This document shows positions 1 through 64,000 of a DNA stretch of 64,000 bases, piece after piece (within the stretch, counting starts at the first letter, position 1; each line of letters starts with the position of its first letter). A program made the translations under genes and the position numbers. The notes below the pieces were generated by a model. That model had not been told where the DNA came from. It worked only from the letters and a program-made list of their open reading frames with translations, and ran no database searches. The DNA lies in the NCBI GenBank assembly GCA_963854835.1, contig OY978526.1, forward strand, positions 74,930,418-74,994,417. The letters are read 5' to 3'. Origin of the DNA: Megamerina dolium. Its lineage: Eukaryota; Arthropoda; Insecta; Diptera; Megamerinidae.

Positions 1-268
1 CCAAATTGTACATACGGCACTTTGCCTCCACCGCCATCGTCGGCAAATCTTGCAGCTGCCACAACCATGCTGATGCCAACATCAGCGGCAGCATCGCTTC
101 ACAGCAGTTTACTTATCTCTGGACATGGTGCGCCGTCGGGTGCCAAACCGCTGTCTATAGATGCGCTAGGCGGTGTGGCAGGCGGAGGCGGTCGACAGCA
201 TACACCACCACCGCCAGGCGCCTATATGGGTATTTGCTCACCTACCGTTAGTGGGACAATGACAATGG
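1..268 (+). CDS. Internal coding exon of an unrecognised host gene (5' end outside window)
   Basis: Frame 1 is open from the first base of the window to a consensus splice donor (G|GTAAGT, intron starting at 269), so the gene begins upstream. The encoded part is low in complexity: proline runs (PPPP twice), alanine, serine and glycine stretches (GGVAGGGG), and no transmembrane segment or catalytic motif. Such a composition is common in the disordered tails of insect signalling, channel or adhesion proteins, but nothing here names the family. The exon ends with one base of a codon left over (phase 1), and this base joins the next exon to make a glycine codon. An ATG at 22 is internal and need not be a start. 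I do not recognise the gene and give no function. Confidence 0.8.
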
Positions 269-536
269 GTAAGTAATAAATTCCTTTGGTGGTAGTTATT
301 TTTTATTCCTATTTCGTGTTGTTGCGGCTACGTCCGCATTAAAAGCACACGAAAGAGAGCAAAGGGCAGAAAGACAGCGAGAGAGGGAGCGGAGTGAAGA
401 GATAAGCACTTAATATTTTTGCAAATAGAATTTGCAAATATGATTTTCATATTTATGTTTTTTTTTTCTTCTTTGCTTTATCTTTTACTTTTTCTTTTTG
501 CTTTTTGCCTTTTCTTTGATCTAAATCTCATTTCAG
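269..536 (+). other. Intron, 268 bp, phase 1
   Basis: The donor is GTAAGT at 269-274. The acceptor is CAG ending at 536, preceded by a long T-rich polypyrimidine tract (about 455-533). Splicing G268 to G537-T538 restores a GGT glycine codon and keeps both exons in frame. The intron contains an A/G-rich run at about 340-400 with no obvious function. An open frame starting at 419 lies in the intron and is not a separate gene: it is the acceptor-side exon read back through the pyrimidine tract. Confidence 0.85.
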
Positions 537-859
537 GTCCGCATTTGCTGGCGCCATCTGCTTTGAGTTCGGTCTCCCACAGTTCTGCTGGTGCAGTACC
601 CTCATACCTGTCAGGCGCAATAATGGTACCAGGTCATCATCATGGTCATGTTGCAGGCACTTTGCGGCGAACGCTAATACCAACCAGCATGGGCATGTTG
701 AGCACAACGACGCAGCAGCCAAGCGGCAGCGCTGCGGTCTATTCACACGCAATGGCTGGCGCGCTTCCATCGAATTCGGGTATTTACTATGACAGTACTG
801 TGCCACGTAATCTAAATCGCGGCATGTCAGCCGACAATGCACAATATTTCTACGGATGA
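537..859 (+). CDS. Last annotated-type coding exon, ending in TGA at 857-859
   Basis: This exon continues the reading frame of 1-268. With that exon it gives 196 in-window residues before the TGA. The product stays disordered and rich in Ser, Ala, Gly, His (GHHHGH) and Met, then becomes more constrained just before the stop (YYDSTVPRNLNRGMSADNAQ). There is no recognisable domain. The stop is TGA followed by C, and the frame downstream remains open (see next entry). The context therefore suggests either a true C-terminus with a leaky stop or a mutated arginine codon (CGA to TGA). No homologue is recognised. Confidence 0.8.
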
Positions 860-1342
860 CATTCGCTGAATCGCAAAACATCACTTCCAATCGCTATTGC
901 TGTGAGACAACCACCGGTCAGTTTCAATCTAATGCCAATGTCGGCCACAATGGGCACCGCGGCATCCTCGTCAAGACAAAGCATGTGCTCTGGTGGCAGC
1001 GGTAGTCGTGCAGGAACACCTACAGGTGCTTCCAGTATCAATACCATCCCTGAAATACCATCAATTACAGTAACAGGATCGCTAGGACCAACACCGTCGT
1101 CGATATTTGTCAATAAACCGAATGCCTTGAAGATGCCAACATTTCAGGAGGATGAACCAATCAACCAAAGCACATCGGCATCAAACCAGCAACAACAACA
1201 GACAACAAATACTGCCTCTCAACAGCAACAGCATCAGCATCATCAGCATCATTCATCGCATCATCACGACCCATCGACAACTAGTATATGTACTAATGTG
1301 ACGACGGTACCTACATCGATGGGACGTAGTAACTTTTACTAG
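860..1342 (+). CDS. In-frame C-terminal extension beyond TGA (candidate stop-codon readthrough)
   Basis: Exactly in frame with the preceding exon, 160 sense codons follow the TGA before a TAG at 1340-1342. The extension starts HSLNRKTSLPIAIAVRQPPV, which looks like coding sequence, then runs through Ser/Gly-rich sequence (SSSRQSMCSGGSGSRAGTP) and a more constrained stretch (IPEIPSITVTGSLGPTPSSI) to Gln- and His-rich runs (NQQQQQ, HQHHQHH). An open frame of this length with such composition is unexpected in an AT-rich 3' UTR. UGA-C is known as the leakiest stop context in Drosophila readthrough genes. Alternatives are a sequencing or assembly error, a strain-specific nonsense change, or an unseen alternative exon that skips the TGA. 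Confidence 0.65.
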   Translation, partial: HSLNRKTSLPIAIAVRQPPVSFNLMPMSATMGTAASSSRQSMCSGGSGSRAGTPTGASSINTIPEIPSITVTGSLGPTPSSIFVNKPNALKMPTFQEDEPINQSTSASNQQQQQTTNTASQQQQHQHHQHHSSHHHDPSTTSICTNVTTVPTSMGRSNFY

Positions 1343-2020
1343 ATCAATCACATACGTATCATAATCTAACCAAAGTCAGTTGTCAAACGAGAAGATTTTG
1401 TCTTGTCTACATATTTGTAAATAATCTTGAAAGCATTTTTATATAATTACCTGCATAGTTACTTAATTAATACATACACATCCACACATACATACATACA
1501 TACATACACATACATACTAGCAGATATAGAACAAAAAATTAGACAAATTCTATTTGTTTTTATTATATGATAGTCTATTCATAATATGAACTAAAAAAAT
1601 TATTATAAATATAATATGCAATATTGAGAGGCTAAGAAATGAACTGTGAACTCTCGGAGAGAGCCTACAGTAATCGTTTCAAAACGTTTCACATTTGTAC
1701 CACAAATGATTGCGCATAATTGTGTGTGCATGGGTTTTAAATATGTAGTCTATTTAATAAAATATCTAAATACTAGTCTAGTTAAGTATTGGTTAATACA
1801 TTTTTTTTTTAGTTTTGCCTTATGTACAGTTATTATTATAATAATTATTATTATTATTATAATTATTATGTGGAAAAAGAATTGAAACCAAATTGAATGA
1901 AATGCATTAAATACAGGTCAAATCAAACAAAAAGTCCATCCGTCAAAGTCCATTTAATACATATAATACACTCTATATGGTAAGTAGATCATCGATTTGA
2001 AATGAAAAATAAATTAATAA
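1343..2020 (+). promoter_or_regulatory. Probable 3' UTR and polyadenylation region
   Basis: AT-rich sequence follows the TAG. A canonical Pumilio-type UGUAAAUA element lies at 1416-1423. CATA repeats occupy about 1486-1518 and an ATT-type trinucleotide run occupies about 1830-1870. AATAAA signals occur at 1757-1762 and again near 2008-2025, so cleavage after either is possible. The exact 3' end cannot be fixed from sequence alone. Confidence 0.5.
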
Positions 2021-2169
2021 AATAAATTATTTCATATTATTATTAAACATGCTCAAAAAAATTTAGTAAATATTATCAGAATATGGTTTTTTTTTTTTTG
2101 TGCGTAAAAATTTTTATGCAAATATTAAAGAAACGGATTTAGAAACAAAAATATATGGAAAAAGTATTA

Positions 2170-2775
2170 TTAAGCCGGCTGTTGTGCCGAGATTGTGCAA
2201 TTGAATCTAGAAACATAGACTCGCTGTTGATTTCAACAAATCAACCTTTCACTCACCAGCCTGATGAGAATTTTGAATAAAGTTCTCGGACTATTCGGTT
2301 AAAAGGTCCAATTAATTGACAGCAATTAAACGATCATCCGCGTCGTTATCGCATCTTAGTTTGGACCTTAGATTATCTCGAAATAGATGTCAAATTTAGT
2401 CAAAAAACCATCTTTTCTGAAGCAAAATTTTCATATCTGGAGATAACAGATTACAGACTTTTAATGAGCTAAATTTGAAGGCAATGATTTTGACGGTATT
2501 TGGTTTCAGCAAAATGCCATACTAAGGCAACAAACAATCGATATTTTCGCATCATAGCGATATCAATTAACCACATCGGAGCTGTGGTTTAACACGATCC
2601 AGAAACGCTTCAGTTCCATAAGGTGAATATCGACAGAGCTGAGATATGTGCAATAGACCCAGAAATCAACAGACAGGTCTTGTAAAATTCGGTTGACACG
2701 ATGTGTTACTGTGAAGCCAGCCATAGGTAACCATATGAATGAAATCCTGTTTCATGAAACTCGTATTTAGACTAG
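2170..2775 (+). pseudogene. Decayed Tc1/mariner transposase of the DD41D (rosa-like) group
   Basis: Read across frames, the plus strand keeps a recognisable order of transposase pieces. SLTSLMRILNKVLGL (about 2250) resembles the second helix-turn-helix. NDHPRRYRILVWTLDYLE and then FSQKTIFSEAKF (about 2330-2435) match the segment around the first catalytic Asp, whose codon is lost (FSEAKF instead of FSDEAHF-like). DGIWFQQN (about 2493) matches the second catalytic motif, with Asp changed to Asn. Near 2745 NEILFHE resembles the family C-terminus. The stretch carrying the third Asp is missing. Frameshifts and stops make it inactive. No terminal repeats were found. It belongs to the same broad group as the element at 7151-8350 but is much older. 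Confidence 0.65.
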
Positions 2776-5456
2776 CTTTAAGTAAAATTATATGCTATAG
2801 TGAGTTAAGCATTCTCACTGAAAAATAAAAGAGGGGCAAAAAACGTTTCATTTTTCAACATTATCTTAGTCTTAGCCTTCTTCTTCGGTTTCGATTCACC
2901 ATGAGGAGTTCACTGTCTAGATTGTTACTTGGTCTCTGGTGTGTTGATGACGAAACGGCGCAAAAACTCCAAAACTCAGTTGCGTTTAAATTATTGTCAA
3001 TTGTTTAAATCTTTAAGTTCGCATACCTTAACTCGCCGTTCGTCCAATATCATAATATGGATTTCATCAACCATTACCAGCGTGGTGGTCTCAATTGGGC
3101 AATCAGAATGTTCGTTGTCAGAAATAGAAAAAACCGATTGGTTCCTATAGATGGAAGCAAATTTACGAAAAACCAAACAAAAATATGTTTTGAGAAAAAT
3201 TTATTCTCGTCGTTTTGGCAAAGCCTCCAAAAATTGCTCATAAAAACATTTCTAATTAGTTCTTTTTCTCAAGTGCTGATAAATTGGACAGAACTAATAT
3301 TCATACTTAAATGAACAAGTCATTTGGTATTAAGTCCCATCTTGACATATTACCATAATTCCACCACCTAAATCTCTATGGAGTCATTTTCATAATAGAC
3401 GACAAGGTTTTTCCAACTTTTTTTTTTTGATTCAGATGAATTAAACAACGCCCACTTTAGCAAAAAGTTAATACCATTGTGAATTGAACTATCTTTCAAT
3501 TTCATTTTTTTTTTGTGTACGTGTTGTGTACAAAGTATTATATCTTAATTACATGCAAAAGTTGCAACTTGTATATTAATGTGCTACCGCCCAAGCTTCA
3601 GTATCTATACTCTTCATATAAAATAATACAGAAGATAACTTGTATAGAGTACTAAAAACATCGATTTATTACATGCATAAGTATTTCCTATTGAATGTAT
3701 TGTTATGAGAGAGACATACATACATACGTATATATCGTAGTAACAATGAGTGTATGAGTATTTGTCTCTTCCATAGAGATACAGTGAAGTGGCAAAACGT
3801 GCGCACTGAGCTGTGGTAATTGAAATTTAATATGATTTTAATGTACATACATACTGTATTACAATATAATGAAATAATATCACCCACACAATAAATTTCA
3901 TTATTTCTTTAATTACTCAGTACAACATACGAGTTCGAGTAGATGAGTTGCTTGGATTATTTTCTGGATGATCCAATCTCAATGTACTTATATTAAATTT
4001 CTAGGTACCTATGTTCATATTTTTGTTGTTTTTTTTTTCAACATTAATCAACTTTATTCGAATATAATTAAAAAAGAATAAATAAAGAAAACCAAAAAAA
4101 AAAAAGACTTTGGACAATGCTAATTAGAGCCAAAAAAAAACTTAAGGATTGAAAATCTAAAGGCCATAATAATGAAGCAAAGCATTTACAATCGTATTAT
4201 GTTTTCGGCAAATATTTATGTGCGAAAAATATGAAATATTGGAAGGAAAATTATTTTATTTTATTTTTTCCAAGAACTCCCACACAAAAAAAAATATGAC
4301 AAATTTCTGATACTCAAATCGAAAAATCGTACTAAAAATATACAAGTAATCGGTACTCCAGCCATTTGGGAGCTTTGTGACAATAAAATGACATAGATGA
4401 TAAGTTTCCTTAGCAGAGTTAATTGATTTTTTATTTTATATATAAATTTCAAGCATATATCAAATAGAAATGATTCAAAAATATTGAAATAATTTTGTTG
4501 CAAAGTACTTTCTTCCTTCCCTTTTCTCCCTTTCTTCTTAATTATGTTATTTTTGACGACCTTAAAATAAAAATATCCCGATAAGTTACATCTCTGTACA
4601 GTAGACATTATGAAAATAATTGGTAACATTGTCTACAGTTATATTCGCTAATATTTATCGCCATATATATATCGATGCTAACTAAGTACGTAGACCGAGA
4701 AAAATGTCCATAATCAAGAATGGAAAAAATCCAATTTTCTATCTCTTTTTTCTTCGTTTGTCATATCTAATCACTGTGTATATAATTTTTTTTTTCCTGA
4801 GTTCGCAAATTTGATCATCAATGTGTTGACTGTTCTTGTCATCATTATGACAAGGCCATTCTTTTAATGTGATTTTCTATAATACAATTTCACTGATATT
4901 TTAGTTATGACCTTACGAATGTCCAAAATATGTCCATATAAACACTTTCATCGGCATCAATCCCATGATTTTGAATTATTTTTCTTAATATTTCAATATG
5001 TACATATGTATTTGAAATCATGGATGCGGGTTAAAAATCTCATCATTTTCTTTTAGAAGTCTCTAATTGTAAATTATACAGTTATCGTCTAAAAGCACAC
5101 AATTTATTAGTGTATAATTTTAAAAATATTATTACTAAAAGTAACCTTCGTATATACGTCGTATTAAATTTTAAATCAAATTTTTTGTTGTACACTGATT
5201 TTATTAGCTGTTAAATGTATGCTTGTATTGAAGGGAAAAAAGGATCTAAACCAGAAGAAAAAAAGAAGAAAAATTCAAATAACAAATGTTTTAAAGATGT
5301 TTACGTACATTTACTTACATACGTCTTTTACTTCATATTCGTCTTAAGTCTTCGTCTTTTACTTAAGAGCATCACACTCGATTGGAAGCATTAAATTATA
5401 TACCCACATACATTCATACATACGCACTAGATGTACATGCATACAAACTCATACAT

Positions 5457-5502
<46 letters not shown>

Positions 5503-7148
5503 AGAGCCCCAAATGCTTGCTTTCACAGTTTAGTACAATATTTCTATACATATACATTCATACACTTACATGTAAGTGGTGGTATATATTTCAGCCTTTT
5601 ATGGTACAAACTTCCTGTGCTATAATCTTGAAGTATACAATATGTATGCACGTACATAGAGTAGTATATATTGTACAATATAATAGCAGCATGTAATCAC
5701 ATAGCTCAATGTGCACATTATAACCGGTATGGTGATACTCATCCCAGTGGTCACTTATTCCACCCAACAGAAGGCACACTATTTGACATATGTTCAAACA
5801 TGATTCTTAGAAGTTGATAGTAAATGTTTGTAATCTTATGCCAGAATATTGCAGACATTATGGCGTCTTGCAACGAAGAAAATACCAGCTAAACCAAATA
5901 GAAAACTTGTGGCAAGCAAAGGCGCGTTATCGAAGAAAGCACATAATATATAAAAATATCGTATAGATATATTTATGAATGTATGTCGGTACCTACTTGC
6001 TTTAAAATGTACTCGTTTGATTTTTCCTTTTCTATGTATAATTCGTCAATGCAGCCAAGTACTCAAAGAGTAGAATAACATAAGTAAAATATGTTCGAAA
6101 AGTATGTACATAAGCCAAAAATTTATCGTTTCTTAGGGTTATATGAAAATTGAAAAGAATAAGCTTTATTCTCACATTCGATAAATTTCATAATGTCCAT
6201 TAGTTCTGTTGGAATTTTTTCACAGAATGTAATTGCTTCAGGGACATATGTACAATTGTTCTATGATTTCGTTCACTCAATTTACGCATGTTGTTATTCT
6301 AATATTTGACATTTTGAATTGACTTATCAAACATGAATTACGCAGAATATAAATTCAATAAAATTCACCTTTTAATGCCATACATTTTAATTAAACAAGT
6401 CTAATGTATATGTATGCATAGGTGCATTGGGTATTTTGGTTCAAAAATTCTCGTACACAATATCACATAGGGTAAATACGGGTTTGCATACCATTCAATT
6501 CGAATGCGAATGCTAATCAATTGATTCACTAAGCATGATCCATTTTATTCCACATACAATTGCGTACATTATTTAAATTATGTCAATTTATTAGACATTT
6601 ACAAAATGTAATTTTCAATACTTCTTCCATTTATAATATACCATATATTTACTTAGGGTGAATATATATTGGATATTTAAAAGGTGTCTTTGAAAGGAAG
6701 CGCACACAAATTTGTTCGAATTGTCTGACCTTTATTCGGGGGATAATTTCTTAAACAGTTTTTCTATAGTCAAATAAATGAATATTTAACAGAAAGAAAA
6801 TTTATGTCACCATTTGATGAAGAAAATTCGTTTAACACTTATCAGGCTATTGAATATACAACTCTTCGCGTTTTAATGTGCTTTCAGGTATACCATACGA
6901 GTATGAGCGTCATATTTGGTTTGATCATGAGTCGTCCAATAAATAAACACTTTTTTTAACATGTAGCAGCACCTTGAGAGTCTAAAGCAACAAAATGACC
7001 AATTCTTCTTGCAATGTTAAATTCGACTGACTTATCAACACAGGCTCATAGAAGGTTAGTTAGAAGAGGTTTCTCTTACGCTCGGAGAACAAACTATCCA
7101 ATGAGATTCTAACACTTTCTACACGTGCATTTTCATCCAATATATATA
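2776..7148. other. Gene-free AT-rich stretch
   Basis: I see no coding exon, RNA gene or recognisable transposon here. Short open frames (for example 2929-3314, 4261-4629, 5382-5696) have AT-driven composition (Phe, Tyr, Ile, Lys) and no family resemblance. Poly-A and poly-T tracts and scattered CATA/TACA words occur throughout. A GA microsatellite is listed separately. Confidence 0.6.
5462..5501. repeat. (GA)n microsatellite
   Basis: About 40 bp of nearly pure GA dinucleotides with one G interruption. It produces an artificial Arg-Glu repeat in open frames. Runs like this can bind GAGA factor in flies, but nothing else here suggests a promoter. Confidence 0.9.
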
Positions 7149-7150
7149 TA

Positions 7151-8350
7151 AAGGGTTATCCATTTCGCGGTTTCAAAAGTATAGGGCTAGAATTCGACAT
7201 CTGTCAAACTGAGTTGTTAAAACAATTTCTTTCTTTTTCAGTTCAAAGTCTGACTTTTGCGAAAATGGATCGCTTAACTATCGCACAACGCATTAAAATT
7301 TTAAAAACCTACTACAAAAATGGTCATTCTGCCACAGCCACATATCGTGCTTTAAGAGGAGATTATGGTTTACATAATCGTCCAACTACGCAAGCAATTG
7401 GCAAAATTGTGAAGAAATATGAAGAGACTGGATCGGTTACAGATATTGTAAGGCAGATACAGATATTGTATTGCATCATCGTTTCGCTCGTACCACCGAA
7501 AATATCGCTGCTGTAAGTGAAAATGTTGCCGAAGACCCGAATGTGTCGATTCCTCGTCGTTCTCAGGAATTAGCACTGTCTTACGGCACATTATGGCGTA
7601 TTTTGCATTTGGATCTACACCTACATCCATATAAAATCCAGCTCACACAACAACTGAAGCCAGCTGACCATTCACAACGTCGTAGATACGTCGAATGGGT
7701 GCTTGAACAACAGGCGGTGGACGGCGATTTTTCGAACAAAAGTCACTGCTTGGTGCGCTCTTTGGTCCGGAGGTGTGATTGGACCTTACTTCTTCGAAAA
7801 CGACGATGGAACGACTGTCACCGTCAATTCGGAGCGTTATGGTCATATGATAACCGACTTTTTTTTGCCTGCTATTGAAGAATACGACTTAGAGAATATG
7901 TGGTTTCAACAAGACGGTGCCACATGCCACACAACTCGAGCGAATATGGCTTTATTGCAAGAGAAATTTTCTGGCCGCGTAATTTCTCGTCGTGGCGATA
8001 TCAAGTGGCCACCAAGATCATGCGATTTGACACCGCTTGACTTTTTTTTGTGGGGCTACGCGAAAGACCGTGTTTATGCAGATAAACCTTTAACTCTTGA
8101 GCACCTAAAAACCAACATCCGTCACGTTATGGCTGAAATACCGCCCAATATGTGTCAAAAAGTGGTCGAAAATTACCTCAAAAGAATCGATGCTTGCAAC
8201 AATTCGCGTGGTGGTCATTTAAATGATGTAGTATTTCACACATAATGTCAACGTTCAAACTTTATAATAAAAAAGAAATATCATGATAAAAAATATTTTA
8301 TATGTGTTTTATTTACATTTACTTTTGAAACCGAAAAATGGATAACCCTT
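7151..8350 (+). mobile_element. rosa-like DD41D mariner-family transposon, complete ends, internally damaged
   Basis: The 1200-bp element is bounded by near-perfect 31-bp terminal inverted repeats beginning AAGGGTTATCCATTT and ending GGTTTCAAAAGTA (29 of 31 matching). It is flanked by TA at 7149-7150 and 8351-8352, the target duplication expected for Tc1/mariner elements. The transposase frame runs from 7265 to 8245. Well-preserved ends with a broken gene suggest relatively recent, possibly non-autonomous mobility. Confidence 0.92.
7265..8245 (+). pseudogene. DD41D transposase, frameshifted and lacking its first catalytic Asp
   Basis: The start MDRLTIAQRIKILKTYYK at 7265 opens an N-terminal helix-turn-helix. 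Near 7440-7465 an 11-bp word (CAGATATTGTA) is repeated and the frame moves. The second frame carries RRSQELALSYGTLWRILHLD and continues to GDFSNK near 7740. There the sequence jumps to VTAWCALWSGGVIGPYFFE in the first frame, so the intervening block with the FSDEAHF-type first catalytic Asp is deleted. The rest is intact: second Asp in FQQDGATCHTTR and third in SCDLTPLDFFLWGY. There are 41 residues between these two acidic positions, which defines DD41D, the spacing of rosa from Ceratitis rosa. The C-terminus is GGHLNDVVFHT. No active enzyme can be made from this copy. Confidence 0.88.
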
Positions 8351-8352
8351 TA

Positions 8353-9140
8353 CATCATATATATATTATATTTATTCTCTTGAAGGCTGGTATACTATCA
8401 TATAATTTTACTGTCCTATCAGGGTTTTATTTATAACGTTCTGAAGAAATATGACCTAATAACACCAAGTCTATAGAGCACAACAAGTAGTGAATTTTTC
8501 TGGTTATAATGACGTACAAAATGTCTCCTATGGTTTTTAGATCCAGGGCCTAGTTTCAATTCACAGCAAATGGAACATGTTTTATTTTATTTAAGAACAC
8601 GATTTTGCGGTGAACACGGAACATGCCATGTCAATTTTTGCACTATTTGCTCTTTATAGAAAATTAACAAAAATAAGTCCAAAATGCTATGAAGGCTGCT
8701 TAATACACCTAATCGGGCATTACTCTATACTAGACTCCAAAACGCTGATATTTGCTTCCGTGGACATTGTTTTCCATGTGTGAGGATATGTATATTTAAC
8801 ATATTTTACCGTTAGAATATCGCGACCATTTAGGGAGCGCATGGATAAATCAGCATGTCCATATCACTGTCATATGGATTCCATGCTTCTTCTGAATAGA
8901 CGTAAACGTGTATTCCTTAAACTTGATCCATATTTCCTTTCTTGGGCATTATTCTTCATCTTCATACTCTACCGTTGTAAAATTCAGGCTAGGAAACAAA
9001 AGGGTATCTTTGCTGCACTAAAAAAGCATCTCGACATCATGTGGGCAACCGTGCAAGGCAATGAAATTTGACAATCACAGACTTTCTATATTACATCTCG
9101 TTCGACATAACATTCACATAATGACGGTAGGTTCTCTGAT
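8353..9140. other. Gene-free stretch between transposon remnants
   Basis: No supported gene. An open frame at 8841-9071 (76 codons) has no recognisable motif and runs towards the retrotransposon relic that follows. It may be part of that older insertion. Confidence 0.5.
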
Positions 9141-9149
9141 TTCTTACTA

Positions 9150-9430
9150 GGGCCCGTAGCAATATTGCTAGGATTACAGGCCTACTGGTGGATAGATGCA
9201 CATGCTGAGAAACTGCGTATTCTATTTCCCGTCCACTACAGAAGTTGAGGAAACTTAGATGGAGAAGAAACTATTACACATTTCATGGCGAATCTCCAGC
9301 TCCTTCAAAGACAAGACACAGGATTTTGGGAGCATATTTCTACGACAATCTGACAACACAGCAGATATTTGTGTGTCAGCCACCGCAATCAACCACTCAT
9401 ACTTAACATATAGGCGCTGATTGGAACTCC
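9150..9430 (+). pseudogene. 3' coding tail of a non-LTR retrotransposon (Jockey-like), decayed
   Basis: Read across frames, the plus strand gives DAHAEKLRILFPVHYRS, then DGEETITHFM near 9260 and RILGAYFYDNL near 9330. This order matches the zinc-knuckle-like tail after the reverse transcriptase/RNase H region of Jockey-type LINEs (a Cys/His block, then a 'xLG.YFFD.L' motif). The expected Cys residues are mostly lost and several frameshifts occur. Clade assignment is tentative. Confidence 0.5.
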
Positions 9431-9489
9431 TAATCGCTATTCATGCTTCGGTCAATTACTTTCAAGTTCATAAAAAGTATACATTTTTT

Positions 9490-9890
9490 AGGGGAGCCCC
9501 TTAAGGCATAGAGAGAGAGGGTAAGTACATTTGGGGGACGTATTGGGACAGAAGAACCAATTAGTAGTGTTGGACATTCATTTCACATCTGTAGAGGAAA
9601 TTTTGGGGTTTATTAACGGTTTTAAGGCGTAGTTTAGTTCAATTTGCAGGGAAACCACTCAAATGAACAAAAATACGAAGTAAGTATGTGTGGAAAAAAG
9701 TTTGAGTAATAAAAATAAATAGGGGTCAGTTATACATTTTACTCCTCTAACCTATTGAAAAAGTCAATTTTGTACGAGAACCCATCTAAGCGGTAGAGTT
9801 AGGAGGTAAGTGTGTTCAAAAATGTTATGTAGAAAAAATAAAAATAGAACCACTCTATTTAGCTACGAATCTCGGTATTTTCAATGAATT
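9490..9890 (+). repeat. Dispersed degenerate repeat family A, about 2-3 units
   Basis: Recurring landmarks are a GGTAAGTACnTTnGG-like word at about 9519, 9677 and 9800, an 'AATAGGGGTCAGTTATACATTTTAC' type segment (described, not quoted in full elsewhere), and 'CCTCTA..GGAAATT'. The same landmarks occur in six or more other places in the window. Units here are about 125-160 bp and strongly diverged. Confidence 0.55.
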
Positions 9891-10319
9891 TTTCAATTTT
9901 CGTGAAGATCTGCCGATACGGAACATTATGTCGGATAGAAAACTAAAATCTTTGGGTTACTGCCCTATGAACTGATTCTTACCCGCCCACCGGACCGAGG
10001 AGCGCATCCGTCTGAACGCACAGATTGGTGATCTATAACATTAGTATTCCAGACTACTCTGTTAAACCCGCTTGGGTGCAGAGGACAATCTAGTATTCGC
10101 GTCCGCTACAGAAAAAATATTTTCATCAGCTGAAATTTCTCCATTTAACGAAATTTTTCAATGTTTAATCTTTAGTAGCAAGTAGAAACCATTTTAAGAA
10201 CACCTTTTATGTAAATGTAGGACAATGGAACTGGTTCATTGAACAGTTTATATATGAATTGTAATTTTTATTTTTCCAATTTGATAAATGTAACTATTAG
10301 GAGAAGCAAAAATAATAGC

Positions 10320-10361
10320 AATCATCATCATTATCCTCATCATCATCACCATCACCATCAT
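10320..10361. repeat. (CAT)n trinucleotide run
   Basis: Imperfect CAT/CAC triplets, giving an artificial poly-His frame on the plus strand. Confidence 0.85.
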
Positions 10362-10541
10362 AAACACCAGTTTGTAGCGAATAAAAAAAAAACAATAAGG
10401 ATAGCAAAACTGCAGGCAAATCAACACCATTGATTGTACGCAAATACGATAAATGTTACACTCACTTATTCACTACTCACATTCTCGAAAGAAAGTGGTA
10501 GGTAATACATAGAAGTGACAGTAGTTGGGCTTGATGTTGAC

Positions 10542-10729
10542 AATGATGATGAAATATGATGATGATGATGATGATGATAATAATAGAAGTTGATGATGAT
10601 GATGGTGATGAAAGAAAAGAAAACATTTTCATTCTTATTTGACTGTCGGTTGGTGTGTATGTAGTACGATTTGATGACTAGTAGTACTAGTAGTAGTAGT
10701 AGTAACAGTTGTTGTTGTTATTATTATTC
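10542..10729. repeat. Compound (GAT)n / (GTA)n / (GTT)n microsatellites
   Basis: GAT runs fill 10542-10612, then GTA triplets (about 10681-10703) pass into GTT and ATT triplets (to about 10729). Confidence 0.85.
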
Positions 10730-11348
10730 TAAGTCAAACAAAGACATCGCACTCGATTGCGTTCGATTTGTATTTATGTATGTTTTGCTTGTATCTAACA
10801 GATTGTAGTTGAATACTTCATCATTATTGACAGACACAATCAATTGCAGTCCATTAGACTTTTGCAGTTGACTGCAGACGAAAAACGAAAACAAGCAAAC
10901 AAACAAACAAACAGACAAACAAGCAAACGACTAGGTACCTACCGACCGACACAATACAATCAGCCAACAACAGCAATAATAGTAAGTGAATCCCATTGGC
11001 AATAGTCGCAATCGTATGAACGCTACTTTCGGGTTTTATAATCCATCAGGGATGTTGGCGATTTTTACGTTTACGTATGTATGTAGTTAGGTACCCACCT
11101 ATACATACACATGTAGTAAACAAAACATGGGGCAAAAATTTGTTATATAAATAGGTATGTATGTGTGCATTTGATAAAGAAAGAGGAAATTGCTAACAAA
11201 ATATTGTTGAAAATATCATATAGCATCGTAGTATCGATAGAGCATCATGTAATCGTATATCGTATTTCGTATTCCGATTCAATCAATATCAATTGGCAAT
11301 TGGCAAATTTCATGGGACGCGAATGCATGTATTCTCTATACATTTTAT

Positions 11349-11372
11349 GTGTGTGTGTGTGTGTGTATGTGT
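11349..11372. repeat. (GT)n microsatellite
   Basis: About a dozen GT dinucleotides with a TATG interruption near the end. Confidence 0.85.
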
Positions 11373-11693
11373 AGGTATCATGACCACCCCCGACGCATCA
11401 CTTTCGTGTATGTCCGAATTTCATTGATACTACATTGTCCATAACTTAATAAAACGAATATTGATTATCATTATATACATACATTCATACATGCATACCA
11501 ATATGTATTTGTGTATTTATTTATGTACATAGAGTGTATCATTGTTGGCATCAGGGGAGCCAACTTGCCATGTAATTGAGTGTAGAGATGCGCAGCAGTA
11601 GCAACAGTAGGTACGTACTAGTAGAAATATGCCTGGATACATTCTGCTAGTTACGTGTATTGTTGGTCATATACAATATATATGCTCGTATAA

Positions 11694-11718
11694 TACACAC
11701 ACACACACACACACACAT
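11694..11718. repeat. (CA)n microsatellite
   Basis: About twelve CA dinucleotides followed by ATAC words. Confidence 0.85.
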
Positions 11719-12557
11719 ATACATACAATAATGAAATTTACAATAAATAGAAACTTGTTTACAAATCGTTTTGGTTTTTTAAATTTGATTGCATTTGATT
11801 GGGGAAAAAATCAAATTGATTGCACGGAAATAAAGTGAGTTTATGGTCAATGAGTGTACATACACGTACACAAATATTCTCTAATACGATCTACTATAAA
11901 ATGAAGAGTGGGATTTTTGTTTTGTTTTCATTTTTCAATGAACATAAATCGGATGTCTTAAAAATTCTACATTCATTTATGTGACGGTTGGATGGTATTA
12001 ATTCATACTCGATTAGAGAATAAAATTATCTGAGCTCTCTGAGGGATTGGGTTCTCTCGCAGCATCATAAAGAAGTTCCATAGATTTCAGAGTATTTTAT
12101 ATTTCAATTATATTGTAAAGATTCGAGCTAACGATAATCTAAAGACTCATTATGAAGTGAATATGGTGGACAGTAAATCATAATGCCAGAGATAAAAATA
12201 AGGATCATTAACAAAAACAAATATTTCGAAATTTTCTAATGTATAAAAAGTGAGCTAACCATATAATTTTACGATATAATCTCAAACATTAAAAGTAAGA
12301 TACTCGTATACCTAACTATAAAATATAGTGGGTGAAATATTAAACGGTTGATTTCAGTGACATTGTATATGAACTACAGTAAATAGTTGGTGTTGCTCTC
12401 CAATTTTTTACGAAATTATTTCACCTTGTATTGTTGAACTCACCTGAATTATAATTGCCCCTGGCTGAAGGCTACATAAGTTATGGGGATTTAGAATTTT
12501 TTTAATTTGTCGGCTCTATATGAAAGCTGCATTAAGTAGCGGGCGTTGCTCACTTAA

Positions 12558-13454
12558 GGGGGTCTTCTACCTTGTTGGTTCAAAAAATTCGAATTATTTT
12601 TTTTCAATTTTCCAACCCAGAAGGTGTTAGGAATATACCCTTAAAAGGATATAACTGAAATCTTATTATTTCGAGTTTTTCCGAGCCGTCGAAGACAGTT
12701 ACGCGTGCTCTTATCGCAGCGCTCTTCGCGACCACCTAAAAGCTGGCCCATCGCGTTTTTCTAAAGTTATCTAACGTTCTATCGAATACCTGATGTATCT
12801 GTATCTATGTAATCTCTGTTATGCATGATAAAATTTTCGGTCCATTCAGTTTGAAAGAAAATTTAACGTCGGAAACATCCCGCTTGTTATATACATGAAT
12901 ATCTTTAAATGCGATTTCCCAAAAGTTGCGTTTTTGTAACTGGTTGACATGATATCTCGAAAACTAATTGATTGATTGATTGAAATTATATATCAAAATT
13001 TGTGAAAAACATGTGGCTATCGTCTGACAGATACTTTTTAGATTTTTTTTATTTAAACAATTTTTACAGATGTTTTTAACCCCGAAAACATTAAAAAAAA
13101 ATTTTTTTTTTTTACAGTTGCCTGTTCTGCGAAATTTTCAAATTTTGAAAATGCCATCTGTCAAACGATAGCCAAGGTGATAAAAAAATTAAATCATTTT
13201 GGTTTTTTTGTTTCAGACGATTTTCATGAGCTAAATCGTGTCAACCATTTGTGTATGCATTTTTTGCAAGGGACACTTCAAGGTCAAGTCACGGTCAAAT
13301 CGAAGACAGTAAATTTTCAGTAAAATTAGTGTTAAATGTATTTAAATAAACAAGTTGAATGCAACAAACCGCACCTCGATTGCGTTTTTAGTTTTCCTAT
13401 AACTAATATTCAAAAAACAGTGTCAAAAATGAAGCCACAAGGTAGAAGACCCCC
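12558..13454. mobile_element. Non-autonomous DNA transposon with TTAA target duplication (piggyBac-type)
   Basis: The 897-bp element starts GGGGGTCTTCTACCTTGT and ends in the reverse complement of the same word. Beyond it, the ends differ only by a few bases (TTGGTTCA against GGCTTCA). TTAA flanks both sides (12554-12557 and 13455-13458), the signature of piggyBac-type insertion. The interior is AT-rich with long T and A tracts and has no transposase-like frame, so it would need an enzyme supplied elsewhere. The outermost bases are not the classical CCC of piggyBac itself, so the superfamily assignment rests on the TTAA. Confidence 0.82.
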
Positions 13455-13458
13455 TTAA

Positions 13459-14392
13459 TCATTGTGAAATTATTATCCCTTATAGTATTATATTAATTAA
13501 CGATTGTCCCAGTCGACTAATGTGTTTTAACATTTTTTTTAAGCCTCTAATTTATATGGGAGCTTAATAAAATAGGAGACGTGGCCTAATAATTTCTTGT
13601 GAAATTTTTTTTTTTGGTTACAAAATTAATCTATCATAATTATATATGGTTGCCCTAAGCAAAAATCTACTTAAGTTATAGGAGTTAACGTTTAAAAAGG
13701 ATTCCGCGACTTCCGCAACTACATATATTAAATATCGAGCGTGGCTCAACTCGTGGCTTTATTCAAAAACTATAATTTCAGACCTTGTACACGAAAACAA
13801 TACTAGATACAATTGTTTATGTCTTAAAAGTAGGCTGATATTTGCGTACGACTTTTACGATTCCATTTCAGTCATGGTGTTATTATGAAGGTAGAGCAAC
13901 TACAAAAAATTCCTCTTGGCTGCGCCATATAATATCGGAAAATGGCTTGTTATAGTGTCAAGCTAGTGTGTTTCTTTTTCCTTTTCAACTTCTTCTTCTT
14001 CTTCTTTTCACATGTGTTTGCTGTTGTTTTATTTACCTTTTCTCCTTCATTCATGAGAACTCTCCCCAATGGCTGTATCTTGTGTTATTATACCATGACA
14101 AAACCAATCAGCTGTTATTATTCACATAAATAAAGGAATTGTAGTTTATAAATTTTTGGTTTTGAAATATTTATAAGGTTGGTTGTTTAAGGTATTTTAT
14201 TGGATTGTTGCGTTTCTTAAATTGGTGAGCATATTTGAATATACCATAATAGTATTTGATCAATTTTACAGTAATCGATCTGATTGCAGGGAGTACGGCG
14301 ATAAATCAAAATTATATAAGTATGGTCCAATTCACGATTTTAACATTGAGGTCTCTAAAGCAGACTTTTCTGAAATAGGACTATCAAACCAA
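13459..14392. other. Gene-free stretch
   Basis: AT-rich, with no recognisable feature apart from T-rich runs (a TTC triplet run near 13988-14008). Confidence 0.6.
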
Positions 14393-14400
14393 ATATCAGA

Positions 14401-14763
14401 TAAAAAAATAAATATGTGGCACTTAAAGCCCCAAAGGGCTCATTGGCCGAGCTTCTCTTCCATTACTGTTGTGCGTCTTAAATTTGGACAGTATTAGAAA
14501 GGACCTACTTATTTTAGCCGGTTCCGAACGCCAGAACACTTGTGACATCACTTTTTCTGAGCTTTGTCACAGAGTTCTTTTAGAAGCTTTTTCATGGCAA
14601 GTTATTACTGTCGGAAGAATTGCCAATTGCTTGCCGACAGGTGGGTACCATTCGAAAGAAAAATCTTATCGATATTAAATTTGTTATGCATCAGCCGAGG
14701 ATTGAACCACGACCTACAGATTAGAAGGCGAACACACTAACCACTGAGCTACGGCACCCACCA
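14401..14763 (-). mobile_element. tRNA-derived SINE, full length, minus strand
   Basis: On the minus strand the element begins with a tRNA-like head, TGGGTGCCGTAGCTCAGTGG, carrying an A box. About 50 bases on comes a B box (GGTTCAATCC). A body of about 250 bp follows and the element ends in GCCACATATTTATTTT-like sequence. It is flanked by an eight-base repeat ATATCAGA (14393-14400 and 14765-14772), the expected product of target-primed insertion. An open frame inside is fortuitous. Confidence 0.88.
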
Positions 14764-14772
14764 TATATCAGA

Positions 14773-17735
14773 CAGTTCTTCCCATTCTTCAACAATGTGT
14801 TCATTTTGCGATGAAGAATTCTCACAATCAATTAAATTTTCACTTTCTTTTGAACACATTTTTAAATTTATCTCACAAGATTTACTTTGAAGAAATTCAC
14901 GTTTGAAAAGAAATTAACGGATCATTATATATCTACGTATTATACGTAAATATGCGTATATATACGTACAATTCTTGAAGTAGGTCAAACTACCGGGAAC
15001 AAACATGCCAGTCGTTTCTTCTCATTTTATTAAAAACGATTACGAAAAAAAACCAAACAAATTGTAATGTGAAATAAAACTTCTATAATTTTTTGCATTT
15101 AATACTTTCTTTATATTTAATATAAGCCAATGGCAAACCAGAAATGAAAGATCCAACAACCGATATTTTGTAGATATTTTGTAAACAACAAACGCGAAGA
15201 AGAATAAAGGATGTCAGCTTGCTATTGAATGGATATCGCCACTCCCATTCTTTTTAGGCTACAGCCATCTGCTGCTGCATTCATCAAAATTTCAATTCTG
15301 TGTAAATTCTTTAGGTTTTTCAATTCATGAATTGAAAAGGTATAGAACTCATTCTTATCAGCGTAAAGACTTCATTTAAATAGAAGAATTAAAAGTGAAA
15401 ATGACTTCACACTTTTATACTATATCCTGAATACAAACAACATTTCCACTTGCACGCTATAAAATATAATGTTAAAAGTATTTTGGGACCAGAAAACTAA
15501 AAAAAGTTTATTTTTGTTCGATTTTTTTATTTCTAATTCCATATTTCAGAAATGGTTGAAAATTTCTTATTACATTTTTCAGACAATATAAAGCTCAAAA
15601 CACTTTACTTCAATAACTCTCAAATAATTAGAAATTTCTATTAAAGATATCGAAAATAAAATTCGACCACTATTTAAAATTGTTCACATATATCGAATGT
15701 TAATCATAAATCACAAAATATTCATTTTCTGCATGACATGCAAGGAATATTGATTTAAAAACCAAACAAAACGGAATAGATAATACTAACAGTACGTAAA
15801 TACAATGAAATTGCATGAAATAAAATATCGTACTCGTACATTTTAAATTCTGCCAATGAAAATGCATTTTCCTTTTTTCACTATGCACTCTACTATTGTA
15901 TGTTAACTTCAAAATGTCTTGTGCTCCAAAGTCAATATATTACAATACTTACTACATAATACGAAATATCTATAATATTTTCACTTCAGCTCTGAAATAA
16001 CTAGAATCGAAAGGATGATTCAACAGAACAAATGGCAGATGGTATGGCATGTAAACATTTCGCATTTACAAACAGAAACTTTTAACAGATGTTCCCCATG
16101 AAATTTTGTTTCTTTTCCAATATTTATTACTTGTTTCTGTATTTTTTTTTTTTTTTTTTTGTCAATCAGCATGAGCATCAGCATCAACTTTTGGAGCAAT
16201 GAGTTTGAAGTTGAATTGTCACCCAACTTGATTGATATACACGTACACGTAAGCAGAGAAGATTAGTAACTAAATAAGGTTGAAATATGTTGAATTTCTA
16301 ATCGCATGAAAACTATTTTTTGATCAATAGTTGATAACAAAAATGAAAGTATTTGGAAAAAATACAAACTAAACACAAAAATAACATTGTAAATATAAGA
16401 GTATTCTTACAAAAAGTCACTAACTGACTATTCGTTTGTATGTATTCTACATACATATGTATGTAGGTCAGCAATTGTCTTCTAATACGGTTGCATTGTT
16501 GCCATGTTGCCAAAATTACATTGTGAGAATTTTTGGAATTTTCTAAACGATACTGAACACTTGCCAAATAATAGAATGATAACATACATAGATATCCATA
16601 CATATTCGTTACAAATCTTTTGTAGAAACCGCAAAAACTAAATATAAGCACACATCTGCAAAATGAAAATTCAGTTTCATTTCAGTTTATACGAATAAAG
16701 ACGCCAGTTATACTACTTTATACCCATGCATTCATACATTTATACTATGTATGTTTGAGTGTATGTGTATATGCATTAAGAATATCCAAAAGTTAATAAA
16801 ATTGTCTAAAAACTCACTCAATAAGCTACTATGTATTTAGTAAACTATCACATTTTTCGTACATAAGTAAGTACTCATATACTCGTAGATGAGTGCAATA
16901 TCATATCACACAATACTTACACGTATGTAAGCTATTATCACCCTCAATAATGCTTTCGAGAATGTATGCACTTACTAGTACAAGTATTAATATGCTTTAA
17001 GATGTTTCGACATCGATAGCTCTTCCTTATATACACATGATTATTAAAAGTCGAATAGAAAAGAGAAATATAAAGACGCACAACAAGAAAAACACAATTT
17101 TGCAATATTATTGCTTTTTTTTTCTAAAGTTAGTTTACTGGCGGTTTACTGTGTCAGCAAACTTCGCTAATATTAGTGAAATTAATACATGTTTCAACAA
17201 CGTTTTCGGGTTATTGAAATTTTTATCAAATGGCACATTCAGTTATCACAATTTAATATACGCCAATGACAAAGTGCGGTTTAACGTCTTTAGAATCTTT
17301 GAAAGCTTTTTGAAGGAGGATAAGTTTTCAACTTTTCAAAATGTAATGGAAATTGCATCATTCATGGTAACGAAAATGATAAGATTTGCTACGCCCTTGA
17401 AAGTATGAAACATCAAGAACATAGAAAAGCAATTATACAATCTTGTGCACATGGTATTGCATGATGCAATACAACAAAATTGCATCCTTTTTGCGATACA
17501 CAAACAAAACACATGAAGATTTGAACAAGCCTGAAAGTATGCAACGTTAAAACCCTGTACAAATGACGCAACATATAACAGATGTATAAGGCCGATGTTA
17601 TTCAGATATTCACATGATTATAAATCATGATATTTTTACACTCAATTTATCTATCAATATTCTAACCACTCTATGAAGCATAAGCGAATTTTTGTGTTTA
17701 ATTTTGCAGTAATGTAACAAGAGCAGCTAGATAAG
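14773..17735. other. Gene-free AT-rich stretch
   Basis: No supported gene. The longest open frame, 17037-17408 (123 codons), has no recognisable motif. A run of about 20 T lies near 16141-16160. Confidence 0.55.
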
Positions 17736-17739
17736 TTAG

Positions 17740-18170
17740 TGCCTTTTTGAATTAACGATATTTTTAGCAAAATAGCGTTTTTTTTTCTCAATGCAGTCTC
17801 CTTTTAGCTTGATACGTTTGGTGTAGCGGTTTCCTGAAGGTCCTCAAAATGTTGTTTCATCGATGATCTCTCCAGTCTACCGAAAATTCTTATCACCGAT
17901 CCATTTCTTTAGTTTTGAAAAGAGAAAATTTCCGTCCAGGACTAAAGATCGAGAATATACTGAATGGAAAGAGCAATTTGTAACCTAATTCATTCAATTT
18001 TGCCATTGCTACAATGAACTTGTGTGCTGAGCATTCTTCTGGTAAGAAAAAATTTTTTTCCCACCAAATATCGTTGTTTTGACTTTAAATCAGCATCGAA
18101 TCGATCCAACAGCTCTGCATAATAAAGGACAGCCGTCATCATTTTGACCTTTTAACGTTAATGGCACCGC
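17740..18170 (-). pseudogene. 3' half of a mariner (DD34D) transposase, decayed, minus strand
   Basis: On the minus strand, read across frames, the pieces are YYAELLDRFDADLKSKQRYL (near 18120), then MAKLNELGYKLL (near 17995), then a KKW-type motif (near 17905) and KRIKLKGDCIEKK (near 17810). This is the order of the central to C-terminal part of mariner transposases. The segment with the third catalytic Asp has been scrambled by frameshifts. The composition points to the mellifera/irritans side of the family. No terminal repeats are visible. Confidence 0.65.
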
Positions 18171-18364
18171 ACACATCCCAAAAAAAAAAAACAACGCGAA
18201 TTAATTCATTTTATTAGACATTTTAAGAAGTTTTAGATTTGCCTTAAGTTCGATATTTCATTTGTTGAATAAATTAAAAATAAATAGATGACATTTAAGG
18301 CTACGAAAAATATTAGGCAAACATCTCTCATAGTATTGTTGTGCATTCTGAACTGGAAGTGATT

Positions 18365-18460
18365 AATATGCTTATTTTATCCGATTTCGAATGTCAGGGG
18401 TGTTGCGACATAAGATTTTTGAGCCTCGGTACGGAGCTCTTTCAGAAATTTGGTTGAGTC
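18365..18460 (-). mobile_element. Divergent SINE fragment
   Basis: The stretch from TTATTTTATCCGATTTCGAA to GGAGCTCTTTCAGAA aligns by eye with the body of the SINE at 14401-14763 in the same orientation. Both ends are missing. Confidence 0.45.
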
Positions 18461-18644
18461 GGGTATTTAGACCTGTAACTCATATACTGGCCGTGACTAT
18501 TCTCAAATTTATTTTTATTTTTACTTCATAATTTATTTCCTTCCATTCAATTAATTGCTTTTCATATGTGTTATTCATTAATTAAAAAATCTACATAATA
18601 AAAATACATACTCGGATACCATGACAAACATATTGTTTTTGTAA

Positions 18645-18850
18645 ATAAAATATATTTTATTATTCAGTAAAATTTCCCTGAGCATCAATACACTTATGGC
18701 AACAGATAGCGAATCAAAATGTGAGAATTGGATTGGGCAGCCCAACAAGCCTTTAAAGTGTCGCCTTTATGATGTCGTTCATCTTCTTTCATGACCTTCA
18801 TGGTTACAGAATCATCATGTAAATTTCCCATTTTCTGGCACATACTAAGG
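18645..18850 (-). pseudogene. C-terminal scrap of a mariner-type transposase, minus strand
   Basis: The minus strand reads CCHKCIDAQGNFTE, like the usual mariner C-terminus (a WQKCIDxQGxYF-type ending), followed by an AATAAA-like signal. Upstream sequence is too decayed to follow. Confidence 0.35.
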
Positions 18851-18859
18851 TATAATTAC

Positions 18860-19665
18860 ATTCTTTCAAGTAACCAATCTTAAGAATACTCTCATTCATT
18901 ATACTCTTTTCAAATATCTCTGATTCATTATCATCTGTTGGGTTAAATTTATTTAATGAATATAATCAATATAATACAGGATAATTGCTTACTCATATTA
19001 TTCACAAATGTTTTGTATGTTTATAATACCTTCCTACGTATGCATGCATATTATAGTGTATAGGCACACGTAATATGTGGCAGCAATACAGAATATTTCT
19101 GAATACTTAGTTAGGCTTTTGAATGTTTATACCAATAATGCGAATTACGACTAATTGCATGCCTATACATACAAACTATATAATCTCTCAATAACGTATT
19201 GTAAATACAGCGTATGTCTACGCTATTATTATGCCTACAATATTCGCAATATGTACCGTATATGTACCTACTTGTATAGTATGATGCAACAAGCTCATTG
19301 TCTTATCACACACACATTGTATGATCAGAATAACATTCACTAATTTCAGCTTACTTCAGCAATACGCTGATAATAGACAATAGAAATCAAATTTATATGT
19401 ATGCAATTCCATTATTTGCCACAATTCATTAAGGTGATATTACAATAACAGATCAATTGTATTCTCTACTATACATATCATTCGATTTATGGTATCGTAA
19501 TATGTTCAAGAGATATACAATAAACAGAGGTTTGGCATATATATATACTACATACAAGTATCTATGTACATTATGGTGAAGCAAATTTTCAATCAGACTG
19601 AGTCAACGAAAAACAGAAAATGTTGATCATTTCAAATTGTTTTTCGTTCGAAATATATGATAGAC
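18860..19665. other. Gene-free AT-rich stretch
   Basis: Many CATA, TACG and TATG words but no supported feature. Confidence 0.6.
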
Positions 19666-19669
19666 ACCT

Positions 19670-20105
19670 ATTGGTTTTTCTTCCCCAACATTTCCCCCGA
19701 ACATACTTAATCGCTATATCCACCCTTTAATGTGGATCCCATAAATAATTAAAGTAAAATCACTTGAAATCATATCCCAATGGCTAACCAATGGCTATAA
19801 TAGACCGCCATTAATCTTCTCTATCCAACATTATATCCAACCATACTTACACTCTATATCCAATTCATAGGGATGCTCCCATATAAAGTTATAGCAAAAT
19901 CACTTTAAAGCCGATAATTAACCTCATTAGAGTAGTGAGATATATGACTGAGGCTTATTCATTTTTCCTCTCCCACATTTCATCCGAACATGCTTACTCC
20001 CATGAAACTGACGCTTTATAAAGTCTGTAAAGAAATGTGGAATTTCTTCCTTGAAATTTTTATAGGACCCGCTTCACTTAGTGAAATTTTCAAAATGTTG
20101 CTTCA
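19670..20105 (-). repeat. Dispersed repeat family A, about 3 units, minus strand
   Basis: Repeats of 'ACATTTCCCCCGAACATACTTAATCGC'-type landmarks occur at about 19700, 19840 and 19985 (spacing about 140-146 bp). These are the reverse complement of the GGTAAGTA..TTCGGAGGAAATGT landmark seen in plus-strand copies. Confidence 0.5.
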
Positions 20106-20109
20106 TACA

Positions 20110-23100
20110 AATGGACCCACCATAATGTTCCAATCTATGTATGTATATAACATACATAGGCACGTTCACATAGTGTACACATAGTATAAACACATAGTAT
20201 AAATCTCAAGGTACGTGAATATGCACGACAATACCACTAAATTAATTTCCAGGTACCACACTTATAATTCTCATAACAATTAGAATAGAATATCCATCAT
20301 AAATGCTTCCATTAAAACATATATATCTGTTGTTGGCGAACAAATCAAAATAATAATTAATATTGAGAAAAACAGAGTTGTAGAATTTAATTTGGAACAA
20401 AAAGAAAAATCTTGGTCGAGCTAATTTTTTTTTTTAATCACATTACATTTTAATATAAAGTAAAGCAGGAACTACTGATAAACTCTTTCCGAAGATATTT
20501 GTTGACAATTTTGTATTGTCGAAAGAAGTACGAATTATTTTCTGGCATATGCTTTAAGAGAACAAAAATTTTACATTATAAAAAAATTATGTTGAGTTGA
20601 TCATGCCAAAATTTGAGCGATGATCTTGGACTCATGAATCAAATCTACAAGTATAATTTGACCCGTAAAAAGATCTCGACTTAACGACATTGGAATACCA
20701 TATGATCTCAGCTTTCTGAAATATTCCAATGAGAAAACCGTTTTTCCCACTGTTAATTCAATTCCTGGTAGAATATTTCCATAATACACTGACAAAGTGT
20801 GCTTCTGGGTCCAAAAAGAGTGTAAATTGTTCGTTTAATTTTTGGCGATAACACGAATCAATTCTTTTTCGTAAGCCCAATTGTTAACAAATAATATCAT
20901 TAAAATATTTCGCAATGTTGGTGTTATGAAATAGTCAAAGAGAGTACACAATTATGGGCAGACAACTCTTAGTCTTTGAATCACGATCACTCGACGTCTC
21001 AGGATGAATTAATGAGGATCATTTAAAACCAAAGGATTATCCTTATCATACCACAGTCATCGTATGCACCTGACCATACCATTACTATCGCAAAGTTTGC
21101 AAACACAGCTTCAAAACACATATATAAATCAGAATTTATTATGCGCTTAAAAGTATGCAACTCTAAAAACATATATCTCATACCCACTCGTTATGCATAT
21201 GCAGGGTGGATAGGATATAGAGCAACATGTAAATTAAATCGATTAACGAATGGTGTTCTATAGTAGAGAAGTTTTTCGCAATTGATTGAAAATATTGGCT
21301 TTTTTGCAAGTTTGCAAGATCATATGACAAGATAGTGTGAACGTTTTTTCATTTAAATCTGAATTTCGTCCCATGTTGTCGTTTGAAAAATGGCTTGATT
21401 TCATTGCATGTCAGTAGTGAATTGCAAGTGGAAACACGATACATTAAATTGTTTGCAGCACATTGCGGATTAGCTCCCACCTTTTTGATTTTCTTTTGTG
21501 GTAGATTTTACATTTTTTAGGATTTGGTAAATATTTCCTATGGATGTTTACTTTTTTGGGAGCTAATTAAAAAAAGTTTCTTTTTACTTGAAAATTGGTA
21601 TACTAAATTCGTACAAGGTTAAATACAATCATCGTCAAAATTGTTTGCTTTTTATTAGCTGTTAATAAAATAAATGACATTTTAATCTACGATATATATA
21701 TATATATATATAGATAACATATATACACATTAATGCAACTACATAGTAACGAGAATCAGTCGATTTCTTTATCTTTTTGTGTGTAATTTTAGTGTATTTG
21801 ACTTTTTGTCTTTACTAATAAAAGTTCATGTCTATATACCTACTATACTATATGCACATCGCCTTTGAATACACTCTTCTAAACTCATTTAAACGAATAT
21901 GTACATGCATACATACGTAGCACTAAAGCACTTATATCTTAAAAGCATAACTACCAAGTCACACCAATAATGTTGATAATGGTGAGAAACCATATAAAAA
22001 CAAAAACTTGTAATGAGCAAGAAAGTCTATGCTCTGAATTTCTTTTTAACAATTAATGGTAAAACATGATGTCTCGAATTAATGTTCATCCGTTAACAGG
22101 GTCGATTACATGTACGGATAAAAGCATTAATGCATCAAGATGATACATACATGGCGTGGTGTGTCTCATGTAAGGTACTATATGTATGTAATCTACATAT
22201 ATATACACCTCTATATGCTATTGCTGCTTAGGGCAACTTGGTATTCTCAACGCAAAAAGAGATTGATATAATATATATGCATATATTTATACAATATAAG
22301 TATGGAAGGCGTGAGGGCGCTCAAAGCAAAAAGTTAAATACACATGTTGACTTTGCCAATGAGCAAAATGGAAAGTGGCAATGCCATTATGCCACATATA
22401 AATATGTGTGTGTGTGTGCATTAGCGTTATCCTTATTTTAACTAATCAAGATTTTCATATTCAAACAGATTCATTGTAAATTCAATATGTAAGACCAATT
22501 GCATCAAGTTTGATGAAAACAAATATAGTCAGCATTTCTAAAAATATGTACTTTTTTCGATTTAAGAATATCGTTTTTTTTTTGTTTTGATAGATAATCG
22601 TTTACGTTGTTGTTTCGAAATATCAATAAAGAATAATGTCTATCATCAGTTGAGCCATTGAAGCCATGGAATGCAACCCTGCGTTTGTAATGGAAAATAT
22701 TTTATTATTCACTGCATTAACTCTTAAATTTTAAGCCTCTAATTTATGGAATTTTGATTGATTGAAGCAACTCTGCACTTATAAGCCATAAGTACAGCTC
22801 ACATGGGCTCCACTATCATCGTCCGCTTTTTCGTTGCTTTACTTAATACAATCTTTTTTTTTTTTATAGCTGTATAGCAAGTAACCTCGTTGAATATAAA
22901 ACAATACCAAATATTATTTTAGGAAAAACTGATATCCGCGTTATAAATGTGGTTTTGAGAAAGAAATTAAATAAGCTGGGAGTAAAATCTGGTGAATATG
23001 GTGGGTACTCTAATATATTAGTTGCTCTGTAGTTTTATTTTTCCCATGATTTTTGACCTGTGTGAATATATGGAATATGTTTATATTTTCTTCTGCAAAT

Positions 23101-23160
23101 TTGGTCTTTCTCACAAATATTTACATCTACTTTAACATTTACCCAATAAAATTCTATTGG
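20110..23160. other. Gene-free AT-rich stretch
   Basis: A (TA)n run lies at about 21692-21712 and a short GT run near 22399. Open frames such as 20601-20795 (minus) and 22238-22441 show no family resemblance. Confidence 0.55.
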
Positions 23161-23163
23161 GCA

Positions 23164-24120
23164 GCGGCTGGCTTAGACAACACTTTAGCTCCTTCTGTTT
23201 AGTCAAGATGATGCTAGAAGATTTAAGTCTTATCCATGATGATAAACCATTGTATGAAATCATTATTATCCATCATAAAGTGGTCCGAAGAGTGCTGAAA
23301 AAAATTGGATCCCAAGGTATTTTTAGTTCAACGTTTGTTTTTCCAAAAATAAAAAATTAATATGTGTCACTTATAGGCCCAAAAGGGCCCTTTGTCCAAC
23401 TTCTCTTCCATTACTGTTGTGCATGTTAAATTTTGGGAAGTTTTAGAAGAGACCTACTTATTTTAGCCGATTCCGAACGGCAGAACCCTTGTGACATTAC
23501 TTTTTCTGAGCTTTGTCCAGAGTTCTTTTAGAAGCTTCCCCATGGCAAATTGTTACTGCCGGAAGAATTGCCAATTGCTCGCCGTCAAATGGATACCGTT
23601 CGAAAGAAAAATCTTTTCGATATTAAATTTGTTATTCTTCAGTCGGGGATTGAACCCACAATCTACAGACAAGAAGGCCAGAAGGTTAGTGTAACCACTG
23701 AGCTACGGCACCCATGACTCATCTGTGTGCTTTAAATCGTTTTGAAGCGGAAACGGCTGGCTTAGATAACACTTTAGCTTCTTCTCATCCGAGGTGATAA
23801 ATCGACGTACGAAATCATTGTTATCCGTCATAAAATGGTCCGAAAAAATCCGAAAAATGCTGAAAAAATCGCATTCGAAGGTATTTTTAGTTCAACATTC
23901 AACGTATAAATCTTCCAAAAATAAAAAATTAATGCGTGGCATTTATAGGCCCCAAAGGGCTCTTCGTCCAACTTCTCTTCCAATATTGTAGTGTGGCAAA
24001 TTCGTACTGTCGGAAGAGTTGTCAATTGCATGCCGAAAAGTGGGTGCCGTTCGAATGAAAAATCTTTTCGATATTAAAGTTGTGCTTCAGCCGGGGATTG
24101 AACCCATGACCTACAGATCA
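23164..24120. repeat. Segmental tandem duplication, unit about 588 bp, carrying a SINE in each copy
   Basis: A segment beginning CGGCTGGCTTAGA occurs at about 23166 and again at about 23754. It continues through 'CACTTTAGCT', 'TATTTTTAGTTCAAC' and 'CCAAAAATAAAAAATTAAT' in the same order, and each copy then runs directly into a SINE. The second copy is shortened inside its SINE. The SINE was therefore present before the duplication. Confidence 0.75.
23357..23713 (-). mobile_element. tRNA-derived SINE, near full length, minus strand
   Basis: Same family as 14401-14763. The head (GGGTGCCGTAGCTCAGTGG on the minus strand), B box and body are all present, more diverged than in other copies. It forms the right part of the first duplicated unit. 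Confidence 0.8.
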
Positions 24121-24123
24121 AAA
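23931..24123 (-). mobile_element. SINE copy with internal deletion and truncated head
   Basis: The sequence starts GCGTGGCATTTATAGGCCCC and jumps after about 65 bp to the GGCAAATTCGTACTGTCGGA part, so a middle block is missing. It ends before the A box. It belongs to the second duplicated unit. Confidence 0.75.
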
Positions 24124-24129
24124 ACTTCC

Positions 24130-25855
24130 TGTATAAGGTAGAACTTCAATATACGTTCCATTCACTTCAATCCCATTCACTAATTAGTGATAGTGAGCGG
24201 TATTGTCCGTGACAGTGTAAATTAAAAATGAAACCACAGAACTTGCTAAAAATACAATACATAAACAATAATGATTGTTTTGATGATTTCACTATGTGTG
24301 ATTCTCTTTCGATGTACATCATCTTCCTACTAAATTATGAACTTCACTCAAAGTAATATGCACCTTAAAAATTTTTCCCATAGAAATAAAGACATCTTTA
24401 ATTTGTTTGCATGTGCATATACGTATGTCATTCTCGTAATTTGTTACCTGTAATTGTATTGTGTTTTCAAGTGGAAAATCATCATCATACTATATATGTA
24501 TGTATATATATAGTATACATATAAGAATGTAAATATATACATATACATACATAAGTGGATATAAAGTACATACATACATATCATACATATGTTAATATAT
24601 ATTTTGGCTTACCAGCGATTTCTTTAACAGTTTCACAACAATTATTTAAATGCGAGTAATTTAAACAAAAAATTGAAAAAGTTTTCCTTCTGCATACACA
24701 GGTATCTAAAGAAAAACATCAAAAGTACCTAAGCTACATTCTATATTATACTTTATATTCTACATATTTATCAACAAACGAAGAAGTTATTTACATACAT
24801 ACATATATCTACTGAGTCTCATTAGAAGTTCAGCTCAGTTACATTATAGTATTGTGTAGTCGGAATAGTTATGACATATTATTAATTCACATCATTGAAA
24901 TTGTATTTATATTGATCATTTGGATTTATTAACATTTTCCATCTTTCAGCGAAGAATTAAATGTGGTGCTATTTTGAAGGACTCTTCAGAATTGAATGAT
25001 GTACAAATCAAAGTACATAAGTATGGAGGAAAGACTTCCTTGGTCACCGAACTGGTATGACGTTTAGCATTATCGGTGTAATTATATATGATGAAAATGC
25101 CCAGGATGGCTAACCATTTTCTAATCAGACACTTTGACAGTTTGAATAATCATCTGTCAAAATTTGTAAATACACTCATCAAAATACTTGTTACACCATC
25201 TATTAACAAATATGATATGACTTTTCCGACAATCCCATATTTGCAACTTTATGAGTTTGTTCTTTGTTCACTATTTACGAGGTGATTATGGCCAACTAGT
25301 AGTATACTCAATACTAATATAGCTAAGTACACTGACGTATAGCGCAAAAATGTGATTTATATGAAAATTTGCAAAAAAAAAAAAATAAAATGGATTGAAT
25401 ATGTTAAGCAATCTAGTTGTAGAATGTAGTATGTTAATCAAAAAGAAAGCTATGTAAGTGTACCAAAGACGAGAAGTAAGTTGTTAATTACAGCTTTTTA
25501 CAGCATTCGAATAAAAGTATATAATTCAAATTATATGCAGAAATGAACATAAATACTTATACATATTATACATCTAATGACTTGTTTATGGACTTATCGT
25601 ATTTTCGTGTACGTACGTGCTAATAAAACCATTTAAATTATTCTGATTAAAATTTTGAAAATTACAATGTTCTATTATGAATAGGTGTATTTATAAAATT
25701 TATGCTGATTTAGAAAAGTGAACAATGAGTAAATTAAATTGTTTGCATATATACATATATGTTATATTAGAATATTATTTCCATTGTGATGAGAGTAATT
25801 GACTACATTTTTGAAAAAATAATTTGCAGAATTTTGATTTTTAAAAAATAGAGAC
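24130..25855. other. Gene-free AT-rich stretch
   Basis: TATA/CATA-rich sequence near 24485-24600. No gene or element recognised. Confidence 0.6.
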
Positions 25856-25859
25856 ATTT

Positions 25860-26645
25860 TGTAGCGATATGGAGATAGTGAGTAAGTAAATTTGGAAAAA
25901 ATATCGGCACAGAAGGATTGAATAATAGGATTTCGTCATATATTTCATCGCTCTATGGGAAATTTCTGGGCAATTATAGGATGATTTGTCAATTTTCACC
26001 TGTTTTTAAGTCCACTTTGTAGGGGAAACTCTCTAAAGAGTAAGTACGTTCACGAAATTTATTGTGTAGTCAAATTAATAGTGAGAAGTGGTAGAAAAAT
26101 GTATAAAAAGTTAAATTTGATGACCCCCAAATGCATATAGAAATATTTATTCCGCTTGCTGGACAATTTTTTTATTTCTCTTGTGGCTGTATAATTAGCA
26201 AAAAGTAGATGGGAAGGTCACACTTATCTGTATAGCTCTCCACTCAATTGACCACCACTATGTTCCTATTGAAATGACTGTCAAACAGCGGTATAAAACA
26301 TAAATATTAGATAATCTCAAGCAGTTTTACCCAAAGATGTTAAAATTCTATAGCTATTATAAAAGTTTCAATTTTCTAATTGAGCTCTTTTAAATCGTAG
26401 AAATATGTATGGTGTATGAATGTTCGGAGGTAATATTAAAGCGCTGAAACTAATAGGTACAGCCTTACATTCCATCCCCCTAGAGACTATTCCGCAGCTG
26501 TTATGTAGTTTTAACGGTTTTGACATCCTTTTGATGTGTCGGTCATTTCGATGTGAAGATAGGAAAAAATATATATGTATGCTCAGGAGAAATATTGAGA
26601 ACTAGAACTGGATGGTGATTGGACCTGGGAAATTATAGTGCAAAA
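25860..26645 (+). repeat. Dispersed repeat family A, diverged units
   Basis: GGAGATAGTGAGTAAGTAAATTTGG-type and 'GGGAAATTTCTGGGCAATTATAGG'-type landmarks occur at about 25870-26000, 'GGGGAAACTCTCTAAAGAG' at about 26022, and 'ATGTTCGGAGGTAA' with 'CCCCCTAGAGACTATTCC' at about 26419-26500. The order is the same as at 30270-31225. Confidence 0.5.
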
Positions 26646-26690
26646 AAAATTATTCAATTTTAATATTGTTTTTTTTTTTGTTTTTAGTTA

Positions 26691-27217
26691 TAGCCTAGAC
26701 AGACGGCAGCATAATTCCGGATTACTGAGTTAATTCGAATTAACTCGGGCATTAACTGCAGCTAATCCGCATTAACTCTATGAGTTAATTCTCAAAATAA
26801 AAGAGGATTAGGGCATTTTGCAATGGCAACACTGCTGAAAATTTTCTATTGTGAATTTTTCTCGACCCGTTTTACAAAATATTAGGTGTGTTCACTAACA
26901 AAAACCTTCAACAATTTTCAAATATTTTCAACATGAAAAGCGTTGGCGAACAAATACATCCAGCTGTCAATTATGAACGATGAATGTCAATTTACAAATT
27001 TCTGATAGTTTTCACTTCACGTACTACTTGCAGATTTTCTCATATCTAGAGTGACAGATGACAGAAATTCATAGTGATAGTAATGTAAGTGAGCAAACCT
27101 AATAAAACAGCAATCAGCCGTTTAGTTAATCCACAATACTGCCGTCTGTCAGGTTAATATTTTATTCGGATTAAGTGCGCCGGTAATCCGGATTAACGCT
27201 GCCGTGTGTGTAGGCTA
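26691..27217. mobile_element. MITE with ~35-bp inverted ends and TTA target duplication
   Basis: The 527-bp element starts TAGCCTAGACAGACGGCAGC and its right end, reverse-complemented, starts TAGCCTACACACACGGCAGC. The two ends keep pairing through a CCGGATTAC word. TTA flanks both sides (26688-26690, 27218-27220). A second copy of the PuACGGCAGT-type word with TTAATCC-like sequence lies inside the right end, near 27150, giving subterminal repeats. There is no coding capacity. A 3-bp TTA/TAA duplication would fit PIF/Harbinger-type elements, but the superfamily is not proven. Confidence 0.82.
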
Positions 27218-27220
27218 TTA

Positions 27221-29575
27221 GGCGGTTCTTCGATAAAAAAAATATGCTAACAAACATTCTTTTCATCTTAAAAATAGCCAATCATCGTCATCATATGATG
27301 AATAATAGGAAATATGTATTCTCTGAAAAATATAAAGGTGCAAAATTGGAAGCGTCTAGACTAGGGTAAAGAATTCTTAAAATTATTGAATTTTTATGTT
27401 TTTCGCTGAGCCAAGCATATTTTCAAATTCAGAATTAAAAGAAGCATAAGAAGCAAAAAGAAGAAAAAAAACTTATCTTCATCCTAGAAGTATGCAATCA
27501 TAATTATGGACAGAAATTCAAGGAAGCTTTCAATCTAAATCTAAAGGCTTTTATTCAAACGATTCTCATTTTTTAAATTGCCAATATCAACATTAGTGAA
27601 AACAGTGAATTTTTAGAAGAATCAATTCTCTCATTTTTTTGCTAAAGCTGGTTAAATATTGTATGAAACTTTTAATTTTAAATGTACAAGGAAACAAGTT
27701 ATTGCTTTGAAATTTATTTATGATTTAATCAATTGTCATCACAGAATTATTTAATAATTTTTCATGTCCCAATTATCAATATCCACAAACTTAACCGTCG
27801 ACAGTTGTTATGCTTCGATTTTCTTAGAATAATCTACTATGTACTTCTGAATGACTAAAAGAATGTATGTAAAATTTGAAAAAAAAAAATGCTTAGAAGT
27901 TTGCTTTACTTAAATATTCACACTTGTTGCTATCGAACAGTATATGAGAATGTGGTAGAAGTATTTCAAAATATTTCAATTCAGCCAACAAACGTAATTA
28001 TATGAAACCGTTGTTTCAATACCTATACAAGGAGAAAATTAAAACTTTTCTAGATTTGTTTTGTATTGCCAACTTTTCACTATAAATAATTTTTTCGACA
28101 CTGCGCTTCGTTATTTATTCATATGTTTATTTTTTATAATTTTAACAAGCATAGTATACATTCGTACATTTGTCCAAAAGTATGTAATATGAACACACAT
28201 TGTATTTATAGGTAGGTGTGGTCGTTCTGCGCTAATCAGTGTCTGGAGTACACTTAGTCGCGAGCATTCCTCTTAGCGTATACTAGTAAAACATATGTAC
28301 ACATATTTATGTTTAGGATTTTCATTCTTGCGAGACTACATATGCACATAATGCACAATACGTACCTATGTTAAGGCAGAACAAATTGGTGAGGCGAAAA
28401 ATATCAAATAGTGAAAAAAAAATTTTGGGTTTGAAATTATTTTTGAAAAATTGCTGTCCATATAAACAATTTTTTTTAAATTGATATTAGACCAATATAT
28501 TTAGGCAAATATACTTAGAATCACCACTAATATATTTTTGCCTATACAATTTGGCAGTAAAATATTTTATCCACCGTAACCTATATATGTATGTGCATAT
28601 GAAAGGGTAACTCTAGTTCAGTTCGCAAACTGAGCGGACAACGAACTCATTATTAAAACATAATCAAGTTTATGTTGGATACCTTTATACACTCGTGTAT
28701 GTGTATGAATGTAGGAGTATATACTCGTAGGTATGCGCCATATGCTTTTGGTGCTTTTTATAGTAATTAAATTACGCTGAAATGCTGGATGGATGAATAC
28801 CCTTTTGTGGGTGCAACCAAATATAAAATTATTGGAACAATCAGTTGGAGCCAGGCGTTTTTTTTAGCTATAATTCTAATGCTCATTTTATGTATGAAAA
28901 ATCATACGTGTGTACGTATAAATACGTGGAAATATGAACTACAGTGTTGGTAATTTCAATAGATTCAAAATGATTTTTATAAAAACATTCTTTTTGAAGG
29001 CAGCAAAACAATGCAACTTCAAATTAACAAGAAGAAAAACTCTACCTAATCGACTCTGAATGGTTTCTTGTTGAATTATTATTCACAAATTCAAATGTTT
29101 TGCTACATATTGCTTTTGAAAGTATTCTTGCTCTTATAAAAAATCATTTTAAAATGCAGAATTGTGAATATTTGTTCAAATAAAAACGTACTTCGAATAG
29201 ATTGATTTGCTTTCGTAACAAAATCGCACGAAAACCGTTTTCGTCAACCTTTCAATAAGCTATAAATCGTGCGTATGAAAAGATAATTTTATGTAAATTG
29301 ATACCTCTTTGTAAAAAACAGACACACACACATTTTTCATCGAAGCTGCAAATCATGCATATGAAAGAAGCCGTTCCTACCCAAAAAGTTGCTGAAAAAA
29401 TCAATTTATATAGAACATGAGTTTATTATTTATTTAAATTAGATTAATTATACGAAAAAATTTCACACTTTTACCATTACTCAGCGACTATTCACCGAAG
29501 TTTATCCTTAATATGTTCGATCGAGTTCAATGTGCAAGAAATGGTTTGTGTTCTTAAGAAATTAATATGGAAGAC
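27221..29575. other. Gene-free AT-rich stretch
   Basis: No gene, RNA or element recognised. CATA/TACG words cluster near 28280-28380 and 28680-28740. Confidence 0.6.
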
Positions 29576-29578
29576 AAA

Positions 29579-30180
29579 GTGCATCCAGAACAGCCAAAAC
29601 AGTTCGAATTAGAGGCATTACTCAATGAAGACTCATGTCAAATATAAGATGAACTTGCAAAGTCATTGGGGGTTGACCGTTCAACAGTTTCAAAACGTTT
29701 AAATAACATTGGCAATGATCCAAGAATAAGAAAATTGGGTGTCTTATGAGTAAAAGTCAAAAGACTTTGAAAGGCACATTTTGACTTGTGAACAACTGTT
29801 TCAAAATTATCAAAGAAAAGAGTTTCTTCTTCTTTCTTGTGTATTATGGCCTGCTTCAGTAGAATGAAACTATCACTGATGAACGCGACCTACAACAAAT
29901 GATGCAATTGACCCGTGTATTGAAGGAAAAACGTGCAGAATATACGAAAAAATTCGATAAAGTAATTTTTGCAAAATTCGGAGTTCTAGCTAAACTAAAT
30001 TTAGAAATTTACATACAGTGTCTGAAAGTTGGAATGGTTGAACTGGAGGATTTTTTTTTTTTTTTGTGTGTTGATGATCTATACACTCTATATTACTTAG
30101 AGTGATTTGGATAAAATGAAATCCAAATTTTCGACAGTCCGGTTAAAAAACCTACGATCCACTACTTGTGAAGTCAAATG
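29579..30180 (+). pseudogene. Mariner (DD34D) transposase relic with internal deletion
   Basis: Across frames the plus strand gives LEALLNEDSCQI*DELAKS (near 29615), then LGVDRSTVSKRLNNIG, the second helix-turn-helix. Near 29835 comes NETITDERDLQQMMQLTRVL, then KEKRAEYTKKFDKVIFA, which precedes the second catalytic motif in mariners. The block between, with the first catalytic Asp, is mostly lost. Downstream IYIQCLKVGM keeps the spacing of the next helix. A poly-T run at about 30052 interrupts it. There are no visible ends. Confidence 0.65.
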
Positions 30181-30269
30181 TTGATTCACATTTTCGAAAA
30201 AAATTTAATTTTTATTAATTTTAATCAATTAGAATTGTGTTTTTCCTAGTAATATATTTTCGTTCATTT

Positions 30270-31225
30270 TGTATGAAGTAAACATTTTAGGGATAACTAT
30301 TGGGGTAGAAAAATGAATAGAGGTCGGTCACGAATTTGAACCAGGTCGGGGCACCGTGGGTGTAGCAAAAACCAATTTCATGAAGACTATCAATTTTGTC
30401 GGGGACTCTACTAAGAGCTGGAGATAGCAGAAAAGCTATCATATGGAAATATTGACGATAAAAATTTATTAAATTTATTTCATTTTATTCCTATCAGGAC
30501 GATTCCCGAAAAGCTTTTTGGTCATTTGTTGATTTTCAGCTGTTTTTGTCCTTATTTTATGTGACACCCCCCTCAAGCTCTGGGGATAGAGGGTAAGTAT
30601 TCTTGGAAAAAATATGAAAAAGATAAAAATAATTAAGGTCGGAACAACAGTTTATCCGACTATAGGAAATTTCTGGAAAACGATGGAGTTATTTGTCAAT
30701 GTTCATGAGTTTTTCCTTTATTATGTATGCCAGCCACCTCAGGTGGTTCATATAGGGACTATCTAAGCTGACAAGAAACATTAGGGAGGTAAAACTACTA
30801 TGGAAGTTGGAGTTACATTTCACTCTCCTAGAGGCAATTCCTGGGTAGTTATGAAGTCAAATTTGAATTTTAAGGTGTTTTTAAACTTATTTTATATGGT
30901 CGCTCACTTAAGGGACAGAAATAAAGGGTAATTACGTTTGGAGATAATGTTGCAATGAAAAAATATATGAGGTCGCTCATAAACTTTATTTTTCTTGCGG
31001 CACCTAAGGGGGGCTGGTACCACATTTGATGAAAATGTAAATTTTATAAGAGAGCACCCTAAGGAGTGGAATATAAAGCGATAAGTATGTTTAGAGAAAA
31101 TGTTAAAGATAGAAAATTAATAGAAGTCGATCATATATTTGACCCATTTTATAAAAACACCAGTTTTGTAGCGCAACCTTCCTAAAGGGTGAAGATAGCC
31201 GGTGCATATTTAGCAAAAAAATTGT
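30270..31225 (+). repeat. Dispersed repeat family A, longest array, 5-6 degenerate units of about 165 bp
   Basis: The landmark 'GGAGATAGxxGGTAAGTA' recurs at about 30421, 30584, 30757, 30922, 31077 and 31191, giving steps near 163, 173, 165, 155 and 114 bp. Between landmarks each unit repeats a 'GGTCGGTCA..ATTT' segment and a 'GGAAATTTCTGG' segment. Identity between units is low, so this is an old array. Confidence 0.65.
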
Positions 31226-31760
31226 TTGGAAAAAATTAATAAGAGTAGAGTAATTTAGAGCCTATAGTTTATGATTAAATAATAAGAAATTTTATGAAAA
31301 ACCTACTTTTTGCTTTATTAATCAGGATGGTCTAGAGCTAAAATTCTATATATTCTAAATTAAATGAGTTAAAATATGCATATGCAACGCATGTTTAATA
31401 CAAACACTATATATATACATGTATACATTGAAAAAAAAAATGTACAAAAACACATTCTTGTGTCTCATCTGAAATTTGGGATTAAAAACAATTATGCCAT
31501 CTCCAACAAATGCAGCGCCACCTGTTTTAATTAACGATCTCATGTACGAAGTTTCACTCAGCAACGTTGGTAACACATTAATTTCCTCGATATCATAGCA
31601 TTTGCAAGAAACCAGAGCTCTCACCAGTGCTAAATTAGAGTGGCACGCAAACAACTTTGACAGTGACTGCCAGCTACAGCCAAACATGCATGCTGGACAC
31701 ATACGTACTTGCTCGTATATCGAATATAGTGGGTCGATGGCGGCCAACAGTTGTTCTGCC

Positions 31761-31800
31761 TGATGATGATGATGATGATGATGATGATGCTAATGATGAT
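31761..31800. repeat. (GAT)n trinucleotide run
   Basis: Ten or more GAT triplets, with a short interruption before a second small run. Confidence 0.85.
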
Positions 31801-31945
31801 ACCATTGCAACCAAAATCTGAACGTGCGTGCCGGATGTAATCAACAAAAGCAACAACAACAACTATGAAAATAATAGAAAACAACAACAGTGTGAGCAAC
31901 ATTTCACACTGATGCGTGGCTGCAGGAATCAGTGTCACACAAAAT

Positions 31946-31985
31946 CAGCAGCAACAGCAACGACAGCAGCAGCAGCAGCCAATGA
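31946..31985. repeat. (CAG)n / (CAA)n trinucleotide run
   Basis: CAGCAGCAACAGCAACGACAG followed by pure CAG triplets. This is typical opa-type sequence in fly DNA. Confidence 0.85.
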
Positions 31986-32379
31986 GAACAACTTTAATAT
32001 GCAGACATCACAGATTTTATTATGAATCGTTGGTTGGTGGTTTCAGAGCACATTGAGCATTGCTCACCGTGATATGTTCTTCTACTTCTTCTTTTTCTAT
32101 CTTCATATTTTATTCAGTATCACACTTATGCGTAATTGGAATTAATAATTAAATATTGAATCAAGTAGAAACCACGATATGATTTATAATGTCCTTGGAC
32201 AGATATTTACCAAATATGAAAACATATGCGTGTATGTACGATACTTGTAGTTTACATTAAGATGAGTAAAAAGCCTTAAACAATATGCTTCGACAAAAGA
32301 CATTCAAATTTTAATAATTTAAAGCATTTTTTGGAAATTAAAGTATCGTGAATAGAGATGTAAGACGTTGAGATTTCCC

Positions 32380-32850
32380 ACCTAAATAGCTGCCTAGGAA
32401 TTGACGTTAGAGCAATAAAATATATGACCCTCATTAATTTTTTCTCTCCAATATGTTCTTCAATCATACTTATCCGTTATCTTCAGCCCTTAGGAGGTTT
32501 ACTAGTTACTTAGAAATCTCCACTACAGTACTGAAATGTATGGCCGGCCCATAATTGCCCAAAAACCGTATATGGAGCAATGAAAAGTATGACTGGCTTC
32601 CATTAAATTTTTCTCACAGACATTTTCTTCGAACGTACTTGCTCTTTAGGGAAGCAAACTGTCCGCAAAAATATCAGCAAATCGACAAATTACCACATAG
32701 CTGCCAAGAAATCGACCCGAAAGCGGTGAAATGTTCGACCGGCCCCCATTAACTTTTGCTCCTTAACATTTCCTCCGAACACTCTTAATTCCTATCTCCA
32801 CCTCTTTGGAAGGTTCCCCTACAAAATTGATAATCTTATATTGACTGTAC
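32380..32850 (-). repeat. Dispersed repeat family A, about 3 units, minus strand
   Basis: 'ACATTTCCTCCGAACACTCTTA' with 'CTATCTCCACCTC' near 32770-32810, and diverged equivalents near 32450 and 32620 (steps about 150-165 bp). Confidence 0.55.
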
Positions 32851-32859
32851 AAACTTTTG

Positions 32860-33980
32860 CTCCCCTTGCGAAAAAAAAGTGTGAAATTATCTAAATTTTA
32901 TATTTCTTGCTGAGCCAAACTTCCAACATTTTGTTCCATACAATTTGACCTACCTTATTGTATATACAAATTATTGGATTCACTTGTTCATGTATCAAAA
33001 ATTTATTACTTAGCGCATACAAATACACATACATTTATATATCTACAAATCCACAAACTGTGTGTGAATTATGTAACACGCGCACTGACCCTATACCTTT
33101 AAAAAACGCGCTTGAATTCAGTTTTTGTTTTGTTTTTTTTTTTTTTTTATTGTAATATTTGTCTTGATTTATTATTTCCATTAACGTTAGCACTATGCTA
33201 CTCAACTTCATTCATTCGCATCATTAAATTTTGTGAAAATTCAGTCATGCCAAAATTAAGATATTGCTCTATGTAGGTGTAGATACTTCATTGCACCTAT
33301 GTATATCAGTACACGTAGTATACACACAAAGCCATATGTACGGTTATAGCAATACGAATATCTTATCGACTGCTTTTGTTTAAAGTAAAACATAACCATA
33401 ATTTATTTATATGCAAATTATATGATCCATTGGTATTTGATTATTGATCGATGGTAATGGCACATCAATGCGTACATAGAGACCAACCACATTCGAGCAG
33501 CAACATCTTGTATATAGTTTTGTTGCTTGAGTAAAAACAATATTAATAAATTTCTAAAATATTGTTTGAGTAACTACCCGTAGGTAGTTAATGTTTCAAC
33601 ATTCCGCACACTGTTGATAAATTAACATTTTACTCTCGCTATCTGTTTATTTACAATTCAGATAATTTCTTATTTAAGAAGAATTCTCAAAGTTTAATAT
33701 TACGTTGGAAAATAGTAGAAGGGGAGGGTATTCTGCACATTATCACGCTTGAGCCATGCTAAATAATAATAAGGTATACGAAAATTGTGCATATTTTATT
33801 AATATTAATTTATTTATACTAATTTGCAAAGAACATTATGACAAAATTTTCTACATTTTTCTGAAACATTGCAGACTAGAACCTGTATAGAGAAAATGAA
33901 AACACGCGTTGCTTCACTTTACGTTCGAAATGTATGTCATAAAATGACAGCTACCACACTCCAGTGCATTGACAGACATT
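32860..33980. other. Gene-free AT-rich stretch
   Basis: A poly-T run near 33133-33150. Nothing else recognised. Confidence 0.6.
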
Positions 33981-33984
33981 CTGA

Positions 33985-34190
33985 GGACACACCCTAACGT
34001 TTACATTTATGACTTCTACTTACAGCTGAAAATATTACTGCCCAATATATTTCTCGGCCACCAGTACGGAGCTGAATGGAGCTTCGGCTACGAGGTTTCA
34101 CCAAAAGTCATTAAATTTGATACCACGAGTGATCAGGTTGGAATCTGTTCAACGTGATCGTTGGGTACGGTCCTTCGGGTAAGTTTTCAT
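33985..34190 (+). pseudogene. Possible scrap of a non-LTR retrotransposon reverse transcriptase
   Basis: Frames together read YGAEWSFGYEV (near 34070) and RVIRLESVQRDRWVRSFG (near 34123). This resembles the 'YGxxxWxPxYxxxIxRLExVQRRFxRY' segment after the catalytic domain of LINE reverse transcriptases. The match is short and split by a frameshift, so the call is weak. Confidence 0.35.
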
Positions 34191-34194
34191 GGTG

Positions 34195-34945
34195 GTTGTA
34201 GTAACCCAAAAAATACGCGGGTAGAGTATTCCTCGTCAAAGGCGTGGGGTAATCGATGTGGAGTGTGGATGCTGACCCCTTAGATCAGAAGAGGTTTTAG
34301 TGTAGTAGTTTAGTGTAGTTTAGTGGAGGGTAGTACGTCCATTCAACGTGCGCCAAGTGGTATCGAAGTTAATTTTACTATTCACATCATATTTCGAGCG
34401 AGAAGGTAGCAATCAGATTGGGAAAGATATCAAAATTAATATAATCCAAGAATGTAACAAGTAGTACTAAGAATATTTTCAATAAGTTCGGTACTTTACG
34501 CGCATTAGGCGCAATATATGAACATTATTTCGCTTTTTTGTCTCAAAATGTCCATCGAAAATCTATAAAAAGAATCGTGAGAATACACTTTATACTATTT
34601 ATAATTTTTTCGTAACACTCATTCCTTTATAAAGACAACAAGATATTGGTGATGAAAGTCAATGGCTAAATATTCAAGTTACAAGCAATTGTAAAAATAC
34701 CAAAATACACATTTTTCTCAAGTTTTAACTGAGCCGACGTCAAATTGAAAATATGTAGATATACTAGTCAAGTAATAAATAGTACACGTCATTTCGATTT
34801 AATACAAGATTTCTTGTTTTTTACCAAGTTATCTAGGAATATGCGTAAGGTCAAAAATAAGAGGATTGCCAAAGCGAGGTCAAGTTTTTAAAATTTGGTA
34901 GAAAAAGCAGTAATTACCCCGCTTCGCAGGTGTCTTTCTTAGTAG
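34195..34945. other. Gene-free stretch
   Basis: Short TAGTGTAGT repeats at about 34300-34335. Otherwise no recognised feature. Confidence 0.55.
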
Positions 34946-34949
34946 GGTA

Positions 34950-35300
34950 AAATGTATATCCAACCGTTATTAATTTTTCCTCCACTTCATTTCTTCGGAA
35001 CTGACATACCCCCCACCTTCACTTCTTAGTAAAATTTATGGTCGACCGTTATTAATTTTTCCTCCACTTCACTTCTTCGGAACTGACATACCTCCCATCT
35101 TCACTCCTTAGGGAGTTTCTCTGCGAAATTGACGTTTTAATAAAATTCGCAGTAAATTTTATGAGATGCCTTTTCAGTCGAGCGATGTAGAGCTGTATTT
35201 TTGCTCTTCAATATTTTTTACATACTTATTCCATATTTTTTCCGCTTTAACGGTTCCCCTGCAAAAAACGCCAAGGTCATAAAAAGACCCCATTTTTATA
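34950..35300 (-). repeat. Dispersed repeat family A with a recent 83-bp tandem duplication
   Basis: The segment from CCGTTATTAATTTTTCC at about 34963 is repeated nearly exactly from about 35046 (83 bp apart), including 'CACTTCTTCGGAACTGACAT'. The rest matches minus-strand family A. The local duplication is much younger than the family. Confidence 0.7.
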
Positions 35301-35304
35301 GTTT

Positions 35305-37335
35305 TTAGTGTATTTCACCGCACCCGGGGTAATATTTTAATTAAGGGATGAATGAAACTTTCTTCATGGTTCATGACCATGTGCAGAAAATAAGGTATAA
35401 ATCTTATTTTGAAAAGTACAAAGTACAAAAGTCAAATAGAATGAATATTGTTATTATAAGGAAGTATCTGATTCTTTACAACATTAACTATCCAGATAAA
35501 ACATTACGTATCCATATATCCTCTAATTCCATCACTAATGTATATATGTAGAAACATAATAATATACATAAATGAGTACTTTTTCAATTCCATCATTTGT
35601 ATGTCCATTTCAAACTTGCTTTGCTCCTAAAACAAAAGGTGTCACTTTCAAAACCAAACAATCACTTTTCTTTCCGCCTCATTATACATGTTTAAGTACT
35701 TTTCAAAATAGTTTAAATGGAATTTACATTCCCACATTCGAATGTATGGATACGAGTAACTTTGTAGGTGTGTTGGTTGTATTTGCAACTAAATTTGTAA
35801 AACAACATTTTTGAACGAACTATGTGTAGAACAATAACAACAACGACTACTACTACTACTACTGCAATCACCACAACAACATAAACAATGACTTTCATAA
35901 CAACACAATACTCGTATGTCTGTATGTCTACTTACATACATACGCACTTCCAAACAAGAAGAATGTTTAATGGGTTTTCACTTTGCTCTACGTATACTAC
36001 GTAACATGTAAAAGTCAAAAGTCTAAAAGCGGAATTTTAAAGTTTTCCAAAAAAGATTCTTCCATTTTTGTTTATGACTAAACTTTTGCCAAGTGTTTAT
36101 TGAATTATTTTTATATGATTATACATTGTAAGTATATTGTGTATACTTACACAGACACGAACATTGCAAATTTTGAGAGTATCCCAAAAAAAAAAAAAAT
36201 GTTGCCATGCTGCCATATATTATACATAAATACCTATACACTAGGATGTATGTATGTAGGATGTTTATGAATCATTACAACAGAATTATACATATTAAGA
36301 ACGGATAGTTAAACCAGCAATGCATTAATCACTACATAGTTGTAAGCGATTTGAAAGAAACAAGGGTTAATGAGCAGCTAAGCAGCTTACACACAGACAC
36401 ATAGATATCAACATATTTATATGTAGGTATGTAAACAATAATATTTACCCAAACAAAGGGTTGCATTGATGGTAGACAGCAAAGACCATTTTTCAAACAT
36501 AATACATAGAAGAAGAATTAGTAGATAATAAAAACTAACAAATGCCAAAGATCCAAGGTCAGTACAGATTGCATTAATTTTATTTTAAAAAAAGTTTCAT
36601 ATTTTTTCACTTAATCCTATCCTCAAAATCCCTTAACTATTGGCTTGTCGGAAATGTCATGACGTAGGGAGTTTATAAAGTGCTTGTTTAACGTTCATTT
36701 ATTCGCATAGAAAACAAATTTTAATCAATGATAATTAGACCATTTTGATGTATAAATGTGTACTGTTCCCATTCCATCAAGAAGCAACGTCAATATTAAG
36801 ATAATCTTGAAGTTATTATCGAGTAATTTGATATATTTCCCATGTAAATGTATCAAATTTTAAATTTGGACTATAACTACGGGCATTTTTTTTTAAACGA
36901 AGTATTAATTGACGTCTATACAAATCGATCATTCTTAATCCTGTTGTGATGATGATAGCAGTATAAAAACGCCAGTGACCACCAGCTATTACAAAATATG
37001 TCATGACTTATACAACAACCCAATAAATGGTCAAACCATTTTGTAAACCATAACGTATGATTAATTTTGTGTCTTGTCTTTTATTTTATTTCTTTTTTTT
37101 TATAAACTTAATTTCAATTAATATTTTTAGTTTTGCAAAAATATTAAGAAAATTGAATTAACAGTTTAAGCTGATTATTCTAGATTTTCTGCATACTTAG
37201 AATATGTGTGAGAAAAGTTTATACATAGATTGGGATGAGCTATGTTATTTTGTACTTTAAATTTTCAAGTGAATGATAATTTCAATGATGTAAAGTAGAA
37301 GTGATTGACTCGAATGTTGATTGATAACAGTTTTA
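35305..37335. other. Gene-free AT-rich stretch
   Basis: Triplet runs (CAA/TAC) at about 35832-35880, and CATA words. No gene recognised. Confidence 0.6.
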
Positions 37336-37339
37336 CTGA

Positions 37340-38570
37340 CAGGTCGGCAGCTCTTCGACTCTACTGCTGGTCAGTAGCTCTGGTCAGTATCTCTTCGATG
37401 CATCAAACTCCTATTCGGTAATATTTCGACTCTCTGGTCGGGACATAATTGACTGACTGAACTGCTTAGCGGTCCCCTTCGACTGATTGTAGTGCTTGCC
37501 AATCTTGCCTTTGACTAAACTGTACTATTTGCCAATCATCTTCGACTAGACTGTACTGTTTGCAATCATCTTCGATGTAACTGTACAACTTACCGGGCTT
37601 TTTTGACTTGGTTGTGTTGCATTCCTCTGTACTGTACTGCTTCCCGCCCTCTGCGATTCAACTTTAATGTTTACTGGTCCTCTTTGACTAGTCTGTACTG
37701 TTTATCTGTCATGTTCGACTAGACTGTACCGCTTACTCCTCATCTTCGAATAGATTGTACTACTTGTGGGTCCTCTTCGACTACACTGCACTGCTCACGG
37801 ACACTGCACTAACTCTACGACTGTTTGCACTGCTCTTCATTTCTCTTGTTCTGATTGTACAGCTTGTTAGTCCTCTTCGACTCGATTGCACTCCGTCCCG
37901 TCCTCTTTGACTAAATAAATAAATAAATATGTGGCACTTAAAACCCCGAAGGGCTCATTGGCCAAGCTTCTCTTCCATTACTGTCGTGCGTGTTAAATTC
38001 TTGGACAGTATTAGAAGGGACCTACTTATTTTAGCCTGTTTCGAACGGCAGAACCCTTGTGACATCACATTTTCTGAGCTTTGTCACAGAGTTCTTTTAG
38101 AAGCTTTTTCATGGCAAGTTGTTACTGTCATAAGAGTTGCCAGTTGCTTGCCGACAGGTGGGTACCGTTCGAAAGAAAAATCTTTTCGATATTAAATTTG
38201 TTATGCATCAGCCGGGGATTGAACCACGACCTACAGATCAGAAAGCCAACACACTAACCACTGAGCTACGGCACCCAACCTCTTTGACTAAGCTGTACTA
38301 ATTACCGATCCACTTCGATTTGACTGTACTGCTTACGGGCACTCTACCAATGTTTATACTGCTTGCGGGTTTTCTCCTCTTAACTGCACTGCTTGCTGAT
38401 CGTCCTTAACTCGATGCATTGCTTACCTGTCCTTTGCGCATGACTGTGTTGTTTGTCGGTCCTATTCAACTCGACTGCACTGCTTGCTCATCCTCTTCAA
38501 ATCAACTGTATTGTTTATATGTCCTCTACTACTGTTTTTACTGTGTACCGGTCATCTTCAACTCGTGTTG
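37340..38570. repeat. Degenerate 31-bp minisatellite array, interrupted by a SINE
   Basis: The unit is close to TTCGACTAGACTGTACTGCTTG followed by about nine variable bases such as CCGGTCCTC. Successive GACTAxxCTGTACT words at about 37510-37570 and 37690-37790 are exactly 31 bp apart. The pattern resumes after the SINE (for example near 38290, 38330, 38470, 38500) and fades at about 38570. Subtracting the SINE leaves room for roughly 28 units. Units are highly diverged, which implies an old array. Confidence 0.85.
37914..38278 (-). mobile_element. tRNA-derived SINE inside the minisatellite, perfect 12-bp target duplication
   Basis: A full-length minus-strand copy with A and B boxes and an AAATAAATAAATA-type tail. 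The 12-base target CCTCTTTGACTA, itself part of a minisatellite unit, is present on both sides (37902-37913 and 38279-38290). This fixes the element's length at 365 bp. Confidence 0.93.
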
Positions 38571-38574
38571 TAAA

Positions 38575-39895
38575 GACTTATCTCAAATCTGTTCTAAGGA
38601 CAAGTATCTTAAACAATATCATTTTTTATCCGATATTTCAAGAAGATCCTTTTTTGGAAATGATTAAAATTTTTCATTGATTTTTTCATGCAACAATTTT
38701 TATAACCAATATTCCCTGCAGAAAAAACAAATTTCTTAAAACTTTGGTTTTTGTAGTACTAACAAACAATGCCTTATTGATCGATGTAATTGAAAATCAT
38801 CTTAATATCTAACTACCTACCCGCTTCATTTATTGCAGTAAATATTTTATTATTAAAATTGCTTATTTTATTGCCAATCAAACAAGCATTTGTTAGAACA
38901 AATAAACCCATGTAATAGTAATAATAATAATAACAACAATAATAATAATCATCATGTTAATGACAATTTCTAAATTATCAATTGAATAAAAATTACATTT
39001 AAACCAGCAGGTAATCAAGATTTACTAACATATACAATAGAACATGAATTTTATGTGACTTTACGCTTTTATGTGTCATCAAAACAATTTCATCTGTCAG
39101 ATAAATTACTAATTACCTCGACTTTTAACACAGCAAATGAGCTATACGATAAGTGCGAGTATGAATGAGAATGTACGAGTATTGAGTCATACTTATGGTA
39201 GACTAATCCTTTTTGAAAATCTGCACCAAATAATTAACGAGTAATTAAATTGTCGCAACATATACATACATACATATTGTCGTACTCGTTCTTCGTACTC
39301 GTATATACAATATAATTTTCTCTTATAATGGGTACCTACATACATACGAGTATGTGTGTGCGTATATTCCGATTATATTGTAACTACATACTACATACAT
39401 ACATCTGTTAGCAAATTAAATCGCATTGTTTGCACATAATACTTGCGCTGCCATTGAATCGTATAAATGTATTGGTAGGTAATACTTATTATATGTTCCA
39501 GAGAACATTACGATGAAATACTGTGAAGGATTATTACATTCTCCAATCATATACTTTATATTATCATCATTTTTTGATTTAATATGAACTAATTAAATAG
39601 GTAGCTATTTATTTGTGACCAAGTTCGATTTTGTAAGACATTATTTTGGGCGAAGAAGTATATTTATTAGACGATTATGAAGTTCTGTCAATGGCAGCAT
39701 ATTCGTGAATAATTGAGATTTGTTTGTTAATTACACATAGAATTGTACTCAAAGCAGCGGAAAGAACAAAAAAATGTTTTCTTTCTAAATGATGAAGAAG
39801 TATTCGACTTAAAAGTTGAATACAGTCAAGGTAAAAAAAGAGGAAATCATCATCTCCTTTTTTTTTAGTTTTTTTATTTGGAAATAGAAGCTACT
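38575..39895. other. Gene-free AT-rich stretch
   Basis: An (AAT)n/(AAC)n run at about 38917-38955, and several ACTCGTA/TACGAGT words at 39160-39350. No gene recognised. Confidence 0.6.
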
Positions 39896-39899
39896 TACA

Positions 39900-40260
39900 T
39901 ATATAGTATTTCAAGAAAATGTTAGAGCAGAAGAACTAATGTCATCAGTTCCACACTAGGGGCGATTCCCGGGCAATTATAGGATTATTTGCTACTTTTC
40001 AAATGCTTCACGAGCCTCGGTGAGGAGTAAAGATAGGGAATAAACGTATTCAAGAAACACTGTGTAGTAGTAAAAATTAATGGGGACCGGTCATATATTT
40101 TACCCATCTAGGGGTACTCTGGAAATCGTGGGAGCGAACTTTATGAAAACATAAATTTACTGGGAAACACACCTAAGGGATGAAAATAGGGTATATCAAT
40201 GTCGGGCAGATAAAAACCATAAGGATTAATACCACATTTCGTTCTCTTAAAAAAATTCTG
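39900..40260 (+). repeat. Dispersed repeat family A, about 2 units
   Basis: 'GGCGATTCCCGGGCAATTATAGG' type landmark at about 39960, 'AAAGATAGGGAATAAACGTATTC' type at about 40029, 'GGGGACCGGTCATATATTTTAC' type at about 40080, and 'GAAAATAGGGTATATCAATGTCGG' type at about 40180. Confidence 0.55.
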
Positions 40261-40261
40261 T

Positions 40262-41332
40262 GTATTTCAATGAAGATTTTGACTTCAGCATTTCTTTTTT
40301 TTTTAGGTTACTTACAAAATGCCAGCTGACCGACTCTAACCTCGAATTCTAATTCAGTGGCTCTAAATGCGTATAGCAATGTTTATCTCGTCTGATGGAT
40401 TAGTTCTTTTTGCCGGGTGCCTGTAATATAATATTTTGAAGAAAATGTCTTTAATTAAAACTCTTCCTTAGAATTTTGATTACCCGGCAATTTTTTTTTT
40501 TTCTTTTTCGCGAGCATCAAAAAAAACGACTATTTTCTAAACCAATTTCGAGTTGCTGAAAAAGAAACTTGACTTCATTTATTTTTGGAGATATTCGCGA
40601 AAAGAGTTTTTTTTTTTGGACTCTTTCAGTTACTGCCAAAAATCTCAAAAACGGTTTTTCCATACAACATTTGAACATCATTCAAAAGGCGTTATTTTGT
40701 TCCTTCCGACGTTGTCTAGCTTGTGCTGATCGGAGGCAGACAAGGTCTCCATCCGATTCCACCCATTTTCAAATATATTAGTTCTCTGCTAATATAAACC
40801 TCCCATACTAAGTTTCAGTTCGAAAATCTTATTTTTAAACAAACTTATATTTCACATTTCTTGTATGATTTTAGCAAAATTATACTCAAAATGTTTGCCA
40901 TAATATTATCTTTCACCAACAACCATAAAAATATGTGAAGTAATTCTTTTTTATGTTAATGAAACAACTGAAAATGAGTAATTTCAAAATGTTTGCCAGT
41001 AACTGGAATAAATACAAAAAACCCAGTTTTTCCCGATTATCTCAAAATCGCTTCTTCGAAAAATTAAGTGGATACCATTTTCAACGGCCCATACCCAGTA
41101 TGGCAACATAGTCTTTTCAAGTGCTTTTTTCTTGTCAACTAGTGTAATCAATTTGTTTACAGGAACATCAAATAATGATTATTTTTTAAAATTCGATGAA
41201 AAAATCAATATGTTCTATATGTCGTAGATCCCTGCGGAGTACATCAAAATGATATTGGTTTGACCCCCTAATGGAACCAGTAAAAATTTGTATTTTATGA
41301 ATGTTTAGCGAACAAATATCAATAATTTTTTT
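40262..41332. other. Gene-free stretch
   Basis: T-rich tracts. The plus-strand frame 40569-40781 shows no recognisable family. Confidence 0.55.
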
Positions 41333-41334
41333 TT

Positions 41335-41541
41335 TTGCCAATTGCCAATTTGCCATAGAAAAGCTTCTAAAAGAAATTTGTGACAAAGTTCAGAAAAATT
41401 GATGTCGCAAGAGTTCTGCCATTTGGAACCGTCTACCTCCTAATACTGTCCAAAATTTAACATGCATAACAGTAATGGAAGAGAAGTTCTGCCAAAGAGC
41501 CCTTCGGGGCTTATAAATGCCACATATTATTTTTCTTTTTT
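41335..41541 (+). mobile_element. SINE 3' part, plus strand, lacking the tRNA head
   Basis: The sequence runs from TTGCCAATTGCCAATTTGCC through 'GAGTTCTGCCATTTGGAACCG' to 'CTTATAAATGCCACATATT', matching the last ~200 bp of the full-length copies. The 5' truncation is typical of incomplete reverse transcription. Confidence 0.82.
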
Positions 41542-44390
41542 TTTACAATAATTACGATTACTTTTTATATGTGAGACAAAAACCCATCTTAATCAGTTAA
41601 CTTCCACAATTTATCTTCGAAAACCGAAAATTTTATCAAATATCATTCGCATGCCATCACCTGTTTTATGGAAAATTTGTATTATTTCGAGCCATCTGCT
41701 GCGTGGTAAGGAAGCTAAATTCGATGTTATTAAAAAATGTAGGCGGGATTGAGAGCAAAGGTAAGCACCATATAATCAAAATGGGGAATATAGAAAATAT
41801 AAAAATTCATAATTTTCCAAACACTGAAACATATTCTCGTCGTTGGGCAGGTCTAGCCGCCATACCAAATAATATTAACATAGACTAAATCCAATACGCA
41901 CAGATCTAACTCTAACTTTAACTACATAAATTATTTTACCATCTCCAAAAACTCATTTGCCCTTTTGTAACATTTAATTAAAGTTGACAAAAATATATAT
42001 CATATTACGATACTCGTACAAGTAGGTAATACTAATAATTTTTAAGTATCTACCTTACTAGTAATTAAATTTGTAATAATCTAAGCCAACAAAAAGGTTA
42101 AATAGATTATATACCACAAATGAACAAATGAAAACGAATCTAATATGTGGCAAGTAAATAGAAAAAACAAAAACGCTATATAATAGTACTTACAAGGTAT
42201 CCACACATAGAAATGAGGTTAACCACCTCGGGCATTATGTCAGATGACTGTTTATTTTTTTTGTTTGTTTGTGTATTTTTTTTTTTTTGTTTTTTTGTTT
42301 TTGCTTATATGTATTATGATGAGATTTTTAACATCAATACCATATACTACCATCGTCATCATAATCATTATCCGCATCATCCTCATCATCCGCTTCCGCG
42401 TCAGCATCATCGTCGTCATCATCATCATCATCATCATCATCATGATCAGAAACCAACAAGATACACAATGTTTAACATAATTTATTGCTCACACACCAAT
42501 ACTGAAAAAGTTTATACTCGTACGTACGTATATGATGCATTGTAACTAACTAACTAACAGTGAAAAGCAAATACACACAAGAGCAAAGGAAATATTCGTA
42601 AAAATAATTATATCTCACCATGGGAGTAACTACTATGTATATAGGTAAGTACATAACTTGCTATGATATATATATATATATAAATATATATATACTTTTT
42701 TTTTCAAATATCATGCATAGGTACCTACTTATAAAAAAAAATGGTGAATCGTTGGTTATTTTCTGCTGCTGTTACTGTTGCTTCGCTCATTCACATAAAC
42801 AGTTTATTCATTCCACTCTGATGCCGTTGCTACCTTTGCAATTATCCAGATGCGCTCCATATTATTCCAACTCATATTCGCAAACGTTTACACCCACATT
42901 AAATGAGCAGGATTGCAAGAGAAGAGCATCAAATTGGTAGGGCGTAGTGCCCCATAGTATTATTCAGTCGGCCGATTCGCTGTATAGAATGAAGCGAGAT
43001 AAAAATATGTGAAAAAAATAGAATAAAAAACCACCAGATAAACAAAACAAAAAATAACAGCAAAGCTAAAGAAGAAAAAAATTACAAAATTACAAAATAG
43101 TAGCATCAGCGACAAGAGCTAAAAGAGCGAAAGCAAAATTAAAATAAATTATAACTACTGGCGTCTTTTTCGTCCTTTGCAAATATACGTTATCCAACTA
43201 TGACTACTAACATGTACTACCTACTGTTTGCTACCCGTACAACTACATGCCAATGTACGAGTAATTCGTATTAATTGAATAGTTTCTATTCCAACGATGC
43301 GAAGCAAATGTTTGCATCCGACTGAAAGTGGTTTGTTTAGGGCGACGGTGAATTTCATTTGTGGCAACACATTTCAGCCGGCGATGGATGACCCATCATC
43401 ATCGTCATCGTCATCGGCGTAGTCGTTTTTTGTACCTAGTAAGTACGAGTATAATAAAATAGCAACATACATCGCATACAAACGAGCTAATCACAATAAG
43501 TAAACAAGTAAATCTAAATCGGCTTCGTTTTCGTTTTCGGTTAGCAAAGACAAGGCGTTGGCGCCTATGCCTCTTTCCAATAAAAACACAAATGACTTGT
43601 TGACTTGAATGTAGAGTGTACCTACAGTATAATATATATATTTGCAGAAGTACGACGTAGTCGGGGAAAATATTATATACCCACATACAAAAACAACACA
43701 TTGAAACAATGAGAAATGTGCTGGTGCAGCACCTTTGCGTTGAGAAGCTTGGCTGGTTTTTTTTTTTTGTGTCGAATCGGTATCATTTTCACTTCAGTTT
43801 CATAATGCGCATACATCGTACTTACAGTGATGGAAATTATTACAAGCTCAACATTCTTTATTATGAAGAATGACAAAAACAACAAAATTGTAACCGACAG
43901 CTTGTGTGAAAGAGTTGTCATTGAATCGTTAGTAAAAACAAAAAACATTTTAATTCAAATTTTTGTTTTTTTGGTTTTACTAATAACAACATTATTATTA
44001 CACCACAGGACGGAGGTTTGTATACATAAGAAAATCAAAATTATATGTTATATACGTATTTTGAGGATCTTAAAAGCATTACAAATAAAAGAAAAAATCA
44101 TTAAAATAAATAAAAGTTGACCGATTTAAATAAATAACATTTTATTGGAAAGGTAATTAAATACAAAATAAGATTTTGTTTTCCCCAAACCGTTCTGACG
44201 CCATATGATATTTACCACTATTCCATGGTAAAGGTCAAAGCTTAATTTTGATGTAAATTCTTATTTGTTTTAAGCATTCATTTACCTTCAATTTTCATTA
44301 TGGAAAAAAATACCAAAAGGAAGGTACATAAATTAGGGATTTAGGGATTTAATAATGATAATCTTCCTTCCTCATTATAACATCACGCGT
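41542..44390. other. Gene-free stretch with microsatellites and GC-richer patches
   Basis: Contains a long CAT run (42351-42446), (TA)n at about 42668-42692, ATC/GTC triplets at about 43392-43420, and several ACTCGTA/TACGAGT words. Sections at 42740-42960 and 43190-43600 are less AT-rich and lack repeats, so they could be conserved non-coding DNA, but nothing can be proved here. Confidence 0.5.
42351..42446. repeat. (CAT)n trinucleotide tract, about 95 bp
   Basis: CAT triplets with CGT/CCT interruptions, ending in a pure run of about ten triplets. It explains the artificial poly-His (plus) and poly-Met (minus) frames. Confidence 0.9.
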
Positions 44391-44399
44391 TAATTTAAG

Positions 44400-44790
44400 C
44401 ATGTCTCTGTGAAGTATGTTCTACATTTCGAGATGGTTAATAAATTGTCGACCCAGTGTGGTCATCAACTTCTTGCCAATGCAAGACAATGGTACTCTAT
44501 GTGCGTCGCTGTCTCTGACTTTTCTAAGCGTAATATATAAATATCAGCATCCTCCTCTATATTGCCATGACCAGTTATTGATGTAGTCAACCAGCTTAGA
44601 GTTATCCGTCCTAGACTGAGAATCCTCCCCGATTCCCCGCCCCTTTGTCTGCTTTACGAGGTCTTTGCCTGTCTACAAGTGGAAAAATTCTCCCATCTTC
44701 GATTTTTGCCCTCGCCGTACCATTACTAAGAACAACTACTGACTCCCATAAAATTCAGCTTTAGGTCCTTGTCGAGTCAAGGCGCCTGTA
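44400..44790 (-). pseudogene. 3' coding tail of a non-LTR retrotransposon, minus strand, decayed
   Basis: The minus strand reads RILSLGRITLSWLTTSITGH, then DADIYILRLEKSETATHIEY and HCLALAR (44460-44640). This is the order 'L..LLTGH..L..H.......C..C...ET..H.L..CPAL.R' seen after the RNase H domain of Jockey-type LINEs. One expected Cys of the zinc-knuckle is replaced. It is less AT-rich than its surroundings, as expected for an inserted coding relic. Confidence 0.5.
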
Positions 44791-44817
44791 ACTTCATTTT
44801 ATTAGCCGGTCAATTAG

Positions 44818-44937
44818 TAGAAGCCTTGTGACTTTACTTTTTGTGAACTTTGCCCCAGAGCTCTTTAGAAGCTTTTCCATTGCTAATTGATACTGCGGGA
44901 ATAATTTCCAATTGCTTGCAATGAGGTATGCACTGTG
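44818..44937 (-). mobile_element. SINE body fragment, minus strand
   Basis: GAAGCCTTGTGACTTTACTT through 'CCAATTGCTTGCAATGAGGT' matches the middle of the SINE family, diverged, without ends. It lies directly upstream (with respect to the minus strand) of the LINE tail. Confidence 0.6.
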
Positions 44938-44939
44938 GC

Positions 44940-46660
44940 AATATCATCCACCTAGAATACACTTTGTGAATTAGATAGGCGTAAATATTTCCTGCTCTGA
45001 AAATAATCTTGGGAGAATCATAATTTTTGGTTTAGTCCTTTAGCTTTTCTTTGGTTTAGTCCTAAGCTGCAACCGTGGGTCCAAGTGTTGAGATCATCAG
45101 CCGCTTTTCACATTATCTCACGTTTTTAGCTAAGCTTCCTTGCCTGGAATTCTTGGGGTCCTAAGCAGCTTAGAGAGACTCTGGAAAGTATTCCACAAAT
45201 ACAGAATAATTGCCCTTGATCTTTTCTCACACTTGATGCTTTCCATCACTGCATCCGTTGCGTTCGTTTTGGATCATTTTCAAACGCGTGAGATACTGTG
45301 GGACAGTGTTCTGTAAAATCGTCCCCATTGTCCTGCATTCGGTTTCATTCAGCGACAGCATCAACCTGAAATAGCTTGTTGTATACCTCAAATATAATTT
45401 TCCAGATTTTAGGGGTTTTATGCACCTTTACCTCACTATCTATTTAGAGCCTCTGCAAACTGAAATAATTAGACAGGCTTGAGAGTGTATGACAAGGACT
45501 TTATTTTCTAGCTGATTCATAATACAGAAATGTTGAAAAATCATTATTTCTTTTTAAACAAATTTCTCGTCTGGTGGTCTAGAAGTGCAAACTTATAATC
45601 TACAAAGTTTGATGATGAATCATTTAAGCTCAAGCAAAATTAATTCAAATATTGTTTGAGTCTTATAGAAATTTCCACTACTATACCATACATATGTAAA
45701 GTATTTATATATGTGTATTTGGCTACAGACGGTGTTGCAATGTTGACAAAGCAGATAACAATTTCAGCTTCAGCACCTTTAAATTCACATTCACATTTTC
45801 CATGAGAAAATTTAATAAATATTTAATTTTAATTAAGTTTCATGCCTTAAGTCATACCATCGCTACTGATGAGCTCATTTCGCTTTTTACTTTTTTTTTA
45901 AGTACTTCTCAGCCATTCCGTCTCATTGGCTATACAATTGCCACTCTCGTATTACTTAAGTATGTATGTATGATGGACGACAATTTGTTCTTTATAATAA
46001 AGTGAATAAAATCATAAAGTTAACAAGGACCATGAAATATGGTTTACTAATAACTTATACAATTAATAAGTAGGAAAAGAAATGAACAAAAATTACTTTT
46101 CTTACATTTTGTATTTCTCATACTTGTACCATATACATATATTTGTATTTAGAGGGTATTCTTTTCTTGCACACTTGAAAATCTTTTCCACAACTGAATT
46201 TATTTAATTTCACAGATATGTGTGTTTAAAAATTCACCCGTTTTTTAGTGTATAATCATTGTATGTATGGTGCAAGTAAAAGTCGAAATTAGAAATTATC
46301 CACTTACTTTTCTAGACTCTATTGTATGCTCATGCATGTGTCAACAATTGTACGAGTACACATAGATATTCTACAACAAATTAAATTTCACATTACAAAT
46401 GTAATGTACATAAGAAAAAGTAAATGAAAATTAAAAATTTAGTATATGAGAAATTTTCGTATTTTTGCACCACACTATGAGGCATTGTGTAATTAATGAG
46501 TGAGTGAGGTGGTCAAAATTCTTTTTTTATTTCATTCGATTTGACTGAAAGGTTTCATTTATCAAATAAACTATTCCAGTTGACGTGCTGCTATGGCCAA
46601 CTCTCTTACTGACATCAAATTCTGAACATTTTCATCATGCTCACCGAAAACCTTTAGAAC
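44940..46660. other. Unrecognised stretch, partly less AT-rich
   Basis: The section 44940-45420 has higher GC and may be more of the adjacent retroelement, but I could not match it to any domain. The rest is AT-rich without features. Confidence 0.45.
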
Positions 46661-46676
46661 GCCCTCATTATAAAAA

Positions 46677-47022
46677 ATAAAATAAAATAAATATGTGGCA
46701 CTTAAAGCCCCGAAGGGCTCATTGGCCGAGCTTCTCTTCCATTACTGTTGTGCGTGTTAAATTTTGGACAGTATTAGGAGGGACCTACTTATTTTAGCCG
46801 GTTCCGAACGGCAGAACCCTTGTGACACCACTTCTCCTGGGCTTTGTCACAGAGTTCTTTTAGAAGCTTTTTTATGGGAAGTTGTTACTGTCGGAAGAAT
46901 TGCCAATTGCTTGCCGACAGGTGGGTACCGTTCGAAAGAAAAATCTTTTCGATATTAAATTTGTTAGGCATCAGCCGGAGATTGAAACACGACCTACAGA
47001 TCAGAAGTCCAACACACTAACT
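46677..47022 (-). mobile_element. tRNA-derived SINE, 5'-truncated, with 15-bp target duplication
   Basis: CCCTCATTATAAAAA flanks the element exactly (46662-46676 and 47023-47037). The minus-strand copy keeps the B box but stops inside the tRNA head (at CACACTAACT on the plus strand), so the A box is missing. The duplication sits directly on the truncated end, so truncation happened during insertion. The tail carries AAATAAAATAAATA. Confidence 0.92.
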
Positions 47023-47039
47023 CCCTCATTATAAAAAGC

Positions 47040-48528
47040 AAAAAAAAAAATGCCGCAAAAGAGTGTCTTTGAACTCAAAACAAATAGAACGCAAATTTTA
47101 TGCATCAAGATAATAGACTTTTTGTGTATTTTTCATATTCTCAGTATAAATTTTAACTGTTGGCAGCTCACACTCCAAAAACGCTCATAATTATTTTTTT
47201 TAAGATTTATGTTTAACATATTAAAAATGGTCAGAATTTAATGCGATTACTGAATAAACACTGAAAACACGGAAAGGAATTGTTGTACTTAAGACCATTT
47301 TATGAGTCATAGTTCTGAACTCTCTTATTTTGCTTTGTCAGGATGACTTCACAAACACTCTCAAGTTCATTTAGGAAAACTCTGAAAATGCTTAAAAGTT
47401 TGTTAATAAAGAGGCCCTAATTTAAGCAAAAATATCCATTACAGACAAGGAATTCCTATAGCTTAGAAGCTTTTTAGGGATTATATTTAGAACTCGTTTT
47501 AAAGCGTTGTTATTATACACTTGAATCATAAAATATTATATGTATATGTATTTGAGGGTTTCCCATAGGTTTATATGTGAAAATATCACATAAGAGAGTA
47601 TTTTGAAGCCTCTTTGTGTACTATGAATAGTGGAAAGAAAGCTCATTCAAGGTTTTTCGGAACCAACAGTGATATTTACTAATTTTTATTTGCCTATTCG
47701 CCATTTAGTCTCATTTTGCGCCTTTTGAAATTTTTAAAAACAATTGCTTTCACATAGCATTGAAATGAGATTTTCAATCGACTGAAGTTACATGTTTTCA
47801 GTCACATCCATTATGTACTTCCATTTGAGGATGCCAATCAATTGAGATGCCTCATTGGCCGCTGTGAAAAGCAATCCCATTAACGTGCTCGATTTAATGG
47901 CTAGTTTATCGCTTTGGCGTTGGCAAACCTATTGAAATTCTTCATTGATATCACTGATACCATTCATAATACAAGTAGATGTTGGATTCACTCATCTAGA
48001 AGAAAAATGAACAGTAGGTGGAGTCGCCAGCGATACAAAGGAAAAAGGAAGTTGGGAATAACCACCACTTAATTGAAAGCCTACATTGACGAATCTAGAA
48101 TTTCAAAGGCAAAAGTTCCAACAATTTTGAAAGGCTTCAATAAATAAAAAATACAAGCTAAGGGGGTCCAACTCTGAGTTACTGATTCCACTAGGTGCAT
48201 ATGATCTTGAATGCCAATAACGTATGAAAAGAACATGTAGCGTTCATTGAAATTTATCCAAGGATACTTTTTACCGAAGTTATAATAAAAAAAACATTAT
48301 ATTATATGTTTTTATGACGATTAAAAGATTTAAATGTCACGGAAATGCTTTCAAGGCAATCTTTCAATTAAGGTGTGAATATTTGGAACTTTTTTTCATC
48401 GACTCCGCCTAATGACCAGTCGTGACAGTGTTTGTGTAACCCGTTTGCTTTCAAAGCAGACGAAAACTAAAATTTAGTAAGTTAGGTTATAGCCACAATT
48501 TTTTTAAGATGCCTGTCTGATCATTATA
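47040..48528. other. Gene-free AT-rich stretch
   Basis: No gene or repeat recognised. Confidence 0.55.
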
Positions 48529-48532
48529 AATA

Positions 48533-48785
48533 AATAGATAAATATGTTTCACTTATAGGCCCTAAGGGGAACTTTCACCGAGTTTCTGTACTGAAGGGAC
48601 CTACTTATATTACCGGATTCCAAACGGCAGAACCCTTGTGAAGCTTTTTTACGGCAAGCTGTTGCTGCTTGCCGACAGGTGGGTACCGTTTGAAAGAAAT
48701 AGATATTAAAGTTGTGCTTCAGCCGGAGATTGAACCCACGACCTACATATCAGAAGGTCTAACCAGCACTAACCACCGCACCTTG
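48533..48785 (-). mobile_element. Internally deleted SINE, minus strand
   Basis: Tail side TAAATATGTTTCACTTATAG. Then the middle is shortened twice (after 'GAGTTTCTGT' and after 'CAGAACCCTTGTGAAGC'). The head with a B box (GGGTTCAATCTCC on the minus strand) is decayed at its 5' end. Confidence 0.75.
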
Positions 48786-48834
48786 CCGGATCAATAATAT
48801 TTACTGAACAATATTTCAAGTCTTAGTTATTGAG

Positions 48835-49146
48835 TGGGTGCCGTAACTCAGTGGTTAGTGTGTTGGACTTCTGATCTGTAGGTCGTGTTTCAATCTCCGG
48901 CTGATGCCTAACAAATTTAATATCGAAAAGATTTTTCTTTCGAACGGTACCCACCTGTCGGCAAGCAATTGGCAATTCTTCCGACAGTAACAACTTGCCA
49001 TGAAAAAGCTTTTAAAAGAACTCTGTGACAAAGCTCAGAAAACGTGATGTCACAAGGGTTCTGCCGTTCGGAACGGGCTAAAATAAGTAGGTCCCTTCTA
49101 ATACTGTCCAAAAGCAGAAGGGCTTTAAGTGCCACATATTTTTTTT
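48835..49146 (+). mobile_element. tRNA-derived SINE, plus strand, with 12-bp target duplication
   Basis: The head TGGGTGCCGTAACTCAGTGG at about 48835 carries the A box with a G-to-A change, followed by a B box GTTTCAATCTC. The body ends GTGCCACATA and then T-rich sequence. TTAGTTATTGAG is present on both sides (48823-48834 and 49147-49158). It shares diagnostic bases (GTCGTGTTTCAATCTCCGGC) with the copy at 46677-47022, so both belong to one subfamily. Confidence 0.92.
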
Positions 49147-49304
49147 TTAGTTATTGAGATATTTGAGCAAACATATAAATCAAAGACAAATGTCCAAATT
49201 TGGCAGAAATTCTTCAAGGACGAAAAATCTTAAATTTCCCCCAAGCGATTGTTTCTAACGATTTTCAAAAGTAAAGAAATATCACTCCATTAATTGATTC
49301 ATAT

Positions 49305-49455
49305 CGAACAAGGATGACATCGCCACAAATTATGCTTATTTTGAGGGTCTTGTAAAATATTGTCTTGTATTTGGATAGTTTGAAAAACTTTAAACAACGC
49401 TGGACGAAATATATCGAACTAAAGGAAAAACGACCATATGTTGAAAATAAAAATG
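49305..49455 (+). pseudogene. C-terminal scrap of a mariner transposase
   Basis: One plus-strand frame gives SNKDDIATNYAYFEGLVKYC. After a frameshift near 49372 comes YLDSLKNFKQRWTKYIELK. Together these match the mariner C-terminus order 'SNEEVI..T.AYF..LDKSYY..GI.KL..RW.KCIELKGDYVE'. No ends are visible. Confidence 0.6.
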
Positions 49456-49459
49456 AAAC

Positions 49460-50935
49460 AACTGAAAATAATATGTTTTCTCTATTGCCCTGTAATGACA
49501 TATTGACTTATCCTCGTTGTTGGAAAATAGTTTTCATTAAACCTGGCAAACCACATTTTATGTATAAAACTTATACAAAGCAATTCCCATTCGCCGATTG
49601 TTCTATCAGATCATAATGATATTGTTTGTAGTAACAGCAGCAGCACTAGCATATTTGGGATTAAAAGCAGAAATGAGTAATCATGCCTAATAACAATGAC
49701 GGTAGCGTAACAATACTCGTAATAACAAAAATTGTAGTTTTTTCGAGATGCAGTAAAACAATAAAGACCACACTACGAACTTATTATTCATAAATATATG
49801 TAATAAGAAGTACATATACATTTTTACATTATGGTACGTATGTATATACTCGTATCTATATCATGTACGACAAAGCACTATGGTGACGCCTTATACAAAT
49901 GAGTGCTCAATATTAGGTTTTTCACAAAATTAACTGTTTCGTAAATTTTATTTCAGTTCAAGAATTTTTGAACGATGTGCGATTCCAAGAACGGCGCATA
50001 TTGGCTGGTATGCCTCTAATGAAAACGAATGTCAAATTTTTTCAGAATTCAATTCGCACATTTTCGAGATATCGAAAAGTATGAAGTATGAACAACGGCT
50101 GCAAATATACTTTCAACAAAAAAAAACATACTTCGAAACAGTTCACTGCTATAGAAATCAATCAGAAATGTGTTTTGTGGTGAAATGTCTTAAAAACTGA
50201 ATTTTTTCCGATTTTGTAAGAACCAATCTCATATTTCGAAAATGGCTAGCAAATAATTAAATGAAATTTTTTATTATTTCAGTTAAAATTAATATGTGCC
50301 TGCTTAACTTTAATGTTTTTTTTTTCTTACAATATTTTTTACAATTTATTTTCTTCATATTTATAGAAATTCCTCGACTTCACCTGAAAACCACATGTGA
50401 TAAATTTCAAATGAATCCCCAATGAACCAAAAAAACTAAGAAATTTTCTTTTTTTGACTCTTACATAAAAGTTTTTTACTCATATTTAAGCTAATAAGAG
50501 TGTAATTTCTTTCCTCAGTGGAACCTCTTTATGAGTAATAACTATGAGTTATAAAGGAATTATATATGGATCATAACAGGCTCATATTTTGAGTGAAGTT
50601 TATAACTACTTCCTGGATGAATTTATGAGCATTTTTTTTTTTCTCTTTTATGAGCCTTAAATTAACTCATTTATGACTCATTTATGTACAATGAACTGGA
50701 TAATTTTATGAGCCTTTTTGAATCTTTTTTGAGTGTTTTACAAATGATTAATTGTGCAATTATATTTTATAAATATAATACAATAATACAAATTCGAAAA
50801 ATATTTTATGAATTTGGGGATATATTTTATGAAAATAGAAATTATTCAGAACCTCTAATTAGTCGGACGTTTTTTGAAGACAAACATTTTTTTATTGTGT
50901 TGGGTTTATTTTATACTATTAATGAAAAAATATGT
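49460..50935. other. Gene-free AT-rich stretch with repeated TATGAG words
   Basis: Between about 50470 and 50710 the word TATGAG(C/T) recurs many times without a regular period. No gene recognised. The frame 50684-50962 is AT-driven and runs into the next element. Confidence 0.5.
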
Positions 50936-50938
50936 ATA

Positions 50939-51487
50939 CAAGGTGTGACAACTATGTATTAAGACTCGAACCATATTTCAGCAACCAAGCGCACCATCTA
51001 CGTGTGAACACATTCGTTCAACCTTCAAGCTTCAACCTTCCTCTACTAACTGTCAAAATTTCATGGCATTTGGTTGACATTTAATGTTTATGCACATTCA
51101 TTTTACAAAACACGTGTTCGTTTGATGTTGAAATTTTAACATGAAATTTAACATGAAATTTAACACACAGCACTCATTATTCCTCAATTTTTGTCTCGGA
51201 ATCAGCTCTGTGTGTTGAATCACCCAACGTATTCACCTCATTTGGCACCGTGCGACTTCTTTTTGTTCCCAAAACTGAAATTGAAATTGAAAGGATGCTT
51301 TTTTGATGACATTCAGACCATATAACGGGCTTCGACGAGGGCACTGGAGGCAATTCCGAAAAATGTGCTGGAAGACGCGTTTGAATCACTATTAAATCGA
51401 TGTAACAAATGTATTGAATCAGGAGCAGATATCGTGTTTTAATTGTGTTTTTTAGTGGCAGTCTTAATACATATTTGTCGCACCTTG
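50939..51487 (+). mobile_element. Internally deleted mariner with matching ends and TA target
   Basis: The left end CAAGGTGTGACAACTATGTA continues TTAAGACT. The right end is its reverse complement with three mismatches in 28 bp (CAAGGTGCGACAAATATGTA). TA flanks both sides (50937-50938, 51488-51489). The interior keeps only the last part of a transposase: HPTYSPHLAPCDFFLFPKLK near 51220, with the third catalytic position (CD), and a C-terminus NRCNKCIESGADIVF ending TAA near 51442. Everything from the start to the second Asp has been deleted. Total length is 549 bp against about 1.3 kb for a full mariner, so the copy is non-autonomous. Confidence 0.9.
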
Positions 51488-51489
51488 TA

Positions 51490-53180
51490 TATGATAGAGA
51501 TGGCAATGGATAGATTTTGCCAATATACGGATTTGTATTTAACTTCAAATCCATGAAATTAGATCAAGCAACAAACCATGTACTTTTTTTATTTATTTGT
51601 TATTTTTTTCTGTAACAAAACCCACTAAAATGTATGACCTCCGAGGGACCAGAGTAGTCACAATATGTAGATTTTGAGTGGCTGACTCCGACCTCGTAAT
51701 CGGTTTTCCTCAGCATTCATTCCAACCTCAAAAAACCAGGAAAGAAACCTAAGGGTGATTAGGGGAATGCGATCACGAATTCGAATTTAGCGAAGCAAAA
51801 TCAGAATTATGGCGAATCGGCCTTCATACTAATCTTTATTGAAGGTAAAAATGCCTACCATTAAAAATGGGCATGGCAGTGTACGAATTTTATCTATGTT
51901 CATCAAAATATATTATCTACACCTAAGGCAAATGTCTGCTAAGTTTTAGAAGTCTCGTTTTTTTTTTTTTTTGTACTGCTTTGATTAGACAGTATAAGGC
52001 GACCCCATAGTGCAGACGTTATAATGCTATAACTACAATTCAGTATGAGTATTTTTATGAGAGCAATTACATAATTCCCTGACAAAGCAAAGCAACCATA
52101 AAAATACGCACACAGCAACATACACTGCCGCAATAAAAATGATGGCAGCAACAAACAAAAATGGTCACCGCTACCATTTTAGGGGAGATTTCAAAGACAA
52201 TACTCAAATGTTGAAGTGGAACTTAAGTATGGATATGGTCTGTGAGTGACACTACAACAACAACAACAACAAAAACGGCACTAAATTCAGTAAATCCTTT
52301 CTAAAATTTATACTTACTTATTTTGCATATATTAAAGCATTCGAAGGGGACATAATATATTGCTGCATATTAATGTTGAATTTAGACAACTCTGGTTATT
52401 AAATATAAATACATACGACGAATGTAACCTTGAATTTTTTTCGCGCAACTATTGAAAACATTTTTTTCTATCTGAGTATTTAATACATTTGAATACTATA
52501 CAGGCAACCATACTATACATTCGTATGTACCTACTCACATTAATGCATATACTTCTATAACGATTCACATTTTCCATTTGCCGTACTCCAATCACTTTGA
52601 ATGAAACCAACACATTTTCAAATTAAATTCTATGCAATTTATTTATTCACGCCATTGGTATGAAAGCTTTACAGTGGTTTTCATACAATGTGAAGGGCAT
52701 CGATTCAAAGTTTTAATCCATAATATGAAGGGTATGGGAAATAACTGCAAAATACAAATACCTCTAGATACGATTATACCATAATGTAAGTAAACAAATA
52801 CAGATGCACATCAATGTAATGAAATTTCAACAATTACTATATGTGTTTATGTATTTATATGAGCATGAGTGTGCGTGTGTATATATTTATATGTACTCCA
52901 CAGTCTATGATGCATGAAATTATGTTACTAGGTACCATGTTGATGTGTTAACAACCTGAAGACAGGACAAGCCATTGAAAGCCTAAATTCTGTTGGACAT
53001 GAACATTGCTTAAGCATTAACGTATTTGTTCTCGAAAAGCAATTAAGAATATGACTCCGGTATTAGAGACACTTGGTGAGAGAGCACAAAGAGTTTCATC
53101 CTAAAACAACAAAAATAATCAAGTGTCAACTGTTCGTTTACAATTGCTCATGTAGCAGTTGTAGTAAAAACAGAAGAAGA
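51490..53180. other. Gene-free AT-rich stretch
   Basis: A (CAA)n run at about 52255-52272 and a T run at about 51958-51974. No gene recognised. Confidence 0.55.
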
Positions 53181-53184
53181 AAAA

Positions 53185-53262
53185 AGTTGCCAAGCACTTT
53201 TCAAAGAGCCCTATGACAAATCTAGGAGAAGCAAAATGTTGTCACAAGCAGGCGCTGAAAAT
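53185..53262 (+). mobile_element. Divergent SINE fragment, plus strand
   Basis: GTTGCCAAGCACTTTTCAAA through 'GTTGTCACAAGCAGGCG' aligns by eye with the 'TTGCCATGAAAAAGCTTTTA..TGTCACAAGGGTTCTGCCG' part of the family. Confidence 0.4.
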
Positions 53263-53599
53263 AAAAATTATATATTTCAAACAAAAATTGATAAGAATAA
53301 TCAACATTTTTCAAATAACATAAAAACCTGCTGAGTATAACAAAACCATTGCTGATTGCTTGCTTTAATGGAATCGATAAATTGCATACTTCTTTAAAGT
53401 AAAAATTAAGTTGGATAGCACAGGCGAACGAAATATCAAAAAGGTATTACCTATCACATGAGATAACTGTTTCGATACGGATGTATTTGAGGTTGCTAAA
53501 TTAAATTTTCCCTACGAAATGAACTTAAAAATATCTGAAACATCTGCAAAAAACCATAGATGACCAACCCTCAGTAATTCTCAAAAACCAACATTTTCT

Positions 53600-53740
53600 C
53601 CAACAATAGTTACTCCCACATTTCTCCACCTTTTAGAGGAACTTGCCGAGAAAATTGTTGCTTTTATAAAATTTTCCATTTTTGAGGGAAACAACCTAAG
53701 AGGTGGATATAGAGATAGGTAAATCTTGGTGAAACATACA
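53600..53740. repeat. Family A half-units in inverted arrangement
   Basis: 'CTCCACCTTTTAGAGGAAC' (minus orientation) at about 53625 is followed by 'GGAAACAACCTAAGAGGTGG' (plus orientation) at about 53687, giving a head-to-head pair. Confidence 0.4.
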
Positions 53741-53744
53741 TTCC

Positions 53745-55018
53745 ACATTTCGAGAAGCTCAACTCGATGTAGACGTTTTTTTCTCTACATTAAAATATTC
53801 AAAGGGAGAAATAACTGATACATTTAAGTAAAATCGATATATCTGATTTTTTACAATAAATATGTTGGGCTATTTAAATTTTTGGTTGCCATGTTGGAAA
53901 ACAGAAATTTCGCAAAAATATAATTTTTGCTTAAGCCAACCCAAATATTTAAATCAATTAAAATATTCAGTCTCTCAAATTAGGAGAAATTTTCATACAT
54001 AACAGAACAGAAATCTACGTGTGTACGACTTTCGAGATACAGTTTCTTCGACAAAGTCGCGCAAAATATTGTGTAATTAATATCATCACATATGCACACG
54101 ATCACAATGAACAATTCCCTGGCATGAGTTCGCTTCCATTATGGAAGTGGCAGTATAATTTTATCTAATCTACAAAGAATAGAGGAAAAGTGGCAATTAT
54201 TTGGTCCAAACTTTCTGTAGCAAAACTTTTGAAAACTTCTGTGATTTCAACTGAAATGAAAAATGAGTAAGATTATTAAATTAAAACATTAAGGAGCAGC
54301 ATAAAATAGGTATTATAAAACATATGAACGAATATCTAGTTAAATGTTATAATACAAAGTTTTTTCATTAATGATTGTGTTTCGAACCAAAAAAAAAATA
54401 AACCAAAAAAAAAACCAAGAAATCATCCCTAAGAAGATTATGCATATAAAAATTGTGGTAGGACCCTAACTCAGTTGGTTAGTGCACTTGCCATTTGTAT
54501 AAGAGATCGGTAGTTTGAAGGCTGGACGTGAGGTTTTTTTGTTTTTTAATAGATCCATTAATAATAGATTTTCTCAAAATAGATTTTTCTCAAAATTATT
54601 ATTTCGGCCTCTTGTCATCCAATATTGATTAAGGCTTACGAAACTATAGCAAATAGCAAAATTTTGAGTTATATCGTTATTGCAGTGAATAAGCAATATG
54701 TACACATAATTATTTCCAAACAATTTTCACATTTTACATGACACTTAGTAATGCGTTGAATTTATAATGTGTTCAAAATACACAAAAACAAAAATACAAA
54801 TCACATGAAGCTTCATATACTCAATATACTCAATTCATATATTTAATCGTATTGTATGCTATATGTAGCATATACTTTTGTATGTGCATACATACGTATG
54901 TGCAATCAATACAATTATGTCATTTAATGATTTTATAGGCCACCTTTATATACACACATATACGCATACGTGATTATTAGGGCTTCCAATCGCGATCACC
55001 CGAAGTAAGTATTTACAT
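53745..55018. other. Gene-free AT-rich stretch
   Basis: Apart from the tRNA-like remnant at 54458-54532, no feature is recognised. Confidence 0.55.
54458..54532 (+). repeat. tRNA-like remnant (possible decayed SINE head or tRNA pseudogene)
   Basis: GGACCCTAACTCAGTTGGTT has an A-box-like core, and about 45 bases later AGATCGGTAGTTTGAAGGCT resembles a decayed B box. A T run follows. The acceptor ends do not pair and the anticodon arm is poor, so it is not a working tRNA gene. It differs from the main SINE family head. Confidence 0.45.
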
Positions 55019-55020
55019 AT

Positions 55021-56190
55021 ACGAGGGCGAAAGGCAGCACAAACACAAAAAATTGCGATATGTCAAACGTGAGCTGGTAAAATTTCACCAAAATTCATCG
55101 ATTAGTTTATTTGTTGTAGTCGTTTGAAGTAACCAACTTTTGTGTGTCTTGAAAAATGGAAAAAAGCGAATTTCGTGCAGTGATTAAACACTATTATTTG
55201 AAAGGGAAAACGGCGAAAGAGACAAAAGAAAAGCTCGATAAACATTACGGTGAGTCTGCTCCGTCAGATTACATGGTAAAATATTGGATTGCTGAATTTA
55301 AACGCGGCCGAACAAGCACTGCAACAATACCATCAACAGGAAGGCCAAAAGAGGTGGTTACTGAAGAAAATATCAAGAAAATCCTCGATATCGTTATGAA
55401 TGATCGCCGAGTCAAGTTGCGTGAGATTGTTGAAATGGTAAACATCTCATATGAACGTGTGTTCAACATTTTGCATGAACATTTGCATATGAAAAAGCTA
55501 TCGGCAAGATGGGCGCCGCGTTTACTCAGTGTCGAACAAAAACGAGTTCGAGAGACCACTTCACAGCGTTGTTTGGACATGATAAAGCGTAATCCTGTTG
55601 ATTTATGGCGTCGATTAATAACTGTTGATGAAACGTGGATCCACCACAACACACCTGAAACCAAAAATCAATCGAAACAATGGGTGGAAGCTGATGGAAG
55701 TGCTCCGAAGTAGGCGAAGGCAGTGAAATCGGCTGGCAAGGTTATGGCCACTGTATTTTGGGATGCACTCGGAATATTGCTTATCGATTATCTTGAAAAA
55801 GGGTCCACAATCACAGGAAAGTATTATTGTGCATTATTGACTCAATTGAATGATGCAATCAAGAAAAAACGACCACATTTAAAGAAGAAAAAAGTGCTCT
55901 TTCTTCAAGACAACGCACCGATTCACACAGCATTAGATACGATGCTAAAATTACGTGAAATACACTTCGAATTGATTGATCATCCACCTTATAGTCCAGA
56001 TTTAGCTTCTAGTGACTTTTTCCTGTTTCCAAACTTGAAAAAATGGCTCGCAGGAAAAAGATTCAGCTCAAACGAAGAAGTGATTACCGAAACTAACGCG
56101 TATTTGTACTACCTCTTTGTTTGATGAAAACCGTTTACAACGAAAGAATGTGTGAAGTGTGGAAGAAACTCAAAGAAGAAGCATAATCGG
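55021..56190 (+). mobile_element. Nearly full-length irritans-like mariner, right end not found
   Basis: A probable left end starts ACGAGGGCGAAAGGCAGCAC just after a TAT (55018-55020), 135 bp before the transposase start. A matching right-end inverted repeat is not visible after the coding region, so the right end is probably lost. Confidence 0.7.
55156..56124 (+). pseudogene. Mariner DD34D transposase with one in-frame nonsense codon and altered C-terminus
   Basis: The frame opens MEKSEFRAVIKHYYLKGKTA and continues through two helix-turn-helix regions to the linker WAPRL (position of the WVPHEL motif). The first catalytic Asp is in ITVDETWIHH, the second in LFLQDNAPIH, and the third in YSPDLASSDFFLF. 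There are 34 residues between the second and third, which defines DD34D. A TAG at 55711-55713 breaks the frame once, at SAPK*AKAVKSAGKV, and the same frame resumes directly. The protein then ends early: after SSNEEVITETNAY the family's C-terminal helix is replaced by YLFV and a stop. Resemblance to Himar1-type proteins places it near the irritans subfamily. Confidence 0.88.
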
Positions 56191-56194
56191 GCTG

Positions 56195-58285
56195 GCACAT
56201 AGGCTGAATGGATGTTGCAATAATGCGTACTCTAATTCACTGATTTTGGTGATGTTTTTTAAGCAATTCAACTGATCATTGTCATGATAGAAATAATTTT
56301 CTATTCTTCTGCTGTAAATCATCTTCACATAGTTTAATGTCCAATCGGTTCAAAATATAATATTACGATTATAATCAACATTTCTTACTTCAACAAATGG
56401 TTATTTGTGTTTACACTACTTCTTAGCCTATTGTTTTAATTTAATACTTGTATTAAAGTTCTTTGAGTTCTTTGAGCAGTTGCAAAATGATTTCGACTTG
56501 ATATTTGACTGATGAAAAATGATTTTCTTTTCATTCATAAACTTTGTATCCAATTAGTACAAGCGGTTACAATAATTATTTTATTAATTATATTGTATAA
56601 ATAATTATATATTTATTCAATATTTCAAAAATTTAAAGATAATGCACCGCAAAAATCTTTTCGCCTCCTTACAAAAAATGCCACTATCATTTTTTTTGGT
56701 CGACATCTGGACATAAAATGGATATTTGAGCCGATGAACCAGGTTTACACCATTTCTTATCCAAGTTTCATCCATAATGATGAAACGATGTTAAAATCCT
56801 ATTTATCCTTTGACCACATAAGTTGATGACACAATATAATCTACACGGGTTCGACAACCCTAATACAATACATATGTGCGCATATGATATATGTGTGAAT
56901 GTATTAGTACATACAATTGTCAAAATACTGTGAAAATGCCATAAAATGGAGGACGTTCTTGAATGCAACGACCATATTCATCAATTCATTATACTTACTT
57001 CTATGGGAGATTCACTATATATATATTCAAACACTTACACACACACACAAACACATATGCACGTGTAGCTGCTATGTGTTCAGTTTAAATCGTGTTATTA
57101 TAAATTTTTAACCATTATTTCTATAGCTACTGTTAGCGAACATAATTCACAATCGAACATGCATTGAAATTGAACATTGCTATGCAATGCTATACGTTTG
57201 TCGTACATGGTACATACATATATTGTATTTTGAACGGATTGTATACGCATCGCCAGGGGCCTTGAACTTTTGATGAAATTTAATATTAACCCACTGGGTG
57301 CTGAGAACGTGCCATCTATGTACATTCATATACTGCTTTTACGTATATAACTTTTCACCATATAAAAGTCAAACAAAATCAAAATACACATACAATGTAC
57401 AATTACATTTATACTTACGCTCATATATACATAAATAGGGGCAAAACGAAAAAAGAAGAAGAAGGAAAACGAAAAGCAAGAAAAAAAAAACGAAAATAAA
57501 ATGAAATTGCCAAATGAAAATTGCGTTTATTATGGCCTCAATTTTCATTTCGGCAATCGGTATAAATTTGAAATGTATGTACGTATGGGCATGTACATAC
57601 GTGTATGTAGTATGCATGAGTATGTGTTTGTGTGACTATATGTATTTATTTCGTTACATTACTGATGATGTTGTTGCTGCTGCTGATGCTGCTGCTGCTG
57701 CTGTACTAGTATTGGATTGTAATGTGGCAGCGCTAAGGTACTGAATGCTTCATTTCATGCTACGCTTGTATGCCTGCATATCTCCTAACTCTCTCCACCC
57801 ATTGTTGATAGGCGGCCACACCGTTTCGTACACATAAAATAAACGCATTTATTTACTCATCAAGTGCCTTACAAACACACATACACATGATGAGGAAATA
57901 TATATGTACATATCACATTGCTTTTCCCCGTTCTCACATTCGCGTAACTGACTGACTGACTGAATGCGCAAATTAAATGTTGGAAAATGTGTTTTTCACA
58001 TTTACAGCTGCCATGTGTGTTTGCTTACGATTTCAAGTACTACTGTATGTGTGTGTATGTGTGTTTGGCAAGTGCATGTTGCAACATGAACTGTACGATA
58101 TTTTAATTGGACTTGAGTTTGACAATTGAAATATCAAGACTACAATATACATCCGTAAATGTATGTTCTCGTACAAGATACGTACCGTGCTTGACAAAAT
58201 AAAAAAAAAAATAAAAACTGGAGCAGGTGCAACTTTTCATAAAAAAAAAAAATTAAAAAATTTCAATAAATAAAACAAAACGTCC
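56195..58285. other. Gene-free stretch with a TGC repeat
   Basis: AT-rich to about 57350. The part 57360-58140 carries CATA/TG-rich words, a TGC repeat and an A-rich purine tract (about 57440-57500). No gene recognised. Confidence 0.5.
57663..57704. repeat. (TGC)n trinucleotide run
   Basis: TTG/TGC/TGA triplets ending in five consecutive GCT units, the opposite strand of a CAG/opa repeat. Confidence 0.88.
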
Positions 58286-58289
58286 GATC

Positions 58290-59400
58290 ATAATTTATTT
58301 TGCTTGCCGACCTGAGGAAATAAGAATTTTTGGAAAGCACTCTCGGTGCTAATCAGTCCGCGCATTTATTTTATTATATTATTATAAGTACAAAGTTACA
58401 TGCGGAAACAAACTATTGCATGGGAGTTGGGCGTGATTTTTATCCGATTGCAACCATTCCTTAACTCGTCCAATTGGTAATTTTGATATTTCATGGGAAA
58501 AGTTTGGAAATATACATTTGAAGCATAGTTTTACATGGGAGGTAGGCGAGTTTTTATTCTGATTACGTCTATTCGCAAGCTCGTCATTTAGTTTGTAAAA
58601 ATAATTATATGCAGAGAATTTCAGCTTGATAACTTTACAATTTCTTGCAAAAACATATAAAAATATGCATTTGAACTCAGTCTTTTTTATGGAAGCTAAG
58701 TTTAAGTTTAATCCAATTACGTCCATTAGCAAACCTTTCGATTTTTATGTGCAAATATAATCATATCCACCGAGTTTCAGCTTGATAGCTTGATATTTTC
58801 GTGTGAAAAGTGTAAAGCGATTAATCGTTTATTAAAAAATTTTAAATAATCAAAATATTCGATTAATCAAATATGAAATTATTCGAATAATCATGATTTT
58901 GAATATTCAAAAATTGATATTATTCGATTAATCAGAATTTTGATTAATCACAATGAAATTATCCGAATAAAATATTCAAAATACTTATAATATTTTTTCC
59001 AATACAAAGTAGACAGGTAGCTACGAATATGAGAATTTGTTTTAAAATTTGAATGCTAAAGAACATTTCAAAAATAAAGAAAATATAAAAATGTAAAATA
59101 TTTTGATTAATCAAAATTCTGATTAATCAAATAATTTCAATTTTGATTAATCAACCTGTTGATTAATCGAATAATTGATTAATCTTTCATTGATTTTATC
59201 AAAATTATCGCACAGCCCTAGTAAGAATACACATTTGAAAGAATGATTTTGTATGGGAGATGGTCGGAGTTTTCTTAAGATTACGCTCATTCTCACACTG
59301 ATTTTTTAGTGGATAATAGTCTTATGTACCAATTTCAGCCCTACAGCTTCAAATTACCAGACCCATTCTGACTAGTTTTACTTTGACCTCATTTCCATCA
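58290..59400. repeat. Degenerate tandem repeat family B, unit about 155 bp, interrupted by an insertion
   Basis: The landmark TATGGGAGNTNGGCG..TTTT recurs at about 58420, 58534, 58689 and 59251. It is followed each time by 'GATTACGTCCATT', a 'GAGTTTCAGCTTGATAGCTT' type segment and 'AAxAATAxxCATTTGAA'. The step 58534-58689 is 155 bp. The step 58689-59251 is 562 bp and returns to 155 when the ~407-bp insertion at 58815-59221 is removed. This supports both the period and the insertion. Confidence 0.7.
58815..59221. mobile_element. GATTAATC-rich insertion, possibly a non-autonomous hAT-like element
   Basis: The insertion splits a family B unit. It is dominated by GATTAATC and close variants (ATTCGATTAATC, TTGATTAATC), about ten occurrences. 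Its right end is ATCGCACAGCCCTA; reversed this is TAGGGCTGTGCGAT, close to the CAGGGCTGTG type ends of some hAT elements. The left end lacks a matching repeat, so the superfamily is only suggested. Confidence 0.5.
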
Positions 59401-59424
59401 ACTCAGTTCTGTGCTTATCAATTT

Positions 59425-59790
59425 TTACCTACTGAATGTATCCTTCAAGATGAAAGATCTGCCCAGGATCTTTGGACCAATTTGCGTTGATGGCGAGTAT
59501 CGAATAAGGCACAACGATGAGCTGAGCTGAGAAGACGCTCCAGCGAAGTAGGTATTTAATTTGGCGCCCGCTGGAGGACGCAGAGAAGAGGAAGACGGAA
59601 CCTCCGTTGGAAGGACCAAGTGTTGGATAACCTGCCGGCGCTTGGAATATCCAATTGGCGTCAGCAAGCGAAGAACAGAGAAGACTGGCGCCGCATTATA
59701 TGTTCGGTCTAAATCGATCATCGGTTGTTATGGCCACATAAGAAGAAGAAGAAGAAAAATCTATCTTATGCGGGATTTGACCTATATTCA
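59425..59790 (+). pseudogene. 3' end of a non-LTR retrotransposon, plus strand, with (GAA)n tail
   Basis: The plus strand reads RIFGPICVDGEYRIRHNDEL near 59465, the segment after the reverse transcriptase core in LINE proteins (compare KIFGPICIGGEYRIRYNHEL in the copy at 62 kb). After a gap it continues AEKRKTEPPLEGPSVG and LEYPIGVSKRRTEKTG, and ends in a (GAA)n run at about 59740-59757. It is truncated at the 5' end and deleted internally. Confidence 0.75.
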
Positions 59791-59799
59791 TTTTTGGAT

Positions 59800-60058
59800 A
59801 TAAGTACATCAAAGGTAATTCATGCAGAGTGAAATCATCAAGGATAATAATACTTGTTTATTTATTTTGTTCATGCACAGTGTCATTAAATAGTGAATAG
59901 AACTGAAATGAAAATTTTTACAATTTTCACTGAAGGTGTTTCATCGTTCAGAATTAGTGTACACTTTGAATGAAGCAAAAATGAAAGGAATTTTATATTT
60001 ATCACTTCCAAGATGATCATCAAAAATAAACGTGACATTTATTTAGTGTTTTATACTT
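59800..60058. other. Short gene-free stretch
   Basis: AT-rich, no feature recognised. Confidence 0.55.
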
Positions 60059-60059
60059 C

Positions 60060-60475
60060 GTAGTGGCATAAATACTGTTACACACATTTTATGCTATAAA
60101 ATCAAAATATTTTCATCGGTAAACAAGATTTCTCTGTGCTTATCAGCCTTACCAGAAGACGTTTGCATTTTTCCATTCTATTTTTTTTTTTTTTTTTTTT
60201 TTTAATTTTCAAGTCTTTTTTAAAAATCGACACTTTCATCTCCCGGGCCATTTATTCTCTTTTCAGAGCAGATTTTGCTGAATTTTTCGGTTTGATAGCT
60301 TTGATAACTTGCGGCGTTCGAACTGTGTACGATCGACCGGGGCTCTTAAACACCTCCAGTCACCTCAAATAGTTTTACGCACTGGTAGACGCACCGGAGT
60401 ATCATCTTTTTTAATTTCACACTTTAATAGCGCTATTACAGCGATACGGCTCTGGTAATCTGACCACCCCATGGT
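60060..60475 (-). pseudogene. N-terminal part of a Tc1/mariner-superfamily transposase, minus strand, decayed
   Basis: The minus strand starts near 60473 (MGWSDYQSRIAVIALLKCEI, LPVRKTI), then in the next frame gives FKSPGRSYTVRTPQVIKAIK and MAREMKVS. This order matches the paired helix-turn-helix with its central 'GR.R.VRTP..I.AI...I.RN..RS..KMA.EM.VS' linker. After a run of 23 T (60181-60203 on the plus strand) the minus strand resumes with KCKRLLVR and HREILFTDENI, the first catalytic Asp motif (FTDE). The remainder of the catalytic domain is absent. Confidence 0.6.
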
Positions 60476-60479
60476 CAAA

Positions 60480-61990
60480 GCTGAAACAATTTAGAATTTC
60501 CAGTACAAACTAAGACTTCACAGGTTATATTTCATAACGGGGTATGTTTGATTCTTCTATTGGAATGGATGTGTTCAATGTTCAAACATTATTTATATAA
60601 TTTGAGAAATTTTCCTGGAAAATATTTTTGCATAGAGGATAGCTTTCCGAGCATTATTTGTTTTTGATAATAAATAGCATCACAAATTTGTGCCGTATCT
60701 GTCTTAGCACTCTCAAATATATTATCGTATATTGGAAAATTATGATTTTATATTTTATCCGTCACGGTATATCTATAAAGTACATACTTAATACTCACCT
60801 ATGACTATATACCAATGTATATCATATACATATTTAAATACGTAAGTATATAGGACTGAATTGAATTCTGATAAGAATTCCCTAGTTTCTCGTTTTTACT
60901 GTTGAACAAGTAGAAAACACACAAAAAAAACTAGTACATTTTGTTACTCTATAATGGCATCATTATTAGATTAGTTAGATAGTGAATTATCCATTCATAA
61001 ACACTCTTACACACCCTCGAGACTTCATTCATATTACATCTACATGTGCGGATATGTACATACATACAACACATAAATACATATAGTGTAATGAGAAAAA
61101 AAAATCCGAATAATAAGTAATAATAATTATATGTACTTGTTTTATGAAAATGAGGTCGTTAATTAATGTTGTGGAAAATTGTGATAAAGTTTAATAAGTA
61201 GAGTACTCGATAATGTTATGAGTGAGGTTTGATTCACATAAATAACATGTACAATTCAGATACATACTATTTAACATGCAATAGATCTGTTGAAAATTTC
61301 AGAAAGTTATATTTTTCTAAACAACTTTGGCTGGTTGTATCCTTCAACATCAGTAGGTCTTAGCGAGATTTATGGCTCAAAACGGCATTTTGTTTGCTAC
61401 TTGAGCTACCCTGGTCGCAGCCATTCTACCTACCTACCTACTTACATTTTTCTATGTACTCAAAACTTTGCTGAAATCTCTTTTAAGAAAAAATAAGATT
61501 TCAAAGCAAAACTTCATTTTTCAAACACTTCTAATTTATTCTGCTATAAGTGTTTGCATGGAATTTCTTTTAGATTCATCAAGAAAAATATGAACATGAT
61601 TTATAAAATAATTCAAGTTTAAAATAAACATCAATTATGGCAAAGAAGATCATTTAATATTCTCTAGAGTCCGCAGTGCAAATGCTTCTTTTTCTTTATG
61701 AAGCACTTTTTAATTCTTACTGATAGTTTCTCTTTCTATTTGCATTCTTCTTCCATATACATATTTAATAACACCTCAAAATTCATGCAAAAATGACTCA
61801 GTGATGGCTCCTACTTTAAACCGAAAGGCTAATCTAAATCTAAAAATTCATCTTAAATTAAGTATTGATTTTTTTGACATATTTCTCCTACAAAAATCTG
61901 TCAAAATACCGGTACTTGATTCAAAATTATCATAATTTTGAGTATAACTACGGACCAATATATTGGCTGTGCCAAAAAATTTTCACAATT
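60480..61990. other. Gene-free AT-rich stretch
   Basis: A (CTAC)n run at about 61425-61445 could be the tail of another minus-strand LINE remnant, because the LINE copy that follows ends in the same kind of repeat. No gene recognised. Confidence 0.5.
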
Positions 61991-61994
61991 TTTC

Positions 61995-62617
61995 TATTAC
62001 CTACTTACCTACTTACTAATGAGGCCATAACAACCAAATATCGATTTAGGGCGAAAATAACATGCTTCGCCTGCCATCTCTGTTCTTCACTAGTTGGCGC
62101 CAATTAGAAATTCCAAGCGCCGTCAGGATCTCCAGTACTTGATCCTTCCACCGGAGGTTTGGTCTTCCTGTGCTTTACTATGTCAATATCGTCATACAGC
62201 TCGTACAGCTCATGGTTGTACCTTATTCGGTACTCGCCACCAATGCAAATAGGTCCAAAGATCTTGTGTAGAACTTTTTTCTCGAAAACTCCAAGCATTC
62301 GCTCATCCGAGGTGGAAATTGTCCAGGCTTCAGCGCCATATGTTGGGACAGGCATGATGAGAGACTTGTAAAGTGTAGTTTTCGTTCTTCGAGAGAGGGC
62401 TCGACTTCTCAATTGCTTACTCAGTCCAAAGTAACACCTGTTAGCAAGAGTTATCCTACGCATAATCTCCAGGCTGACGTCATTACTGCTGTTAATGCTG
62501 GTTTCAAGATAGACAAAGTCCCTTACTACTTCAAAAGCGTAGTTGTCAACAGTGACATGCTGTCCAAAACGCCGGGACTCTTTGTTTATTTTTCTATTAC
62601 ATGGGTTTAATGTTGTC
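61995..62617 (-). pseudogene. 3' part of a non-LTR retrotransposon, minus strand, same family as 59.4 kb
   Basis: A minus-strand frame is open from about 62617 to 62104. It reads NKESRRFGQHVTVDNYAFEV, VRDFVYLETSINSSNDVSLE, IMRRITLANRCYFGLSKQLR, SRALSRRTKTTLYKSLIMPV, PTYGAEAWTISTSDERML and KKVLHKIFGPICIGGEYRIR. This is the thumb and linker region following the reverse transcriptase palm of LINE proteins. After NHELYELYDDIDIVKH it jumps to KTKPPVEGSSTGDPDGAWNF, so the RLRWxGHVxRM-type segment has been deleted. The 3' end has a TAAGTAGG-type tail (about 61998-62020). It is truncated at the 5' end and has no active-site palm. Confidence 0.82.
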
Positions 62618-62852
62618 TACCTCTGGTATTATACAGAGAACTGGGTAATACTATAGACCGTGTTAAAGGTGACTTCATAGATAGATTTGAAAGAAAAACC
62701 AAATTACATTTTTTATGCATTCCACTTGAAAATGAATGAAAATAAGTTAGAAATTATTATTTATTTGAAAAGGGTTGATTCAAAAATTAAACACTATGAC
62801 TACAGCACTTTTGTGCTATAAAAAAGAAAGAAATTAAATTAATTTTGAAATT

Positions 62853-63280
62853 CCATTTATAAACATGGAAAACCTCCAATGCAGATGGCTATGTAAATTT
62901 ATGCAGTTTGTAGTCATGATGCTGTATCAGAAAGAACAACCCATGAATTATTTGATCACTCTTGTTCCTGAAATTTCGATGTCTTAAAATGATGTTTGCT
63001 TTGGTCGATCAATCACAAAAAAAAAGTTCATGAAATTCTATAAAAAATTGAGATATACCCACGTGAACATTACTAGGAAGCGGAAACGTCCATCATCAAA
63101 CAGGTTGAAGCCATTTAAGAAAGACTGGATACAAAAAGAAGATCGATGTTTGAGTGTCATATGAATTAACAGTGCAGAATTTAATCGACCAAATTTCCAT
63201 CTGCAAAACTCTACTGAAACGAAACGAAATTGAATCACTTTTGAAGAAACGAAGCGAGGATTGACGCTCGTACCGATGCT
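62853..63280 (+). pseudogene. 5' half of a mariner transposase, decayed
   Basis: Plus-strand pieces in order are IYAVCSHDAVSERTTHELFD (near 62900), SCSxNFDVLK, then HLRKTGYKKKIDV*VSYELT (near 63110, with a stop in place of the Trp of the WVPHEL-type linker). Next come VQNLIDQISICKTLLKRNEI and ESLLKKRSED (to about 63265). The copy breaks off just before the first catalytic motif. It belongs to a different mariner group from the elements at 55 kb and 63.4 kb. Confidence 0.65.
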
Positions 63281-63350
63281 GCATGATTATGATTGTTTCT
63301 GATCTAGACCTCTAGATTTAGATCTCTACTGTCAACAACTGACACATTTA

Positions 63351-64000
63351 CCAGGTGTACAAGCTTAAATCCGCTGTTTGCTCGTAGATGGCGTTAGTGA
63401 GCATATTGAGCTATATATCGACTGTGCATCCTTTTTTTATGATTTCGACATCTGTTTACATCAATTAGTAAACATCATCAGTGATTTCATACAACAACAT
63501 ATATTTTTCCTCGTATAATCATGTCTAGTTTCGTGCCAGAAAAAGAGCATATGCGGGAAGCTCTACTTTTTTGCTTCAGTTTGAAGAAATCTGCTGCTGA
63601 GTCGCATCGAATGCTTGTGATACAGTGCGCTATCGGAAACCAATTGCAGAGACTGGTTTCGTCGGTTCAAAGAAAGCCATTTTGACTGGAGTAACAAGAA
63701 GCGTGAAAATATACAAAGAAAAGTTGAGGATCATGATTTGCAGGCTCTTTTGGACGAGGACGATACCCAATCGCAAAAAATTCTTGCCGAACAGTTAGGT
63801 GTTACTCAACAAGCCATTTCCATACGATTACGAGTCATGGGGAAGGTTCACAAATTTGGAAAATGGGTACCCCATGAATTGAACGATAGGCAGATGGAGC
63901 GACGCCAAACCACATGCGAAATCTTGCTTGCTAGACAAAAATGAAAGTCGTTCCTGCATCTTGTGGTGACTTGCGAAGATCGTGGGTCGATCCCGGCCAC
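63351..64000 (+). mobile_element. Mos1-like (mauritiana subfamily) mariner, 5' part, cut by window end
   Basis: The element begins CCAGGTGTACAAG at 63351, directly after TA (63349-63350). This is the known terminal word of Mos1-type mariners. A leader of 170 bp precedes the transposase. The right end is outside the window. Confidence 0.85.
63521..64000 (+). pseudogene. Mos1-like mariner transposase, frameshifted, 3' end outside window
   Basis: ATG at 63521 opens MSSFVPEKEHMREALLFCFS, then LKKSAAESHRMLV. Near 63620 the frame is lost and continues two bases on as RDWFRRFKESHFDWSNKK. The same frame then gives DHDLQALLDEDDTQSQKILA, EQLGVTQQAISIRLRVMGKV (second helix-turn-helix) and the WVPHELNDRQMERRQ linker motif, and a TGA follows ARQK at 63942-63944. 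After that nonsense codon the frame still reads KSFLHLVVTCED before the window ends. The copy has at least one frameshift and one stop, so it is inactive. The close match to Mos1 motifs implies a younger insertion than most others here. Confidence 0.85.

What the first reader, a model, noticed from the sequence alone, without database searches (positions are those of the whole stretch)
537..1342. Candidate stop-codon readthrough: TGA-C followed by 160 in-frame codons
The frame of two spliced exons passes a single TGA at 857-859 and stays open to 1340-1342. The extension has protein-like composition on both sides (GMSADNAQYFYG, stop, HSLNRKTSLP) and ends in typical insect Gln/His repeats. UGA followed by C is the context most associated with readthrough in Drosophila. 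If real, the host gene makes two C-termini, the longer with a His/Gln-rich tail.
Basis: partly seen in the sequence, partly recalled or inferred. Interest (0 to 1): 0.78.

Follow-up and report, generated by a model that had tools for sequence, protein, structure and literature searches.

The report
Readthrough extension of fly eva-1 gene
The last exon of a fly gene for an EVA-1-like cell-surface receptor has a leaky-type stop codon followed by 160 more open codons whose protein sequence is partly conserved in a fruit fly, so the gene most likely makes some longer receptor by reading through the stop.

Summary
Two exons (1-268, cut by the window edge; 537 on) join in frame, reach TGA-C at 857-859, and the frame stays open for 160 codons to TAG 1340-1342. 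The host gene is the fly eva-1-like gene; a truncated D. busckii relative is labelled CG42402. Of 44 proteins found, 40 (26 species) end exactly at the TGA position, so the stop is an old terminus. One, a partial Drosophila setifemur model, continues into a tail homologous to this extension (31 of 70 identical, E 1e-9; 0 of 5000 shuffles). The conserved SLPIAI block (881-898) lies before the first AG after the TGA (905) and the first in-frame ATG (codon 25), so neither a GT-AG intron that removes the TGA nor AUG reinitiation can yield it. No SECIS match in 1-3000 and no unusual RNA fold. Best reading: UGA-C readthrough lengthening the receptor's tail; likely, not shown, since no relative's DNA or ribosome data were at hand. 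New member of a kind common in insects.

The parts
1..268 (+). Penultimate coding exon (5' part lies outside the window) of an eva-1-like gene
   Evidence: open frame, donor GTAAGT at 269; by eye its peptide resembles relatives' PNCTYG...SGTMTMG.
269..536 (+). Intron (GT...AG, 268 nt)
   Evidence: the splice gives the SGTMTMG/PH junction that relatives show, by eye.
537..859 (+). Last annotated-type coding exon, ending ...SADNAQYFYG and TGA
   Evidence: 54-69 identities over all 107 residues with 40 of 44 relatives, all 40 of which end at the same place.
857..860 (+). Putative readthrough stop, UGA with C as next base
   Evidence: position matches the C-terminus of 40 of 44 relatives.
860..1342 (+). 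160-codon C-terminal extension and its TAG stop
881..898 (+). SLPIAI block, identical in D. setifemur, upstream of the first AG after the TGA (905) and of the first in-frame ATG (codon 25)
1187..1267 (+). Gln/His-rich tract with mixed CAA/CAG and CAT/CAC codons
   Evidence: Codon listing; coordinates counted.

Best explanation
This is the 3' end of the fly eva-1-like gene (secretory N-terminus, SUEL-type lectin domain, one transmembrane helix, cytoplasmic tail, judged from relatives, since the window holds only the tail). Most ribosomes stop at UGA-C and make the short receptor ending in QYFYG. A minority decode the UGA with a near-cognate tRNA and add 160 residues to the cytoplasmic tail: a conserved part (SLPIAI...MGT, ...EIPSITV...) followed by a variable Gln/His-rich end. 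Shown: anatomy, shared stop position, protein-level homology of the extension in one relative, no GT-AG splice or AUG route to its conserved start. Inferred: that ribosomes pass the UGA, how often, and what the longer tail does (most simply, extra binding sites that change signalling or localisation).
For: Frame and TGA-C. Relatives and common stop position, 40 of 44 proteins, 26 species by their names. Extension versus D. setifemur P0041: BLASTP 31/70 identical, 42/70 positive, E 1e-9; local score 109 against a mean of 31.7 and a maximum of 59 in 5000 shuffles; with the first 100 residues alone 107 against a maximum of 71 in 5000; the other five frames of that DNA score 20-31. No AG in 860-904 and first in-frame ATG at codon 25. 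GC falls to UTR level after the second stop, not the first. TGA as first stop, C as 3' base, a second ORF over 100 codons and loss of coding signal after the second stop are named as marks of fly and mosquito readthrough genes in PMC5100048 (passages). UGA is the commonest annotated readthrough stop in FlyBase, and many longer extensions mix low-complexity with conserved parts (PMC4528330 section 23).
Against: Only 1 of 44 relatives shows the extension; 40 stop at the TGA position and 3 are cut earlier. That one model is marked partial and lacks the codons around the stop, so continuity across the stop is not seen there; that species may have lost the stop or have an intron. A search with residues 105-215 of the padded query (extension codons 1-108) found nothing at E<=10 among 437 candidates. 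No DNA of any relative was available, so there is no synonymous-substitution test and no check that the relatives' stop is TGA. No expression data. RNA after the stop folds no better than shuffles (141 of 200 fold as well). UGA-C is followed here by AU, not by the UA of the high-readthrough motif UGA CUA G (PMC12233894). In the D. melanogaster ribosome data only 25% of readthrough events were at UGA (PMC3840789 section 12), and only 43 of 158 expressed predicted extensions showed clear readthrough in early embryos (section 9). Exon 2 itself has a weak period-3 signal (1.72). The extension scores up to 75 with the last 400 residues of other relatives, D. busckii.
Confidence: 0.8

Rival explanations
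1. Alternative splicing: a minor isoform uses an acceptor after the TGA (with a donor inside exon 2, or that of exon 1), so the downstream ORF is an alternative coding part and no stop is read through.
For: 130 formal in-frame GT-AG pairs of 40 nt or more with a donor in exon 2 would remove the TGA and stay open (donors of exon 1 were not counted). The D. setifemur model lacks the 12 or so codons around the stop, as if spliced.
Against: The first AG after the TGA is at 905 (GTGAG|A), after the conserved SLPIAI block at 881-898, so no intron ending in AG can keep that block and drop the TGA. None of the 18 GTs of exon 2 reads GTAAG or GTGAG. All 40 relatives' models that run to this point stop at the TGA position.
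Confidence: 0.08
2. A-to-I editing turns UGA into UGG in some transcripts, giving Trp and the same extension without stop readthrough.
For: One A-to-G change would do it; not testable from genomic DNA.
Against: Ribosome data in D. melanogaster gave evidence against editing at the readthrough stops that could be tested (PMC3840789 section 12). The RNA after the stop does not fold better than shuffles. The 5' G neighbour is, as I recall, unfavourable for ADAR.
Confidence: 0.04
3. The extension is translated separately from its own start (CTG at codon 3, or ATG at codon 25) as a second cistron.
For: A CTG lies at codon 3 and ATGs at codons 25, 27 and 31.
Against: Conservation begins at codon 8, before the first ATG; the sequence lies in frame directly behind the stop and, in the D. 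setifemur model, is fused to the receptor.
Confidence: 0.03
4. The stretch is ordinary 3' UTR or a former coding end that is now decaying; the open frame is chance or a relic.
For: Only one relative with the extension was found.
Against: An open frame of this length in 57 of 20000 shuffles; protein homology to another fly; coding-like composition up to the second stop.
Confidence: 0.04
5. Selenocysteine insertion at UGA.
For: The stop is UGA.
Against: No SECIS family match in 1-3000 at E<=1; sequence beyond 3000 was not searched for it.
Confidence: 0.01

Closest known systems
Conserved stop-codon readthrough genes of Drosophila and Anopheles (Jungreis et al. 2016, PMC5100048, abstract and passages; their 2011 paper is not held)
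   Same: UGA as first stop, C as next base, long open second ORF in frame, shared stop position, coding-like signal ending at the second stop.
   Different: No codon-level alignment here. The label CG42402 does not occur in that paper's main text; its supplementary lists could not be read.
caps readthrough in Drosophila (240-aa extension of a leucine-rich transmembrane protein, PMC4528330 section 23)
   Same: A long extension of a transmembrane protein in which conserved parts and low-complexity parts alternate.
   Different: Unrelated protein; there the extension resembles the unextended part of the related protein Trn.
EVA-1 / EVA1C, called Slit receptors (PMC3767613, abstract)
   Same: Relatives of the host gene carry SUEL lectin and, in some isoforms, EVA1 (PF14851) domains; several are named eva-1 or eva-1-like.
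   Different: No held paper holds both 'stop codon readthrough' and 'eva-1'. That the fly protein binds Slit is not shown here.

Membership tests
Functional stop-codon readthrough gene | In-frame sense ORF directly after a genuine stop | tested here: met
   stop position shared by 40 of 44 relatives.
Functional stop-codon readthrough gene | Leaky context (UGA, next base C) | tested here: met
   TGA C at 857-860.
Functional stop-codon readthrough gene | Protein-level conservation of the second ORF | tested here: met
   Homology to the D. setifemur tail, 31/70 identical, 0 of 5000 shuffles; one relative only.
Functional stop-codon readthrough gene | Coding-type (synonymous-biased) substitution, PhyloCSF | not testable with these tools
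   No relative's DNA found in the viral and prokaryote collections; the genome search did not complete in 8 of 8 tries.
Functional stop-codon readthrough gene | First stop codon conserved as the same codon in relatives | not testable with these tools
   Only proteins of relatives were at hand; they show that a stop is there, not which one.
Functional stop-codon readthrough gene | No splice site or ATG that explains the coding signal from the stop on | tested here: met
   first AG after the TGA at 905 and first ATG at codon 25, both after SLPIAI at codons 8-13. Later parts alone could be spliced formally.
Functional stop-codon readthrough gene | Ribosome footprints or peptides past the stop | not testable with these tools
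   No expression data held.
EVA-1-like gene | SUEL lectin domain, transmembrane helix, characteristic tail | tested here: inconclusive
   The window holds only the tail, which aligns over all 107 residues of exon 2 with 40 of 44 proteins of this family; the 5' exons lie outside the window.
Selenoprotein | SECIS element in the 3' UTR | tested here: not met
   window 1-3000, E<=1: no SECIS among 3 matches.

The most novel reading that the evidence does not exclude
The fly EVA-1 receptor has an old readthrough conserved between Drosophila and this fly's lineage, overlooked by genome-wide catalogues because the D. melanogaster gene (CG42402) lies in pericentromeric heterochromatin where alignments are poor; the rate of readthrough sets the ratio of two receptor tails and so tunes guidance signalling.
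Probability: 0.25. Interest if true: 0.6.

Novelty: new member of a known kind. Interest (0 to 1): 0.42.

Why it matters
Readthrough is described as common in insects (PMC4528330 section 23), and PMC5100048 says that the function of most eukaryotic extensions is unknown (passage). A conserved long tail on an EVA-1-like receptor (EVA-1 is called a Slit receptor, PMC3767613 abstract) is a concrete, testable case in which leaky termination would diversify a likely guidance receptor. It also shows how one automatic gene model that steps over a stop can reveal an extension that 40 other models leave out.

Tried and rejected
Sequencing error or pseudogene at the TGA: rejected, since 40 of 44 relatives end there. 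SECIS: no match in 1-3000; the three weak miRNA-family matches there lie far below their gathering scores. RNA stem-loop after the stop: not better than shuffles (141 of 200 fold as well). CG34377, which PMC4528330 names as having two readthrough sites, was considered as the orthologue; a D. busckii record of this family bears the label CG42402 instead (P0043; it lacks the tail, and by eye is part of P0008), so that lead was dropped without a direct test. Gfat1, which neighbours CG42402 in six Drosophila species (PMC8834284, passages), was sought in the window with short recalled motifs and not found (one weak match, taken for chance). The extension and exon 2 have no Pfam match at 0.01. Relatives in viral and prokaryote contigs: none. 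Jungreis et al. 2011 is not held and supplementary files could not be looked up, so whether CG42402 is already listed or annotated in FlyBase is unknown. No listed name is of a tephritid or of the melanogaster group; the reason is unknown (candidate lists were capped, and rows stand for clusters).

Full report
Observation. The window starts inside a penultimate coding exon (1-268), followed by an intron with GTAAGT and TTTCAG ends (269-536) and a last exon from 537. The joined frame reads ...GIYYDSTVPRNLNRGMSADNAQYFYG, then TGA at 857-859 followed by C, then 160 sense codons and TAG at 1340-1342. In 20000 dinucleotide-preserving shuffles of the extension, 57 kept the frame open; the other five frames hold 7 to 11 stops. 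GC is 0.54 in the exons, 0.47 in the extension and 0.26 in the 500 bases after the second stop, so composition changes at the second stop, not the first. The period-3 signal of 860-1162, which leaves out the Gln/His tract, is 4.42, a value reached by 5 of 618 windows taken from the rest of the sequence; exon 2 itself gives only 1.72, so the measure is blunt.

Identity of the gene. A protein search with the last exon and extension returned 33 proteins, and one with the tail of a D. willistoni relative returned 44, the 33 among them: P0001-P0044 (both candidate lists were capped). All but P0039 carry the SUEL lectin domain (PF02140), many the EVA1 domain (PF14851); they are named eva-1, eva-1-like, uncharacterized or hypothetical. 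A D. busckii record (P0043, which lacks the tail) is labelled CG42402. The sequences printed show, by eye, a hydrophobic N-terminus in the complete ones, the lectin part, one hydrophobic helix (QFYLYLIISV...) and a long tail, so the extension would lie in the cytoplasm (inference). CG42402 lies next to Gfat1 in six Drosophila species (PMC8834284, passages) and stands in a gene table of a paper on pericentromeric heterochromatin of chromosome 3 (PMC8616060, one passage).

The stop is genuine. Of the 44 proteins, 40, from 26 species by the names (some are isoforms of one gene), align over all 107 residues of exon 2 and end at exactly the TGA position, with no residue left over. P0042, P0043 and P0044 are cut earlier and say nothing. 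P0041 goes further.

The extension is conserved as protein. P0041, a partial model from Drosophila setifemur (Sophophora, setifemur group), matches exon 2 (42 identities in 108 columns), lacks the roughly 12 codons around the stop, and continues with SLPIAIPMRLSPHVTFNMLPLTASIGT... This is homologous to the extension: BLASTP 31 of 70 identical, 42 of 70 similar, E 1e-9. The local score is 109 against a maximum of 59 in 5000 shuffles; for the first 100 residues it is 107 against a maximum of 71 in 5000; the five other frames of the same DNA score 20 to 31. For comparison, the best score of the whole extension with the last 400 residues of any of the 43 other proteins is 75; I take that for a low-complexity match, since the extension is His/Gln-rich. 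The lack of the stop-flanking codons in P0041 is what an automatic gene finder may do when it steps over an in-frame stop; a real loss of the stop or a real intron in that species is not excluded.

Why readthrough rather than splicing or reinitiation. The block SLPIAI is encoded at 881-898. The first AG after the TGA is at 905, so no intron ending in AG can remove the TGA and keep this block; the first in-frame ATG is codon 25. Any such mRNA with the block therefore carries the in-frame TGA, and its translation needs decoding of the UGA, editing of it, or a non-AUG start (CTG at codon 3). For later parts of the extension alone, 130 formal in-frame GT-AG pairs with a donor in exon 2 exist, so a splice isoform is excluded only for the conserved start. 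No SECIS was found in 1-3000, and the RNA after the stop folds no better than shuffles (z 0.63). Predicted structures occur in 9% of the Anopheles readthrough candidates (PMC5100048), so their absence weighs little.

Comparison with known cases. PMC5100048 (passages) names TGA, cytosine as next base, a second ORF over 100 codons, a conserved first stop and loss of coding signal after the second stop among the marks of readthrough in flies and mosquitoes. The first three are met here; the conserved place of a stop is met at protein level, its codon unknown; the last is met by composition only. That paper separates readthrough from splicing and from dicistronic genes by coding signal between the stop and the next splice site or ATG; the SLPIAI block lies in that interval. 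PMC4528330 section 23 describes long low-complexity extensions with conserved parts, such as that of caps, another transmembrane protein. Cytosine after UGA as favouring near-cognate tRNA binding is from PMC12233894 (passage). EVA-1 as Slit receptor is from the abstract of PMC3767613.

Against and open. One relative only; no relative's DNA; no expression data. A search with the first 108 codons of the extension found no protein at E<=10 among 437 candidates, which fits both annotations that stop at the TGA and a poorly conserved extension. In D. melanogaster ribosome data UGA made up only 25% of readthrough events, and 43 of 158 expressed predicted extensions showed clear readthrough (PMC3840789 sections 12 and 9). 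Whether the case is already annotated in D. melanogaster could not be checked: the 2011 paper is not held, supplements were not open to me, CG42402 occurs in 5 held papers, of which I read passages of two, and no held paper joins 'stop codon readthrough' with 'eva-1' or with 'tephritid'. That the window is from a tephritid was not tested.

Verdict.

Noticed in passing
55153-56124 (+): Broken mariner (Mos1-like) transposase in two open pieces: HTH_48 in the first, Transposase_1 (and DDE_3 below its cut-off) in the second.
   Followed up: partly
7064-8245 (+): Overlapping open pieces of a transposase-like gene: DUF4817 helix-turn-helix in the first, a WFQQDGAT-type stretch in the last, which had no Pfam match at 0.01.
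   Followed up: partly
62104-62616 (-): 170-codon open frame that looks, by eye, like the end of a non-LTR retrotransposon reverse transcriptase; no Pfam match at 0.01.
   Followed up: no
31355-31789 (-): 144-codon open frame with protein-like sequence after a poly-His run; no Pfam match at 0.01; perhaps an exon of another gene.
   Followed up: no
P0001-P0044: The names listed include blowflies, muscids, Drosophila and a hoverfly but no tephritid and no melanogaster-group species, although both would be expected.
   Followed up: no
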